Of a stretch of 64,000 nt of DNA, positions 1 through 64,000 are shown in pieces; within the stretch, counting starts at the first letter, position 1; every line of letters starts with the position of its first letter. The position numbers were made by a program, and so were the translations under genes. Source of the stretch: Candidatus Sulfotelmatobacter sp. (lineage in GTDB: Bacteria; Acidobacteriota; Terriglobia; Terriglobales; Acidobacteriaceae); the NCBI GenBank assembly GCA_030041215.1, contig JASHOH010000136.1:1-64000 (forward strand). Direction: 5' to 3'. The notes below the pieces were generated by a model that saw nothing but the letters and a program-made list of their open reading frames with translations, was not told the origin of the DNA and did not search any database.

Positions 1-1154
1 GGCGAATCTCCGTGCTTGGCGGTGATGATGAGCAGCGTGTCGTTGTAGATTCCGCTGCTCTTGAGGGCGGCGACGATCTCGCCGATCGATGCATCGACAA
101 ACTTGATCTCCCCAAGCAGCTCATCGCTCGGCGTCGCGGCCGCATTCTGGTATCCGCCATTGGCCACACCCGTCTCGCTCAGGCTCTCGCCAAAGTAAAC
201 CGCCTGAAAGTTCATTCCGAAGACCGCGGGAATCGTGGCCGGCTTGCCGTTGTGCGTCCTGCCGGCAATCTCGTTCAGCAGCGCCTTCACCTTCAGCGCG
301 TCATAGCACTGGATGTTGGCAAAACTGTTCGTCCACGAAGAGGTGTCGGTGGTGTCGCGAATGGGATCGCAGGCCGCGCCCTCCGCAGTAGTGACGCCGG
401 GCAGCGGGATGACGGTCGAGTCCACTTCAGGCGAGTAATAGTCGTTCAATCCCGTCCCGCCGGGTCCGGCCGTAAACGAATACGAGGGATGCTTGTCGAT
501 CCACGCCGTATAACCTCCTGCCGCATGCACCACGCTGAAGATGGTGTTGGTGCGTACAAAGTTCCACGGATAAATCGGCGCGCAGCCCTGCGCCGGATCG
601 CGCACAAGTTTTCTCGGATCGATCGATGCGATCCCGCCCTCCGTGGGTGGGGCGCCGGGTGCGCCGCCGTTCAGCTTGGTGTCGTCAATGTCGATGCCTT
701 GATCGTTGTCGGTGGTGGTGCCCGTCGGCGCCGCAAAGGGCTTGCACGGCCCGCCCGCAAGGCCCGTGCCCGTAGTGATCAGCGGCGCATCGAGCGAGCG
801 GTCGTAAGCAACGTCGTAATAAAGGCCTGTGGACTTCGGCGATCCGCCCGTGACCAGCGCCGCGAGGCCGGGAAACGAGTCAGAGGGCTTTGACGACGAG
901 GTCGCAACGTAGTTGATTGCGTGCTGCGTCAGCTGCGCCATGTTCGGACAGTACGAGTCTCCATCGTTGACGCCCTTTACCCCTTGCGCGCAATTCAGAA
1001 AGTCGACCGCGTGCATGCCGTCGATACTGATCAGCAGCACGTGCCTGATGCTGCCGCTGCTGATAGATTGCGCGCCAACCGCAGCGCCGATGAAAACAGT
1101 TGTAAGAAATGCAGCGCCGAACAGCGCAAGCCTTGCGAGCGCACGAATCCTCAT
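1..1154 (-). CDS. Secreted alkaline-phosphatase-superfamily phosphodiesterase (3' end beyond window)
   Basis: Reading the minus strand from ATG at 1154 gives an uninterrupted frame of about 384 codons that runs off the left edge. The first ~28 residues form a signal peptide. A metal-site motif LLISIDGMHA follows, then SKPSDSFPG, where the Ser before FPG sits at the nucleophile position of nucleotide pyrophosphatase/phosphodiesterases, and later IITAKHG. It is a close paralogue of the divergent gene starting at 1524, sharing nearly all motifs in the same order. A periplasmic or extracellular hydrolysis of phosphodiesters or pyrophosphates is expected from the family; the substrate is unknown. 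The C-terminal part with the last metal ligands is outside the window. Confidence 0.85.
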   Translation of the reverse strand, partial: MRIRALARLALFGAAFLTTVFIGAAVGAQSISSGSIRHVLLISIDGMHAVDFLNCAQGVKGVNDGDSYCPNMAQLTQHAINYVATSSSKPSDSFPGLAALVTGGSPKSTGLYYDVAYDRSLDAPLITTGTGLAGGPCKPFAAPTGTTTDNDQGIDIDDTKLNGGAPGAPPTEGGIASIDPRKLVRDPAQGCAPIYPWNFVRTNTIFSVVHAAGGYTAWIDKHPSYSFTAGPGGTGLNDYYSPEVDSTVIPLPGVTTAEGAACDPIRDTTDTSSWTNSFANIQCYDALKVKALLNEIAGRTHNGKPATIPAVFGMNFQAVYFGESLSETGVANGGYQNAAATPSDELLGEIKFVDASIGEIVAALKSSGIYNDTLLIITAKHGDS

Positions 1155-1523
1155 GATGGACCTCCGCTCCCTATACCAGGACACGCCGGAGAAAATTGCA
1201 TGAATTGCCGGTGAAATCCCTGCGAATCCGATCGACCATGGCTTGCGATGAGGGCATGCCTGGCGCGTGCGCAAGCAACCCTCACCCGCTGCGGCAAAGG
1301 CAGCGAACGGGCGCGCCACTGGGCATCAACGCCGCATCGGGTCGGAGGCGAAGGGCCGCGACCGGATCTGCCGCAATCCATTTCGCCGGGACATACGATG
1401 CGCGCTCAGGAGTTGTCGTTGCGCATGTAAACAACCGGCGCCGCGGAATTCACCTGAATTTGATAAGCGCGAAACTGACCTCTCAATGACGGGCTGTTAG
1501 CCTCGCCAGCCATGGAGGTAACT
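1155..1523. other. Divergent intergenic region between paralogous phosphodiesterases
   Basis: This 369-base gap separates two head-to-head paralogues and should hold both promoters. Short frames cross it, but none has a ribosome-binding site or a recognisable product. A Shine-Dalgarno-like GGAGG lies at 1514-1518 just before the plus-strand gene. No clear operator or repeat was seen. Confidence 0.5.
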
Positions 1524-3221
1524 ATGCGGGCTCTTGTCCCCCTGTTCGCAGCCTTCGCGGTCGCTGCTTCTGCGGCCGTCGCCCAAAACACCAACACCGA
1601 TTGGAATCGCAGCCAGATCAAGCACGTCCTGCTCATCAGCGTCGACGGCATGCACGCCGTTGATCTGCTCAACTGTGCTGCGGGCATTCCCAGTGTGAAC
1701 GATGGCCAGCCCTTTTGTCCCAATCTGGCCGCGCTGGCCGGCACGGGACTGGACTATGTGGCCGCGAGCACTTCAAAGCCTTCTGATTCGTTTCCCGGCT
1801 TGATGACGCTCATGACCGGCGCCACGCCGCGCACCATGGGCGTGTACTACGACGTGGCCTATGACCGCACGCTCTCACCGCCCTCCGTGACCACCGGCAA
1901 CGGGAACGCATCCGGCGCCTGCACGCCTGGTGTGATCACCGGCTACACCACCGAGTATGACGAAGGAATCGACATCGACCAGACCAAGCTGAATGGCGGC
2001 GCTCCGGGAGCCGGTCTCACCGACGGAGGTATCGCTTCCATCGATGTGTCGCGCCTCGACCGCGATCCCACGCAGGGGTGCGCGCCGGTTTATCCGTGGA
2101 ACTTTGTGCGCACCAACACCATCTTCGGCGTGGTGCATGCAGCGGGAGGATACACTGCATGGTCTGACAAGCACCCGTCCTATTCTGCAGTGGCCGGGCC
2201 CGGTGGCGGCTCGCTCAATGACTACTATTCTCCTGAGATCAACTCCGGCGTGATTGCCCTGCCCGGCGTCACCACGCCCGATGGCATAAGCTGCTCTTCC
2301 ATTCCCGATCCGACCGCCAATTTGAGCGCCTGGACTGACAGCTTCAAGAACATCAAGTGCTATGACACGCTGAAAGTGAACGCGATTCTCAATGAAATCG
2401 AAGGCAAGACGCACGATGGCAAACCGGCGCAAACTCCCGCCATCTTCGGCATGAATTTCCAGGCCGTAAGCGTCGGCCAAAAGCTGATTGAAAAGGGGGT
2501 CGGCACCGGCGGCTATCTTGATGCGGCAGGAACGCCCACGTCCTTCCTGCTCAGCGAAATCGAGTTTGTCGACGACGCCGTCGGCGAATGGGTCAAGGCA
2601 ATCAAAGACCGCGGTCAGTACGAATCCACGCTGATTATCATCACCGCCAAGCACGGCCAGTCGCCCATCGATCCCAGCCGCTACATCTCCCAGCTTATCA
2701 ACTACACTTCACCTGCTACCCTGCTCTCCAACGCGGGCTACATTCCTTATTCGGAATCCACCAACAACGCCGACGGCATCGGGCCGACCGAAGATGATGT
2801 TTCGCTGCTCTGGCTGAACAGCTCGTCCAACACACTCGCTTCGGTCCAGATCCTCGAGCAGAATGCCTCGGCAACCGGAATCGCGCTCGGCGAGATTTAT
2901 TACGGCCCCACACTCTCGCTGAACTACAACGACCCGACCGTCGACCCCCGGACGCCGGACATCATCGTGACCCCGAACGTCGGTGTCACCTACTCCGGCA
3001 GCACCTCGAAGCTGGCCGAGCACGGCGGGTTCTCGCACGACGACACCAACGTCGTTCTGCTGATTTCGAATCCCGGTTTCCAACCCAAGACGGTCAAAGC
3101 CGCAGTGGGCACGGCCCAGGTGGCGCCGACCATTCTCGAATTCCTAGGCATCGATCCCTGGCTCCTCGATGCCGTTCGCGCCGAGGGTACACCCGCTCTT
3201 CCCGACCTCGGCCTGTTTTAA
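1524..3221 (+). CDS. Secreted alkaline-phosphatase-superfamily phosphodiesterase
   Basis: The 565-residue product has a signal peptide (about residues 1-20, ending ASAAVAQ). Metal-binding VDGMH follows near residue 41, and SKPSDSFPG carries the candidate nucleophile Ser89 in place of the Thr of classic nucleotide pyrophosphatases. IITAKHGQ near residue 375 and EHGGFSHDD near 500 fit the remaining metal ligands of the superfamily. The start at 1524 is chosen over an in-frame ATG at 1512 because GGAGG lies 5 bases upstream of 1524. It is probably exported and hydrolyses nucleotide or other phosphodiester bonds. The neighbouring inverted gene is its paralogue, so this is a local duplication. Confidence 0.85.
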   Translation: MRALVPLFAAFAVAASAAVAQNTNTDWNRSQIKHVLLISVDGMHAVDLLNCAAGIPSVNDGQPFCPNLAALAGTGLDYVAASTSKPSDSFPGLMTLMTGATPRTMGVYYDVAYDRTLSPPSVTTGNGNASGACTPGVITGYTTEYDEGIDIDQTKLNGGAPGAGLTDGGIASIDVSRLDRDPTQGCAPVYPWNFVRTNTIFGVVHAAGGYTAWSDKHPSYSAVAGPGGGSLNDYYSPEINSGVIALPGVTTPDGISCSSIPDPTANLSAWTDSFKNIKCYDTLKVNAILNEIEGKTHDGKPAQTPAIFGMNFQAVSVGQKLIEKGVGTGGYLDAAGTPTSFLLSEIEFVDDAVGEWVKAIKDRGQYESTLIIITAKHGQSPIDPSRYISQLINYTSPATLLSNAGYIPYSESTNNADGIGPTEDDVSLLWLNSSSNTLASVQILEQNASATGIALGEIYYGPTLSLNYNDPTVDPRTPDIIVTPNVGVTYSGSTSKLAEHGGFSHDDTNVVLLISNPGFQPKTVKAAVGTAQVAPTILEFLGIDPWLLDAVRAEGTPALPDLGLF

Positions 3222-3241
3222 TCGCTCGTAAGTGGTTGCTT

Positions 3242-3278
3242 CACCCTTGTCTCCGTGCTTTTTGCGGAGACAAGGGTG
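3242..3278. terminator. Perfect 14-bp hairpin after the phosphodiesterase gene
   Basis: Arms 3242-3255 and 3265-3278 are perfect inverted complements with a 9-base loop, starting 21 bases after the stop codon. A short T tract (TTTTG) follows within ten bases. This fits an intrinsic terminator for the upstream gene. The weak T run means a repeat-type hairpin is also possible. Confidence 0.6.
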
Positions 3279-3562
3279 GAGATTTTGATTCCCTAGAAGC
3301 AGCAGTTGATACCACCGATTAAAACGCTCTTGGCGTGCCGCCATGCGGAACACTCTGGGTGACTCATCCAAGCACGCTACCTCCTTGGGCATCATGGGTA
3401 GGGTCACATTGGTCCTTGGCCGATTGGTGAAAAATCGCGATAGCGCTCACCCTCAAAAAGGCGAACAAACAGCGCAAAGTTGCGAGAACGTTAGCGACAC
3501 TAGTCCGCAATGTGTTCTGAGGACGAGCCTATAATGCTGCCATGCGCGGCCAATGCACTCAT
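3279..3562. other. Intergenic region before the Cys-rich lipoprotein
   Basis: No coding sequence could be supported here; a 63-codon frame lacks a start signal or recognisable product. A TATAAT at 3530-3535 could be the -10 box for the following gene, but no convincing -35 box accompanies it. Confidence 0.4.
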
Positions 3563-3952
3563 ATGCGAGTTGTTGAGTGTGTCCTTTTGCTTTCGACGTT
3601 TCTGGTACTAGCCTGCATTACGCCGAAGAACTCCCCCAATCCAGCGCCCAGCAACAATCCTCCAATTGGGCCTGCAAGCTGCTCAGCGGGTCAGGAATGG
3701 TGCGAGGGCAGGTGCGTGGATACGATCACATTCGTTAACGACAGCGGGAACTGCGGGCGCTGTGGTAATCATTGCTCGTTTTCGGAAACATGCAACGGAG
3801 GCTTTTGTGGTTGTGCGCCAGGTACTGAAAGGTGCATGGGTACGTGCGTAAACACCGCAAGTTTTCTAAGCGATTCACCAAATTGCGGCCGCTGCGGGAA
3901 TAGCTGTTTTGCAGGCGAGAGCTGCGTCGGGGGCTTGTGCCGCAAATTGTGA
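3563..3952 (+). CDS. Cys-rich repeat lipoprotein
   Basis: A short hydrophobic leader ends in VLAC, a plausible lipobox (lipidated Cys near residue 18), followed by a Pro/Asn-rich linker. The rest holds two copies of a Cys-rich unit of the form NCGRCGN-x-C-x(5)-C-x(3)-FC or LC, each preceded by a C-x(3)-CV segment. Such units are common in surface lipoproteins of myxobacteria and are probably disulfide-bonded. An alternative ATG at 3542 adds seven residues and makes a poorer signal peptide. The function is unknown; a surface or adhesion role is a guess. It stands alone between unrelated genes. Confidence 0.65.
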   Translation: MRVVECVLLLSTFLVLACITPKNSPNPAPSNNPPIGPASCSAGQEWCEGRCVDTITFVNDSGNCGRCGNHCSFSETCNGGFCGCAPGTERCMGTCVNTASFLSDSPNCGRCGNSCFAGESCVGGLCRKL

Positions 3953-4094
3953 CAGAGGGGCCACTCATTCCAATATGCGACGTGGCCCATAGCTGTTGAA
4001 ACATCGCCGTTACACTCACCGACCGTCTGGCGAGGCTGTGTGCCAACAGTTCTTTGGGGTATCCTATGAAAGCACACAACTCCAAGGAGCAATC

Positions 4095-4727
4095 ATGCGT
4101 AACTCACTTCTGTTGTTAGCGGTGTTTTGTGTCGCAGTTGCCGCGTCATCGGCGCAATCTCAGCAAACTTCGCCGAAGCCGGCGGATCGGCCGAAAGCGA
4201 TCATTGAAACTACAGCAGGAAAGATGACCTGCACGCTTTTTCCCGACAAGGCTCCGATCGGCGTGGCAAATTTCATTGGCCTTGCCACCGGAACCAAAGA
4301 TTGGACCAGCCCCTCGGGGGCGAAGAAGCATGGGGTTCCGCTTTACGATGGCACGATTTTTCACCGCGTAATTCCGGAATTCATGATTCAGGGCGGCGAC
4401 CCCAAAGGAGATGGAACTGGCGGCACAGGAGACAAGTTCAAAAACGAGGTTTCTTCCGACTTGCTCTTCGATCGGCCAGGCCGTCTCGCCTATGCGAACG
4501 CCGGCCCCGGCACCAACGAATCGCAGTTTTTCATCACCGAGACTGCCCAACCGCATCTGAACGGCGGTTACACCATCTTCGGACAGTGCGATGAGGCGAC
4601 GGTTGAACTGGTAAAGCAGATTTCGCACATGGCAACCGACCCCCGCAATGACCGGCCGTTTCGTCCGGTGAAGATCGTTCACATTTCGATCGTTCATGGG
4701 GACGCGGCTTCTGCGCCGGCGAAGTAG
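4095..4727 (+). CDS. Periplasmic cyclophilin-type peptidyl-prolyl isomerase
   Basis: The product has 210 residues. The start is set by AAGGAGC 6-12 bases upstream of ATG 4095. Residues 1-20 form a signal peptide (ending SSAQSQQ), so the enzyme is exported. The cyclophilin core shows [15 protein letters not shown] with the catalytic Arg, GTGGTGDKF, ANAGPGTNESQFFIT and LNGGYTIFGQ. It catalyses cis-trans isomerisation of X-Pro bonds and probably helps envelope proteins fold. A second, leaderless cyclophilin lies at 5869, with an esterase gene between. The frame continues upstream to 3996 without a better start. Confidence 0.9.
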   Translation: MRNSLLLLAVFCVAVAASSAQSQQTSPKPADRPKAIIETTAGKMTCTLFPDKAPIGVANFIGLATGTKDWTSPSGAKKHGVPLYDGTIFHRVIPEFMIQGGDPKGDGTGGTGDKFKNEVSSDLLFDRPGRLAYANAGPGTNESQFFITETAQPHLNGGYTIFGQCDEATVELVKQISHMATDPRNDRPFRPVKIVHISIVHGDAASAPAK

Positions 4728-4821
4728 CCAGCGAGCTCGCCGGCGTCTTCCACTTCGAACTAAGATCTGCGGTCTTCCACGAGGCACGAAGCGGCTCTGC
4801 GCCAGCCTTAGAATAGGCTTG

Positions 4822-5730
4822 ATGAGAAAGTGTGTTTTCCTGTTCGGCGGTGTCCTGCTGGGTGGTTTATGGCTTCGAGCGCAAGCGCCGCGCCCGCCCC
4901 AAATGCCGCCTCCGGGCTCGCAGGCGAACCGCGCGGTCTCGGTTCAACAGGACATCCCCTATGGCGTGGCTGGCGGTCATCCCTTGCTGCTGGATGTTTA
5001 CGATCCCGGTGACCAATCCGGTGACCTGCGTCCTGCGGTGGTTCTGATTCACGGCGGCGGTTGGACAAACTACGACAAATCGGGAATGGGCGACATGGGG
5101 ATGTTCTTCGCACGCTGCGGTTTTGTCACTTTCTCCGTTGATTATCGCCTGATGCACGACAACGAAAATCTCTGGCCTGCGCAACTGGATGACGTGCAGC
5201 GTGCCGTGCGCTGGATTCGTGCCCACGCGAGAAAATATGGCGTCGATCGCGATCGCATTGGTGCGTATGGGTTCTCGGCGGGCGCGCAGTTAGCCTCTTT
5301 GCTGGGCATGGAAGACACGCGCGACAATTCCGACGCAGCTCTGGCCAGGTATTCCAGCCGGGTCGAAGCCGTTGTTGACTTCGGCGGGCCCAGCGATTTC
5401 ACCACGAATCACGATCCCGATGGTGATGCTTTTCTGACAACCTTTTTCGGCGGGGACTACGCCCATCGTGCAGACGTTTGGCGAGACGCCTCGCCGGTCT
5501 TTCATGTTTCCCGGAAATCTGCGCCTTTCCTTATTGTGCACGGCCTGCACGATGAGAATGTGCCGATTGCCCAAGCGCAGGAACTCGCCGACAAGTTGAG
5601 GCAGGCAAAGGTTCCCGTGAAGTTCCTTATGGTGGACGAAGGCCACAACCTGCAGACACGGGAAGCGAGCCAACGCATTGCGCTCGAGAGCAAGGCGTTC
5701 TTCGCGCAATATCTGCGGCTGGGGAGATAG
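4822..5730 (+). CDS. Secreted alpha/beta-hydrolase (carboxylesterase-like)
   Basis: The 302-residue product has a signal peptide (about residues 1-22, ending LRAQA). It shows the hormone-sensitive-lipase/BD-FAE-type oxyanion motif HGGGW, the nucleophile elbow GFSAGA, a late Asp in HGLHDENVP and a His in DEGHN, so a complete Ser-Asp-His triad is visible. It probably hydrolyses carboxyl esters in the periplasm. The open frame extends upstream to 4696, overlapping the cyclophilin gene, but ATG 4822 gives the signal peptide and avoids the overlap. The substrate cannot be inferred. Confidence 0.85.
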   Translation: MRKCVFLFGGVLLGGLWLRAQAPRPPQMPPPGSQANRAVSVQQDIPYGVAGGHPLLLDVYDPGDQSGDLRPAVVLIHGGGWTNYDKSGMGDMGMFFARCGFVTFSVDYRLMHDNENLWPAQLDDVQRAVRWIRAHARKYGVDRDRIGAYGFSAGAQLASLLGMEDTRDNSDAALARYSSRVEAVVDFGGPSDFTTNHDPDGDAFLTTFFGGDYAHRADVWRDASPVFHVSRKSAPFLIVHGLHDENVPIAQAQELADKLRQAKVPVKFLMVDEGHNLQTREASQRIALESKAFFAQYLRLGR

Positions 5731-5868
5731 GCGCCGTTTTCCTGTGCACAGCACTTTCACTGTGCATATTTAGAGAGCAGGGAAATGGTCGCCACCAGCA
5801 CAGTCGGTGGCTTGCTCCCACGCCTGTTAGAATCAACATTCGCATTCCATCCTAGGAGAAAGACCATC

Positions 5869-6396
5869 ATGAGTCGTCCAGCGGGAACCTACGCCATTTT
5901 TGAAACATCTGAGGGGAATATCGTGTGCCGACTGTTTGAGCAGGATGCGCCGAAGACCGTCGCCAATTTTGTGGAACTAGCCGAAGGCAAGCGCGAGTGG
6001 ACGCATCCAAGTACGCGCAAGAAATCGAAAGATCGGCTATACGATGGCACGATTTTTCATCGCGTGATCCCTGACTTCATGATTCAGGGCGGCGATCCGC
6101 AAGGCACGGGCATCGGCGGGCCGGGATATCAGTTTGAGGACGAAACCAAGGGCTCTCCACACAAGTTCGACAAGCCCGGCAAGCTGGCTATGGCGAATGC
6201 AGGCCCAAATACCAACGGATCGCAGTTCTTTATCACCGTCGTGCCGACGACCTGGCTAACCGGCAAGCACACAATTTTCGGCGAAGTGGTTGAGGGGCAG
6301 GATGTGGTGGATAAAATCACGCGCGTTCCGCGGGGGCGGAATGACCGGCCGAACAAGGATGTGGTGCTGAAGAAGGTGACTGTGGAGAAGGCGTAG
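5869..6396 (+). CDS. Cytoplasmic cyclophilin-type peptidyl-prolyl isomerase
   Basis: A 175-residue cyclophilin without a signal peptide; the start is fixed by AGGAGA at 5854-5859. Core motifs are [39 protein letters not shown] and [11 protein letters not shown], all as expected for an active enzyme. It ends right after the conserved [11 protein letters not shown] strand. Its closest relative here is the exported copy at 4095, so the cell probably has matching cytoplasmic and periplasmic proline isomerases. Confidence 0.92.
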
Positions 6397-6497
6397 CGAC
6401 ATCAATCAGCTCGCTCGCGGCGCGACTTCCTCCGTGTAAAACGATCAGGCGACGCCTCTTTAGCTTTGCAAGCCGGTAGAATTCATGATGAACTAGG

Positions 6498-7277
6498 ATG
6501 GCTGGCATGCGGAAATTCGGGCGACTGGTGATGGAAGCCATGCGACCTGATCTGGAAGCATCCTTGAAAGGCGAGGGCCCAGAAAGTGAACGCTTGCGTG
6601 AAGCACTGAAGAATCATATCTTCGACCTTCCCGGGCCACGATACGCAAACAACACCCCGACAGAAAGAACAAAGTATCTAAGCCAGCTATTTCGCGGGTA
6701 CTCAGAGATCGCAACATCGCTGGACACGTTCCGGGATCTGAAGTTTCTCGTCAGCAGATTTCCTCTGCGTGGCGGTCGGGTTTCGGGAGACCGCTACCTT
6801 CAGATTCACGTAGAAGCTTTTCTCGCCGAAACATACATACTTAAAGTCCGACTTCACCGTTACCTTAAGATGCTCACTCGCCAATACAAGGGCGACGGTC
6901 GCCAGCGCGAAATTGTGGTCCTAGCCCAGGTTCTCCGCCAGGTTGTCGACGAATCCCTGAAGAACGTCGTCGGTGTAAGAGACTCGCACACCCATGAGGA
7001 GCGATTCAAGGACGACGGGATCTCTCGGCTTGGGACAATTGGCCTCCTGGCGAAAGGCGGGGACAAGAAATTTGAAAGACTGATGAAGGCATATTATCGA
7101 TCAGAACATGCAAAGCAAAGGCAGCGCTGGGGACGAACGATCGCCGCGAGCATTAGGGGAGTTCGCACGCTATTGGATGCATTTTTCGGCCGCCTTTTGC
7201 CATTCTTGTTCGAAGCGAAGACCGGCCGGCCGCGTTTCCCCCAGCGGCTGAGGCCGACTCCCGTCGAGGGGGAATAA
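6498..7277 (+). CDS. Protein of unknown function with HEPN-like R-x4-H motif
   Basis: A 259-residue, mostly helical, basic protein that I do not recognise. There is no signal peptide or membrane segment. Residues 161-166 (RDSHTH, inside GVRDSHTHEERF) fit the R-x4-H motif of HEPN ribonuclease-fold proteins and lie after a run of predicted long helices, as in that fold. This is suggestive only. ATG 6507 is an alternative start, with AGGA 8 bases upstream. It is isolated, facing a convergent esterase gene across a shared hairpin. Confidence 0.55.
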   Translation: MAGMRKFGRLVMEAMRPDLEASLKGEGPESERLREALKNHIFDLPGPRYANNTPTERTKYLSQLFRGYSEIATSLDTFRDLKFLVSRFPLRGGRVSGDRYLQIHVEAFLAETYILKVRLHRYLKMLTRQYKGDGRQREIVVLAQVLRQVVDESLKNVVGVRDSHTHEERFKDDGISRLGTIGLLAKGGDKKFERLMKAYYRSEHAKQRQRWGRTIAASIRGVRTLLDAFFGRLLPFLFEAKTGRPRFPQRLRPTPVEGE

Positions 7278-7281
7278 GGCC

Positions 7282-7302
7282 GGCACGAGTGGAACTCGTG
7301 CC
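7282..7302. terminator. Perfect hairpin between convergent genes
   Basis: Nine-base arms (7282-7290 and 7294-7302) pair perfectly around a GGA loop, four bases after the stop at 7277. It lies in the 57-base gap between convergent genes, so it could end transcription in both directions. No T run follows on the plus strand, so termination would be weak or depend on other factors. Confidence 0.45.
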
Positions 7303-7334
7303 CATCCCAGCCTAAGTTCCGACGTGCACGTCGT

Positions 7335-8861
7335 TCACGGAGCTCCTTCCGCCGTCTTCTCCATCTCGCTCGCGATCTGCTTCATTAGGCCATCTCGGTA
7401 GAGATCGAAATGCGTCTTACCGCGTAGAAATGTAATCTCCGCCTTGATGCCGAGCTGTTTCAACGTCTCATCGAGCAGGTGAGCGGGAGCGTCCAGATGA
7501 AAAGTGTCTTCGGTTCCTACTGTCAGATGAATTTTTCCCTGCAGCAAAGGGCCCAGCGTTTTCGCGTGCTGCCGAATAATTTCTGCTATGTCGTACTTCT
7601 GCCAGGCGTTCGCCACTTCAGGATCGATCACGCCCGTTTCGCGATCGAATAGCGGCTCGGGCCGGCCGTCTTTTCCGCGCGGACTGAAGACCCACTCAAA
7701 AGAGGCCATCTGTCCGCCATATGAGCCGAGTACATTTTCCTGCTTCGCGTAATCTTCCAGCGACATTACCTCCTGCCCGTTCATGCGTACGAGAGGCCAC
7801 GGTTTGCCTTGCGCATCGTGGTAAAAGTTGGGTAACGGAGTGGAATGCAGATCTGGTCCAGTAAAGCTGCGGAAATCCGAAGGATCAGGCGAGGTCGGCC
7901 ATGTCCCGCCAAAAACTTCCGGATAGTTTACTTGCAGCCACAGCGCCGCCCATCCGCCGGAAGAGTGGCCGGTCAGCAGTCGCCCGCTGGGCCGAGCCTG
8001 CATGCGATATCTGTGCTCCACGTAAGGAATCAATTCGGTCGTTAGCGCTTTACCCCATGGGCCGTTGTTTACGGAGTCGGCGAATTCGTGCGTGCCTCCA
8101 GGGCAGGATTCATCGAGCAGCACATAAATCATGGGTGGAAGCTCACCCTTCGCCATGAGGGCAGCATAGCGAGGAGCGATAAACTGTGTGATTGCTCTAA
8201 GAGTGCCGCCGAAACCGTGCGTCCAGTAGACCGTGGGATAGCGTTTGCCGGATTTTTCATAATCCGGCGGCAACACAAGCACGCCGCGCATGTGGATTGG
8301 ACGCCCCCAAAACGCGCTCAGAGCGGGACTTTCAAAGTCGAGCAGCTCTCCGGCGGTGAGCGGCATGACTGGTCTTTCGGGGCTGATTTGGCTAAGGGTC
8401 AGCTCGACTGCACCGGCATGAGCCGGATTCAACTGCTTTAACACAATCACTTCGCTGCGCGGATCGCCGCTGGAATCTCTGTCATAAGCATAGTGATGAC
8501 TGATATCGAGCAGCGCCATTGCCTGATAATCTCCGACCGGAGCTGTAGCCAAAGGAGCTGGGTAAGTGACCTCGTTGCCGTAGACGTCCACGCTGGCAGC
8601 GGGGCGCAGGTCTTGGACTTCGCGGGCAGTGATCCAGACGGAAAGAGCCTCGGGCCCGAACGCCGGGCGGAGTTGTTCTTCTGGTTTTGTCGAAGAGGAG
8701 AGGAAGATCAGTAACCGTCCAGAGCGAGGTTCATTGCCGAGATCGGACGCCAGTTTCACACGAAAGTGGATGGGCTCGGCAGATTGAGCGTGAAGCAGGG
8801 ATGAGGCAAGTAGAAGAAGCCAGATTTGTAGGATATGACAAAGACGAGCGGGAATTTTCAT
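7335..8861 (-). CDS. Secreted esterase of the Fes/putative-esterase (COG2382-like) family
   Basis: The 508-residue product starts with a signal peptide (about 25 residues, ending LLHAQS). A ~170-residue N-terminal beta-rich region precedes the alpha/beta-hydrolase domain. That domain carries YPTVYWTHGFGG near the oxyanion loop, the nucleophile elbow GHSSGGWA, an Asp in VGTEDTFH and a His in RGKTHFD near the C-terminus. The family includes enterochelin and feruloyl-type esterases; the substrate is not evident. It is probably exported and monocistronic, with genes on either side in other orientations or families. Confidence 0.8.
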   Translation of the reverse strand: MKIPARLCHILQIWLLLLASSLLHAQSAEPIHFRVKLASDLGNEPRSGRLLIFLSSSTKPEEQLRPAFGPEALSVWITAREVQDLRPAASVDVYGNEVTYPAPLATAPVGDYQAMALLDISHHYAYDRDSSGDPRSEVIVLKQLNPAHAGAVELTLSQISPERPVMPLTAGELLDFESPALSAFWGRPIHMRGVLVLPPDYEKSGKRYPTVYWTHGFGGTLRAITQFIAPRYAALMAKGELPPMIYVLLDESCPGGTHEFADSVNNGPWGKALTTELIPYVEHRYRMQARPSGRLLTGHSSGGWAALWLQVNYPEVFGGTWPTSPDPSDFRSFTGPDLHSTPLPNFYHDAQGKPWPLVRMNGQEVMSLEDYAKQENVLGSYGGQMASFEWVFSPRGKDGRPEPLFDRETGVIDPEVANAWQKYDIAEIIRQHAKTLGPLLQGKIHLTVGTEDTFHLDAPAHLLDETLKQLGIKAEITFLRGKTHFDLYRDGLMKQIASEMEKTAEGAP

Positions 8862-8958
8862 GCGCGGGATTGTAGCAGAGGCACGATTTGTTTAAGTTTT
8901 GGGCTGCCCCGGCCGTGCCATTAAGCGCAGAGATTTTCGCGGATTTGCCCGACGGTCT

Positions 8959-9858
8959 TCAGCTGATCTTTTGTAGCGCGAAATCCACCCGATACGTAAG
9001 CACGCTAGCGCCTGCCGCTCTCTTCAGGGCGTATCGAAGGGCATCATCAACGTCCCTCGCGATAATGATGCCTTCCACTTTTTGGCCTGTCTCTGCGACG
9101 TTTTCTTCAACCCACGCCATATAACGAAGCAGTTGGCCGACTGTTGCGTCGCTCGTCTGGCCCTTCTTGAGCTCAATCACCACCAAGCTACCGGTGGCTG
9201 TGTCTTTGCAGAGAAAATCAATGCTCCACTGCCCGGCGGGGAATTGTCGTCCGTTTCCTTCCTCGGTTACATACCGCTGAAGGCGTCTGCCAAAATCAAT
9301 GCGGCCTCAATTCTTGTCCATGAACTCCTCAAGGTGGGTCTCGAGTGCAAATTCGGTAGGCGAAACAAGAAATCCATCGCGAGGGCCGGATGAACTGCTC
9401 AATGTGATGGGTAAGACATGCTCCGTTATAGCTTCGAAGTCTCGCTGCGGCAAGTAACGCACACCTCCCTGGAGGTAAACGCCCCAGTTTTCTTTGTTCT
9501 CAATGAAACTAAGGGCGGAAACGACATCCTCCACCTTGCATGGGTGTTCCCACAGTCTCGTCTCGGCCAGTCTTACTCCGTACTCCGCCCGGTAGAAGTC
9601 CGTCCCGTGGGAGAGCTCTTCCCGTTCGGATGCAGATACTGTAAAGCTATCGGAAGCCAAGGTCGCCGACGCCGCAAAAGCACGGTGGGGAATGCCCAGA
9701 TAGAAAATAGTCTTATCCCCTGCTTTTAGAGCACGTCGGTTCGGAGTCTTCTGCCCTAAGCCCCAGAACTGATCCCGAAATCGCCGCTCGACGATTTCGA
9801 GGGGATCAGAGATTCCTTTATCTTTGTGAGCTGTCGCGCAGAATATCCAGTGATTCAT
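8959..9858 (-). pseudogene. EVE-domain + NucS-like (DUF91) nuclease, interrupted by one in-frame TGA
   Basis: Residues 1-~150 read as an EVE (PUA-like) domain starting MNHWIFCATAHKDKG. The frame then meets TGA at 9307-9309 and continues open to 8959 as a NucS C-terminal-type PD-(D/E)xK domain with IDFGR, WSIDFL and VVIELKKGQTSD, which contain the Asp and E-x-K of the active site. Family members usually have Asn-Trp before the IDFG segment. Here the codon after Asn is TGA, so a TGG-to-TGA change explains the break with no shift of frame. EVE domains bind modified bases, so the intact protein would be a modification-sensing nuclease. The start at 9858 has AAAAGG upstream; the gene follows mdh by 11 bases. 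Confidence 0.75.
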
Positions 9859-9869
9859 CGCGAGCCTTT

Positions 9870-10796
<927 letters not shown>

Positions 10797-10922
10797 GGAT
10801 GAGTCCTTTCAGGAAAAAATTGAACGATTGGGTGATTTTGTGATTTCGCGATTGAGAATCGAAACATCGCGGCACCACGCACATCAATCGCACAATGGCC
10901 CGCGCGCTAAATCACACTATTG

Positions 10923-12341
10923 CTACACCAGTACTGCCGCTCCCATGTTCTCGATAATGTAATCGGCGAACTGGCTGGTTTTTACTTTCGTGGCGCCTTC
11001 CATCAGGCGCTCGAAATCATACGTGACCTTCTTCTGGAGAATCGTGCGCTCCATGCCGTTCTCGATCAGGTCGGCGGCTTCGTTCCAGCCCAGGAAACGG
11101 AACATCATGACGCCTGAAAGAATCACTGAGCCTGGGTTGATGACATCTTTGTCAGCATACTTCGGCGCGGTGCCGTGCGTGGCTTCGAAGATGGCGTAGC
11201 CGTCGCCGATGTTCGCGCCGGGAGCGATGCCCAACCCGCCGACCTGTGCGGCGCACGCATCTGAAATGTAATCGCCGTTCAGGTTTGGCGTAGCGAGCAC
11301 GGAATATTCGTCCGCCCGCGTTACGACCTGCTGGAAGATTGAATCGGCAATGCGGTCGTTGACCATGATTTTCTTCTTCCACTGGCCTTTGCCATGAGTC
11401 GCGTAGATCTTGCCGAGCACATCTTTCACTTCCTGTTCCACAGCCTGGCGGAAGGCCGGTGGAGCGAACTCCATGCCGGGTTCGACCAATTCGGCGTTTT
11501 CCGCAATGCTGATGTTCGGGTTCTTGTCTCTGTTGTCAAGAATCCAGCTCTCGCGCTCGGTCACTACCTGATCGCGAAATTCTTCGGTGGCCAGTTCATA
11601 GCCCCACTTGCGGAACGCGCCTTCGGTGAATTTTTGAATATTGCCTTTGTGAACCAGAGTCACGGTCTTGCGGCCAGTCTCGAGTGCGTACTTGATTGCC
11701 ATGCGGACCAGGCGCCTAGTTCCAGTAATTGAGATCGGCTTGATCCCTACGCCTGAATCCGGGCGAATCTGCTTTTTTCCGCCCTTCAGCATGTCTTTGT
11801 TAAGAAATTCAATAAGTTTCGCGCAGTCCGCAGTTCCCTCTTCCCATTCAATGCCGATATAGACGTCTTCGGTGTTCTCGCGGAAGATGACGACGTCCAT
11901 GCGCTCGGGATGCTTCACCGGCGAAGGCACGCCCTTGTAAAACTTCACCGGACGAACGCAGCCATAGAGGTCAAGAATCTGGCGCAAAGCGACGTTCAGC
12001 GAGCGTATGCCGCCGCCGACGGGCGTGGTCAGTGGGCCTTTGATGGCGACACGGAATTCGCGAATGGCTTCGACCGTGTCATCGGGAAGCCACGTATCGA
12101 ACATCGACTTCGCCTTCTCGCCCGCAAACACTTCATACCATGCGACACGGCGCTTGCCTTTGTAGGCCCTTTCTACGGCGGCGTCGAAGACGCGGATTGA
12201 AGCTTTCCAGATATCGCGGCCAGTTCCGTCGCCTTCGATGAAGGGGATGATGGGATTATCGGGGATGTCGTACTTCCCGCCGGAATAGCCGATTTTCTCG
12301 CCGTCAAGCGGTACTGCTACACCGTTATAAGAGCCTGCCAT
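10923..12341 (-). CDS. icd: NADP-dependent isocitrate dehydrogenase
   Basis: A 472-residue dimeric-type isocitrate dehydrogenase, longer than the E. coli enzyme. It shows FIEGDGTG at the N-terminus, the substrate loop [13 protein letters not shown] with Ser114 at the position phosphorylated by AceK in enterobacteria, [11 protein letters not shown], and the NADP-site region near [11 protein letters not shown]. It converts isocitrate to 2-oxoglutarate and CO2. It starts at ATG 12341 after AGGAGG and is followed by mdh on the same strand, so the two may be co-transcribed. Confidence 0.95.
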
Positions 12342-12480
12342 TCAAACTCCTCCTATGAAATGCAAGCAGTATAAAAAACCCTCTATTATAGTGATGTGAC
12401 GCAGCGCACACCTATGAATTTTCTCAACATCCGTGCCATAATCCCATTTCGGGGCTAGACTTAACTGGAGGATTCCGACC

Positions 12481-12993
12481 ATGCTCACCACCCACACTTC
12501 TCGCGGACTTCCACTTCTGGCCCTCTTCGTGCCGCTGTGCCTTGCATCGTCGAGCATTGCTCAAAGAACGATAAAATCCGACCAAACCCACTTCGGCCAT
12601 ACGATTCGAGTTGCCGAGAATGATCAGGTCGGCGAAGTCACCTGCATTGCATGCAGTATTTATATTCGCGGCCAGGTGGCGGGCGATGTCACTACCGTCG
12701 GCGGCAGCATCTTCGTCGAAGGTCAAGGGCAGGTGGCGGGCGACGTAACCGCTGTCGGCGGGAATATACGGCTCGACAGCACCGTAAAAGTGGCAGGCGA
12801 TGTTACCGCTGTTGGCGGCGAGATTCGGCGCGCGCCGGGAGTCCAGATCAGCGGAGATGTCACCTCCATTGGCGGGGGAATCTGGCTGCCAGTGATACTC
12901 CTTGCTCCCTTCGTTTTTCTGGGATTGCTGGTGTGGTTGATCGTGTGGCTGGTGCAGCAGGCGCGCAAACCTGCCGTGCCAGCGTCGGCGTAA
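12481..12993 (+). CDS. Membrane-anchored polymer-forming (bactofilin-like) repeat protein
   Basis: The 170-residue product starts with a signal peptide (residues 1-~27, ending SSIAQ). Four repeats of the form (V/I)xGDVTxxGGxI, spaced about 20 residues apart (roughly residues 62-140), resemble the short beta-strand turns of polymer-forming cytoskeletal domains. A strongly hydrophobic segment (VILLAPFVFLGLLVWLIVWL) and a short basic tail follow. It should sit in the inner membrane with the repeats outside. GGAGG lies 8-12 bases before the start. It is transcribed away from icd, and its stop is one base from that of a convergent gene. Confidence 0.7.
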   Translation: MLTTHTSRGLPLLALFVPLCLASSSIAQRTIKSDQTHFGHTIRVAENDQVGEVTCIACSIYIRGQVAGDVTTVGGSIFVEGQGQVAGDVTAVGGNIRLDSTVKVAGDVTAVGGEIRRAPGVQISGDVTSIGGGIWLPVILLAPFVFLGLLVWLIVWLVQQARKPAVPASA

Positions 12994-12994
12994 C

Positions 12995-13579
12995 TTACCA
13001 TCTTCTTGTGCCAAAGGTTTTACGCACCCCCACGGTCATGTAGCGGCCCCAAGGGCCGTTGTTGCCTAGGTCGGCTGGACCCAGATAAGTATTGCGCGCG
13101 CCAAGGCGATCAAAGAGGAAATGCTGGGTCACACGGAACTCAAAACCCTTGTTCAGATAAATTGCGCCACCCCAGGAGTGCTCAACTCCAATGGCATCCG
13201 GCGACCATGTGTAAAGCGTCTTCGGAATTGTCTTGCCGAATAGGAAGGTCGGGGCGCCGTAGACCATGAAGCGGCGCAAAATCCCACGTCCGAATGGGCG
13301 CGCCTCAAGTATTCCCCAAAGCATGTATCGCGCAAACATGCTGCATGGAGCGTTCGCGCCCCCGTATTGGCCGGCATTGGCGGCACACAGGTTGGGATCG
13401 ATCTCATTGTGCGGAGGGGCCAAGTCGAACTGGGCCCAGCCCCAGAACGTGTCCTTGGGCAGAAACATTCTCGCCTGAGACTCGGTTTGCGGCGAAGCAT
13501 TCGCCGGTTGTTCATTCTGCGCACTGCATGGGACAAGAGTCAGCGCTGCCAATAGAAAACTGCACGCCAAGACTTTCAT
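12995..13579 (-). CDS. Secreted/outer-membrane protein of unknown function
   Basis: A 194-residue protein with a signal peptide (about residues 1-20, ending PCSAQ). The mature part is rich in aromatic residues and glycine, with many alternating strands and a C-terminal aromatic residue (…TRRW), features that fit an outer-membrane beta-barrel of about eight strands. I do not recognise a named family. It is convergent with the repeat protein at 12481, stops one base apart. Function unknown. Confidence 0.65.
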   Translation of the reverse strand: MKVLACSFLLAALTLVPCSAQNEQPANASPQTESQARMFLPKDTFWGWAQFDLAPPHNEIDPNLCAANAGQYGGANAPCSMFARYMLWGILEARPFGRGILRRFMVYGAPTFLFGKTIPKTLYTWSPDAIGVEHSWGGAIYLNKGFEFRVTQHFLFDRLGARNTYLGPADLGNNGPWGRYMTVGVRKTFGTRRW

Positions 13580-13900
13580 CTAGCCTCCCTGAATTGGAAT
13601 GCTGGCACCCGGGAAATTCAGTCGGCACGAAGGCGCCCTTCAGCTCTAGCCGGCTCGATGAGTTACCAGCGACCGGAAATGCAAGATATCAGGTCGGGGA
13701 GTCATAAAGGGGGAAATTTTCGTCCTGACACGACTTTTGGACTTGTGAAAGCGAGGGGAACGGCAACTGCGTGCGAGTGGTGCCTACTCTGAAGCCTGGC
13801 TTCGGAGTAGACCTCCTCAGATAGATTGACAGCAGGATTTCATTCAACGGGACAAGGATTTTTGTTCGCTAACCCGCTTCATCGAAACAAAAACGAAGCC
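13580..13900. other. Intergenic region with a strong hairpin at 13784-13810
   Basis: No gene was found in this 321-base stretch between two minus-strand genes. The segment 13784-13810 is an almost perfect inverted repeat (one T-G pair, loop CCTGG). No T run follows it, so it reads as a repeat-type element or a weak terminator for the gene at 13901. Confidence 0.4.
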
Positions 13901-14239
13901 CTAGGCGCTTGTGCTAAGTGAAGCCGGCTTAGTCGTTTGCTTAACGATTCGGTGAAGCAGCTTGAGTCCTTTGGCTGAATCCGCCTCAGCAGCGACCGTG
14001 CTCTCTGCTGCTTCGGTTAGACCGTCTTCCACAGCCTCCACGGCCGAGCGTGAACGCTCCAGCACCATGAGCAGATACTTCTGGGCGATCGGGCGATCGG
14101 CGGGGTGAATCAATTCCCACCATCGGCGAACCGATTCCTGAACTTCAAGTTCGTTTTTTTCACCTACCACCAAAGCATCGATCAGTCTATAGACCTTGCT
14201 CTTGATCGCCTGATATGAGACGGAAACTTCTTGGGGCAT
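13901..14239 (-). CDS. Small helical protein of unknown function
   Basis: A 112-residue, mostly helical protein with no signal peptide or membrane segment and an Ala/Glu/Ser-rich C-terminal half. No recognisable family. ATG 14239 is preferred over an upstream TTG at 14269; GAAGCGG lies about 10 bases before it. The codon pattern looks like its neighbours. It is a single gene upstream of, and divergent from, the LysR regulator. Confidence 0.5.
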   Translation of the reverse strand: MPQEVSVSYQAIKSKVYRLIDALVVGEKNELEVQESVRRWWELIHPADRPIAQKYLLMVLERSRSAVEAVEDGLTEAAESTVAAEADSAKGLKLLHRIVKQTTKPASLSTSA

Positions 14240-14571
14240 GGAGTTTTGTCCGCTTCTTGTAGGTGACAACTAGCAATCTGCCGACCAAACTGTAGGTGGT
14301 TGCAGTGTAAGTCCTTGCGTGTGTATGGGCTTCATGGCAATTCTAGGAATGGAAGAAATCACAAATCTGAATATGGATTCTGGAAGCTGGAAACTGGGAT
14401 TCCACATTCCAATGAACGGAGGTTGAAGGATCCATTGAACCTAAGTATTCGGCTAGATGTATTGGTCGTTTATTGTCGGAGCTCGCCGTATACTTGGGCT
14501 GGCTCGGCACCGATGCTGTAATCCGCTGAGCTTTTGCCGGCAAGTCCCTAGTGATGACCGGCAGTCGTTCC

Positions 14572-15480
14572 ATGGACTTCGACCAACTGCAAACGTTTCT
14601 GGAAGTAGCGCGGCATGCATCCTTCTCGCGGGCAGCCGAGAAGAGGTTTCGCACACAGCCGGCGATCTCTTCCCAGATTCGGGCTTTGGAGGACGAGGCA
14701 GGCGCCAAGCTTTTCGACCGCTCGGGTGGCAAGGTCTCGCTCACGGCGGCAGGCAAAGTCTTTCAGAAATATGCACAAGACGCCGTCGATGCCCGCAAGG
14801 CCATGCTCACTTCCCTGGCCGAAATGGATCACATACCTCGTGGCGCAATCGTCGTAGGCGCCAACGAAGGCACATGCCTGCACATTCTTCCCGAAGTTTT
14901 TGCCGACTTTAAGAAGCAGTATCCGAACGTTTCGGTGGGCATCAAGCGCGCCGACTATGCGAAAATTCTGGAATCAGTGATCGATAACTCGGTGGATTTT
15001 GGCGTAGTTTCGTTGCCGGTCAAAGACAATCGGCTCACCGTCGTGCTCATTCATCAGGATGAACTGGTGATCATCGCCCCGCCGCAACACACGTTGGGTA
15101 AACTGAAATCTGCCAGCGTGGCCGACGTGGCGAAGTATCCGCTGGTTATGCCCAAGGCCGGCCACACGCGCGACGCACTGGACAGTCTGTTTCGCGAGCG
15201 GCATCTGAAGCCGCACTACAGCATGGAACTGGATTCCAGCGAGCTTCTAAAGCGCTTTGTCGCCGCTGGCGTGGGCGTAGGCTTCATTGCCCGGTCCAAT
15301 GCAGAGGAGGATGTGCGTGCGCGTACTTTGTCTGCAATCCCCATGGCGGATGCACAGGTGCGGCGCGATCTAGCACTGGTTTTTCGCAAAGACAAAACAC
15401 TTAGCCGCGCCGCTCTCGCCTTCATTGATATCGCCAGAAAGCACAAATCCGACGGCGTACGCGCCTCGGGACCGAAGTAG
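14572..15480 (+). CDS. LysR-family transcriptional regulator
   Basis: Residues 2-60 form a winged helix-turn-helix (FDQLQTFLEVARHASFSRAA… with PAISSQIRALE as recognition helix), and residues 90-290 a periplasmic-binding-like effector domain, the standard ~300-residue LysR plan. The effector ligand is unknown. GTG 14551 and ATG 14554 are alternative starts adding 6-7 residues; 14572 puts the DNA-binding domain at the usual distance from the N-terminus. Its stop abuts the start of the next gene (no gap), so the two are probably co-transcribed. Confidence 0.85.
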   Translation: MDFDQLQTFLEVARHASFSRAAEKRFRTQPAISSQIRALEDEAGAKLFDRSGGKVSLTAAGKVFQKYAQDAVDARKAMLTSLAEMDHIPRGAIVVGANEGTCLHILPEVFADFKKQYPNVSVGIKRADYAKILESVIDNSVDFGVVSLPVKDNRLTVVLIHQDELVIIAPPQHTLGKLKSASVADVAKYPLVMPKAGHTRDALDSLFRERHLKPHYSMELDSSELLKRFVAAGVGVGFIARSNAEEDVRARTLSAIPMADAQVRRDLALVFRKDKTLSRAALAFIDIARKHKSDGVRASGPK

Positions 15481-16830
15481 ATGAACAAATTTGTTCGGCA
15501 AGTCTTTGTCTTCAGTTGCTTTTTCCTGATTTTCGCAGGCTTTGGCGCGTCAGGCCAGACTCCAACGGGCACAAAGCCGATGCCGCTTTCCGCGTACAAG
15601 CTGATTTCGGTTACGGTCAGCGGCAGCAAGCGCTTTACCTCGGAAGAGGTCGCGCTTGCGAGTGGATTGCCCGTTGGCACCGTGGCCCATGAAGAGGATT
15701 TCAAAAAGGCTGCCCGTCAATTAGGGGAAAGCGGGGCATTCAGCGAGATTAATTTCAAGTATTCCTATTCTGCGGCAGGCACAAAACTCGAATTCCAGGT
15801 CAGCGATGCCGAAAAATTCGTGCCCGCGCGATTTACTGATTACGTGTGGTTCAGCGACGAGGAACTGCAGGCAGCCATTCACGAGCGCGTTCCGCTTTTC
15901 AATGGAGACCTGCCTGGTTCGGGGCGACTGCCAGACCAAGTTTCCGACGTTCTGCAGGCAATGCTGGTCGAGAGAAGGATCCCCGGACACGTCGAGTATC
16001 AGCGCCGGGAGGCGAAGAACGGTCGACTGGAATCTTTCGACTACAACGTTGCCGGAGTCAGCATTCGCATCCACCATGCTGAGTTTCCGGGTGCAGGATC
16101 GGGCGAGTTGCCGCTGTTGCAAGCCGCCGCAGAGAGGATGATTGATCGCGAATACTCCCGCGATTACATGATGAACTTTGTCGAACACGCGCTGCTGCCC
16201 GTTTTTTATGAACGCGGATATCTGAAGGCCACCTGCGCTACTCCCCAACCCAAGGTGGTGAAACCCTCCGCTGAAGAACTAGACCTTAATCAGCGTCCGC
16301 GCACCTACGTGGATGTCACATTTCCGGTCACGCCGGGCGTCCAGTACAAGCTCAGGCAATGGGAATGGTCTGGGAACAAGGAAATTCCAACCTCTGCGCT
16401 GGAGCCGCTGATTCACGCCAAGGTGGGAGAAGCTGCGAACAAGCTTCAATTGCATGATGACTTGGTTTCCGTGGAACAGCTCTATGGCTCGCGCGGGTAT
16501 GTGGCAGCCGCCATAAAAGTAGACGCTGATTTTGACGATGCGGCTGCAACGGTGGCGTACCGCCTTGAGATCACTGAGGGACCGATTTTCCACATGGGCG
16601 AGCTGCAGTTTCGCGGGCTCGATAACACCCTGGAAGCGCGGCTGCGAGCGGCGTGGAAGCTGCGTCCCGGCGACGTCTACGACACTTCTTACCTCCAGCA
16701 ATACTTGCCGGTCGCCCGCAAACTGCTTCCAGCCGCACTCGATTGGGAGGTCACAAGCCGCGTCACGCCGATTACAACGGATAAGACGGTCGACGTTGAG
16801 CTGGACTACACGGCAAAGGCCGCACGGTGA
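15481..16830 (+). CDS. POTRA-repeat BamA-like protein without beta-barrel
   Basis: The 449-residue product starts with a signal peptide (about residues 1-25). Repeated POTRA-like units follow: one at about 40-110 (KLISVTVSGSKRFTSEEV), a middle region with further beta-alpha units, one at about 275-355 (VQYKLRQWEWSGNKEIPTS) and one at about 360-440 (IFHMGELQFRGLD). BamA/TamA proteins end in a 16-stranded barrel, but this one stops after the last POTRA. It is probably periplasmic and could scaffold outer-membrane or secretion complexes. It begins one base after the LysR stop codon. Confidence 0.7.
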   Translation: MNKFVRQVFVFSCFFLIFAGFGASGQTPTGTKPMPLSAYKLISVTVSGSKRFTSEEVALASGLPVGTVAHEEDFKKAARQLGESGAFSEINFKYSYSAAGTKLEFQVSDAEKFVPARFTDYVWFSDEELQAAIHERVPLFNGDLPGSGRLPDQVSDVLQAMLVERRIPGHVEYQRREAKNGRLESFDYNVAGVSIRIHHAEFPGAGSGELPLLQAAAERMIDREYSRDYMMNFVEHALLPVFYERGYLKATCATPQPKVVKPSAEELDLNQRPRTYVDVTFPVTPGVQYKLRQWEWSGNKEIPTSALEPLIHAKVGEAANKLQLHDDLVSVEQLYGSRGYVAAAIKVDADFDDAAATVAYRLEITEGPIFHMGELQFRGLDNTLEARLRAAWKLRPGDVYDTSYLQQYLPVARKLLPAALDWEVTSRVTPITTDKTVDVELDYTAKAAR

Positions 16831-16900
16831 GGTAGACTGGTGGCCACCGGCGCTACGACCATAGCGTGGCGTTCGCAGCTAACGGGAAGGAGATCGTCGA

Positions 16901-17248
16901 ATGTATCCCGCTTCGACATGGGGCAGGATCGTAGCCGCATCAATCCTGCTGCTGATCTCAGCTCTCAATCTGGAGGCAGCTTCCGGCCGCAAGCGGACCT
17001 TCACGGGCGAGGTCGGCGACGCCATGTGCGGACGCAAGCACATGGAAGGCACTCCCGCCGAATGCACCCGCACCTGCGTCTCTCACGGCTCGAAGTTCGC
17101 CCTGGTTGTGGGCGAGAAAATTTACATTTTGGACACTGCTGACCAGAAGGCTTTGGCCATCCTGGACCAGCAGGCGGGCAAGAATGCAACAGTCGTGGGC
17201 GTGCTGAACGACGACACCATCGAAGTCAGCTCGGTCACACCCAAGTAA
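16901..17248 (+). CDS. Small secreted protein with conserved Cys residues
   Basis: A 115-residue product with a signal peptide (about residues 1-27). The mature part contains DAMCGRKHM and CTRTCVSHGSKFALV, then short beta strands (KIYILD, NATVVGVL, DTIEVSSV). The cysteines and His suggest a metal site or disulfides. Similar small proteins are frequent in acidobacterial genomes, but no function is known to me. GGAG lies about 12 bases upstream of the ATG. It ends about 45 bases before the promoter of the next transcript. Confidence 0.65.
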   Translation: MYPASTWGRIVAASILLLISALNLEAASGRKRTFTGEVGDAMCGRKHMEGTPAECTRTCVSHGSKFALVVGEKIYILDTADQKALAILDQQAGKNATVVGVLNDDTIEVSSVTPK

Positions 17249-17294
17249 CTGTCGGTCAATTTGTTCGCTAATCCGAACAACCGCCGGTTCGTTC

Positions 17295-17322
17295 TTGACT
17301 GGGGACAACTTTGTGGTAAATT
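17295..17322 (+). promoter_or_regulatory. Sigma-70-type promoter for the arginine decarboxylase leader
   Basis: TTGACT at 17295-17300 and TAAATT at 17317-17322 are separated by 16 bases. Transcription would start near 17329, at the first base of a foldable leader. It is the best match to a housekeeping promoter that I found in this region. Confidence 0.55.
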
Positions 17323-17324
17323 AG

Positions 17325-17410
17325 CCGGGTTCTGCCCGGAGCCCTCCCCCGAAGAGTCCGGGCACCACGGCGGGAACCGCGCCCGCGGTATCCCGCCAGT
17401 TTGTTTTTCC
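17325..17410 (+). ncRNA. Candidate structured leader / attenuator upstream of arginine decarboxylase
   Basis: Immediately downstream of the promoter, CCGGG (17325-17329) can pair with CCCGG (17335-17339). GCCCGGA (17334-17340) can instead pair with TCCGGGC (17357-17363). The two pairings are mutually exclusive. They are followed by a terminator hairpin (17369-17397) and a T-rich tail. This layout is typical of attenuators and riboswitches. It may equally be an independent ~80-nt small RNA. No known riboswitch class was recognised. Confidence 0.5.
17369..17410 (+). terminator. Strong intrinsic terminator in the leader
   Basis: Arms 17369-17375 and 17391-17397 pair perfectly and enclose a second stem, 17376-17381 with 17384-17389. 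The hairpin is followed by AGTTTGTTTTTCC. It lies 105 bases upstream of the arginine decarboxylase start and 121 bases after the preceding stop codon. It could end transcription of the small secreted protein gene or act as the attenuator of the leader. Confidence 0.8.
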
Positions 17411-17514
17411 GAACCGCGAAATTCATCTCTCCTTCACACAGCGTTGTGTTAATGTGCATTTTTCACGACAATTTCTGCGCTGGAGCTGCAGCTTCCGCGC
17501 CGGAGGCTAGAGCA

Positions 17515-18072
17515 TTGGGCAAAGACATGGTTCCCAAGAAGATGTTCTTCACAAAGGGGGTGGGTAAACACCGTGAGCGGTTGACATCTTTCGAATTGGC
17601 ATTGCGCGACGCCGGTATTGCGGCGCAGAACCTGGTGCGCGTGTCTTCCATCTTTCCGCCTAACTGCAAAATGCTGACCCGCAAGGAAGGCGTGACTTAT
17701 CTGAACCCCGGTGAAGTGGTCTTCGCCGTGGTGGCGGAAAACTCCAGCAAAGAGCCCCATCGGCTTCTGGCGGCTTCGATTGGCGTCGCGATTCCGGCTG
17801 ACAAGAACACCTATGGATACCTCAGCGAGCATCATTCCTTTGGCGAAACTGAAGATGCGGCCGGCGAATACGCGGAAGAATTAGCCGCCGAGATGCTGGC
17901 GACTACTTTGAATGTCGAATTCGATCCTGACCGGTCCTGGGACGAAAAGAAGCAGATTTACCGGCTATCGAATAAGATTGTGCGCACGGCGAATGTCACG
18001 CAGTCGGCGGTAGGAGACAAGCGCGGGCTGTGGACGACGGTCATCGCCTCGGCCGTGCTGATATTTGACTGA
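17515..18072 (+). CDS. Pyruvoyl-dependent arginine decarboxylase
   Basis: The enzyme removes CO2 from arginine to give agmatine, the first step of putrescine synthesis in this cluster. [10 protein letters not shown] carries the Ser-Ser bond that is self-cleaved; the second Ser becomes the pyruvoyl group. [15 protein letters not shown] and [20 protein letters not shown] match the rest of the small two-chain fold, and the ~180-residue length is normal. TTG 17515 is preferred because GGAGG lies 8 bases upstream; ATG 17527 is the next option. The stop is followed directly by the next gene's ATG. It lies downstream of a terminator-bearing leader. Confidence 0.85.
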
Positions 18073-19251
18073 ATGCAGCGCAGATCCTTCCTTAAAGGCG
18101 CAGGAGCCGTCATCGTCGTGGCGGTAGGTGGCCTCGCTTGGCGCGCCTGTGATCAGGGCGTCTTCAGCGTGGGTCAAGGACCGGCTTACGAGCCGTGGAA
18201 AGATTGGCGCAAAACGGACGATACTCCCCTCGCGCTGGTGCGCGCCGCCATTCTGGCTGCCAGCCCGCATAACACACAGCCCTGGCTCTTCAAAGTGACG
18301 AACTCGGGGATTGAGCTGCACATCGACACTCGGCGAAATGTCGGAGCGCTGGACCCGTATCTGCGTGAAGAGCATATTGGCATGGGTTGCGCTCTGGAAA
18401 ATTTGCTGTTGGCAGCGCCCGCCAACGGCTATGCAGCCACTGTGACGCTGGAACCGGGCAAACTCGAGCCAATCCCTGCCGAGCCCAAGCCGCAGTTGCT
18501 GGCGCGCGTAGAACTCGCGAGTGGACAACGCGCGCAGAGTGAGCTCTACAATGCCATCCCGCTTCGGCACACCAATCGTGGCCCGTACGACCCGCACAAG
18601 GCGATTTCACCTGATCTTCTACAAGCTCTCACCGGTTTGCCGGGTGATGATATCGATGTCAAAGTGTTCCTGTTTACCGCGGAGGCGGATCGCAGGAAGA
18701 TCGCTGAGCTTAGTTCCACGGCAAACGATGAAATCTATTCGGACCCAAAGGTTCAGCAAGGCAGCCATCCTTGGGTCCGCACAAAATGGAGTTCGGTGCA
18801 GAAGTATCGGGATGGCCTGACGATTGACGCGTTCGGTTTGCCGCCCATCGGCACTGCGATTGCCAAAACCGTTCCGTTGCGGATGCTTAACTGGCTTGGA
18901 TCACATAGCGAGACTCACGGCTACGTAAACTTGATGCTCAGCGCCCCTGTAGTCGGGTTTATCGCCGTGCGCGATCGCTACGATCGAGAGCAATGTTTGA
19001 AAGCGGGGAGAATCTGGCAGCGAACGCATTTATTGGCGACGGCCCGCGGACTCGCCGCACGGCCATGCAACGAGCTTGTAGAAATGGTTGACCACGAGCG
19101 AGCGCTGGGCAAACCGGCCATGCGAGTTGCGATGCTCAATGAGATCACCGGCGATCCCACGTGGCAGCCGACGTTCGTTTTTTATGTGGGATATCCCACG
19201 CTCAAGGCAAATGCCAGTCCGCGGCGCGGGATCGAGGCTGTGGTGATGTGA
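18073..19251 (+). CDS. Tat-exported nitroreductase-like (Acg-type) flavoprotein
   Basis: A 392-residue protein starting MQRRSFLKGAG, a twin-arginine signal, so it is probably exported folded with its cofactor. The ASPHNTQPWLF and PLRHTNRGPYD segments match the Acg/nitroreductase-like FMN-binding family. A two-lobed arrangement (residues ~55-190 and 200-375) is consistent with that family, whose substrate is largely unknown. It begins one base after the arginine decarboxylase stop, so the two are co-transcribed. A role in polyamine metabolism is not established. Confidence 0.75.
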   Translation: MQRRSFLKGAGAVIVVAVGGLAWRACDQGVFSVGQGPAYEPWKDWRKTDDTPLALVRAAILAASPHNTQPWLFKVTNSGIELHIDTRRNVGALDPYLREEHIGMGCALENLLLAAPANGYAATVTLEPGKLEPIPAEPKPQLLARVELASGQRAQSELYNAIPLRHTNRGPYDPHKAISPDLLQALTGLPGDDIDVKVFLFTAEADRRKIAELSSTANDEIYSDPKVQQGSHPWVRTKWSSVQKYRDGLTIDAFGLPPIGTAIAKTVPLRMLNWLGSHSETHGYVNLMLSAPVVGFIAVRDRYDREQCLKAGRIWQRTHLLATARGLAARPCNELVEMVDHERALGKPAMRVAMLNEITGDPTWQPTFVFYVGYPTLKANASPRRGIEAVVM

Positions 19252-19278
19252 GAACAGCAGCCACAGAACAGCGAAATT

Positions 19279-20430
19279 TCACTTTCTCGCTGCTGCCAAC
19301 TTCCCCTTGCTCGCCCTGTTCCCCTTTTTATCTAGCCGCTCAAAAACCGCCGCGGCGATCAGAGGCAGGCCGATGGTCGCGTCCACGAACACTTCGCCAA
19401 ACATTCCGCCTTCTGCCGAAGGGACAAACTTGCCCCATGAAATGGCCTCACTGTACGGGCTTCCTGACAGCCCGCCCCAATACACCGGTTCCGGACAAAT
19501 CCTCAAGCCATAGTGATACCGCTTCAGAGGAATGTTCTCCCCCAGCCTGCGGTGGCGCAGTTCACAGAATGGCCCGAACTGTTGCGACCAGTTGCGGGGC
19601 ACTCCGCCACCAATGGTAATAATTCCCAGCTTTTTCTGCCGCAGCAACGTGGCGGCGAAATGCTCTAGATCGAGGAAGGGATCAAAGCGAATCTTGTGTC
19701 GTCCTGTCGATTCGCGCAGGCGATTGTTCAATGCTGTATCCAGGCCCAACTCGGAATCCGTGAACGCCGGCACGAACACCGGCACGCCCTGCTCAAACGC
19801 CGATTTGAGGATTCCCCGCTGATCACGCGCATTCTTCGCCAAATACTCCCCAATCGCGTGATTCAGCTTGTACGAGCACATCACCTCATTGTGGTCCCAG
19901 CCCTCGAGAATCGCCGACATGACTTCTTCCACGTCGTCGAGGTTCTGCTCGGGCTCTAGCGTGTCATAAACTCGGTTGTAGCCCTGCTCGTAAAGTTCTT
20001 CATCCGATACTTCAGGGTTATAGCGGAAGTGGGCGCGGCCCGTGGCCTCAACCAGGCCGTGAGCCATGAGGGCGCCGGTCGAGACGACGGCGTTCACGAT
20101 GCCACGATCGATGAGATCGGTGATAACCAGGCCTTGTTTGGCAACGGTCATTGCCCCTGAGAGGGTCATTACGACGAAGCAATCCTCGTCGCGGGCCATG
20201 GCTTCGAGCACGTCTGCCGCTTCGCCCAACTGTCGGCCAGTGAACGCTGTTTTCGCCATCGCGCGGACCAGGTCGTCGATTGATTTGACCTTGCCGAGAT
20301 CAAGCGGCTCGAGCGGAGTCAACCGGTCTTCAATCGGATTGTGCAGATGACGGTCTCTGCCCTCGCCCGAATTTACCGCGTGCTCGTGTGCCTTGCCATG
20401 ACGGGCATTGCCATGATTGCCGTTTTTCAT
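19279..20430 (-). CDS. Deoxyhypusine-synthase-family protein (candidate homospermidine synthase)
   Basis: A 383-residue protein of the deoxyhypusine synthase fold. VMTLSGAMTVA, DEELYEQGYNRVYDT and IGGGVPRN fit the NAD- and substrate-binding parts. EAISWGK places Lys334 at the position of the catalytic lysine of the eukaryotic enzyme. Bacteria lack eIF5A, and bacterial relatives have been linked to homospermidine-type polyamine synthesis by aminobutyl transfer. The setting between arginine decarboxylase and the agmatine-to-putrescine genes supports such a role (inference). ATG 20430 has GGAGGG upstream; the gene is divergent from aguB. Confidence 0.8.
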   Translation of the reverse strand: MKNGNHGNARHGKAHEHAVNSGEGRDRHLHNPIEDRLTPLEPLDLGKVKSIDDLVRAMAKTAFTGRQLGEAADVLEAMARDEDCFVVMTLSGAMTVAKQGLVITDLIDRGIVNAVVSTGALMAHGLVEATGRAHFRYNPEVSDEELYEQGYNRVYDTLEPEQNLDDVEEVMSAILEGWDHNEVMCSYKLNHAIGEYLAKNARDQRGILKSAFEQGVPVFVPAFTDSELGLDTALNNRLRESTGRHKIRFDPFLDLEHFAATLLRQKKLGIITIGGGVPRNWSQQFGPFCELRHRRLGENIPLKRYHYGLRICPEPVYWGGLSGSPYSEAISWGKFVPSAEGGMFGEVFVDATIGLPLIAAAVFERLDKKGNRASKGKLAAARK

Positions 20431-20524
20431 GCTGCTACCCTCCAGCTTCGACGAGAAGTCCTCGAACAAATACTCTACAGGAAGCGCATAGCAGCCTGCC
20501 ACGTTTCGGCAGGTGATGCACAAC

Positions 20525-21511
20525 ATGCAACTCCGGACGCAGCCTGACAGCCGAAACCCGAAGCCGTTCGCGAATGCTATATTGATGACCGGAGATCAAT
20601 ACTTGCCTCCTGAGAAATTCCGCGTGGCTCTGGTGCAGATGTCCTGCGGCCCGGAACCAGAACAAAATCTGCAAAAAGCACTTGAACGCGTGGCCGATGC
20701 CGCCGGGCGCGGCGCGAAAGTCGTCTGCCTGCCCGAATTATTCCAGACCCAATATTTCTGCCAGCGGGAAGATCCCAGCCTGTTTGATTTGGCTGAACCG
20801 ATTCCCGGACCCTCCACTGAAAAACTCGCTGCCGCCGCGCGAGAGAACGGAATAGTGCTAATCGCGTCGCTATTTGAGAAGCGGGCGCCGGGCATCTGCC
20901 ACAATACCGCAGCTGTTTTCGACGCTGATGGCTCGCTGTGCGGGATTTACCGCAAGATGCACATCCCCGACGATCCTCTATATTACGAGAAGTTTTACTT
21001 CACACCGGGTGATATGGGATTTCGCGCGCTCGATACAAGCATCGGCCGCCTGGGAACTCTGGTTTGCTGGGACCAATGGTTTCCGGAGGGTGCGAGGTTG
21101 ACGGCGCTGCAAGGAGCGCAGGTTTTGTTTTACCCAACAGCAATTGGCTGGCATCCCGCCGAGAAAGCCGAGTTCGGCGAAGCCCAGCATGATGCCTGGC
21201 GTACGATTCAGCGCGCCCACGCAATTGCCAACGGAGTTTACGTTGCCGTCGTAAATCGCGTTGGGTTTGAAACGGGCAATGTTCGCGGCAAGTCGACTCC
21301 GGGACAGGGTCTGGAATTCTGGGGCGGATCCTTCTTCTGCGATCCTTTTGGCAGAGTTCTGGCGGAAGGTTCGCTTGATCGTGAAGAGATTGTGGTCGGC
21401 GATGTGGATCTGAAAACTCTCGAGGACATTCGCCGCAACTGGCCTTTCTTGCGTGATCGAAGAATTGACGCCTATGCACCGATTTCCAATCGATTGTTGG
21501 ACGGGAACTGA
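20525..21511 (+). CDS. aguB: N-carbamoylputrescine amidase
   Basis: A nitrilase-superfamily hydrolase that converts N-carbamoylputrescine to putrescine, CO2 and ammonia. The catalytic triad is visible: Glu in CLPELFQTQYF, Lys in YRKMHIPDDP, Cys in LVCWDQWFPE. ALQGAQVLFYPTAIGWHP is typical of AguB. ATG 20525 is used because AGGTGA lies 8 bases upstream; GTG 20513, ATG 20516 and ATG 20585 are alternatives. It is followed after 9 bases by agmatine deiminase and is divergent from the DHS-like gene, across a ~95-base promoter region. Confidence 0.9.
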   Translation: MQLRTQPDSRNPKPFANAILMTGDQYLPPEKFRVALVQMSCGPEPEQNLQKALERVADAAGRGAKVVCLPELFQTQYFCQREDPSLFDLAEPIPGPSTEKLAAAARENGIVLIASLFEKRAPGICHNTAAVFDADGSLCGIYRKMHIPDDPLYYEKFYFTPGDMGFRALDTSIGRLGTLVCWDQWFPEGARLTALQGAQVLFYPTAIGWHPAEKAEFGEAQHDAWRTIQRAHAIANGVYVAVVNRVGFETGNVRGKSTPGQGLEFWGGSFFCDPFGRVLAEGSLDREEIVVGDVDLKTLEDIRRNWPFLRDRRIDAYAPISNRLLDGN

Positions 21512-21520
21512 AACAAACCC

Positions 21521-22738
21521 GTGACGAACCACTCCAGCAAGACTTCAAGTAATACTTTAACTGAGGGTGTCACGCCTTTTGCCACTTTTGCGAAAGGTGG
21601 GTTCCACGTACGCCGATCCCTTCGCATGCCCGCCGAATGGGAGCCGCACGAAGCGACCTGGCTCGCCTGGCCGCACCACGAAGGCGACTGGCCGGGCAAG
21701 TTCGAGCCAATTCCCTGGGTGTATGCGGAAATAATTCGGAATCTCGCGCGCTATGAGCGCGTGGAACTGATTGTCAACGATGCATTGGCAGAACGGCGCG
21801 TGAGGAAGTTGTTGCTTCGTGCGAACGCACTCTCCAACAACGTGCGCTTTCATCGCTGGCCGACCGACCGTGTGTGGCTCCGTGATTCGGGGTGCGTTTT
21901 TGCCCGGCCGGACAGCCGAGGGCGGCTGTCCCTACGCAAGGATTGGGAAGAGCGCAAGTTTAGCCGTGCCGATAAAGACGGGAAAAGAACGAAGGCTTCA
22001 GCCCGTCCGGTAATTGCTCTCATCTTCCGCTTCAATGCGTGGGCCAAGTATTCCAACTATCGGCATGATGAAAAAATCGGCGCCCTCATGGCCAAAGTCG
22101 CTGGCGTGCAGCACATTCAACCTCTGCACTGCCAGAGACGGGTCGTTCTTGAAGGCGGCTCCATCGATGTCAACGGACAAGGCACAATCCTCACCACCGA
22201 AGAGTGCCTGCTGAGCAAAATCCAGCAGCGCAACCCCGGCATGAAGCGCAAAGACTACGAAAAGCTCTTCACCGACTATCTCGGGGCGCCGAATGTGATC
22301 TGGCTCGGTAAAGGCGTTGCAGGCGATGATACTCATGGTCACGTCGATGACCTGGCCCGGTTCGTGAATCCCAACACAGTAATCACGATGGTTGAGCGCA
22401 ATCCCAAAGACGCCAATCGCGCTCCGCTGAGTGAAAATCTCCGCCGCTTGAAAAACGCCCACGACCAAGACGGCAAGCAGCTGAATGTTGTCGAAATCCC
22501 TATGCCAGCGCCTGTGATTTTCGAAAAACGACGCTTGCCTGCGAGCTACGCAAACTTTTACATCGCGAATGGAATCGTGCTGGTCCCTGTGTTCGACGAC
22601 GCGAACGATCGCATTGCTTTGGATACTCTGGGCGCGCTCTTCCCTTCCCGCGAAATCATACCCATCTACTCCGGCGATCTGGTTTGGGGCCTCGGCACCA
22701 TGCACTGCATGACGCAACAGCAACCTGCGGCGAACTGA
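21521..22738 (+). CDS. aguA: Agmatine deiminase, with a repeat-derived internal insertion
   Basis: A 405-residue porphyromonas-type agmatine deiminase that makes N-carbamoylputrescine from agmatine. Visible are MPAEWEPHEATWLAWP, DRVWLRDSG, GGSIDVNGQG, GDDTHGHVDD and the catalytic Cys396 in GLGTMHC. Between RDSG and the conserved FNAWAKYSNY block lies an extra ~35-residue basic stretch. It is encoded partly by a palindromic repeat at 21910-21931, so a repeat seems to have been inserted in frame. The GTG start at 21521 is uncertain; ATG 21626, just before the conserved start, is possible. It forms an operon with aguB. Confidence 0.88.
   Translation: MTNHSSKTSSNTLTEGVTPFATFAKGGFHVRRSLRMPAEWEPHEATWLAWPHHEGDWPGKFEPIPWVYAEIIRNLARYERVELIVNDALAERRVRKLLLRANALSNNVRFHRWPTDRVWLRDSGCVFARPDSRGRLSLRKDWEERKFSRADKDGKRTKASARPVIALIFRFNAWAKYSNYRHDEKIGALMAKVAGVQHIQPLHCQRRVVLEGGSIDVNGQGTILTTEECLLSKIQQRNPGMKRKDYEKLFTDYLGAPNVIWLGKGVAGDDTHGHVDDLARFVNPNTVITMVERNPKDANRAPLSENLRRLKNAHDQDGKQLNVVEIPMPAPVIFEKRRLPASYANFYIANGIVLVPVFDDANDRIALDTLGALFPSREIIPIYSGDLVWGLGTMHCMTQQQPAAN
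21910..21931. repeat. Palindromic repeat inside agmatine deiminase
   Basis: Eight-base arms, 21910-21917 and 21924-21931, are perfect complements around a six-base loop. The element is read in frame as part of the coding sequence and encodes DSRGRLSL. It is followed by a second imperfect inverted repeat made of GACGGG and CCCGTC, at about 21978-22008. Similar palindromes are known as intergenic repeats in acidobacteria, so the location inside a gene is unusual. Confidence 0.65.
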
Positions 22739-22816
22739 TTAATCTTTCCCCGTCGAGAAATGAATAGCCGGCTAATATCGAAGATTCCTTTACTGGGGCG
22801 CAATCCCGAGCGAGAT

Positions 22817-23278
22817 CTACTTCTTATACTGCGTAGGCTGCGGGCCTTTTTCCAATGTCTCGCGGTCCCAGATCCAGCCTTCGCGGCTGTAGCTGGCGAG
22901 CTCGAAATCCTGCGTTAGCTCGAGAGCATCGACGGGGCAGGCATCTTCGCATAATCCGCAAAACATGCAGCGGCTCAGGTCGTAAGTAAAATTGGTGAGT
23001 TCTTTGCGGCGGGTTTGCTCGTTGCGCGCGCTGGAGACAACAATGAGATGTTCGGGGCAGGCCAGAGCGCACAAGTCGCAGGCGATGCACATGGTTTCGT
23101 CGGTATCAGGGTTGACGTTAAGCCGCGGCGCTCCGCGGTAGCGCTCGGCCACCTGCGGCCGCTGTAGAGGATATTGCTCGGTATAAATTTCCTTCGGATC
23201 CTGATAACGGAAAGTGACCTTCAATCCCTGCAGAAGATCGACCAGGAAGATTTTGCGCAGCAGGTTCGGCATCCCCAT
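22817..23278 (-). CDS. NuoI-like 4Fe-4S ferredoxin subunit
   Basis: About 153 residues with two CxxCxxCxxxC[P] clusters, CIACDLCALACPEH and CMFCGLCEDACPVD, as in subunit I of NADH:quinone oxidoreductase, which passes electrons through two [4Fe-4S] centres. The RLNVNPDTDETMCIAC region before the first cluster is typical of NuoI. No other nuo gene is nearby, so this may be a stand-alone copy or part of a scattered set. The start is uncertain: ATG 23278 or 23272 fits the family, and the frame extends to 23335. Confidence 0.8.
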   Translation of the reverse strand: MGMPNLLRKIFLVDLLQGLKVTFRYQDPKEIYTEQYPLQRPQVAERYRGAPRLNVNPDTDETMCIACDLCALACPEHLIVVSSARNEQTRRKELTNFTYDLSRCMFCGLCEDACPVDALELTQDFELASYSREGWIWDRETLEKGPQPTQYKK

Positions 23279-23437
23279 GACTAGTGAGGATATCATCTGG
23301 CACTGTCGGCTGCCAGCTTGTCGAGACTGTCTCATACGTTTGCTATTCCCGTACGTCTAAGGCTGGGAGAGCAGATTCCAGACTGAAACGGGAACTTTTG
23401 CGGTCCCGCACACGTACTTATCGAACAAGAGGACGTC

Positions 23438-23593
23438 ATGCGAGCCTATCTCGCCAAGCTGCCGCCGAGAGCATTTATGATGCTGACGATCACGGTGCTA
23501 GCGATCGCGTATCCGCTGGCCACAATCGTATTGCCAGCCATCGTGCGCGCCCTGCTACCTGAGGCGGTACGGTCAGTCCTCCACATGCTTTGA
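23438..23593 (+). CDS. Small membrane protein (51 aa)
   Basis: The frame starts at ATG 23438 with AAGAGGA 4-5 bases upstream and ends with TGA at 23591-23593. The product begins MRAYLAKLPPRAFMM, followed by one hydrophobic helix (about residues 14-40) and a short polar tail. I recognise no family. The strong ribosome-binding site and clean membrane segment argue for a real gene. It lies between the divergent NuoI-like gene and tadA. Confidence 0.45.
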   Translation: MRAYLAKLPPRAFMMLTITVLAIAYPLATIVLPAIVRALLPEAVRSVLHML

Positions 23594-23638
23594 GGGCGCG
23601 CTATAAGTGGTACTCTGCTGCGTAGTTTCTCTTTCCCT

Positions 23639-24109
23639 GTGTCCGAGAAAAACAACCAAGTCAGTGCCGACGAGCTTTGGATGGAGGAAGCTCTCCGTGC
23701 CGCCCAGGAGGCCCTACGCGCCGGCGAGGTCCCAGTAGGCGCCGTGGTAGTTTGTGAGGGGAGAATCGTGGGGCGCGGATGGAATCGCAATATCACTGAC
23801 TCCGATCCAACTGCTCATGCTGAAATGGTTGCTCTGCGTGAGGCGGGAGCAACCATTGGTAACCATCGCCTGGGCGAGTGCGGTCTGTTTGTTACAATTG
23901 AACCGTGTGCCATGTGTTCTGGGGCAATGGTGCATGCGCGGATCAGGCGCCTCGTATATGGCGCGGATGATCCGAAAGCGGGCGCCGTGCAATCGGTTAT
24001 GCGGGTGCTGAATCATCCCAGTCTGAACCATCGCGTGGAAGTCAGCGGCGGAGTGCTAGCGGGCCGCTGTGCTGAGTTATTGCAAACGTTCTTTAAAGAC
24101 CGTCGGTAG
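23639..24109 (+). CDS. tadA: tRNA-specific adenosine deaminase
   Basis: A 156-residue zinc deaminase that converts the wobble adenosine of tRNA-Arg to inosine. HAEMVAL holds the zinc His and the catalytic Glu, and PCAMCSGAMVHARI the two zinc cysteines; DPKAGAVQS is also typical of TadA. The GTG start at 23639 is likely; the conserved part starts at MEEALRAAQEA. It lies just upstream of tRNA-Ser on the same strand. Confidence 0.93.
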   Translation: MSEKNNQVSADELWMEEALRAAQEALRAGEVPVGAVVVCEGRIVGRGWNRNITDSDPTAHAEMVALREAGATIGNHRLGECGLFVTIEPCAMCSGAMVHARIRRLVYGADDPKAGAVQSVMRVLNHPSLNHRVEVSGGVLAGRCAELLQTFFKDRR

Positions 24110-24149
24110 TCGTTAGTCGTTGGCGGGGTGTTGGTCGTCGCGCTGGAGC

Positions 24150-24237
24150 CGAGCGAAGGAGTGTTATTTCGAGTCGGAGCGAAGCGAGCGCGAGGAACCT
24201 GCTTTTACTGGCAACTGGCTACTGGCAACTCCCTTTT
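24150..24237. repeat. Intergenic short-repeat cluster
   Basis: Between tadA and tRNA-Ser there are GAGCGAAGCGAGCGCGAGGA-type sequences followed by CTGCTTTTACTGG. There is also a duplicated ACTGGCAACT unit within a short span (24208-24230). These resemble repeats scattered between acidobacterial genes. Copy number elsewhere in the genome cannot be seen here. Confidence 0.45.
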
Positions 24238-24238
24238 C

Positions 24239-24330
<92 letters not shown>

Positions 24331-24528
24331 ACTTTTGTTATCTAGTACTTGCAAGCTGGTGATACCTGCACCGATCACGCCATTTCCGAATAACGGACCA
24401 CTCCGAACCTGAGCCGCGCAGCGCCTGACGCGCCAGAAGTCGGCTTCGGGGACTCGAAGCCCGTTTATGGCCAACTTCTGGATTGCCGACGATCCATCTA
24501 CGCCCAATCCAGGACGAGGTCCGACGCA

Positions 24529-25263
24529 CTAATTTTTCGCAAAAAGCGGACCGGCGTCGCGTGATGGCGGATCTGACACGCTACGGATATACGATATTAA
24601 CGCCTGGATATCAGATTTGCTGATCGTGTTTCCCCAGGCCGGCATCAGCGCAGATTTATTCAGCGCCGGTCCGCCGTGGCTGATAACGGCGGCAAGGTCA
24701 GTATCGCTGATCTTGTTGTAGGTATCGCCCTCAGTAAATGCGTGCGGCTTGATCTCCAGATTGTCATAATTTGAGACCCGTTCCGCCGTTGACTCCGGGT
24801 TGTGGCAGCGTTGGCAATACTGGTCCGCGAGGGTTCGCCCAAGGGTCTGTTGGTATCCGAGCGCAATCTCTTCGACCTTGAGTTCGATTTTCTTGTGCGA
24901 TTTGTCGAAAGTTGTTGCAACGATCTGATAGCGCCCGGCTTCGCCTCCGACAGAAACATTGGTCGTGACCTGTCCGCTAGAATCGGATAAGCCGTTTGGT
25001 GGATCGAATGTGACTCCCGCTGCGCCTGCGAATTGCACCAGCGCTCCTGAGACCCCGTTCCCTTGCTCATCATTCACCTGAACGACCAAAGGCTGAGGTA
25101 AGAGCGTGCCTGCCTGAGCGGTCTGTTTTCCGCCGCTGGACTCGACTATCGCCGCGCCTAAAGCCGTCGGCTTCGGCAGCAATGCCGAATCGCGCTTGTG
25201 CGAGCACGATGTGCACAGTGAAGCTGTGAATACCGTAAAAAAGATGAAGAGGGAGCGTGTCAT
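24529..25263 (-). CDS. Ig-like-domain cytochrome c lipoprotein
   Basis: A 244-residue lipoprotein: the signal peptide ends in the lipobox LCTSC. Residues ~40-135 form a bacterial Ig-like (Big-1-type) domain (QPLVVQVNDEQGNGVSGALV…). Residues ~150-235 form a single-haem cytochrome c with CQRCH and an axial-Met candidate in SALMPAWG. The arrangement suggests a periplasmic electron carrier tethered to a membrane. It is the last gene of the respiratory operon; its start overlaps the stop of the octahaem cytochrome gene by 4 bases (ATGA). Confidence 0.8.
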   Translation of the reverse strand: MTRSLFIFFTVFTASLCTSCSHKRDSALLPKPTALGAAIVESSGGKQTAQAGTLLPQPLVVQVNDEQGNGVSGALVQFAGAAGVTFDPPNGLSDSSGQVTTNVSVGGEAGRYQIVATTFDKSHKKIELKVEEIALGYQQTLGRTLADQYCQRCHNPESTAERVSNYDNLEIKPHAFTEGDTYNKISDTDLAAVISHGGPALNKSALMPAWGNTISKSDIQALISYIRSVSDPPSRDAGPLFAKN

Positions 25264-27305
25264 TTCTTTGCCACCTCTTTCTTTGTACTGCCTTTCTGCG
25301 ACATCAGAAACGCGGTAATCGCCTGGGCGTCTTCATCGCTCATCGCCCGGTTCGGCTCTATTGTGCCGGGACGCAGCGACTGGGGATTCTTCAGCCACTG
25401 ATACATCCAGGCTGCGGTCAATCGCGAACCCACTTGCGTCAGAGTCGGGCCAACGTAACCTTTGTCGTTCTTGCTGTCGAGAATGTGGCAACCCTGGCAG
25501 GAATATTTGCCGTAGAAAAGCTGCCTGCCAAGCTCGATTTCTCCAGCCGAGTAACCGCTCAACGGTATCGAGTCGCGGTCGATTACAGGATTCTGATAAA
25601 CCGTGATCATGTAGTCGGTGAGTTCGCTGGTTTCCTCGTCGGTCAGATTGAAACGCGGCATGCGCCGGATCAATGCTGGGCGCAACGTGCCTGGATTCTT
25701 TAAGAAACTCACCAGCCACGCGCGCTGGACCGAGCTGCCTTCCCACGTCAGGTCGGGCGCCATGTCGCCGCCGTGTCCATTGATGCGATGGCAACTGAAA
25801 CAAGCGAGGTCGCTCATCAACTTTCCCGCCTTTCCGGCGGGCTGGTAGTTGGACTCCGGAACCGCCGGCACTGTCAGTGACGGCGGCAGGGTTGTCGAGC
25901 GATCGTTCAGCGACAGTAGCGCAGTCGTGAGGGCGTCGACCTGTCCCGGTGTAAATGTATACTGCGGCATCTTCAGCCCGGGTGAAAACGCGCGCGGCTG
26001 TTTGATTTTGCCCGAGATGTAATCGGGCAGCGTGTGAGGCATGCCGGGGAGAAATAAAAGCTGCGTAATCGGCTTGCTGCCGATGCGGCTGAGCTCGGGC
26101 GCGAAATTTTCCGGCTTCTTGATACCTGCAATCTCATGGCAGGACGCGCACCCGTAATCAGAAACCAGTCGTTTGCCATGTGCAATCTGCTCGGGCGTTG
26201 CAGCTTCCAAATGAACATTGGCGAGCAGATCGGAATCCGTTTTGGCCTGCAAGAATGCGGAGAGCGTCGCGACCTGCGCATCATTGAACCGATAGTGCGG
26301 CATGGCCGTGCCTGGATCGTACGTCCGTGGGTTCCGCAGCCAGGCACTCAGCCATTCCGGTTTGACCTTGTTCCCGACGCGCGTCAGCTCAGGACCGACA
26401 TTTCCTCCCACCAGATTTCCCGCAGCATTCTGCACGGCGTGGCATGAAGCGCAGAAGGATTCTCCATACAGGCTTGTGCCCGCGGCTGGATCAGATGAGG
26501 GTTTGGCTGGCAGTGCGATCGAGTCTCCTGCCACCGGTGTGCTGTTGGCGATCAAGAATGCCGACATGTCGCGAGCATCGTCGTCGCTCAGCTTGAAATT
26601 CGGCATGGTTGCCGTAGCGGCATAGGCTTGGGGATCTTTCAACCATGCATAAATCCACTCGCGCGTGGTCTTATCGGCGATATGCGACAGCGATGGGGGA
26701 TCATCAGTTGCTTTCATCGTGGTGCCGTCGGCCAGCTTCACCGTGTGGCAGTTGACGCAGCCATATCGGGCGAGCAGACGGCGTCCTTCGTTGAGCACAG
26801 GCGTTCCCGGGAGCGCCCCGCGATGGCATTCACCACAGGAAGACTCGATGTACCTGGCGGGCAGAATCGGCTGCTCCCAGGCCAGGGTGCTGTTGTGCGC
26901 CTCGGCAACCGTCGTTGCTGCGCCCTGGCCGCGGTGACAGATGACGCATCCAAACTCGTCCAGCTTGTGCGGGATGACAGGATGCTTGCGGAACGGCTGG
27001 GTCGCAACATCTGTGAGGCTGGCTTCGTTCAGCCCGACATGGCAACTTGTGCAGCGATCGACGACGCCGAGATCGGGCAACCATATCTGCTGAATGCCGC
27101 CCTGGAAATGCCGTTGCAGCGTATTGGCCTCGCTGCGGTTGCGGATCATCTTCAAGTAGCCGTGCTGGTAATGGCGCCACTCGCTGAAGTGATTCTTTGC
27201 CGGAGCAATAGCCAGCGAGCACAGAAAAACCACGCTCACCACGCCAAAAGCGCGCACGCTGTTGCCAAACAGTGATTGCCAGAGCGTGCTGAGTTTTGCG
27301 TTCAT
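25260..27305 (-). CDS. Octahaem cytochrome c (membrane-anchored)
   Basis: The 681-residue product begins with an uncleaved hydrophobic helix (about residues 18-35) and then carries eight CxxCH haem sites: CTSCH, CVICH, CGECH, CVNCH, CASCH, CASCH, CFSCH and CQGCH. The C-terminal two-thirds is a chain of mono-haem domains, with a Met after KDPQAYAATATMP-like segments as sixth ligand. It probably receives electrons from the Rieske/cytochrome b part encoded upstream and passes them to terminal oxidases or other carriers. It lies 40 bases downstream of the second cytochrome b gene. Confidence 0.85.
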   Translation of the reverse strand: MNAKLSTLWQSLFGNSVRAFGVVSVVFLCSLAIAPAKNHFSEWRHYQHGYLKMIRNRSEANTLQRHFQGGIQQIWLPDLGVVDRCTSCHVGLNEASLTDVATQPFRKHPVIPHKLDEFGCVICHRGQGAATTVAEAHNSTLAWEQPILPARYIESSCGECHRGALPGTPVLNEGRRLLARYGCVNCHTVKLADGTTMKATDDPPSLSHIADKTTREWIYAWLKDPQAYAATATMPNFKLSDDDARDMSAFLIANSTPVAGDSIALPAKPSSDPAAGTSLYGESFCASCHAVQNAAGNLVGGNVGPELTRVGNKVKPEWLSAWLRNPRTYDPGTAMPHYRFNDAQVATLSAFLQAKTDSDLLANVHLEAATPEQIAHGKRLVSDYGCASCHEIAGIKKPENFAPELSRIGSKPITQLLFLPGMPHTLPDYISGKIKQPRAFSPGLKMPQYTFTPGQVDALTTALLSLNDRSTTLPPSLTVPAVPESNYQPAGKAGKLMSDLACFSCHRINGHGGDMAPDLTWEGSSVQRAWLVSFLKNPGTLRPALIRRMPRFNLTDEETSELTDYMITVYQNPVIDRDSIPLSGYSAGEIELGRQLFYGKYSCQGCHILDSKNDKGYVGPTLTQVGSRLTAAWMYQWLKNPQSLRPGTIEPNRAMSDEDAQAITAFLMSQKGSTKKEVAKK

Positions 27306-27345
27306 GAACGCCGGATTCCATCGAGTTTCGCTTTACGCATGTTCA

Positions 27346-28050
27346 TTAACTCTGCCATGGCCAAATCCACGACCAGCCCGGTCCACGGAAAAATGTGCCT
27401 ACCGCTGTGAGTACCACTAATTCAAATAAAAACCACGTCATCACCCAATACGACAGCGGTCTGGCCGCCAGATATCGCCGAAACCCCGAAGGTGATTGAG
27501 CAGAACTCTGTGCCGCCAAAATCATGAGCGCCACAATAATCAAGGTCGGAACCAGCGCCACGATCACATGAAACCAGACCAGAAAAATCGAAAGGAGGAC
27601 CGCGACGATGTAGAAAATGCGCAAACGCCCCTCACGATCTTTCGAAAACAAACCCTCCGCCTCGATGTTGACCTTGAAGTACGGGATCACAATGAGCGCC
27701 ATCACTACCAATCCGGGCACGAGCACGCCCGCAACCACCGGCGGAAAATAGTGCAGCATTTCCTGCAATCCGAGGAAGTACCAAGGCGCTTTCGCAGGAT
27801 TCGGCGTGTGAGAAGGATCGGCCAGCCCTTCGAGCGGAGCATTGAAGATCAGTGCGATCCACACCAGCAAGACCGCGAGCACCTCAATGACAACCGTGGC
27901 GCGAAACAGAACTTCCGGAAAGGTCTGGATCTGATCTTCGGTCTCGGCCTTTACCTGCGCCGAAGTGCGCCGCGTGATAAAGACGATCCGCCGCGGCGCT
28001 TTTTTCGCATTCGAGTCGACGCCAGCGATGAAGTCTTTCGAGTCCGCCAT
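27346..28050 (-). CDS. Cytochrome b C-terminal subunit (PetD-like)
   Basis: A 234-residue membrane protein with about four transmembrane helices, matching the C-terminal part of cytochrome b (subunit IV of b6f). A cytosolic N-terminal basic stretch leads to PEVLFRATVVIEVLAV. The Qo-site signature appears as APWYFLGLQEML, so the Glu of the usual PEWY is missing. ATG 28050 is used, with AAGGAGG about 10 bases upstream; a longer frame runs through a repeat to 28266. The gene starts two bases after the preceding cytochrome b stop. Confidence 0.85.
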   Translation of the reverse strand: MADSKDFIAGVDSNAKKAPRRIVFITRRTSAQVKAETEDQIQTFPEVLFRATVVIEVLAVLLVWIALIFNAPLEGLADPSHTPNPAKAPWYFLGLQEMLHYFPPVVAGVLVPGLVVMALIVIPYFKVNIEAEGLFSKDREGRLRIFYIVAVLLSIFLVWFHVIVALVPTLIIVALMILAAQSSAQSPSGFRRYLAARPLSYWVMTWFLFELVVLTAVGTFFRGPGWSWIWPWQS

Positions 28051-28052
28051 AG

Positions 28053-28907
28053 CTATTGCGCCTCCTTCGACGGGTTCGGGGTGCCCCACGCCTGCCCTGA
28101 GCCTGGCCGAAGGGTCTCGCCGCTGTTGCGTGATGTGGGTTTCTCGCCAGCCTGCGCAGGCACTATCGACGGCTCGCTTGAGTGCGCGTATAAACCACCA
28201 TCTTTCCGAATCCGCCAGAAATGAACACCGACGAACAATAGCGCAGTCAGCGGGAGAATCATGCAATGCAGCACGTAAAAGCGCAGCAGCGCGTTGGCAT
28301 TTACGGCGTTGCCGCCGAGCAGCAGAAAGTGAATCTTATTTCCGATCAATGGCACGGCAGAGGCAATGTTTGATCCCACTGTAATTGCCCAGAAGGCCAG
28401 TTGGTCCCAGGGAAGCAGATAACCGGTGTAGCTCAGAAGCAGAGTGACAAGAAGAAGTACTACGCCGATGACCCAGTTGAACTCGCGGGGCGTGCGATAT
28501 GCGCCGCGATAAAACACCTTGAACATGTGAGCAAAAACCAGGAACACCATGGCATGCGCCGACCAGCGATGCAGGTTTCGCAGAAACAATCCCGAAGAAA
28601 CGACGAACTGTAAATCTTTCGTATCGGCATACGCCTGCGGCACCGACGGATGGTAATAAAACATCAGCGGAATGCCGGTCGCGACCAGGATGAGAAATGT
28701 GCCCAGCGTCAAAGTGCCCAGATACCAGGTCGCGCTGAAAGTCAACATTCGCGTGCGGACCTTGGTCGACAAAAGGTGCAGGAAGACGTTTTGCTGAATC
28801 GTCAGCGCCCGGTGCAGCGTGCTCGAACCCGTGCCGCTGCGGAAGATTGAGCGCCACACTCGAGTTTCGCGCACCTCGTCAAAAAATTGGTCCACAGTTT
28901 TTGCCAT
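28053..28907 (-). CDS. Cytochrome b N-terminal subunit (PetB-like)
   Basis: The 284-residue product has four transmembrane helices. Haem-ligand His pairs are visible in [13 protein letters not shown] and [22 protein letters not shown], as in the b6-type subunit that oxidises and reduces quinols. [15 protein letters not shown] is diagnostic. The last ~25 residues are encoded by a palindromic repeat (28095-28114), which lengthens the cytosolic tail. Together with the Rieske protein (2 bases upstream) and the PetD-like gene it forms a bc-type complex. Confidence 0.9.
28095..28114. repeat. REP-type repeat at the end of cytochrome b
   Basis: CCCTGAGCCTGGCCGAAGGG is an imperfect palindrome of the widespread CCCTGAGC…GAAGGG repeat type. 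A related copy (CCCTGAGCGAAGCCGAGGGG) lies at 29518-29537. The 28095 copy is translated as part of the C-terminal tail of cytochrome b. Confidence 0.6.
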
Positions 28908-28909
28908 GT

Positions 28910-29428
28910 TCAGACTCTCACGAATGAATCCCGCGCCAGCGGGGGCACGTCGGTTGAACGATCGACCAGAAGATCTCCGTCATCATTGAGCCAGATGCGC
29001 TTCCAAGGAAGTGGCTTGGGCGCAGGGCCTTCGATCTTGTCACCTGGTTTGTGATCGTCTTCGGCGTGAACAAAGAATTTACTGCCATGGCATGGGCACG
29101 CAATGATGCCCAAGTCCGGTTTCCACGCCGTCAGGCAGCCCAGATGGGTGCAGACCGCGCTCAGCGAAAAATATCCTTCCTGCGAATGGATGATGTAAAT
29201 GCCGTTGTTCACGTCGAGCGTGACCGAGTCCAGAGGATAGCGATCAGGCTTACCCGCATTGACCACTGGGGACGGCTCAAAGAGCACGTTAGGCTCGAGA
29301 TATTGATACGAGAACACTGCTGTGCCAATGGCAGCGATGCTTAACGATCCCAGGCCGAGCTTCACAAAAAACTGGCGGCGGTTCAGATCGTTTACTGCTG
29401 AGCTCGTATTTTGTTTTTCCTCTGCCAT
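28910..29428 (-). CDS. Rieske iron-sulfur protein
   Basis: A 172-residue protein with a twin-arginine-type N-terminus ([20 protein letters not shown]) that probably stays as a membrane anchor. The [2Fe-2S] ligands are in CTHLGC and CPCHGSKF, one Cys-His pair in each, with disulfide cysteines. It accepts an electron from quinol at the Qo site and passes it to the cytochrome c partner. It lies two bases upstream of the cytochrome b gene in the operon. Confidence 0.93.
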
Positions 29429-29455
29429 GAATACCTCTTTACAGCGCCCGCCTGT

Positions 29456-29540
29456 GCGAGGCCATCCATGCCTCGCCCGCGGGGGCGAAGCACCTCCGCG
29501 CCAGGCGCCGAAGCCTGCCCTGAGCGAAGCCGAGGGGAGG
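29456..29540. repeat. REP-type repeats before the Rieske gene
   Basis: A perfect 7-bp hairpin (29456-29462 with 29470-29476, loop of 7) is followed by a CCCTGAGCGAAGCCGAGGGG repeat at 29518-29537. Together they fill most of the 122-base gap between the flavoprotein stop and the Rieske start. They may act as mRNA hairpins inside the operon. Confidence 0.5.
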
Positions 29541-29550
29541 GCGGCACAAC

Positions 29551-31506
29551 TTACTTCTGCAATCCCGCTCCAATCGCCGCCACGGGAATCAATCCTGTCG
29601 GCTCGGCGGGAAGCAGGTTATATGCCTCCATCGTGATCGTGCCCACTGGACAACGCATCGCGCACAGGCCGCAGCGAATACAACGTGTTTCATCCTTCAG
29701 CATCGCCGCGCCGGTGATTACTCCCAATTCGTCCGCTGCAACTTCATCGAGCTCAACCCCGAAACATTCCTGATTGTCGCGAATGTACTGCAACGTGTCC
29801 GGCTCGAAGTCAATGCGGTCGAGCGAAACCAGTTCCAGGCAGTTCTCTGGGCAAACATCCACACAGCCACCGCACAAGATGCACATGCTGCCGTCTTCCG
29901 GCGTGGCTTCAAAAATCGTGTTCACCCAGCAGTGCAGGCAGCGTTGCGCCTCGGCTATTGCGCCGGCTGCGTCGTAACCGATCTCAACTTCTGTCACACC
30001 CGTACGCCGCTCAAGAGGAAGCATAGGAACTGGCTGGCGATCGATATCGACATAACCCAGCGGCATCGCATGCCGCTTCAGCAATTCGACTTCGATGATC
30101 GGCTCTGGATGTTTTCCACCGCGCAGATATTCATCGATGCCGATGGCGGCGCGCTTGCCGTCGCCAACGCTGTCAATGATGAGGCGCGGACCGAAAACGC
30201 AGTCGCCGCCGGCAAACATTCCTGGCGCGGAAGTCATCAGAGTTTGGGGATTTACGGCGATCAGCCCGCGCGGCGAGAGTTCCACCTTGTCTTCCGGCTT
30301 GAAAAAGTCGAGACGCGGCGCCTGTCCGATCGCCATGATGATGGTGTCGCACTCGATCTGGCTCTCGCTGTTTTCATAGAACGCAGGATTAAAACGGCGA
30401 TTTTCGTCGAAGACCCACTTCGTCTTCAGGACCTCCAGTCCCGTAACTTTCCCATCCTTGCCGAGAATCCTCTTCGGCCCAAAGCCAGGATGAATAATGA
30501 TGCCTTCTTCCTCGGCCTCTTCGATCTCCTCCAGCGCGGCCGGCATTTCGTTGCGCCGTTCCAGACAAACCAGATCAACTTCGCGAGCGCCCATGCGCAG
30601 AGCGGAAAGAGAAATGTCGACCATTTCTTTGGTCGCAACTGCCGATACGTTCTCCGCAGACGGCTCAGCATCCTCAACGCCACCCGCATGCTGCCGAACA
30701 ACTTCACGCGCGGCCGAGCGCGCCACATCCATGGCCACATTCCCCCCACCAATCACGATCACTTTCTTGCCGATTGTGAACTTGTATCCCAGATTCACAT
30801 TGAGCAGAAAATCGATGCCTTTGTGGACGCCATCGAGATCAACTCCCGGAATGCTGAGATCGCGGCTGCGATGTGCGCCGACCGCGATGAGCACAGCGTC
30901 AAATCCCTGGTTGCGCAAATCGGAAATCGTGAAATCGCGTCCTGCCGCGTGGTTTAGTCTGAGCGTGATGTCGCCAGTCTCGAGAATCTCGCGCACCTGC
31001 GCTTCCACCACGTCGCGCGGCAAACGGTACTCCGGAATCCCCAGATAAAGCATTCCGCCGGCGACCGGTGCAGCCTCAAAGATCGTCACCGCATAGCCCA
31101 TCAGAGCGAGATCGTGCGCCGTCGAAAGACCGACGGGCCCGGCACCCACAATGGCCACCTTAAAAGGCAACCTTTTCTGGCCTCGTCCTTCATTGACGTT
31201 GATCGGGTGTTTCGACTCGGGCCCGTACTGCTCAGTCAGAAAACGCTTCAGCGCGCGAATGGAGATCGGTTTGTCGATCTCGCCACGGCGGCATGCCGTT
31301 TCGCAAGGATGCGCGCACACTCTCCCGCAGATGCTGGCCAGGGGATTGGGATCGCGCGCCAGACGGTACGCCTCTTCGAATCGCCCTTCAGCAATGAGTC
31401 CGACATAACGCCCTGCGTTGGTATGAGCAGGGCAGGCCATCATGCAGGGAAAGTTCGAACTCAGCCAATCCGCGTCAACCTTTTTGTTCTTGAATCGCTT
31501 CAGCAT
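29551..31506 (-). CDS. NAD(P)H-type iron-sulfur flavoprotein (GltD-like with added ferredoxin domain)
   Basis: About 651 residues. An N-terminal helical Fe-S domain (CMMACPAHTN, CGRVCAHPCETACRRG) precedes a GltD-like core with FAD motif VGAGPVGLSTAH near residue 118 and an NAD(P)-binding motif VIGGGNVAMDVA near 255. The C-terminal ~130 residues hold two ferredoxin-type clusters (CILCGGCVDVCPE and CIRCGLCAMRCP). The family moves electrons between NAD(P)H and ferredoxin-like partners. Its place between cupredoxin and Rieske genes suggests it feeds electrons to the quinone/bc complex (inference). ATG 31506 is preferred to 31539. Confidence 0.82.
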   Translation of the reverse strand: MLKRFKNKKVDADWLSSNFPCMMACPAHTNAGRYVGLIAEGRFEEAYRLARDPNPLASICGRVCAHPCETACRRGEIDKPISIRALKRFLTEQYGPESKHPINVNEGRGQKRLPFKVAIVGAGPVGLSTAHDLALMGYAVTIFEAAPVAGGMLYLGIPEYRLPRDVVEAQVREILETGDITLRLNHAAGRDFTISDLRNQGFDAVLIAVGAHRSRDLSIPGVDLDGVHKGIDFLLNVNLGYKFTIGKKVIVIGGGNVAMDVARSAAREVVRQHAGGVEDAEPSAENVSAVATKEMVDISLSALRMGAREVDLVCLERRNEMPAALEEIEEAEEEGIIIHPGFGPKRILGKDGKVTGLEVLKTKWVFDENRRFNPAFYENSESQIECDTIIMAIGQAPRLDFFKPEDKVELSPRGLIAVNPQTLMTSAPGMFAGGDCVFGPRLIIDSVGDGKRAAIGIDEYLRGGKHPEPIIEVELLKRHAMPLGYVDIDRQPVPMLPLERRTGVTEVEIGYDAAGAIAEAQRCLHCWVNTIFEATPEDGSMCILCGGCVDVCPENCLELVSLDRIDFEPDTLQYIRDNQECFGVELDEVAADELGVITGAAMLKDETRCIRCGLCAMRCPVGTITMEAYNLLPAEPTGLIPVAAIGAGLQK

Positions 31507-31676
31507 TATGGGAGTTCTTAAATCGGCTGTCACTCGCACTCAACAGCATTTTCTGCGATCTCAAAACCGTTGGGGGCGGAAATTTCATTTGTCGGGATTA
31601 AGTCTCTTTCGTTCTTATGCCCAGTTCTCAACCCTCAAACGAAACGGCAGATGGACGGGTGAAGCCGACCAGCCGT

Positions 31677-32273
31677 TCAATGACCCACGGTGATTAGTTT
31701 GGTGAGAGTAAAATCGGCCGTGGTTTCGCCGGAAGAAGTCACGGATTTGGATTGGCTCTTCGCACCTTCGTTCCATGCCGTTACGGTGTAGCTTCCGTCG
31801 GGGACATTCTCGATCTTGTATTCCCCGGACTTATCGGTGGTTGCGAAGTACGGAGTCGGCGAAACAACAACGTACGCCGACATCTCCGGGTGCACATAAC
31901 ACATCAACGGAATGACACCGGGATTATCGAACTTGAAACTGCGCATTTCTCCCTTCGGCCAAGTGCCCATGTTGTGCGACAGCTTCTTGTTGCCGCCGAC
32001 CGAACTCCACGCGACATTATGCGCGACGGTGTCACTGTTGTGGAACTCGATGGTAGTCCCTTGTTGCACCACCAGAATGTGCGGTTGAAACAGGAGAGCC
32101 TTCTGATCCATGGTGGCATGGCCGCTAGGCGCTGGAAAAGTCTTCCCGGAAATGGCCTCAATGTAGACTACCGATTCGCCGGAAACACCTGACACTTTGC
32201 CTTTAATCGTGCCAGCATTCGCGGCTATGGTCATGACTAATGCCATAAATAGTGCGGCTCGTGCACCTTTCAT
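31677..32273 (-). CDS. Cupredoxin / plastocyanin-like protein with carboxypeptidase-regulatory-like C-terminus
   Basis: A 198-residue secreted protein; GGAGG precedes ATG 32273, and a signal peptide ends near residue 20 (AANAG). The blue-copper ligands are visible: His in SDTVAHNV, and Cys-His-Met in MCYVHPEM. The C-terminal ~60 residues (SGEYKIENVPDGSYTVTAWNEG) form a small beta-sandwich of carboxypeptidase-regulatory type. It is the first gene of the minus-strand respiratory operon and probably carries electrons in the periplasm. Confidence 0.82.
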   Translation of the reverse strand: MKGARAALFMALVMTIAANAGTIKGKVSGVSGESVVYIEAISGKTFPAPSGHATMDQKALLFQPHILVVQQGTTIEFHNSDTVAHNVAWSSVGGNKKLSHNMGTWPKGEMRSFKFDNPGVIPLMCYVHPEMSAYVVVSPTPYFATTDKSGEYKIENVPDGSYTVTAWNEGAKSQSKSVTSSGETTADFTLTKLITVGH

Positions 32274-32525
32274 CGAGTTTCCTCCTCGTCCCGTGTGAAT
32301 GTGTCCAGCTCGGAGCGCATTTTTCATCACGGCTCTGCGCGATACGTGAACCGGACCGGCTCTGTCGATCGGCCAAGCCGTGTTCCAAGTGATCTAAATA
32401 ATATGCGAATTCCGGTCGCCTCTGCTCCATAAAATTGAGGAATTTCTTATCGCAAGCCGGGAAGATAGTACTCACACGAACAAACATTCCGCTGTATGAG
32501 AAATCACGCTTGAATGTGATAGTGA

Positions 32526-32918
32526 TCACAAGGGTATGTCTATCGCGGGACCTTGCGTCTCAATCCGGATAGCGGCGGTGCATATGGAGAAACGATTGCC
32601 ATCATATTGTTTAGGCTGATCGTTCCTTGGCACCCAAACATCGCACTTTGCCAGTTGGCCAAGGCGAATCGATCGGCACTGAATTTCGTCGTGAGCCGCT
32701 GGGACACGCTCGATATGCTCATCAATTTGGGCGCTGATTGTGGCATTGCGGGTCGGAATGTGAATCAGTTCTTCGCCGCGCTCCAGAGTTTTCAGTACGC
32801 CGAGGATGTCGCCATAGTCCTGCGCGAACCTTCGTACCGCATCCTCATTGATCATCGAGAAGCCTTGAGGCCGATAGTGGGCCTGATACCCGAATAATGG
32901 ATTAACGATCGCGCGCAT
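32526..32918 (-). pseudogene. Fragment of a conserved nuclease-like protein
   Basis: The minus-strand frame encodes HDEIQ…LGQLAKCDVWVPRNDQPKQYDGNRF. This resembles the middle of a widespread protein of unknown function with a nuclease-like C-terminal domain, where the motif reads LG…DVWVARNDRxxxYxG. Only the N-terminal and middle part is present; after that motif the sequence degenerates and the C-terminal part is absent. It is read as a gene remnant. It lies in a decayed tract next to a tRNA copy. Confidence 0.4.
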
Positions 32919-33096
32919 GGATTTGAATGGCAGGACTTACCTACTCGCGGCATTTGCCGGAATTGTGCAACCGGGCAACAGCCCATACATGGGCGGAGCC
33001 GCGACTTCCTGGGCCGTTGCTTCGCCTGACGGCCGCCAGTTGGCTATTTGTGTTTGGAACATTGGCGCCAATATGTGGATGATGGAAAACTTTTAG
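32917..33096 (+). pseudogene. C-terminal fragment of a PD40/WD40-like beta-propeller protein
   Basis: This short open stretch encodes SPDGRQLAICVW followed by WMMENF and a stop. SPDGRxLA…W…ENF is the usual C-terminal end of acidobacterial TolB/PD40 propeller proteins. No N-terminal part exists upstream, where stops occur, so it is a remnant, not a gene. It starts where the reverse-strand fragment begins. Confidence 0.4.
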
Positions 33097-33358
33097 TCCA
33101 TTTCAGAGCGGTCCAGCGAAGCTAATCCTCAAGCTTCTTATTTTGTTGTAGACGAGAAGTTTGTTTCATGCTTTCTGAACAAAGAAACCGATAAGAGAGC
33201 GGAGCCGAGCATGGCTACTGATACCGACTGATACCATTTCGACAGAATTGCAGGCAATAAGAGAAACTATAGAAACTGTATCGGAAGTTGGGAATGCGAT
33301 TGAAAGCCGCATAAACACTAGGTATTATCGCTATCGTGTAGGGATCACAACTGGATAG
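33097..33358. other. Degenerate non-coding stretch
   Basis: No supported gene here. The sequence is AT-richer than its surroundings and contains short direct repeats (CTGATACC at about 33217-33236). It fits decayed mobile DNA. Confidence 0.35.
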
Positions 33359-33395
33359 CGAAAGCGGAGGTAATCGAATCCCTCCCTCTCCGCCA
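33359..33395 (+). repeat. Partial duplicate of tRNA-Ser 3' half (attachment-site remnant)
   Basis: Positions 33374-33395 are identical over 22 bases to the 3' end of tRNA-Ser(CGA) at 24307-24328, including CCA. CGAAAGCGGA just upstream matches the anticodon loop and stem (24273-24282); the variable arm between them is deleted. The direct orientation and the extent from anticodon loop to 3' end are typical of integration sites of tyrosine recombinases. An integrase-like start follows 98 bases later. Confidence 0.7.
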
Positions 33396-33492
33396 GTCCT
33401 TTAATTTCTGCTATTTACAGTACGTGACTACCACTGACTACCAAATTTCAATCATTTTGCTGCCAGCGCAGTAACAAAGTACTGGAGGCAAG

Positions 33493-33579
33493 ATGGCAGT
33501 CACACTCTATCGTCAGGTCGGCAAAGGCAAAGCGCGGCGAGCGGAGTCGCGGGGCCTATGGCAGGCAGGTGCTGGATAA
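33493..33579 (+). pseudogene. N-terminal remnant of a tyrosine integrase
   Basis: ATG 33493, with GGAGG 8 bases upstream, opens a 28-codon frame beginning MAVTLYRQVGKGKARR. This resembles the start of phage-type integrases seen in acidobacteria. A stop soon follows and no catalytic domain remains. The position right after the tRNA-Ser 3' copy fits an integrase gene lying beside its attachment site. Confidence 0.45.
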
Positions 33580-33756
33580 ACGCTCAATCGAAACGGTGAT
33601 CGTTCTTGCCCTAACACACTTTGGTCAGCTTTTTGCACTTTGCGCTCCATTTCGGGAGCCTCACATGCACGTGTTTTCGATTGACGCCGATGCCGATGCT
33701 GCGACATAAATTGATCGCAGGATTGATGCGGCCTAGTGAGCGCCGGAACATAAACC
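33580..33756. other. Gap between integrase remnant and ABC ATPase gene
   Basis: Short frames exist on both strands, but none has a start signal or recognisable product. The decayed tract ends where the ABC ATPase gene begins at 33757. Confidence 0.35.
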
Positions 33757-34548
33757 ATGCCCGAGAGCACAACCGCCGAACCCTACATTGAGTTCAAAGA
33801 TGTCTCCAAGGCCTTCGGGGACAATGTTGTGCTTGATCAGGTCAGCTTCGACGTTCTGCGCGCCGAAACTGTTTGCATTCTGGGCCGCAGTGGCGTTGGC
33901 AAATCCGTCTCTCTGGAATTGATCATGGGTTTTCTCAAATCAGACTCAGGCCACATTATCGTCGCCGGAGAAGACATCACCGGCTACACCGAGGAGCGAC
34001 TAGATGAGCTCCATAAGAAGGTCACCATGGTCTTTCAGGACGGGGCGCTCTTCGATTCGCTCACCGTTGGGGAGAACGTGGCGTTCCCTTTGCGTGAAAA
34101 CCAGAATTTGACTGAAGATCAGATCGACCAGATCGTCGACGGCCTTTTGGTGATGGTTGGAGTACGGGAAATGCGCGATCTTTTCCCTTCCGATCTCTCT
34201 ACGGGAATGAAACGATCTGTAGCGATTGCCCGCGCGCTGGCGGCGCGCCCGGAATGCATATTGTACGACGAACCCACAACCATGGTGGATCCCTTGATGG
34301 CGCACCTGCTTGGGGATCTCATCAAGCGCCTAAAGATTCAGCTGAAGCTGACCAGCATTGTGGTAACCCACGACATGCAACTCGCTCAGAAGCTGGCGGA
34401 CCGGGTCATCTTTCTAAATGAATCGAAAGTTATTTTCTTTGGCACTTACGATGAGATGAAAAAGTCTCCGCATCCGGTCATTCAGGAATTCCTCGAACTG
34501 GACGAGCCACCTTTGATGCTCCTCACCTCAATCCGAGCGCCAGTTTGA
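33757..34548 (+). CDS. ABC transporter ATP-binding protein (MlaF/Ttg2A-like)
   Basis: A 263-residue ATPase. Walker A is GRSGVGKS, Walker B is CILYDEPTT, and the H-loop His is in VVTHDM. The signature is LSTGMKRSVAIARAL, where Thr replaces the first Gly of the usual SGG. The length and TMVDPLMAHLLGDLI region match the MlaF group, which energises phospholipid or sterol-like transport with an MlaE permease and an MCE protein. Neither partner is in the window. An intrinsic terminator follows. Confidence 0.82.
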   Translation: MPESTTAEPYIEFKDVSKAFGDNVVLDQVSFDVLRAETVCILGRSGVGKSVSLELIMGFLKSDSGHIIVAGEDITGYTEERLDELHKKVTMVFQDGALFDSLTVGENVAFPLRENQNLTEDQIDQIVDGLLVMVGVREMRDLFPSDLSTGMKRSVAIARALAARPECILYDEPTTMVDPLMAHLLGDLIKRLKIQLKLTSIVVTHDMQLAQKLADRVIFLNESKVIFFGTYDEMKKSPHPVIQEFLELDEPPLMLLTSIRAPV

Positions 34549-34563
34549 AAATTCCGCTGCTGA

Positions 34564-34604
34564 CTCCCGTAATGCCCATGCCATGCGGGAGCATCTTCTT
34601 TTTT
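34564..34604 (+). terminator. Intrinsic terminator after the ABC ATPase
   Basis: CTCCCG (34564-34569) pairs with CGGGAG (34586-34591), enclosing a further short ATG/CAT pairing. A T-rich tail (TCTTCTTTTTTG) follows. It lies 16 bases after the stop codon. Confidence 0.65.
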
Positions 34605-34896
34605 GTAGGTATGCCGCGAATCTTAAAGTTCTTTCGATTCGGTCCTAAGGTGAATTCCGGAGCTACGAACTTCCGCAAGGCGCTGTACCGTGCGAAAGAT
34701 ACACGCATGAGTCCTGCGCTGAACCTCAGTCCCGCAGTGGCGCAGCTTTTGCCGGCAGTCTGCTTTGCACTTTCTGGATGCAGACAATTCGGACATGTGG
34801 AATGACCTCTAATACAAAGGGTCGTTAAGTTTAGGTCGGCAGCGGACGGGCGGGTGCCGGAATACTCGCCGGATGGTTGAGCGAGCTGGTTCTCGC
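34605..34896. other. Intergenic region, no supported gene
   Basis: An 86-codon plus frame crosses here from 34545 and overlaps the terminator, with no ribosome-binding site and no family resemblance. No repeat or promoter stands out. The convergent gene ends at 34897. Confidence 0.35.
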
Positions 34897-37023
34897 CTAT
34901 GCCATTACGGTCTGTACGCTTGTGAATTCGCCGAAGGTCTTCCCTTCTTCCACCAACCGTGTTAGCAACGGGGCCGGTTCCCAGAGTTCGCCGAACTCAC
35001 GGTGAAACTCGCAAATGCGTTCATAAACTTTTTTCAGCCCGACGGTATCGGCATACCACATCGGCCCGCCGCGGTAGGCTGGAAATCCGTAGCCGTTCAC
35101 ATAAATGATGTCGATGTCTCCTGCACGAAGAGCAATGCCCTCTTCGATGATGCGCGCACCCTCGTTCACCAAAGCGTAGATACAGCGCTCGACAATTTCT
35201 TCGGAGGAGATGTGGCGCTGCGGAATGCCGGCTTCGATCGCCCACTTTCGAACCAGTTCGTTCGCTTCTGGATCGGGAATAGCACGCCGGTTTTCGTCGT
35301 ACTTGTACCAACCGGCGCCGGTCTTCTGACCGTAACGCCCGAGTTCGCACAGGCGATCGCCCACGACCGGCTGGCGCACACCAGGCTTTTCCAGATGACG
35401 GTACTCTTTGCGAATGCGCCACCCCACGTCAAGACCGGCGAGGTCACCCGTGGCCAGTGGCCCCAGCGCCATGCCGAAATCAGAGAGAGCTTGATCGACC
35501 GCCTGGGGAGTGGCTCCCTCTTCAACCAGGAAGACGGCTTCGCGGACGTAGTGATGGAACATGCGGTTACCGACAAACCCGCGGCAATTGCCGACGAGAA
35601 CACCGATCTTGCCGAGCTTTTTCGAGAGCTGCATGCAGGTCGCGATCACCTCTTTGCTGGTCCATTTGCCGCGCACGATTTCGAGCAGACGCATGACGTT
35701 TGCGGGGCTGAAGAAGTGAGTTCCTATCACGGCTTCCGGCCGCGAGGTGGCGGAAGCAATCTCATCGATGTTAAGCGTCGATGTATTGCTCGCCAGAATC
35801 GCCCCCTTTTGGCATACGCGATCTAATTGCGCGAACACTTCTTTCTTGAGCGCCATCCCTTCGAAGACGGCTTCGATGACCATGTCTACTTTGCCAAAGT
35901 CGTCATAGGTGAGCGTGGGTTGAATCAGTTTTAGACGTTCGTCGACGAACTGCTGGGTGACGCGGCCGCGCTTGACAGAACTGTGATAGTTCTTCCGAAT
36001 CGTGTCCAAACCACGATCCAGCGCGGGCTGGTCAGCATCTTTGAGCAACACGGCAATACCAGCATTCGCGAATACCATGGCGATACCGCCGCCCATAGTT
36101 CCAGCACCGACGACGGCCGCAGAGTTGATGGGAATGATCGGCGTGTCTTTTGGTACGTCGGGAATCTTCGCGACTTCGCGCTCGCCGAAAAACAGGTGGA
36201 TGAGAGCTTTGGATTGGTCGGAGAACAGGCACTCTCGGAACAGTTTTTTCTCTACTTCGCATCCTTCGTCAAAAGGCAGCCGGGTTGCGGCTTCCACGGC
36301 ATCGATGGCTGCGAAGGGAGCCATCATGCCGCGCTGTTTCGCGCAAGCCTTTTCGCGAGCTGCCGCGAACAGAGGCTCATTGTGTTCGGGAGTGCCTAGC
36401 TTTTCATTCCGCTCACGGGTTTTCGGAGGTGTTTTACCCGAGACTTCCCGCGCGAATCGAACGCCTTCTGCCAGCAGATCGCCTTCAATCAGGCGATCGA
36501 CGAGGCCGAATTTCAGCGCCTCCTGAGCGTTGATCAGATTGCCTTCCGCACACATCTCGACCGCTTTTGCGATACCCACAAGGCGCGGCAGCCGCTGCGT
36601 GCCGCCGGCTCCAGGAATAATACCCAGCTTCACCTCCGTCTGGCCGAGCTGGGTATTCGAATGCGCCACGCGATAATGGCCAGCCATCGCCAGTTCCAGA
36701 CCGCCTCCGAATGCGTTGCCGTGGATGGCAACGACAACCGGCTTCTTCAGGTCTTCTATCTGCCGCAGAAGTGGAAGCAATCCTTCACGTCGCTGCGTTT
36801 TGCCCGAAGTGATTTTGCTGAGTTCTTTAATATCTGCGCCGGCAATGAACGTACGGCCCGCGCCGATCAGCACTGCCGCGTTTAGGGAGTCATCGCTGCC
36901 CACGCGCTCGATGGCTTTCGCGATGTTTTGCGCGACGGTGGGACTCAAAACGTTCACCGGCGGGTTATTAATGGTGATAATTGCGATCTCGTTGTCTCGG
37001 GTAAGTTGGACTAAGTCATCCAT
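34897..37023 (-). CDS. Enoyl-CoA hydratase / 3-hydroxyacyl-CoA dehydrogenase fusion (FadB/FadJ-like)
   Basis: A 708-residue bifunctional beta-oxidation enzyme. Residues 1-~190 are a crotonase fold with [12 protein letters not shown] and [14 protein letters not shown], keeping both catalytic Glu residues of the hydratase. From ~300 there is the NAD-binding [18 protein letters not shown], then the catalytic His in [18 protein letters not shown], and two C-terminal HADH domains. It hydrates enoyl-CoA and oxidises the product to 3-ketoacyl-CoA. ATG 37023 has AGAGGG upstream. The acyl-CoA ligase gene lies 43 bases upstream in the same direction. Confidence 0.93.
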
Positions 37024-37066
37024 GGCGGTGAATTCCCTCTGATCGAATTTCCATCTCACGCTCCTA

Positions 37067-38671
37067 TCATTTACGCGTCACAGACTCGGAGTCAGTCCGC
37101 GACGGGCTCCGATATTGTCGGCGCAACTGTTTCTTGAGGACTTTTCCGGTTGCGGTCTTGGGCAAGCTTTCAACGAACTCGATTGAGCGCGGACACTTGT
37201 AGTGAGCGATGCGAGAACGGCAAAATTCGAGCAATTCGGTCTCTGTGACGCTTGACCCAGGTTTGCCAACAACCAATGCCTTCGGCACCTCTCCCCATTT
37301 GTCATCTGCAACGGGAATGACGGCAGCTTCGTAAACGGCGGGATGCGCAAGAATCGCGCTCTCGACTTCGAGCGATGAGATGTTCTCACCGCCGCTGACA
37401 ATAATGTCTTTCAGGCGATCGACGATAAGGATGTTTCCGTCGTCATCGATCGTGGCCATGTCTCCGGTATGGAACCAGCCGCCGCGCATCACGTGCTCGG
37501 TCTCTGCAGGATGCTGCCAATATCCCTGCATGACGCCGTCGCTGCGGGCAACGATTTCGCCCATAGTTTTTCCGTCGCGCGGAACATCGTCGCCGTTGGC
37601 ATCGACCACGCGAAGCTCCACGCACGGGATGGCATAACCTGTCATGGCCTGAGTCGCATAGCGCCGCTCGCCTTCGAGGTATGCTTCCGGTTTCATTCTG
37701 GCCGTGGAGAGTACGGGTGCAGTTTCGGTCAGGCCGTATCCGGCAAAACACTCGCAGCTAAAGGCCTGTTCCATTTGCCGCACCAGAGTCGGTGACGATG
37801 CTGCACCTCCGATCGAAATCCACTGCACGCTGCTGACGTCATGATTTTGGCGGTCGGGCGAATTCACCAGAGCCGTCGCCATAATTGGCACGAGGCTCAG
37901 AGAATCGACGCGTTCGCGCTCAATCAGCTTGAAGACTTCCGAACAAACAAAGCGAAGAAGCATGACGTGTTTGCCGCCGACCAGCGTGATGGAATGAGCG
38001 GTACCCCATCCATTGGCGTGGAACAGCGGAATGGTGTGCAAGTGCACAGCATTGCCCTTGGTTCGGAAGTTGATGCACACAGAGAGAGCATGGAGATAGA
38101 CGTTTCTGTGGGTGAGCATCACTCCCTTGGGATTCGCGCTGGTGCCGCTGGTGTAGAACAATTTCGCGAGAGAGTTTTCATCAAACTCCATGATGTCGGG
38201 CCGATATGGAGTCGCAGCAGACAGCATATCTTCATAGTTCCTGGGTGAAAGCCACTGCGCTTGCGCTGGAGAGTCGAGCACAACAAAGTTCTGAATCGAG
38301 GGAATGCTTTGTCGGAATGAATCGACCAGCGGAAGGAACTCTTGTTGCAGAAACAGCACTTTTGCCCCGGCATCGTTCAGAATGTGCGCCAGTTCATTTG
38401 GGGCGAGACGAATATTCAGTGGCAGCAGGACCGCGCCGGCTTCCGGCACTCCGTAATAGGCTTCAAGAAGACGATGGCAATTCAGGCTGAGGAATGCAAC
38501 GCGGTCTCCAGGATTTATTCCTGCATCGCGCAGCGCTCCTGCGAGACGGCTGGCGCGTTCGGCAAACTGCGCGTAGGTAAACCGCTGATTTCCGCAGACG
38601 ACCGCGGTTTTGCCGGGGAATTGCTGCTCGGCATAGCGCAGAAACCGGATCGGTGTGAGCGGAATGTTCAT
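37067..38671 (-). CDS. Acyl-CoA synthetase (AMP-forming ligase)
   Basis: A 534-residue ANL-superfamily ligase that activates carboxylic acids to acyl-CoA through an acyl-adenylate. The P-loop is YTSGTSANPKGVMLTH, followed by GYGLTETAPV, the GWFHTGDMATID motif and the catalytic Lys in PKTATGKVLKK. The length is that of medium- or long-chain fatty acyl-CoA ligases. It is encoded between the SDR gene and the FadB-like gene, so it probably starts the fatty-acid degradation route of this operon. Confidence 0.92.
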   Translation of the reverse strand: MNIPLTPIRFLRYAEQQFPGKTAVVCGNQRFTYAQFAERASRLAGALRDAGINPGDRVAFLSLNCHRLLEAYYGVPEAGAVLLPLNIRLAPNELAHILNDAGAKVLFLQQEFLPLVDSFRQSIPSIQNFVVLDSPAQAQWLSPRNYEDMLSAATPYRPDIMEFDENSLAKLFYTSGTSANPKGVMLTHRNVYLHALSVCINFRTKGNAVHLHTIPLFHANGWGTAHSITLVGGKHVMLLRFVCSEVFKLIERERVDSLSLVPIMATALVNSPDRQNHDVSSVQWISIGGAASSPTLVRQMEQAFSCECFAGYGLTETAPVLSTARMKPEAYLEGERRYATQAMTGYAIPCVELRVVDANGDDVPRDGKTMGEIVARSDGVMQGYWQHPAETEHVMRGGWFHTGDMATIDDDGNILIVDRLKDIIVSGGENISSLEVESAILAHPAVYEAAVIPVADDKWGEVPKALVVGKPGSSVTETELLEFCRSRIAHYKCPRSIEFVESLPKTATGKVLKKQLRRQYRSPSRTDSESVTRK

Positions 38672-38680
38672 GGTTTTTCG

Positions 38681-39487
38681 TCACCAGGCCGATTGGCCGC
38701 CATCGACGACGAGAACATGCCCTGTGACGTAGTTCGAAGCGTCGGAAGCGAGAAAGACCGCCGCACCTTTCAGGTCATGTTCATTCCCAAAACGCCGCAA
38801 CGGAATATGCGAGAGAAAGAGCTCCTTATAACGTTCCAGAACCCGATTTGACATGTGTGTGGGAAACCAGCCCGGCGCGATCGCATTGACTTGAATGTTG
38901 TGCACTGCCCATTTGCAGGCCAGATCTTTTGTGAAGCTGATGACCCCGCCTTTGCTGGCGTGATATCCAATGGCAGGAAGTTCAGGCGGGGCGCCGCCCA
39001 ATCCAGCGACAGATGCGATGTTGATGATTTTCCCTCGGCCTTGCCGCATCATGACCTTGCCGGCAGCTTGTGCGCACAGAAAAGTTCCCGTGAGATTGGT
39101 TTCGATGACTTTGTTCCAATCTTCCAGCCGCATCTCCTCCACCGGAGCGCCCCAGGAGATGCCTGCATTATTGATGAGGATGTCAATTCTTCCGAATTGA
39201 GAGAAAGTCGCATCGACCACTTCTTGAACGCTGGTCTGATCCTTAACATCACACGCAAGCGATATGGCTTTGACACCGAGTTGCTGCAATTCCCTGGCGG
39301 CCTGATGCGCCCGCTCCGCTTTGCGCGCGCATAGAACCAGGTTAGCGCCCATCTCGGCGAGACCTTCAGCCATTTGGCGGCCAAGACCGATGGAGCCTCC
39401 GGTAACGATTGCGACGCGCCCGGTAAGATCGAGAAGCTGTTTCACATTCACGGCGGAATCCTGCGGGGCGTCGGAGTCTTTTAACAT
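38681..39487 (-). CDS. Short-chain dehydrogenase/reductase (gluconate-5-dehydrogenase-like)
   Basis: A 268-residue classical SDR. The cofactor motif TGGSIGLG, NNAG, catalytic Ser in NIASVAG and Y-x3-K in YHASK are all present, and the C-terminal VVDGGQSAW is typical. The closest family type is gluconate 5-dehydrogenase, but in this acyl-CoA operon it may act on 3-oxoacyl or related substrates. It lies 9 bases upstream of the ligase gene and is probably the first gene of the operon. Confidence 0.88.
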   Translation of the reverse strand: MLKDSDAPQDSAVNVKQLLDLTGRVAIVTGGSIGLGRQMAEGLAEMGANLVLCARKAERAHQAARELQQLGVKAISLACDVKDQTSVQEVVDATFSQFGRIDILINNAGISWGAPVEEMRLEDWNKVIETNLTGTFLCAQAAGKVMMRQGRGKIINIASVAGLGGAPPELPAIGYHASKGGVISFTKDLACKWAVHNIQVNAIAPGWFPTHMSNRVLERYKELFLSHIPLRRFGNEHDLKGAAVFLASDASNYVTGHVLVVDGGQSAW

Positions 39488-39544
39488 GAGGCGGGCGGCG
39501 CGGCTGGAAGCCGCGCCCTTTCAAAACCATTTTTGAGACAACCT

Positions 39545-42500
39545 CTAGAAGCTGAGCCGTACGCCAAGCTGAATCTCACGCATCGGAAGCGCCGAGGTGA
39601 AAGCCAGGGGCGTGCTCGGCGTGGCTACGCCTCCGCTCGCAAGTGCCGTGCCCGGACGAATTCCACTCACGTTGAAGGTGGTGAAGCCCGGCGTCAAACC
39701 AAACAGAGGGCCTACTTCGTTGTTCACGCTGGCAAAATTGGTTCGGTTTGGGATGTTAAATCCCTCCGCGGTGAATTGCAGGCTGGCTTTTTCGCCCAAT
39801 TTGTGCAACCACGTCAGCCGCGCGTCGAAATCGACGTAGTTGGGACCTAAACCAGTGTCGCGCGGTGCGCCAATGGGGCGTTCGTTCGTCGTGTGATTGT
39901 CGCCATTCACTTCCCCTCCAGCCAGCAAATTGAAAGGATGTCCGCTGTGGTAACTGACAATCGGAGAGAACTGGAAGCCGGACAGCACTTTCTGTTTCCA
40001 GGGGCTCTCGAAAACTCCGGCGACGACAAACTTATTGCGCTCATCGAACTCGGAAACACTGCGATCCAGGTTGATGTTCGTCGGATCCTGCGGCCCGTAG
40101 TCGCTGTTGAAGTCGGTCGAAGTATCGATTGCTTTGCTGTATGTGTAATTACCGAACAAGGTGAAGTGATCACTGAAGCGTTTCTTCACTTCCAGAATGC
40201 CGCCTTCGTAGACCGCATAGGCCTCAGAGCTGTATTGGTTATTCTGCACAACCAGCGGATTTACAAAACATTGGATGCTTGGGTTATCGCAGGGCAGGCC
40301 GCCGGGCTCGGTGCCTTCAAGCGGATCGGCCCCAGCCGCGGTCGTATTCCAATTACGATAGGAAACGGTTTGTCCATTCGCGAGGGTCAGCGTGGTGAAA
40401 GGCGCTGGCAAAAGATTCGTGTCGATCGCTACAGGCAATCTCTGGGTGTGGACATAGACTCCACTCACTGAGACCGAGAGTCCGGGACTGATCTCGCGCT
40501 CGACTCCAAACGAGGCTTGCTGCGCGATCGGGGTCCGATAACCTGGCTGATTCACGAAGACCACTTGACCCGGGCCGACCGGACCGCTGTTAGTCACGTT
40601 GATGCCCAACGGAGCGATCGCGGCAGGCGTGATGCAGGCGGCGTTTCCCGGAGCCGGTGTTGTGCACTGGATCAAACCTTGAGCAAAAAGAGTCGAGAAG
40701 ACCGTGTCCGCGCCTGCAATCCCTAGAGCCGGAATGCCAAGGAGGGGATCGACATAAATGGAAATCGGGCGATTGCAAGGGCTGGAACCGTTTCCGGGAA
40801 TGATGGGCGTTCCGAATTGAGAGAAACCGCAAATTGCGGTCAGGTTCGCGACCTGGCCGGCGCTGGTTGAATTTTCTACCGCTGTCTTATTTGCGTTCAC
40901 GACACCCAGACTCCAATCGACCTGGGGAATCTGAAAGTCGACCGGCCCATAGAAAATTCCGTACCCTCCGCGGACCACCGTTTTATGGTCCTTGAACGGA
41001 TCCCACGCGAACGACACGCGGGGTGCAAAATCTTTCTTATAGGTGGTGAGAGGGAGGTATTGCGAGTCCAGTTCATAACGCAAACCATAATTCAGCGTGA
41101 AGCTGGGGGTGATCTTCCACGAGTCTTGCCCGTAAATTGCTGTGAGAGGCCGCGTGTAGTAGGGGGTGGTTGGATTTCCGAATCCCTGCTCGTAGAACTC
41201 GGGAAGTCCGAACGATGACGACTGCAAAGAAGTAATAGTGGAAAGCAAGGGAGTCAGCAAATCACCCGGAAGTGCGCCGAAGACAAAGCGGCCGGGAAAA
41301 TAGGTGTGTGATTCGGTATGGTTGCCGCGAAGTGTCTCGTCGCCGCCGACTTCAATGGTGTGATGGCCGCGAATGATGGTGAGATTGTCGGCGAATTCGT
41401 ACCGGCGCAGGATGGTGTAGCTTGGCAGGAAGATGTTCGTCCCCAGGTTGTTAATGTAGCCGGGAATTTGCAATCCCACTTCGCCCGGTTCGTTGGGAAC
41501 CACCCTGAAGCTGTTGTAATCCCACTGTACACGGGCTTCGTTCTGCGTGGCAGCGCTGAACTGGTGGTACCAGGAGGCCTGCAGATTGTTGTCGTAATTG
41601 TGAATCGAGCTGCCGGCCGAATAAGCGGTCAACGATTGGACGTCAGGAGATTCCTCCAAATCATGCCCGTATCGATAGGTAAGTGAAAATTCGTTATTTG
41701 CATCGAAGCGATGGTCCAGGCGTCCCGAGGCGAGATATTCGTGCGTGTCATAGGCAAACACCCCGCCACTGGTCTCAAATTCGTTCACCAGGAAAGCATT
41801 GACCGGGTTGGTTGCCGGGTTGATGGTCAAGGTGCCGTTCAGGATCGCCGCGCATTCTGCGGCAGGCACGTTTGTCGTCGGGTTTGGAAGGGGCAATCCC
41901 AGTTGGTGGGCGACTGCAGCGCCAACCGGACCGCTCAGGCAAGGAACCGGACTCAGCCCCGTCAAAGTCCCAAGCACCGCATTCTGGGCTAGCGTAGGAC
42001 GGAAGACATCCGTGTTGGTCAAAATTGGAACGGCGTTTTGCGCGTTCTGCCGCAGACCTTCGAAAGCGGCAAAAAGAAACGTTTTGTCCTTGTGAATGGG
42101 AAACCCGATCGTTCCCCCGAATTGCTGGCGGCTCAAAGTGTCCTTAATCGGCGAGCCTACAGAATCAGGGTTGGCAGGATTGAATGTCGCACCGACCGGC
42201 AACGCCTGACTGTAAGCAAAGGGATTGCGAGCATCCATTGCGTCATTGCGGAAGAACCCGTACAGGCCGCCATGAACATTATTGGTGCCGGACTTGGTCA
42301 CAATGTTGATAGAACCGCCTGTCGCCGCTCCAAGATCAGCGGCGTAGTTGCTGCGATTGATTTGAAATTCCTGCACAGCATCCTGACTGACCGTGAGGCG
42401 CACGCCTCCGGCGTCGTCTCCGGTTTCACCACCGTCCACCGTAATGCTGTTTCCTCGACCATTGCTGCCATAGAAGGAAAGACCGCTCTGCGGCGTCTGC

Positions 42501-43030
42501 TTTACTCTGTAGTCCTGATCACCTGCAAGGCGCGTCGAGTCTGAAACGCCCGGCGCCAGCAAGGTGAAGGTCAGGTAATCGCGGCGATCAATCGGCAAAT
42601 CAGCGATGTATTGTTGGCTAATTGTGTCGGCTTGGCTCCCGCGTTCGGTTTCCACGGCAGGCGCTTCGGACATGACCTCGACTACGGCCGAGACCTGCGA
42701 CGGCTTCATGCGGAAGTCAGAGAGGACCGTCTGCCCGACGGCCACCGTAACGCCTTTGCGAAGTTCGGTCGCAAAACCCGTAAGCCCTGCGCTCACGTCA
42801 TACGTTGACGGAGACAACCCGGTGACCCGGTATTGACCGGCAGCATCGGTCATCACGTCGCGCTTGAGGCCGGTGCTGGTGTCGACCACGCTGATGGTGA
42901 CCCGCGGCATGACGGCGCCTGAGGAATCAGCAACAGTTCCGGTGATGGTCCCCGAGGAGCCAACGCCTTGCGCCAGGGCAAAGCCGACTGTAAGTAGCAG
43001 GGATATAAGCAGACGTGGTAGTGGCTTCAT
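39545..43030 (-). CDS. Oar-type TonB-dependent receptor
   Basis: A 1161-residue outer-membrane receptor. ATG 43030 has AAGGAG upstream, and a signal peptide (about residues 1-20, ending FALAQG) follows. Residues ~25-105 form a carboxypeptidase-regulatory-like Ig fold (GTVADSSGAVMPRVTISVVD), then a plug domain, then a long beta-barrel ending in a C-terminal Phe. These proteins are a hallmark of acidobacteria and are thought to import oligomers or iron complexes, or to act in the cell surface. It lies 57 bases downstream of no co-directional partner, so it seems monocistronic. Confidence 0.9.
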   Translation of the reverse strand: MKPLPRLLISLLLTVGFALAQGVGSSGTITGTVADSSGAVMPRVTISVVDTSTGLKRDVMTDAAGQYRVTGLSPSTYDVSAGLTGFATELRKGVTVAVGQTVLSDFRMKPSQVSAVVEVMSEAPAVETERGSQADTISQQYIADLPIDRRDYLTFTLLAPGVSDSTRLAGDQDYRVKQTPQSGLSFYGSNGRGNSITVDGGETGDDAGGVRLTVSQDAVQEFQINRSNYAADLGAATGGSINIVTKSGTNNVHGGLYGFFRNDAMDARNPFAYSQALPVGATFNPANPDSVGSPIKDTLSRQQFGGTIGFPIHKDKTFLFAAFEGLRQNAQNAVPILTNTDVFRPTLAQNAVLGTLTGLSPVPCLSGPVGAAVAHQLGLPLPNPTTNVPAAECAAILNGTLTINPATNPVNAFLVNEFETSGGVFAYDTHEYLASGRLDHRFDANNEFSLTYRYGHDLEESPDVQSLTAYSAGSSIHNYDNNLQASWYHQFSAATQNEARVQWDYNSFRVVPNEPGEVGLQIPGYINNLGTNIFLPSYTILRRYEFADNLTIIRGHHTIEVGGDETLRGNHTESHTYFPGRFVFGALPGDLLTPLLSTITSLQSSSFGLPEFYEQGFGNPTTPYYTRPLTAIYGQDSWKITPSFTLNYGLRYELDSQYLPLTTYKKDFAPRVSFAWDPFKDHKTVVRGGYGIFYGPVDFQIPQVDWSLGVVNANKTAVENSTSAGQVANLTAICGFSQFGTPIIPGNGSSPCNRPISIYVDPLLGIPALGIAGADTVFSTLFAQGLIQCTTPAPGNAACITPAAIAPLGINVTNSGPVGPGQVVFVNQPGYRTPIAQQASFGVEREISPGLSVSVSGVYVHTQRLPVAIDTNLLPAPFTTLTLANGQTVSYRNWNTTAAGADPLEGTEPGGLPCDNPSIQCFVNPLVVQNNQYSSEAYAVYEGGILEVKKRFSDHFTLFGNYTYSKAIDTSTDFNSDYGPQDPTNINLDRSVSEFDERNKFVVAGVFESPWKQKVLSGFQFSPIVSYHSGHPFNLLAGGEVNGDNHTTNERPIGAPRDTGLGPNYVDFDARLTWLHKLGEKASLQFTAEGFNIPNRTNFASVNNEVGPLFGLTPGFTTFNVSGIRPGTALASGGVATPSTPLAFTSALPMREIQLGVRLSF

Positions 43031-43417
43031 TCCGATTTCTCCTTGATAAATACTGCGCATGAGTGCGTCCCGGATCGTTTCGAATATCCCGTTGGCGACC
43101 GCCCACGGACCGACTCATGCTGGGATCATCCCGGTCTGACCGAGGCCATCGGGATGCTGGTTCTGCTCGGCCAAGGACTTCGCATTCGGGCAACCTCATC
43201 GATGAGTCCATGATTTCTTTACCAAAGGCCGATGAATCAGTTCAGCTGCAGAGGGTTTGCCGAGTTCGCAAACACGGCAAGTTCGAATTCCGATAGCAAA
43301 TATCACATAAGAGTTACTAACGTCAAGGAAAAGAACGAAAAATGGGTTCTGTTTTAAATAACAGTGTTTAAGACAGCAGCAAAAATGACGCCGGAGACTT
43401 TAAGGAAAGGACGTGTT
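43031..43417. other. Upstream region of the first TonB-dependent receptor
   Basis: No gene is supported here. The ~390 bases contain the receptor's promoter and an AT-rich block at 43290-43375; several imperfect inverted repeats occur, but none is strong. No riboswitch was recognised. Confidence 0.35.
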
Positions 43418-44437
43418 TTATTGGGGGGTCAAGACAATACGACCGCTGGCTTTGCCGCAACGCAACCCATCCAGTACCTGATTGACTTCAGAGAGCGGTC
43501 GCGCCTCGACTTTGCAATGGACTTTTCCGGCAGCAGCCAGGGCCAGCACTTCCCGCAGATCCTGCCGTGTTCCGACGGCAGACGCCTCGATTTTGACTTC
43601 GCCAGCCGCCATCAGAATCGGTGGAAAACAAATATTCTCGGCAGGCAATCCCACCACGAGAAGAGTGCCGGCCGGCCGCAGGCAATAGAAAGCCATGTCA
43701 TAGGCTGCCTTGGCGCCAGAGCTGACGAGGCAGACATGAACTCGACCCCTGCGGCGCAACTCCTTCACAACATCCGTTGTGGCGGCATTGAGCACGCCGC
43801 TGGCTCCAAGGGCTCTGGCGAGTTCCAGCTTCGCGTCAGAAATGTCAATGGCTGTTACTTCCGCTCCGAAAATCTTTCCGAGTTGTACTGCAAGGTGTCC
43901 CAGGCCGCCGATTCCGAAAACCGCCAGGTGTCGTCCGTCTAAAGGCCCTGCTTTCTTAAGCGCTCGATAAACGGTGAGTCCAGCGCAAAAGAGCGGAGCC
44001 GCATTGATCGAAAAAAGACCATGCGGAATTTTCACCACGTGAGAAGCGGGCGCCTGGACAAACTCCGCATAGCCGCCATCGACAGTCACGCCTGTGATCT
44101 TCTGACTGGGACACAAATTCTCGTTTCCTGCAACGCAGCACTCACATTCTCCGCAGCTCCAATGAATCCATGGCAGCCCGACATGATCTCCAACCCGAAG
44201 ATTGTGCACGTCGCCGCCGATCTCGGCTATATGGCCGGCAATCTCATGTCCGAGAATCAGAGGCTGCTTGACGATCGAAACCAGCTGTTTCCAATCGCCG
44301 TCCGCCACGTGGACGTCCGAGTGGCATGCCCCGCATGCCTCCACTTGAATCAAAACTTCGTCGGACCCAGGAATCGGTCGATCGACATCCTCGATCGACA
44401 GTGGTTGCTTGAATTGGCGCAGCACGGCGGCCTTCAT
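43418..44437 (-). CDS. Zinc-dependent alcohol dehydrogenase (MDR family)
   Basis: A 339-residue medium-chain dehydrogenase. The catalytic zinc is bound by ACHSDVH and LGHE, and the structural zinc by four cysteines in CGECECCVAGNENLC. The cofactor motif FGIGGLGHLAVQLGK follows. It oxidises or reduces alcohols/aldehydes with NAD(P). The frame extends upstream to 44599, but ATG 44437 gives the conserved MKAAVLRQF start and has GAGG upstream. It lies 64 bases downstream of a TetR gene in the same direction. Confidence 0.92.
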   Translation of the reverse strand: MKAAVLRQFKQPLSIEDVDRPIPGSDEVLIQVEACGACHSDVHVADGDWKQLVSIVKQPLILGHEIAGHIAEIGGDVHNLRVGDHVGLPWIHWSCGECECCVAGNENLCPSQKITGVTVDGGYAEFVQAPASHVVKIPHGLFSINAAPLFCAGLTVYRALKKAGPLDGRHLAVFGIGGLGHLAVQLGKIFGAEVTAIDISDAKLELARALGASGVLNAATTDVVKELRRRGRVHVCLVSSGAKAAYDMAFYCLRPAGTLLVVGLPAENICFPPILMAAGEVKIEASAVGTRQDLREVLALAAAGKVHCKVEARPLSEVNQVLDGLRCGKASGRIVLTPQ

Positions 44438-44501
44438 GAATTTGAGCCTCGGAAATAGGTGGAAAGATCGAGAACGCTTTATTCTCTGTGATCGGCTGCG
44501 T

Positions 44502-45179
44502 TTACCGTTTGACACCACGCAAGAAAAACTCAACCGCGCTATCCACCCGTTCGGTGAGTTTGTGCGGCCCGGTGAGGTCGACTGTCCACTGTCGAACAAC
44601 CGTGTGGTAGAGGGCTTCCATGAATTCGGCTAGATGAACGACGGGGAATGCGTTTGTGATCTCACCCCGTTTCTGCCCTTGCGCCAAGATCTCCCGTAGC
44701 AGTTCTGCCACAATACACTCGGCACTACGCACCTCCGGAGAGCGCACGGCATCCATAGCGCCCGATAAAACCACCGCCTGCCACAGGGGGCGGTCGTTTT
44801 CGGCCTCGCACGCCAACGAGTGATAAAGCCGTCGCAGGCGATCCGCAGTGCTTGCTTTGGCGGAGAGTTCGGATTTCAGGCGTTCCGCGATGCATTCAAA
44901 GCCCCGCTGGCCCACATCGCGCAGAACCGCGTCCTTGCTAGGAAAGTATCGGAAAAATGTGGGCTGGCTAATTTCGAGGATCTTCACAATATCATCAACA
45001 CGGGTCTTCTGGTATCCTTGTTTGCGGAACAACCGAATCGCGGTCTCAATGATCTGTTGACGCAACCGCGCTTTCTTACGTTCGCGGAGCCCCGGCACTT
45101 CCTGGACCGGCGCATCTCGCCTCATCGGGTCCGTGTGATGCCGGGTCCTACCAGCCGAAGCAACCTGAGCGTGGGGCAT
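44502..45179 (-). CDS. TetR-family transcriptional regulator
   Basis: A 225-residue regulator. The N-terminal helix-turn-helix spans about residues 35-85 (AIRLFRKQGYQKTRVDDIVK… with ISQPTFFRYFPSKD), and a helical ligand domain follows. ATG 45179 has AGGAGAAAGCC upstream. It is divergent from an acyl-CoA dehydrogenase gene and upstream of an alcohol dehydrogenase gene, and probably controls both from the ~270-base region between 45180 and 45447. An acyl-CoA ligand, as for FadR-like TetR proteins, is a guess. Confidence 0.88.
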   Translation of the reverse strand: MPHAQVASAGRTRHHTDPMRRDAPVQEVPGLRERKKARLRQQIIETAIRLFRKQGYQKTRVDDIVKILEISQPTFFRYFPSKDAVLRDVGQRGFECIAERLKSELSAKASTADRLRRLYHSLACEAENDRPLWQAVVLSGAMDAVRSPEVRSAECIVAELLREILAQGQKRGEITNAFPVVHLAEFMEALYHTVVRQWTVDLTGPHKLTERVDSAVEFFLRGVKR

Positions 45180-45447
45180 GGCTTTCTCCTGTTTCTGAGC
45201 TCGGCACAACGTTCAATGCTCAACAACACAGAAAACGATACTAACAACGTAGCGGACATCGCGTCTGCCGAATCCAGCAGGCATTAAGTTAGTTTCTTCG
45301 TTGACCAACCTGTTGACGTTAGCTACTAATATCTGATATAGACTAACACAATTTCTGAGAATATCCGTGGGAGCTGGAACGTGGTGTTGCGAAAGACGTG
45401 ACGCACGCTCTGCGATACCCCGATATTCCAGCCAAGGGAAGAAGATT

Positions 45448-47220
45448 ATGCCCCCTGTCGCAACAACTCCGCTTCAAGCACACGGTGGCGCGTTCCTGAT
45501 CGAGGATCGTGCACCTGACGACGTTTTCACCGCCGAAGATCTGAGTGACGAGCACCGCGCCATTGCGCGAACCATCGACCAATTCTGGGCGAATGAAGTG
45601 GAACCGAACCTCGAGGCGATTCGCCAGCAAAAACCGGGTCTGGCTTTGAGCATATTGCGCAAATCGGCAGAACTTGGGCTCACCGCTATAGCAATTCCCG
45701 AGAAGTTCGGTGGCATGGAAATGGATCTGGCTTCTGTGATGATCGCGAGCGAGCACCTCGCCCGTGATGGATCGTATGGGTCCTGGCATTCCGCCCACAC
45801 GGGTATTGGCAGTTTGCCCGTTCTTTTCTTTGGCACAGAAGAACAGAAAGAACGATATCTTCCCCGGCTCGCCAACGCTGAGTTACTAGCCGCGTACGCG
45901 CTAACTGAGCCTTGGGCGGGCTCCGACGCTCTCGCGATTCGTACACGGGCAGATCTCAGTGCGGACGGCAAACATTATGTTCTCAACGGACAGAAGATGT
46001 GGATTACGAACGGGGGCGCAGCCGACTTGTTCACCGTCTTCGCGAAAGTTGGAGGGGAGAAATTCACCGCATTCCTCGTGGAGCGCAGTTTTGGCGGGGT
46101 CAGCAGCGGCGCCGAAGAGCACAAGATGGGAATGAAGGGCAGCTCGACAACGGCGGTCTACTTCGACAATGTCAATGTTCCAGTTGAGAACGTTTTGGGC
46201 GAGATCGGGCGCGGTCACGTAATCGCGTTCAATATCCTCAATATTGGGCGGTTGAAACTTGGCGCTGGTGCTCTAGGCGGAGCCAAGGACGTCCTTGCCA
46301 TCTGCCTAAAGTACGCCCAACAGCGCAAAGCGTTCGGTTCAACGATCGCGCAGTTTGGTGCGATTCAGCACAAGCTGGCCGAGATGGCAATTCGAATCTA
46401 CGCGGTGGAATCCATGGTCTGGCGCGTAGTTGGACTCATCGAGGGCCAGCTGCAGCTCTCCGCATCTGAGCCCGCGGCTCAGGCGACGCAGGAACTGAAG
46501 GCTGTCGAAGAATTCGCCGCGGAATGCTCCATGGTCAAAGTGTATGCGTCAGAAATGCTGGATTATGTTGTCGACGAGGGAGTACAGATCCACGGTGGCT
46601 ATGGCTACCATCAAGACTATGCAGTGGAGCGGGCCTATCGCGACGGGAGAATCAATCGTATCTTCGAGGGCACGAATGAGATTAATCGATTGTTGATTAC
46701 CGGTATGCTGCTGAAACGTGCCGCCCGCGGTCAACTGGCGCTTGTGCCCGCTGTCCAGGTTGTATTAAACGGGACTGCCAGCGACAAAAACAACTCGATA
46801 GATAACGATGAAGAATTGCGTCTTGTGAGGAACGCGAAGAAGATCGCGCTAATGACCATTGGAATTGCGTATCAGAGGTACCGGGAAGCATTGGAAAAAC
46901 AGCAGGAGATCTTGATAAACATTTCCGACATCATCATGGAGGTCTTCGCGATGGAGTCGGCCCTGCTTCGATCACGCAAGCTGGCAGCATCGGGTAAGGG
47001 AACAAATGCAGCGGACATGGCCAGGGTTTTACTTCGCGAAGCCATGGACCGAACGGAAATCTCTTCTCGACAGGTGCTCGGCGCCTGCTCCCAGGGTAAA
47101 ACCTTGCAGGAAAATATGGCCGTTCTGCGCCAGCTTGCGAACTATGATCCGCCGGATACTGTCCAGCTAAGGCAGAACATTGCCGCTCGACTTTTGGCTG
47201 CCGGCGCGTATGCAGTTTGA
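45448..47220 (+). CDS. Acyl-CoA dehydrogenase with C-terminal extension
   Basis: A 590-residue acyl-CoA dehydrogenase that introduces the 2,3 double bond in acyl-CoA with FAD. AYALTEPWAGSDA, HGGYGYHQDYAVERAYRD and the catalytic Glu in FEGTNEI are seen. A C-terminal ~150-residue extension resembles the very-long-chain (ACADVL/ACAD9) type. AAGGGAAGAAG precedes the start. It is divergent from a TetR gene and forms, with the ligase and FadB-like genes, a beta-oxidation set. Confidence 0.92.
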   Translation: MPPVATTPLQAHGGAFLIEDRAPDDVFTAEDLSDEHRAIARTIDQFWANEVEPNLEAIRQQKPGLALSILRKSAELGLTAIAIPEKFGGMEMDLASVMIASEHLARDGSYGSWHSAHTGIGSLPVLFFGTEEQKERYLPRLANAELLAAYALTEPWAGSDALAIRTRADLSADGKHYVLNGQKMWITNGGAADLFTVFAKVGGEKFTAFLVERSFGGVSSGAEEHKMGMKGSSTTAVYFDNVNVPVENVLGEIGRGHVIAFNILNIGRLKLGAGALGGAKDVLAICLKYAQQRKAFGSTIAQFGAIQHKLAEMAIRIYAVESMVWRVVGLIEGQLQLSASEPAAQATQELKAVEEFAAECSMVKVYASEMLDYVVDEGVQIHGGYGYHQDYAVERAYRDGRINRIFEGTNEINRLLITGMLLKRAARGQLALVPAVQVVLNGTASDKNNSIDNDEELRLVRNAKKIALMTIGIAYQRYREALEKQQEILINISDIIMEVFAMESALLRSRKLAASGKGTNAADMARVLLREAMDRTEISSRQVLGACSQGKTLQENMAVLRQLANYDPPDTVQLRQNIAARLLAAGAYAV

Positions 47221-47486
47221 GTTTGAATGTGCCGTGCTCGACATACTTTAGCGTCCGCCTGAGTCAGATTAAACCCAATGACTCTTGCATGACCTCCTAT
47301 TCCTCTTTCCATCGCCCTCCGATCCGTTTACACTCGGCTGCCAATCTGTTCGGAAATTGAACTTACGTGCAGAAGGTCTCGATGCTGAAGCTTGAGGAGT
47401 AAGATTGGTGCATGATCCGAGCGTGCTCGCAGCGAAACAGTTGGTACAATGCTCACAGTTTTCCTGAGTATAGGTGACCGTTGTTT

Positions 47487-48326
47487 ATGAACCCCTCTGA
47501 GCCCGTGATCATGACCGTCTCCGGTTTCGACCCATTAGGAGGAGCCGGTGTTATCGCAGATCTGAAAACGTTTGGAGCTAACGGTTGCTATGGCGCCGCT
47601 GCCATCACAGCCATCGACGTGCAAGAGCGCGCGAACACATTGAACGAGGTCCACCCAATTGACGTGCACATTTTGCGAGCCTGTATGAAGTCGATCCTCA
47701 CGGAGAGCAGGGTCAAAGCCATAAAGATAGGTATGCTCGCGACCCGCGCAAACGCCGAGGCCGTACTCGAGGTGCTGGAGACACATTCATTACTGCCCGT
47801 TGTGCTCGATCCTCTTGTGCGAGCTAGCGGGGGCGTAGATCTGAGGGATAGTAGCTGCGTTGAATTTGTGCGTGATCAGTTATTGCCCCGGGCCACCGTG
47901 ATTACGCCTAATCTACCGGAAGCTGCCGCCCTCACCGGGCTCAAGGTCGATGACGTAGAGGATATGAAGCTGGCAGCCCGCAAACTAATCGACATGGGGG
48001 CTCGTGCCGTCGTGGTGACAGGAGGACATCTGGAAAGACCGGTTGACGTGTTCGCAGACTCGCCCTCGACCTTACGGATCCTTGCCGGGGACCGCATCAA
48101 GCCGGAGAATATCTACGGTGCTGCGTGCACGTTTTCTTCGGCGTTAGCTGCCAGCTTGGCGCTTGGACGCCCACTGGAGGAAGCCGTAATCTTAGCGAAA
48201 ACCTACGTTACTGAGGCCATCAAAAGGGCTTACCCTGTGGGTGACGGCCGAGTACCACTCAATCAGTTCTATCGCCTCCAGGAATTGATAGAGGCTTCGC
48301 CCGCTGGCGCCAAGCCAGTCCACTGA
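47487..48326 (+). CDS. ThiD-like hydroxymethylpyrimidine (phosphate) kinase
   Basis: A 279-residue ribokinase-fold kinase. It matches ThiD in SGFDPLGGAGVIADLKTFG, VLDPLVRASGG and PNLPEAAALTG. The anion-hole motif, normally GTGC, reads GAACTFSSALA, keeping the Cys but not the central Thr-Gly. It would phosphorylate 4-amino-5-hydroxymethyl-2-methylpyrimidine and its phosphate for thiamine synthesis. The frame has a TTG at 47481; ATG 47487 is preferred. No thiamine operon or riboswitch is nearby, so activity on another vitamer is possible. Confidence 0.8.
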   Translation: MNPSEPVIMTVSGFDPLGGAGVIADLKTFGANGCYGAAAITAIDVQERANTLNEVHPIDVHILRACMKSILTESRVKAIKIGMLATRANAEAVLEVLETHSLLPVVLDPLVRASGGVDLRDSSCVEFVRDQLLPRATVITPNLPEAAALTGLKVDDVEDMKLAARKLIDMGARAVVVTGGHLERPVDVFADSPSTLRILAGDRIKPENIYGAACTFSSALAASLALGRPLEEAVILAKTYVTEAIKRAYPVGDGRVPLNQFYRLQELIEASPAGAKPVH

Positions 48327-48422
48327 GCGTCATGCAGCAGAGGACCTTGCCTCAAAACCGGATGTTTGTGTCGATCGCAACCGGCGCGATTTGTGGTTTC
48401 GATTACCACCGACCGCGCCAGG

Positions 48423-48932
48423 TTACTTGCCGAGAATTTTCTCAATCTGCTGCGTGTGATTGATATCGTGCCCCGCGAACATACGCACAATGTGCTCGAT
48501 CGATTCCTGCCCGCGCTCGGAGTGTATTCCGTAGTGTTTCCACTGCTCCGGCGTCAGCGACTTCAGAAGGGCGAGATTGGCCTCACGCAGCGTGCGAAAA
48601 AGTTCCAGCGACTTGCGGGCGTCGCGCTTTTCATAGTGTCCGCTTGTAACCCAGGCATCCTGGTTGAACGCCATCACTGGCGTACCCGGTGAGCCTAGAA
48701 TCAGCCGCATGCGAAAGCTGCCGGCAATTTCAGCGTCGGCCATGTGCGCCAGAACCTCGTTGACCGACCATGTATCCGGCGCAGGGCGCTTCTTCATTTT
48801 CGAGGCTGGCACGCCTTTGATCAGCCTCTCGATCTTTTTCGCGGTAGAAGCCTGTACGGTCAGCGGCGTTTTCCCTTCCATGTAGCCGACGATGCGCTGC
48901 GTATATTGCTGTGGAGTTTCTTTCATTTTCAA
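48423..48932 (-). CDS. DinB-family (metal-binding four-helix) protein
   Basis: A 169-residue DinB-like protein. Candidate metal-ligand His residues lie in VLAHMADAE and in FAGHDINHTQQI, as in the DinB/YfiT fold, and DTWSVNEVLAHM is typical. Some family members are metal-dependent thiol transferases or bacillithiol enzymes; the substrate is unknown. ATG 48926 is an alternative start. It is convergent with the ThiD-like gene and divergent from the receptor at 49130. Confidence 0.8.
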   Translation of the reverse strand: MKMKETPQQYTQRIVGYMEGKTPLTVQASTAKKIERLIKGVPASKMKKRPAPDTWSVNEVLAHMADAEIAGSFRMRLILGSPGTPVMAFNQDAWVTSGHYEKRDARKSLELFRTLREANLALLKSLTPEQWKHYGIHSERGQESIEHIVRMFAGHDINHTQQIEKILGK

Positions 48933-49129
48933 TCTCCGCCATAGCTGACTAATGCTGTTGCACGATTCTACGCTCTTCTCTTACGGAATGACGTCCGAGA
49001 CGTCCCTGCCTAGTCATATTTTTGCGTACCGCGGTGCGGAATCGATAAAATGGGTTCCTTTATTTTTCGACACAAGACGAAATTATCTTTTGTTCAGCGT
49101 TCAAAAGCCATGAAGAAAAGGGGGCCTCA

Positions 49130-52100
49130 ATGGTGCCGAATCGCCGTCTAGTCGTGACTGTTGTTCCGATTGTTTTTTCATTCGTCCTGGTCTGCTCTCT
49201 TCTTTCTCCGGCGCAGACCACCATTTCCACAGGCAGTATTCAGGGAGTGGTCACCGATCCCTCCGGTGCGGTGGTGGGCAATACCAAGATTTCTATCAGC
49301 AATAAATCCACTGGACGAGTCATTACGGTGCGAAGCACTTCCGCTGGCGCGTACACTTCGGGTGCGTTAACCCCGGGAAGTTACATCCTCCGTATCGAGG
49401 CCTCGGGATTCAAAACCACAGAGGTCCCGGTAACCGTGGAGGTCGGCGTCACCACTCCGGGAAACGTGAAGCTTCAGCTCGGACAAGCCACACAGGTCGT
49501 GGTGGTACAGGAAACCGCGGTCGAGGTGAACACCCAGCAGGCGACCGTGCAAGGCGTACTAACGACCGAACAGATTGAGAATCTGCCGATCAACGGCCGC
49601 AACTTCCTCGATCTTGCCCAACTCGAGCCCGGCGTACAGATCCAGGACGGCGGCAATTTCGACCCGACCAAGAACGGATTCTCTTCCATCTCATTCGGCG
49701 GACGCTACGGCCGCACCGCCCGCATCGAAGTTGACGGACTTGACATCAGCGACGAAACTGTAGGCACCACCACACAGAATGTTCCTGCCAGCGACATTCA
49801 AGAATTTCAGACCCAGCAATCCTCGCTGGACCTTTCGACTGAACTCACCTCTTCGGGTTCGGTGAACGTGACGACCAAATCGGGGACCAACAAATTTCAC
49901 GGCGAGGGCTACTACGCCTTCCGGGATCAGACCATGGATGCCAACCTGCCCGCCGCCAGCGACAATTATTTCCAGCGCAATCAGTTTGGCGGCAACTTTG
50001 GCGGGCCCATTATCAAAGACAAAGTGTTCTTCTTTCTCGACGCCGAGCGTACCAAACAGGACTTGATCAATCCGGTGCTGCCCAGCGGTCCGTTCGCGGC
50101 ATTGACCGGCAGCTACGACTCGCCTTTCCGTGAAGCAGAAACTGTGGGGCGTCTCGACTGGCAAATCAGCAACAACTACAAGCTCTTTTACCGTTTCACT
50201 TGGGACCAGAACAAAGACGTTCTCGCCTTCATTCCCGATTCGTACCAGCCCTTCGCCAACGTGGACCACACACCCAACCACGCGATTGGTCTGGATTTCA
50301 ATACCGGCAGCTTCACGCACAGCATCCGCTTTGGCTACATGAAATTCCGCAACGGAATTGTTGACGCGACAATCGGAACCGGCATCTTCGATCCGCTGCC
50401 AAGCATCGAGTTGGCGATTGGTACCGATCCCGACTGTCTGACCGCGGGCGCAGACTATTTCTGCTCCGGACCGAGTTTTCTTGCGCCGCAGCAAACCTAC
50501 CAATCGAATCACCAAATAAAGTACGACGGCAGTAAAGCCATCAAGTCGCACATTCTCCGTTACGGCGGCGGACTTAATCACATTTTCGGAGGAGGCTTCG
50601 CCAGCTTCTTGGCGCTTGCGCCCGCGGTCAATGCGGGGATATCGGACTGCACTTCTACTCCAATTCCGGAAGTTCCCGGCACTAACATGACGGGTGCGCC
50701 TAATGGCTGCCTCGGATTGGGTTCGGGAAACACCCTAGGGGCGCTCTCGCCGCTCAATTATCCAGCCAATACTGTCGCCTTGGGGAACGGACAGGGCTAT
50801 GCTTCCGAAATTCCTGGTTTTGGTTTTCCTGCGGGCGCCAGCGGTCCAGACAACCGGCTGTCGTTTTACTTCGGGGACGCCTGGAAATTCAAACCAAACC
50901 TTACCATCTCGCTCGGCTTGCGCTATGTGCGCGATACCGGCCGAACTGACAGCGATTTGGGGGCCATTGCGCCATTGGCACAATTCGATAATCAGTTCTA
51001 TTCAAACCTCCAAGCACCCGTGCATCAACCCAATCGCAATTTCGCGCCGCAATTGGGAGTTGCCTGGGATCCAAAAAGCAATGGCAAAACCGTAATCCGC
51101 GGCGGTATCGGACTTTTCTACGAGAATTCTATCTGGAACAATATCGAGTTTGACCGCCCGGCGCGCCTGACGTCGGGACTGTTTCTGGCAGACACCACAG
51201 TTTGTTCAGCAGGAAACCCGGTGACATTGACCTTGCCTACCGGACCAACAGTTACACCGAATTTTTGTGGCGAGCCGATCGGCCAGGCCGCTCCTTACAT
51301 CGCGGCCTTGCAAGCGCAATATCAGGCGGCCACAGTGGCTGCCGGCCCTGCCAGTAATCCATCGTTCATTGGGAACGCGCTGACAGATGGACTTAATTCC
51401 ACTGGTACTGATCTGTTGGCGCCCAACTACATCAGTCCGCGCTCGCTGCAAATGAATATAGGCATCCAGCATGAAATACGGCCGGGCATGGTTTTCACAG
51501 CGGACTACCTACGCAACATCGAAACTCACACGCTGATCGCTATCGATACCAACCACGTTGGCGATGCGCGCTTTCTCAATGTGGCGGCTGCGCAGAACGC
51601 GATAGCCGTGACAACGGCCGCCTTTGGCTGCGCGGGTGGCTATTCGGCCGCAGCCATTAACTGTGCGATAGCCAATGGCGCGACCATGCCGAGTTTTGCG
51701 TCTCCACAATTTGCTGCCGACGGCACTCCGCTCAGTGGTGGGCTTGATTCCGGATATTCCGCGCTTGGTGGATTCCCCGCGGCTTTTACCTGTGGCGGAG
51801 CTAACAACACTTGCCTGACGCCCGCCACTGGGGCAGCCTTTCCCGGCATAAATCCCAACATTGGCACTAATCAGATGCTCTTCCCCATCGGATTCGCAAA
51901 GAACAACGCCCTGCAACTTTCTCTGAAACAGCGGGTTGATCATCCCTTTCGCGGCGTTTCCAATCTCGACATGCAGGTTTCCTATCAGTTGCAGCGGTAC
52001 ATCGCGGCCGCTCAGGACAACGACTTCATCAACATCGCCACCGACATGAATAACCCCCAGCACTATATAGGACCCAATGGACTCGACCGAAAAAATCAGA

Positions 52101-52786
52101 TTTCGTTCGGCGGCACCATGGATTTACCTATGCACTTCCGGCTAGGCTTAATCGGCCATTTCTACAGCCCGCTTCCCGTAAGCCTGACCCTCAATCCCAC
52201 TGGACAGCCTGGCGGAATTTTCGTCACCGATATCACTGGCGACGGCACGGGCGATGGCAGCTACGCTTCCAACGGTGGCTATGGAGATGTGCTTCCCGGC
52301 ACCAACATCGGGTCATTTGGCCACGGCGTTAACGCAAAGAATATCAATACCTATATCAACAACTACAACAATCTCGACGCGGGGCAGCCGACTCCCGCCG
52401 GGCAAGCGCTGGTTAACGTTGGCTTATTCACGTTGGCGCAGCTACAGACACCGGGATTCCTCGGAGTTCAACAGCCCCAAGCACTCGCCCCCGCCAACGA
52501 AGCCGGTATGGGGTGGCTGCGCGCCTTCGATACGAGCTTGAACTGGATTTATAGATTCAGAGAGAGCATCACGATACAGCCGGGAGTTTCATTTTTTAAC
52601 CTGTTCAATTTCTCAAATTTCGACGGCCCGGCGAATCCCTTAAGCGGAGTACTCAGCGGTGCGGTCGGGTCGATCAACGGCACTCCCGGCGAGCAGCCGG
52701 CCAGCAACCGTCTGGGACTTGGCTCCGGCGTTTTCGCGCTGGGCTCGCCGCGCGTGGTTGAGTTCTCGATGAAGGTGAACTTCTGA
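49130..52786 (+). CDS. Oar-type TonB-dependent receptor
   Basis: A 1218-residue outer-membrane receptor. It starts with a signal peptide (about residues 1-30), then a carboxypeptidase-regulatory-like domain (VVTDPSGAVVGNTKISIS), the plug domain (QIENLPINGRNFLDLAQLEP) and a long beta-barrel ending EFSMKVNF. The domain order equals that of the gene at 39545, but the sequences differ widely. AGGGGG is upstream of the ATG. A strong hairpin follows the stop. The substrate is unknown. Confidence 0.9.
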   Translation: MVPNRRLVVTVVPIVFSFVLVCSLLSPAQTTISTGSIQGVVTDPSGAVVGNTKISISNKSTGRVITVRSTSAGAYTSGALTPGSYILRIEASGFKTTEVPVTVEVGVTTPGNVKLQLGQATQVVVVQETAVEVNTQQATVQGVLTTEQIENLPINGRNFLDLAQLEPGVQIQDGGNFDPTKNGFSSISFGGRYGRTARIEVDGLDISDETVGTTTQNVPASDIQEFQTQQSSLDLSTELTSSGSVNVTTKSGTNKFHGEGYYAFRDQTMDANLPAASDNYFQRNQFGGNFGGPIIKDKVFFFLDAERTKQDLINPVLPSGPFAALTGSYDSPFREAETVGRLDWQISNNYKLFYRFTWDQNKDVLAFIPDSYQPFANVDHTPNHAIGLDFNTGSFTHSIRFGYMKFRNGIVDATIGTGIFDPLPSIELAIGTDPDCLTAGADYFCSGPSFLAPQQTYQSNHQIKYDGSKAIKSHILRYGGGLNHIFGGGFASFLALAPAVNAGISDCTSTPIPEVPGTNMTGAPNGCLGLGSGNTLGALSPLNYPANTVALGNGQGYASEIPGFGFPAGASGPDNRLSFYFGDAWKFKPNLTISLGLRYVRDTGRTDSDLGAIAPLAQFDNQFYSNLQAPVHQPNRNFAPQLGVAWDPKSNGKTVIRGGIGLFYENSIWNNIEFDRPARLTSGLFLADTTVCSAGNPVTLTLPTGPTVTPNFCGEPIGQAAPYIAALQAQYQAATVAAGPASNPSFIGNALTDGLNSTGTDLLAPNYISPRSLQMNIGIQHEIRPGMVFTADYLRNIETHTLIAIDTNHVGDARFLNVAAAQNAIAVTTAAFGCAGGYSAAAINCAIANGATMPSFASPQFAADGTPLSGGLDSGYSALGGFPAAFTCGGANNTCLTPATGAAFPGINPNIGTNQMLFPIGFAKNNALQLSLKQRVDHPFRGVSNLDMQVSYQLQRYIAAAQDNDFINIATDMNNPQHYIGPNGLDRKNQISFGGTMDLPMHFRLGLIGHFYSPLPVSLTLNPTGQPGGIFVTDITGDGTGDGSYASNGGYGDVLPGTNIGSFGHGVNAKNINTYINNYNNLDAGQPTPAGQALVNVGLFTLAQLQTPGFLGVQQPQALAPANEAGMGWLRAFDTSLNWIYRFRESITIQPGVSFFNLFNFSNFDGPANPLSGVLSGAVGSINGTPGEQPASNRLGLGSGVFALGSPRVVEFSMKVNF

Positions 52787-52823
52787 GACAGAATGTAACT
52801 TTCCTTGGAAACCCGATCTAGCT

Positions 52824-52867
52824 GGGCGTCCCACTTCTCGCAAAAGCAGCGAGAAAGTGGGCCGCCC
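52824..52867. terminator. Long hairpin between convergent genes
   Basis: GGGCG (52824-52828) and CGCCC (52863-52867) frame a near-perfect stem CCCACTT-CTCGC against GCGAG-A-AAGTGGG, with a 7-base loop and one bulge. It lies 37 bases after the receptor stop and 43 bases before the convergent gene's stop. It can serve as a bidirectional terminator or be a repeat element. Confidence 0.55.
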
Positions 52868-52910
52868 TCCGTCTGGGGTGCCCTTCCTCGCCCGAATCTT
52901 GCGGCCTGAG

Positions 52911-54371
52911 CTACTCTTTCTGTCCTGCCTTGAAAACCGTCCATGGGCCCGCCTTCATATCGCGCAGCACGGGTTTCTGCCAGGCGAACTCGGGATGCTG
53001 GTCGAGAAAATCTGCGGCGATGAAATCTGCACCGCACGGGTGGCCCGCCCGCGCCACAAAACTCATGTTCGCGGCCATCTTGCTGTCCGCAGCCTTACCC
53101 TGCACAGCGCCTTCATCGCTGTAGGGATCTCTTCCCCACTGCGGCACTCCCCGTGGCGACGCGTCTACGTGGCCACACAGCGAGCGCTCGTTCGGCTGTT
53201 CTTTCTTTTCGTAGCTATCGTGGTGATCGGACAGAAATGCCTGGGCAAACTCCATGTCAATCGTGCCCTTCGCGTGCTGCACCATCTCTTCCGCGCGCAC
53301 GTGCCGGGCGTTCATCGATGAAGACATGTCGTTCGGATCAAAGCCATCGGTTTCTTCTTTGATCAGCTTGGGATCGCGCGCGAAATTTGAACTCACGTAA
53401 TAGCCGTCGTTGGTTCGCCACAGCGGGGTATTTTTCAATCCTAGTTCTAGGTAAGCAATTTCTCCCGTCTTGCGGTCGCCGATGAGCCAGTCATTCGCGT
53501 ATCCGCCGTTGTTCCCTTCTTTAATGATGCGAACGTAATCATCAATGCTCTGGGAGTACTGGAGCGCCTTGCGCGCGCGCACGAACTCAGGCTTGCCGTT
53601 CGGGTCCCAGCCCTCGAATTGAGTGATCGTCGTCTCGGTGATCATCATGCCCGCCGAGTTGACCCCGAAATCATCGTCACTCGTGATCACGCCGGGAAAT
53701 CCATCCATCAGGATCCGCTGGCCGTGTTGCGGAACAATATCGAAGATGACAACCCACCGCTCGCCATCGAGATAGCCGGTCCAATTATTGTGGGCGATGA
53801 CAATCTGATGATCCTTTGTGTAGCTGCCGGTAGCGATGAAAGCGCTGCAGTGTCCCGGCGCTTTCAGTTTCGGCGCGCGCGCCTGCTTCTCGCGCTTGTT
53901 CAGCCAAGGAACGTAATAATCCGGAACTTCTTCGAAAGCATTTAGAGCAACGATGTCATAGAGGTCGAGATCAACCCCGTGCGCCTTCACTCCATCGGCA
54001 ATTCCCTGTAATTCCAGCTGATATTCCGCATCAATGTGCGGCCACAACATTTCGCGGGCGGTCTTGCGAAAGAAGTCCCAATCCCGCTGAGTGTCGTGCG
54101 CGGCCATCAGCTTTGTGACTTCCATGGCGTCCGCAATTTCGGGCGCGAGCAAGTAACCATGCTGGAAACCGATTTCCGAAGGCGAACCCTCGAGGTGAAC
54201 GTAGGTCCAGCCGGCTTTCTCAAAGCGGTAGCTTTTCTCCAGTCGTGGATCTGACAGCTTAGATGTGGCATCGGTGGCGACGCCGAAGGAGGGAGCGAAA
54301 ATCATTATGGCAACTGCAACCGCGGTGGTCGCGAAGTAGCACGAGAATGAAGCAATGCGGCGCTGAGACAT
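52911..54371 (-). CDS. Secreted C45-type (acyltransferase/phospholipase B-like) Ntn hydrolase
   Basis: The 486-residue product has an N-terminal signal/anchor segment (about residues 12-30). GHCSAF near residue 175 fits the Cys nucleophile exposed by autocleavage in Ntn hydrolases of the C45/acyl-CoA:6-aminopenicillanate acyltransferase and phospholipase-B-like families. IVIAHNNWTGY and GVNSAGMMITETT fit the same fold. It would cleave amide or ester bonds outside the cytoplasm; the substrate is unknown. The gene stands alone between unrelated genes. Confidence 0.75.
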   Translation of the reverse strand: MSQRRIASFSCYFATTAVAVAIMIFAPSFGVATDATSKLSDPRLEKSYRFEKAGWTYVHLEGSPSEIGFQHGYLLAPEIADAMEVTKLMAAHDTQRDWDFFRKTAREMLWPHIDAEYQLELQGIADGVKAHGVDLDLYDIVALNAFEEVPDYYVPWLNKREKQARAPKLKAPGHCSAFIATGSYTKDHQIVIAHNNWTGYLDGERWVVIFDIVPQHGQRILMDGFPGVITSDDDFGVNSAGMMITETTITQFEGWDPNGKPEFVRARKALQYSQSIDDYVRIIKEGNNGGYANDWLIGDRKTGEIAYLELGLKNTPLWRTNDGYYVSSNFARDPKLIKEETDGFDPNDMSSSMNARHVRAEEMVQHAKGTIDMEFAQAFLSDHHDSYEKKEQPNERSLCGHVDASPRGVPQWGRDPYSDEGAVQGKAADSKMAANMSFVARAGHPCGADFIAADFLDQHPEFAWQKPVLRDMKAGPWTVFKAGQKE

Positions 54372-54431
54372 GGCATCTCCTAAGCAGAAGCGAATGCTAT
54401 TGTAGTCGAATCCAGCCGAAATCAGCCGCCT

Positions 54432-54767
54432 TCAAATATTGGTGCGCGGTTCGCTGTGGCGCTGCAAATACCAGCAGGGCACGTATCCGAAGTGCGGAAA
54501 CAGTGCATGAACGCAGGTCTGATTTTCGGGAGGGTTGAAGATGAATTCTGTCTTGCCGTTTTTCTGGGCCACTGCGTCATAGCTGTAGACCATAACTTGC
54601 CCATAGGGTTGCCGATTGGCCGCTACTCGATAACGGAACACCGCGTAGTCAATCACATAGGCAAGGAGCGTGATCGCGAGCACGGACAAAACTGTGATTG
54701 CCAGCAATCGCTTGAGGAACGCTTTAATCTGCGGCTTTAGCCTGAAGGTCACGGAATTTGTATTCAC
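54432..54767 (-). CDS. Small single-helix membrane protein
   Basis: A 111-residue protein with one strong transmembrane helix at about residues 22-42 and a ~65-residue C-terminal part rich in aromatic residues and containing two Cys (CVHALF, CWYLQ). The N-terminus is basic, so the C-terminal part probably lies outside the cytoplasm. No family recognised. It lies between the C45 hydrolase and the phosphatase genes on the same strand. Confidence 0.6.
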   Translation of the reverse strand: MNTNSVTFRLKPQIKAFLKRLLAITVLSVLAITLLAYVIDYAVFRYRVAANRQPYGQVMVYSYDAVAQKNGKTEFIFNPPENQTCVHALFPHFGYVPCWYLQRHSEPRTNI

Positions 54768-54809
54768 GCCGAGGAAGCGCCGGTCCTCGGTTTCCCTATG
54801 CTCGGACTT

Positions 54810-55517
54810 TCATTCAAGCACTGTTGCAAGTTCCTTTGGCGTATCCACCAACACATCGGGTGGGCAGCTTTCCATGCTATGAGGGGCAAAACCGTAACTC
54901 ACACCGATGGTCCAGAGTCCAGCATTGCGGCCAGTCTCGACATCGACGTGCGAGTCGCCAACGATCGCGGTTTGCTCCGGAGTGACGCCATTTTCTTCCA
55001 GCAGCTTGCAAGCGCCCTCGGGATCAGGTTTCTTGGTTGCGAAACTGTTGCCACCATAAACCTGACCGAAGAATGGCCCGAGTCCGAGCGCATCCACAAT
55101 GGCGCGCGAGGGAACCACCGGCTTGTTGGTGAGCACGGCCATTTTCCTGCGAAAACCGTTTCGATTGGCGTCCTCTCGCGGCTGCTGAATTGAAGCCAGC
55201 ACCTCGCGAATGCCGTCGTACGGCTTCGTGTGGTCGAGTTTGTGCTCGCGGTAGTAAGAGAGAAAAAATTGTAATCCCTGTTGCACTAAAGCAGTATCCA
55301 CCGCTTCGGCCCCGAGCGCCCGCTGAATCAGAATGGGTGCGCCATCTCCCACATAGCTGGCGATCACATCATCGGGCAATTCGGGGCGGCCGATGTGGCG
55401 CAGCGCGGCATTGACCGAGTGCACCAGATCGAGGCGCGAATCGATCAGCGTGCCGTCCAGATCGAAGATCACCAGCCGGATCTGACGGGGATCAAAGGGG
55501 CGGCGCGTGTGGATCAT
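54810..55517 (-). CDS. HAD-family phosphatase (phosphoglycolate-phosphatase-like)
   Basis: A 235-residue HAD hydrolase. Motif I is VIFDLDGTLIDS with the nucleophile Asp, motif II is in VLTNKP, the Lys of motif III is in ATKKPDP, and motif IV is IVGDSHVDVETG. The cap type and length match phosphoglycolate phosphatase. The reaction is probably dephosphorylation of 2-phosphoglycolate formed in DNA repair, but other small phosphate esters are possible. Confidence 0.85.
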   Translation of the reverse strand: MIHTRRPFDPRQIRLVIFDLDGTLIDSRLDLVHSVNAALRHIGRPELPDDVIASYVGDGAPILIQRALGAEAVDTALVQQGLQFFLSYYREHKLDHTKPYDGIREVLASIQQPREDANRNGFRRKMAVLTNKPVVPSRAIVDALGLGPFFGQVYGGNSFATKKPDPEGACKLLEENGVTPEQTAIVGDSHVDVETGRNAGLWTIGVSYGFAPHSMESCPPDVLVDTPKELATVLE

Positions 55518-55707
55518 GCTGTTATCAGGATAAATGATGGAGAAACCATCACCAATGCTAGCCGGCAGCCATTGGCGCTAACCATAAGTTGCATGTTGCC
55601 CAATTCGTCGTTCCGAAATTCTCCTTTCCGATTTACAATGCAACCTGCCGGGTGAGCGCCGCACCGTAGTCATTGCGCGCGGGATTTATACTGACTCAAG
55701 GAACCGG

Positions 55708-57924
55708 ATGGCCACAACAAAAACCGACCCCAAGCTTTCGCTGCGCAACGAGCAGACCAAGCGGCCCCAAAGCTATGAGGGACTCACCTCCGAGCAGTTA
55801 ATCGAACTCTACCGCATCATGTATACCTCCCGGCGCATTGACGACCGGGAGATTCTGCTTAAACGTCAGCAGAAGATTTTTTTCCAGATGTCGGGCGCAG
55901 GGCATGAGGCCATTGGCGCAGCCGCCGGCATGATGCTTAAGCCTAGCTACGACTGGTTCTATCCTTATTATCGTGATCGCGCGCTGTGCCTGGGTCTTGG
56001 CGCCAAGCCGCTGGAGATGTTTCTGCAGGCCGTTGGCGCGGCGGACGACCCCAGCTCCGGCGGACGTCAGATGCCCTCGCATTGGGGATACAAGCGGTTG
56101 AACATCGTGACCCAGTCTTCGCCGACTGGATCGCAGATTCTGCAAGCCGTAGGCTGTGCCGAAGCGGGGCGTTACTTCACGCAACATCCCAAAGCGGCCG
56201 AGATTCCTCCTGAAACCAGTGCCCCCGATTACCGCCGATTCAAAGACATAAATTTCCACGGCGATGAAGTCGTTTACGTCTCCCTCGGCGACGGCACCAC
56301 TAGCGAGGGCGAATTCTGGGAGGCCATGAACGCCGCCGCGCTCAACAAACTGCCCGTGATTTTTGTGGTGCAGGATAACGGCTACGCCATCTCTGTTCCG
56401 ATCGAGGCGCAAACCGCCGGCGGCAGTATTTCTCGCCTGGTCTCCGGTTTTCCAAATTTTCATTTCGAAGAGGTCGATGGTACGGATCCAGTGGCAAGTT
56501 GCGCGGCATTCTGCCGAGCAGCCCAGTACTGCCGCGAGGGACACGGTCCCGCATTTGTCCACGCGCACGTGATTCGTCCTTACTCGCATTCCCTTTCGGA
56601 TGACGAGCGCCTTTACCGCCCGGAATCCGAGCGCGAGCGCGATGCCACGCACGATCCGGTTTCACGCACGCAAATGTTTCTGCTGCGCGAAGGAATCCTC
56701 GACGCCAACGGCATCAACGATCTCGAGAAGAAAGTCGAAGAGGATTTGCAGACTTCTGTCGATGCCGCGCTCGAAGCAATGCCCCCCGCGCCCGAAAGCG
56801 TTCTCAATTTCGTTTATTCGCCTGATCTCGATCCCACATCGGCCGCCTTCGAGACGCCTCCCTTAGCAGATTCGCCGGAAGGCAAAAAACCGGCGGCGAA
56901 AACCATGGCCGACTTGATTAATGCCACGCTGCGCGATGAAATGAAGCGCGACGAACGCATCGTGATTTTCGGCGAAGACGTCGCTGACTGCAGCCGCGAA
57001 GAATATTTGAAGCAGAAGCTGGTGAAGGGCAAAGGCGGAGTCTTCAAACTCACCTTTGGCCTGCAATGCGAATTCGGGCCGGACCGCGTTTTCAATTCGC
57101 CGCTCGCTGAAGCCGCCATCGTGGGCCGTGCCACGGGCATGGCTACGCGCGGCCTGAAACCGGTGGTCGAGATTCAGTTTTTCGACTACATCTGGCCGGC
57201 GATGATGCAGATTCGCGACGAGCTGGCGGTCATCCGCTGGCGTTCGAACAATGCTTTCTCTTGCCCGCTGGTGATTCGCGTTGCGATTGGGGGCTATCTT
57301 ACCGGCGGCGCAATCTATCACTCACAGTGCGGTGAGAGCGAGTTCACGCACATACCTGGCCTGCGGGTTGTTTTCCCGTCCAATGCATTGGATGCCGCCG
57401 GCCTGCTGCGTACCGCTATCCGCTGCGACGACCCCGTGCTGTTTCTCGAACACAAGCGCCTTTATCGCGAAACCTACGGTCGCGCGCCCTATCCCGGTCC
57501 GGATTTCATGATCCCCTTCGGCAAAGCGAAAATTGTGCAGCCGGGAACTGACTTGACGGTCATCACTTACGGCGCGGTTGTGCCGCGCGCATTGCAAGCG
57601 GCGCAGAAGCTCGAGCGCGAACACAACGCGCATGTCGAGCTGATCGACCTTCGCTGCTTGAATCCTTTCGATTGGGAGACGATCGCCGCGTCCGTGCAAA
57701 AAACCAATCATGCGCTGGTCGCTTACGAAGACTCTCTGAGCTGGGGATATGGCGCGGAGATTGCCGCCCGCATCGCCGATCAACTTTTCGATCAGCTTGA
57801 CGCCCCTGTGCGCCGCGTTGCAGCCGCAGATACGTTCGTTGCCTATCAGCCCATACTCGAAGATGCAATCCTGCCTCAGGCCAGCGATCTGTTTCGGGCA
57901 ATGAAAGAATTAGCAGAGTACTGA
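55708..57924 (+). CDS. 2-oxoacid (branched-chain) dehydrogenase E1, fused alpha and beta
   Basis: A 738-residue fusion. Residues ~25-370 are E1-alpha with the thiamine-diphosphate motif [19 protein letters not shown]…N near 198-225. A ~35-residue linker follows; residues ~400-735 are E1-beta ([29 protein letters not shown], transketolase C-terminal domain). It decarboxylates branched-chain or similar 2-oxoacids and passes the acyl group to an E2 lipoyl subunit, which is not in the window. Fused E1 proteins of this kind occur in acidobacteria and Bacteroidetes. Confidence 0.9.
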
Positions 57925-58001
57925 CGTCCGCTGGGGCCCGGTCAGGTGGGTTCCGTGCATCCTGTGGGAACTTCAATCCTTCTAACTACGTAATCCTCCC
58001 C

Positions 58002-58958
58002 ATGAGAAAGCCGGGTCTCGCTTTCGCGCTTGTTCCTGTTCTTTGGCTTCTCGCCGCCAGCAACCATGGATTTGCGCAACAGCCGCATGCCACCCCGGAT
58101 ATCACTCCCCCAATTGATCTGAAACCCGACGCCAACGGCAGCCTCTCTCAGCAGCAGATGCAGCAATTGTTCCGCGTGGTCGCCGACAAAGACATGGAAA
58201 ATGACAAGCGCCTGCGCGACTACACATACGTCGAACGCGACGTGCACCACAATCTCGATCGCAATGGACAGGTCAAATCCACTGAGATCAAGACCTATGA
58301 CGTGCTGGAAATTTACGGCGAGCAGGTACAGCGGCTGATCGAGAAGGATGACAAGCCTCTTAACGCCAAGGAGGCAGGCAAAGAGGACGAGAAGATTCAG
58401 AAGCTCATCGACAAACGCAAGAACGAATCTGAGGAAGCGCGCAAAAAACGCGAACAGAAGGAAGAAAAAGAGCGAGAAGACGACCGCAAGTTCGTACTGG
58501 AAGTGGCCGATGCGTATGACTTCCACCTGTTAGGTGTCGAGTCTGTGGGTGGACGAGACGCCTGGGTGATCGACGCCGAGCCTCGGTCCGGTTATGAACC
58601 TCACATCAAAGAAGCAAAGTTTCTTCCCAAGTTCCGCGGCCGGGTGTGGATTGACAAAAGTGATTTGCAGTTGTCGAAGATGGACGTGCAGTGCATCGAT
58701 ACCGTCTCAGTCGGGTTGTTCCTCGCCCGCATTCACAAAGGCACGCGCTTTGTATATGAGCAGACGCGGGTAAACGATGAAGTCTGGCTTCCCCAGCACC
58801 TGGACGTGAAGCTTGATGTCCGCCTCGCCCTACTCAAGGAGTACGACGTTAACCTTGAGCAGACCTACCGCGATTACAAGAAATTCCGGACGACGGCCAG
58901 AATCCGGAGTGTGGGCGACGTGAACGAAAATCCGCCGAACGATCCCCCAAAGCGCTAA
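58002..58958 (+). CDS. Secreted coiled-coil protein of unknown function
   Basis: A 318-residue product with a signal peptide (about residues 1-25). Residues ~120-165 form a very charged coiled coil rich in Lys/Glu (KIQKLIDKRKNESEEARKK). The C-terminal half is beta-rich (GRVWIDKSDLQLSKMDV) and resembles LolA/outer-membrane lipoprotein-sorting folds in layout. Similar proteins occur across acidobacteria; function unknown. It lies 78 bases downstream of the E1 gene. Confidence 0.65.
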   Translation: MRKPGLAFALVPVLWLLAASNHGFAQQPHATPDITPPIDLKPDANGSLSQQQMQQLFRVVADKDMENDKRLRDYTYVERDVHHNLDRNGQVKSTEIKTYDVLEIYGEQVQRLIEKDDKPLNAKEAGKEDEKIQKLIDKRKNESEEARKKREQKEEKEREDDRKFVLEVADAYDFHLLGVESVGGRDAWVIDAEPRSGYEPHIKEAKFLPKFRGRVWIDKSDLQLSKMDVQCIDTVSVGLFLARIHKGTRFVYEQTRVNDEVWLPQHLDVKLDVRLALLKEYDVNLEQTYRDYKKFRTTARIRSVGDVNENPPNDPPKR

Positions 58959-59025
58959 GCTGAACCCTAACCGCCGCCAACATCATCTACTAATCTCGAT
59001 CTTCGTCGTTCGCTCCGGAGAAACC

Positions 59026-60696
59026 ATGTCCACGCAAGCACCGCCTTTGCCTTCCGACATTCAGGGAGAGGCCTTCCCTGTTCTCACTGCCGATCAGGTC
59101 AACCGCATCCGTCCCCTGGGCAAGCCTCGAAAGGTGCATGCCGGCGAAATCTTGTTTGAGCCGGGCGAAAGCGGCATGCCATTCTTCGTTCTTCTTTCCG
59201 GAGGCTTGGAGATTGTGCAGCCCGGCCTGCGTGGTGAGGAAGTAATCGTCCGCTACGAGGCAAGACAGTTTTCCGGAGAGGTCAGCATGCTCACTGGCCG
59301 CCGTAGTCTCTCGCGCGCCCGGGTAACTGCCGACGGAGAATTTCTCGAGCTGCCGGCCGAGGGAGTGCGAGCATTGATCGCCAAGGACCCCGAGCTCAGC
59401 GACATATTTATGCGCGCGGTCATCCTGCGCCGCGTGATTTTGATCAAGCAGGGCCAAGGCAACGTGATTTTGCTTGGCTCACAACACTCGGCCCAGACTC
59501 TTCGCCTACGCGAATTTCTTACGCGCAACGGCCATCCTCACACGTATCTTGACTTGGACCGGGACAGCAATGCGCAGGAAGTCCTGGACCACTTTCATGT
59601 GAGCACGAACGAGGTTCCGGTCGTCATCTGCAACAACCGCACCGTATTGCGTCACCCCTCGATTCAGGAGCTCGCCCGCTGTCTCGGACTGAACGAGCAC
59701 ATTAAAGCGTCGGAGGTGCGCGATCTGGTGATCGTCGGAGCCGGCCCGGCAGGTCTGGCGGCAGCGGTCTATGGGGCCTCGGAGGGGCTCGACGTACTCG
59801 TAATCGAGGCTGAATTTCCCGGAGGTCAGGCAGGATCGAGTTCAAAGATCGAAAACTATCTGGGCTTCCCCACAGGGATTTCAGGTTTAGAACTGGCGAA
59901 CCGCGCGTCAGCGCAGGCGCAGAAGTTCGGCGCGCAGGTGCTGATCGCCAATAAAGCCATGAAATTGAATTGCGACCGGCGGCCTTATGAGATCAACGTC
60001 GACTGCGGGCAGACCATTCGGGCCAAAAGCATCGTGATCGCCAGCGGCGCTCAATACAAGAAACCGCAAATCGAGAACCTGGGCAAGTTCGAAGGGCAGG
60101 GCGTCTACTATGGGGCCACGCGCATTGAAGCTCAGCTATGCGGAAAAGAAGACGTCATCATCGTGGGCGGTGCAAATTCCGCTGGGCAGGCGGCAGTGTA
60201 CCTATCGCAGACTGCGGGAAAGGTTCACATGGTGGTCAGGTCCAATCAGTTGTCCGACACTATGTCGCGCTATCTGATTCAGCGAATCGAGGAGAACCCC
60301 GCCATTGAGCTGCACTACTGCACGGAGATTGTGGGCCTTGAGGGCGACACACAATTGGAGCGCGTCACGTGGCGCGATAAGAACACGGGCGAGACCTCTA
60401 CGCACGACATCCGTCACGTCTTCATGATGACGGGAGCATCGCCGCGCACCGATTGGCTTAAAGGTTGTATCGCGCTTGACGACAAAGGCTTCGTTCTTAC
60501 CGGGCGCGATCTTGACCCAGTGTTGCCGGAGTACCACTGGCCCCTGCAACGTGTGCCATTAATGTTGGAAACCAGCTTGCCAGGAGTGTTCGCCGTTGGC
60601 GATGTGCGCTCGGGAAACGTGAAGCGCGTCGCGTCGGCGGTAGGCGAGGGGTCGATCGCCATCTCGCTGGTGCATCGAGTGTTGGCCGAGCTGTAA
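59026..60696 (+). CDS. Cyclic-nucleotide-binding / thioredoxin-like / thioredoxin-reductase-like fusion, lacking the CxxC
   Basis: A 556-residue three-domain protein. Residues ~25-140 are a cyclic-nucleotide-binding fold (GEILFEPGESGMPFFVL). Residues ~145-230 are a thioredoxin-like segment (GHPHTYLDLDRD, EVPVVIC). Residues ~235-556 are a thioredoxin-reductase fold with FAD motif VIVGAGPAGLAAA and NAD(P) motif VIIVGGANSAGQAA. Where active reductases have Cys-x-x-Cys, this reads GVYYGATRIEAQ (near residue 360), so disulfide exchange cannot use that site. The protein may be a nucleotide-controlled flavin oxidoreductase. The N-terminal part could be a signalling input. Confidence 0.8.
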   Translation: MSTQAPPLPSDIQGEAFPVLTADQVNRIRPLGKPRKVHAGEILFEPGESGMPFFVLLSGGLEIVQPGLRGEEVIVRYEARQFSGEVSMLTGRRSLSRARVTADGEFLELPAEGVRALIAKDPELSDIFMRAVILRRVILIKQGQGNVILLGSQHSAQTLRLREFLTRNGHPHTYLDLDRDSNAQEVLDHFHVSTNEVPVVICNNRTVLRHPSIQELARCLGLNEHIKASEVRDLVIVGAGPAGLAAAVYGASEGLDVLVIEAEFPGGQAGSSSKIENYLGFPTGISGLELANRASAQAQKFGAQVLIANKAMKLNCDRRPYEINVDCGQTIRAKSIVIASGAQYKKPQIENLGKFEGQGVYYGATRIEAQLCGKEDVIIVGGANSAGQAAVYLSQTAGKVHMVVRSNQLSDTMSRYLIQRIEENPAIELHYCTEIVGLEGDTQLERVTWRDKNTGETSTHDIRHVFMMTGASPRTDWLKGCIALDDKGFVLTGRDLDPVLPEYHWPLQRVPLMLETSLPGVFAVGDVRSGNVKRVASAVGEGSIAISLVHRVLAEL

Positions 60697-60787
60697 TCAG
60701 TCTGATGTGACGCTGCATTTGCTTGCAAACTAGAGCTTCTGCTGTAAACTTGTGCAACGGCCGGCACCGTTCGACCGGTTTGTTTCT

Positions 60788-62638
60788 ATGTACCAGTGCC
60801 TTTTGCTTTGCGCCACTCTTATTGCAGGCACCTTCTCGCTCGCGCACGATAAGGCCGAAACCTGGTACGAAGTACGAAGCCAGCACTTCGTGGTGGTGAG
60901 CAATTCCAACGACAAGCAGGCGCGCCGTGTAGCTGAGCAATTCGAGCGCATGCGCGCAGTTTTTCATCGACTTTTTCCGCGCGACAATATCGATCCAGCC
61001 TCACGGATTGTCGTACTCGCCATTCGAGACCGGAAAGACTTTCGCGCCCTCGAACCGGCTGCTTACCTGGCAAAAGGATCGCTGCAACTAGCTGGACTGT
61101 TTCTGCGCGGGCCGGACAAGAATTACGTTCTGATGCGCCTTGACGCGGAAGGCGAACACCCGTATTCGGTCGTATACCACGAATACACTCATTTACTGCT
61201 CAGCAAAATTGATCGTCTCCCCCTGTGGCTGAATGAGGGTATCGCGGAGTTCTACCAGAACACTGAAATCCACGAGAAGGAGGCAGATTTGGGCATCCCC
61301 AGTCCGGAAGATCTGCAACTCCTGCGCCAGTACCAGTTGCTGCCTTTGCCTGTTCTCTTCAAAGTGGATCAATCGTCTCCGTACTATCACGAGGAAACCA
61401 AGGGATCAATTTTTTATGGAGAATCCTGGGTACTGACCCATTATTTGGAAACCAAAGACTTTCACGAAAAAACACACAGCGTGGCCGATTACCTGCAACT
61501 GCTCGCCCAAGACGTTGAGCCCATCACGGCCGCAACCCGCGCGTTCGGCGATTTGAAACAACTGCAATCCAAACTGGAATCGTATGTCCGCCAGCCAACG
61601 TTTTCCTATTTCAAATCGTCGGGCGTGACGGACATAGATGTAACGTCTTTTCAATCGCGCGAACTCCCTGGTGCCCAAGCCGATGCCACCCGGGCTGACT
61701 TCCTTGCTTACAACCAGCGGACGGCCGATGCCAAGATTCTGATTGATCATGTGCTGCATGAGGACCCGAATAATGTTCTCGCACGAGAGACCATGGGCTT
61801 TATGGCTTTCCAGGAGCATAATCTCGAGGAAGCTCTCAAATGGTACTCCGAGGCGGTGAAGCTGGATTCGCAGAGTTATCTTCCGCATTATTATTTTGCA
61901 GCCATCAGCATGAATGCGGGAGCGGGTGTTGACGAAGCACAAGTTGAAAACAGCCTGCGTGCCAGCATCAAGCTGAATCCACAATTCGCCCCGAGTTATG
62001 ACCGGCTTGCGGTCCTACTGGCGCAGAATCATAAGAACCTCGATGAGGCGCGCCTGATGTCTTTGAACGCCGTGCAACTCGAACCGGAAAAATTGAGTTA
62101 TCGCATCAATAACGCGAATGTCCTCATGCAGATGCAGCGTCCGGACGATGCAGTAAGAGTGCTGCAGAACGCGATGCACCTTGCCAAAACGCAGGCGGAA
62201 ACCGAGATGGTTGAGAACTTCCTACTGCATGCGTCGGAGTACTCCCAGGCGATGGCGAGGGGGTTTGCCGTCCGGCAGGCTGACGGTGAAGATTCCAAAG
62301 TGACGACTGATACTACAGTTGAGGAGGAAGCGGATGCCCAGCAGGTTTCACGCAACCAGCCAATCCCCAACGGACCCCATCGTACCCTCACTGGACTGTT
62401 GACTGGCGTGACCTGCTCTCGCGCGGCCATGGACCTGGAGTTGATGGTAGGGGGCAAGAAAATTCCTGTACATGCCAACAATTACTTCAAGGTGCAGTAC
62501 AGCGTGATTGGGGTCGAGCTCAAGAAAGACTTGAATCCATGCGCTGACCTCGACGGCAGACAAGCCAAAGTCGAATACATCGAATCGGAAGCGCCGGGGG
62601 GAACTGCGGCACTTGTGGCTATTGAGATTCATAAATAG
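60788..62638 (+). CDS. TPR-containing gluzincin peptidase-like protein
   Basis: A 616-residue protein with an N-terminal signal peptide (about residues 1-19). Residues ~20-160 hold a DUF1570-like peptidase unit with HEYTH at 131-135 and a second Glu in NEGIAEF (residues 149-155), as in zinc peptidases of the HExxH…E type. Tetratricopeptide repeats follow at about 310-470. ATG 60788 is preferred; a GTG at 60752 gives 12 extra residues. Probably exported; the substrate is unknown. Confidence 0.7.
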   Translation: MYQCLLLCATLIAGTFSLAHDKAETWYEVRSQHFVVVSNSNDKQARRVAEQFERMRAVFHRLFPRDNIDPASRIVVLAIRDRKDFRALEPAAYLAKGSLQLAGLFLRGPDKNYVLMRLDAEGEHPYSVVYHEYTHLLLSKIDRLPLWLNEGIAEFYQNTEIHEKEADLGIPSPEDLQLLRQYQLLPLPVLFKVDQSSPYYHEETKGSIFYGESWVLTHYLETKDFHEKTHSVADYLQLLAQDVEPITAATRAFGDLKQLQSKLESYVRQPTFSYFKSSGVTDIDVTSFQSRELPGAQADATRADFLAYNQRTADAKILIDHVLHEDPNNVLARETMGFMAFQEHNLEEALKWYSEAVKLDSQSYLPHYYFAAISMNAGAGVDEAQVENSLRASIKLNPQFAPSYDRLAVLLAQNHKNLDEARLMSLNAVQLEPEKLSYRINNANVLMQMQRPDDAVRVLQNAMHLAKTQAETEMVENFLLHASEYSQAMARGFAVRQADGEDSKVTTDTTVEEEADAQQVSRNQPIPNGPHRTLTGLLTGVTCSRAAMDLELMVGGKKIPVHANNYFKVQYSVIGVELKKDLNPCADLDGRQAKVEYIESEAPGGTAALVAIEIHK

Positions 62639-62841
62639 GCAGCAGTGCCGAATCACCTTCATCCCTCTATTACTGCTTTTCCCTTCGATGAGTGTTGGCC
62701 TCGCTCCGCGACCTTTATAATACGAAGATTGGTTTTCCACCGAGGTCCCGACTGTGGGAAGCGAGGCCGGCAGATTCCTCTCCCCGCTCGGAATGGCAAA
62801 GGTCAGCTAAGAGCTAGAAGTAGCAGCCAGAAGCTTTTTTC

Positions 62842-64000
62842 ATGGATTTCAAACTCGTCTCCAACTACAAGCCGCAAGGCGACCAGAAAACCGCGATCGA
62901 GGCCCTGACACGCGGAATCTACGATCGCGAGCAGCACCAGGTTCTGCTCGGCGTCACCGGTTCGGGCAAAACTTATACCATGGCCAAGGTGATCGAGGCA
63001 GTGAATCGCCCGACGCTCGTGATGGCCCACAATAAAACGCTCGCGGCCCAGCTTTATCACGAGTTCAAGAATTTCTTTCCTCACAATGCAGTCGAGTATT
63101 TCGTTTCGTACTATGACTACTACCAGCCCGAAGCGTATGTTCCCGCCGCCGATCTCTACATCGAGAAAGAGGCCACCATCAACGACGAACTCGACAAGCT
63201 GCGTCTCTCGGCAACGCGTTCTTTATTTGAACGCCGCGACGCGCTGATCGTTTCCTCAGTGAGCTGCATTTACGGCCTCGGCTCGCCCGAAGCCTATTAC
63301 GGGATGATGCTATTCCTTGAAAAAGGCCAGAAGATCGCGCGCGAAGACGTCACCCACAAGCTGGTCGACATTCTCTACGAGCGCACCAACGGCGAGTTCC
63401 GCCGCGGCACGTTTCGAGTGCGCGGCGATGTGATCGAAGTCTTTCCCACATATGACGACATGGCCTACCGCATCGAGCTATGGGGAGACCAGGTCGAGGG
63501 GTTATCGCAGATCGATCCGCTCTTCGGCACGATCAAGCAAAAGTACATGCGCCTGCCAATTTACCCGAAGACGCATTACGTCATGAAAGACGAAACGCGG
63601 CTGAATGCGGTTGAGTCGATCAAGAAAGAGCTGGCATGGTGGGAAGTGGAACTGGAAAAGCAGGGCCGCATGGTCGAGGCACAGCGAGTGCATCAGCGAG
63701 TGAAGTTCGATCTGGAAATGATCAAGGTGATGGGCTACTGCCATGGCATCGAAAATTATTCGCGGCATTTTACCGGGCGCATGCCGGGCGAGCCTCCGCC
63801 GACGCTGCTTGATTATTTCCCGCGCGATTACGTGATGTTCGTTGACGAATCACACCAGACGGTTCCGCAGTTGCGCGGCATGTATCACGGCGACCGCTCG
63901 CGCAAGGAAGTGCTGGTTGAATACGGATTCCGCTTGCCTTCGGCGCTCGACAATCGTCCGCTCACGTTCGAAGAGTGGGAACATCGAACGAATCAGGTCA
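62842..64000 (+). CDS. uvrB: Excinuclease ABC subunit B (3' end beyond window)
   Basis: UvrB loads the UvrC nuclease at DNA damage in nucleotide excision repair. The first 386 codons are present: Walker A is [10 protein letters not shown], the damage-probing beta-hairpin region is [13 protein letters not shown], and the DEAD-like Walker B is FVDESHQT near the end. A normal UvrB is about 660 residues, so the C-terminal helicase part and UvrC-binding domain lie outside the window. ATG 62842 begins the conserved [11 protein letters not shown]. Confidence 0.95.

Follow-up and report, generated by a model that had tools for sequence, protein, structure and literature searches.

The closest described systems set a C-rich small RNA against a G-rich one: in the account of PMC8216469, RoxS and FsrA of Bacillus subtilis are met by the sponge RosA, an RNA of ~225 nt, and RsaE of Staphylococcus aureus is met by RsaI. 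The locus reported here, from the acidobacterial genus Candidatus Sulfotelmatobacter, resembles these systems in that a stand-alone C-rich RNA (here called C-loop RNA) faces a stand-alone G-rich RNA (G-loop RNA). It differs in belonging to an unrelated phylum, in having, as far as compared, unrelated sequence, and in that single hairpin loops face each other. Both RNAs are also shorter than RosA, at ~70 to 80 nt each, and the copy numbers are arranged differently, the G-rich side being older and many-copy here and the C-rich side single-copy and genus-bound. The 6C RNA of Actinobacteria (RF01066) is a small RNA with two C-rich hairpin loops; C-loop RNA shares the C-rich hairpin loop but has one instead of two, and the 6C model did not match here. 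Acidobacteriota are common in soil. A review table lists four distinct annotated small RNAs for them (PMC9029176), and noncoding RNAs of Acidobacteria include Acido-1 (RF01686) and Acido-Lenti-1 (RF01687) (PMC2864571), neither of whose models matched the window, the tested C-loop loci, or the tested G-loop loci. In the parts of the literature on acidobacterial small RNAs and Sulfotelmatobacter sRNA that were available to us, we found no description of either RNA.

The window is the whole stretch of DNA that was analyzed, 64,000 nucleotides of a Candidatus Sulfotelmatobacter contig (JASHOH010000136.1). C-loop RNA, with predicted ends at 17329 and 17408, is very probably a free small RNA; it and all other features given here lie on the + strand, apart from one inverted repeat to which no strand was assigned. 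The initial annotation had placed a promoter at 17295 to 17322 and a strong terminator with a T run behind it, and both stood up. The promoter letters read TTGACT-N16-TAAATT with a TG preceding the second hexamer (TGTGG-TAAATT), and a loose pattern recovered an extended −10 element at the same spot in 19 of 42 relatives, the window included, leaving 23 copies with no recognized promoter; the bare promoter pattern itself occurred at chance level in the 5-kb region (2 found versus 1.9 expected). Hairpin 1 (UGCCCGGA/UCCGGGCA; 17333 to 17364) pairs 17333 to 17340 with 17357 to 17364 in the fold, with 98.0% of cells paired across the 42 relatives, and its loop holds the proposed pairing site GCCCUCCCCC (17341 to 17350), an exact complement of the G-loop RNAs. 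The terminator (17369 to 17408) consists of a stable hairpin at 17369 to 17397 with a covarying stem, followed by a T-rich tail at 17400 to 17408. Folding gave z = −3.28 for 17323 to 17412, with a stability beyond all 200 shuffles, and z = −4.56 for 17329 to 17406. A consensus terminator scan missed the window hairpin and returned fewer sites than its shuffles (3 versus 5.5).

A DNA search of 61 genomes matched 35, and at least nine of the matches began at query position 78 to 80, corresponding to window positions 17327 to 17329, beside the predicted transcript start. A covariance model, R1, was built from 27 sequences (the window and 26 relatives) and matches window positions 17330 to 17404. 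At an E value of ≤0.01, it found C-loop RNA in 42 of 45 Candidatus Sulfotelmatobacter genomes, with one strong copy each (34 to 92 bits); additional matches in some of these genomes reached at most 26 bits. Of the three genomes without a match, two had no detectable PvlArgDC, the gene downstream in the window, and in the third the contig starts inside PvlArgDC. On public contigs, strong R1 matches came from Candidatus Sulfotelmatobacter and from Acidobacteriaceae, Acidobacteria, or Terriglobia bacteria. A pattern scan of public contigs yielded 60 stretches, 28 of them scoring ≥65 bits with R1; the remainder scored <30 bits or had no listed R1 score and were taken as chance. Across 299 genomes of the class, R1 matched 26 at an E value of ≤0.001, four of them from Sulfotelmatobacter, and gave only weak matches outside the genus, which rescored at <30 bits and looked by eye like other terminators or chance. 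One look-alike, a C-rich loop between p115 and PvlArgDC in another genus (L167, genome G307; z = −3.46), was not kept; G364, of the same genus as G307, has only a terminator at that spot. Viral contigs held no exact match to the core pattern of C-loop or G-loop RNA. Since searches over >40 genomes (the genus and class searches with R1 and with R2, the G-loop model described below) used stricter filters, copy numbers and presence should be read as minimum values; many of the genomes searched are draft or metagenome assemblies.

In the 42 relatives aligned to R1, 95.8% of cells paired, versus 87.0% in shuffles and 33.3 to 53.2% in slid versions of the structure; an alignment made in this way leans toward the structure. 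Alignments A4, A7, and A8 were all model-fitted. The covariation search suggested by the initial annotation was positive in these relatives: 11 of 16 pairs showed changes on both sides, versus 4.1 in shuffles, and none of 500 shuffles reached the observed values. Covariation fell mostly in the terminator; hairpin 1 hardly changed, with one or two sequences behind each both-sided change there. The loop read GCCCTCCCC in 36 of the 42 RNAs, five loops had CCTTCCCCC instead of CCCTCCCCC, and the loop of L178 read GTCCCGACCCCC. No Rfam 15 family matched the window or the tested C-loop loci at gathering score, in line with the earlier statement that no known class was recognized.

The exact complement of the C-loop, GGGGGAGGGC, occurred at seven sites in the same genome and was not enriched there (12 sites for a reversed control). 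One of the seven is the C-loop RNA gene itself. At four of the remaining six, GCAG(TTCT or CACTT)GGGGGAGGGCTG precedes a hairpin and a T run. These four define the G-loop RNA, in which a nearly invariant hairpin, GCAGUUCUGGGGGAGGGCUGC, leads into a covarying terminator and which is preceded by promoter-like sequence. The four loci look intergenic when stop-to-stop frames are inspected, and their RNAs folded with z scores from −3.4 to −6.1. Model R2, built from these four loci, found G-loop RNA in all 45 genus genomes at an E value of ≤0.01, with 1 to 14 copies. At ≤1e−5 it matched 68 of the 299 class genomes, namely, 4 Sulfotelmatobacter genomes, 60 genomes that belong to the same bacterial family but to different genera, and 4 genomes from outside the family, of which three lay near the threshold. 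The RNA was detected in 23 of the 106 genera of the class sample; at least 10 genomes of the bacterial family gave no R2 match. Outside Sulfotelmatobacter, most genera with G-loop RNA have a single copy (55 of the 60 family genomes, the other five having several copies), as against up to 14 copies in Sulfotelmatobacter.

We examined 60 genus stretches (63 matches) and 26 loci from other genera. The sequence GGGGGAGGG was kept in 62 of the 63 genus RNAs and 25 of the 26 others, and the terminator helix covaried in both sets; in the genus set, the observed number of both-sided pairs was reached by 4 of 500 shuffles and that of pair types by 18 of 500, and in the other-genus set by none. A loose promoter pattern, applied without a control, preceded 73 of 89 G-loop RNAs. 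No Rfam 15 match overlapped G-loop RNA at any of the loci tested, which were 19 of the 26 other-genus loci and five loci of the window genome. In many G-loop genes (among L301 to L360), the −35 region is immediately preceded by an inverted repeat, TGGCAC-N4/5-GTGCCA, and others carry ATTACCAAAGTGACGTTTACA; the two boxes are probably sites of two different regulators. In two other genera (L275 and L282), a thioredoxin-like gene follows G-loop RNA at a short distance, as judged by eye, and one copy in the window genome (L227) adjoins a Fur-like gene. A decayed copy (L310:986-1058) has lost the G loop and kept the terminator hairpin.

As with RoxS and RosA, a C-rich part of one RNA and a complementary G-rich part of another are found in the same genome. 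The uninterrupted pairing run between the C-loop and CAGUUCUGGGGGAGGGCUG, with G-loop stem letters included, was 9 to 16 nt (median, 11) with G-U pairs allowed and had a median of 10 nt with Watson-Crick pairs only. Among the 41 of 42 loops that could be parsed (L205 was left out), 37 had a run that ≤5% of 500 same-loop shuffles reached. In the five loops whose C run is altered, pairing with the G loop is kept through G-U pairs (judged by eye for L205). The weak case was L178, in which the match is largely lost and five Watson-Crick pairs in a row remain. The near invariance of the G loop leaves no way to show compensating changes between the RNAs. In addition, both loops look like Shine-Dalgarno and anti-Shine-Dalgarno sequence, which could account for part of the match. 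Other genera were searched for a C-loop partner through 120 GCCCTCCCCC sites in 12 genomes, one per genus, of which 90 were fetched and 5 set aside as G-loop RNA antisense; stems around the remaining 85 were no commoner than with shuffled flanks. Two of the loci seen there have a single C-loop hairpin on a different stem, of 6 bp and followed by a terminator in L374 (G347) and of 9 bp in L381 (G339; ~0.05 expected at 9 bp or more).

Our reading is that C-loop RNA would be transcribed from its own promoter and ended at its own terminator, and that hairpin 1 would present the C-rich loop GCCCUCCCCC, which could pair with the G-rich loop of the G-loop RNAs, whose genes occupy four further loci of this genome. 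By analogy with RosA and RoxS, C-loop RNA would then be an anti-sRNA (sponge) sequestering the G-loop RNAs, which occur without it in other genera of the bacterial family, and this is most likely its job. Sequence comparison shows conserved structure, conserved complementarity, and an arrangement independent of PvlArgDC; we infer transcription, loop binding, and the direction of control. That pairing with G-loop RNAs is the function of C-loop RNA we regard as an evenly balanced proposition.

The main rival to such pairing is targeting of Shine-Dalgarno sequences, by which C-loop RNA would repress mRNAs with its C-rich loop and the G-loop RNAs, if they bind it, would be its sponges, giving the polarity of RoxS and RosA. 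We consider this possible, if somewhat doubtful. The loop contains CCUCC, the complement of GGAGG ribosome-binding sites, and RoxS and FsrA are described as using C-rich loops in this manner (PMC8216469). The 9- to 12-nt match with the G-loop hairpin, however, exceeds what Shine-Dalgarno pairing needs, and among the other exact 10-nt sites in the genome (exact sites being the ones considered), none of six is in ribosome-binding position or precedes a reading frame. The G-loop RNAs also occur in genera in which no C-loop RNA was detected with R1, so sponging C-loop RNA cannot be their only role.

That the element does no more than terminate the upstream gene, or that it is a small RNA processed from the 3′ end of that gene's transcript, is improbable. 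The upstream neighbor in the window, p115 (16901 to 17248), encodes a small protein with no Pfam match, and several copies of the element have p115 ending 50 to 90 bases upstream and no recognized promoter. A plain terminator would leave the conserved hairpin 1 and its loop unexplained, and the extended −10 element in 19 of 42 copies argues against both versions, though a 3′-derived RNA is possible for the copies that lack it. The position of p115 also varies: it is upstream of the RNA at 23 of the 42 loci, downstream at 16, on both sides at 1, and not found at 2. The conserved, covarying structure is therefore independent of one neighboring gene, as befits a free small RNA. The locus with p115 on both sides (L200, genome G020) is possibly an intermediate between the two gene orders, reached via duplication and loss. 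A midpoint-rooted tree of LysR and PvlArgDC DNA, shown without support values and covering 39 of the 42 loci, placed the 16 copies with a recognized promoter on one side and the type B copies together with promoter-less type A copies on the other.

A POTRA gene lies near C-loop RNA at all 42 loci, and a gene for a LysR-type regulator (14551 to 15480 in the window; PF00126 and PF03466) lies near it at 31. An inverted repeat read from the window sequence, TTGTTCG-N6-CGAACAA (17261 to 17280), is a possible operator; it is centered ~58 bases before the predicted RNA start, a usual place for LysR-type regulators. Boxes related to it, located 67 to 69 bases before the model start, were present in 12 of the 19 copies with an extended −10 element and absent from 7, and among the type B copies several have a box such as TTCCGGTTTTTGGAAC. 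Control of C-loop RNA by the nearby LysR-type regulator is only a guess, because no LysR gene was found at 11 of the 42 loci, in at least 4 of which the stretch extends >3 kb upstream.

The initial annotation had taken the order of promoter, hairpins, terminator, and gene in the window as the layout of an attenuator or riboswitch, a reading that we now consider very improbable. The gene in question, which it had placed ~105 bases beyond the terminator, a distance that was confirmed, encodes the pyruvoyl-dependent arginine decarboxylase PvlArgDC (17515 to 18072; PF01862, E value of 3.6e−61). Its start is probably the TTG at 17515, given the Shine-Dalgarno sequence (GGAGG at 17502 to 17506) and the start seen in relatives. 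Between terminator and gene, a conserved block recognized by eye (17419 to 17459) contains an extended −10 element (TGTTAATGT) and is likely the gene's own promoter. TGTGTTA or TATGTTA occurred within 130 bases upstream of PvlArgDC at all 40 loci with the gene start covered, this conserved −10 element lying downstream of the C-loop RNA terminator, and by eye similar elements precede PvlArgDC in genera that have no C-loop RNA according to R1. Of the competing stems that had been proposed, UGCCCGGA/UCCGGGCA is real, but of the 42 relatives only one, the window itself, has the upstream arm of the alternative CCGGG/CCCGG pairing, so that mutually exclusive structures are not conserved. Nor is the RNA always directly upstream of PvlArgDC: p115 stands between them at 17 of 42 loci, and at L206 the gene starts 2,252 bases past the RNA start. 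An RNA position not tied to PvlArgDC, the missing alternative stem, and a separate PvlArgDC promoter led us to reject the attenuator, and nothing was found in favor of the polyamine, arginine, or guanidine-type ligand suggested for it. The fallback offered at the time, a free small RNA, is well supported by covariation, by the shifts in position, and by the separate PvlArgDC −10 element. From 17515 to 22738, the window holds PvlArgDC, a nitroreductase-like protein, deoxyhypusine synthase, a carbon-nitrogen hydrolase, and a PAD_porph protein, which we take to be agmatine deiminase; together they form an agmatine-to-putrescine cluster that includes a bacterial deoxyhypusine synthase.

Finally, although GGGGGA sits atop a stem in the G loop, it is extremely improbable that G-loop RNAs titrate CsrA via the loop GGA and that C-loop RNA frees CsrA, because CsrA (PF02599) was not found in any of 16 genomes, 7 of them Sulfotelmatobacter and 15 with a G-loop match (G360 was not searched for G-loop RNA), in a search that matched 3 of 14 control genomes, E. 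coli included; a GGA-binding protein other than CsrA is possible.

For Sulfotelmatobacter, we tentatively propose a many-to-one circuit in which a single-copy C-loop anti-RNA would check an older G-loop family of up to 14 copies. As a speculation, a G-loop gene copied in inverted orientation may have given rise to the C-loop hairpin (compare AGCCCTCCCCC-GAA in the window with AGCCCTCCCCCAGAA in the G-loop antisense). The analysis adds two RNA families with working models that are absent from Rfam 15, one of them spread over 23 genera of the class sample, and provides a ready hypothesis for their mutual action. If that hypothesis is true, the C-rich/G-rich RNA antagonism of Firmicutes would also hold in an unrelated phylum, where the copy numbers are reversed.
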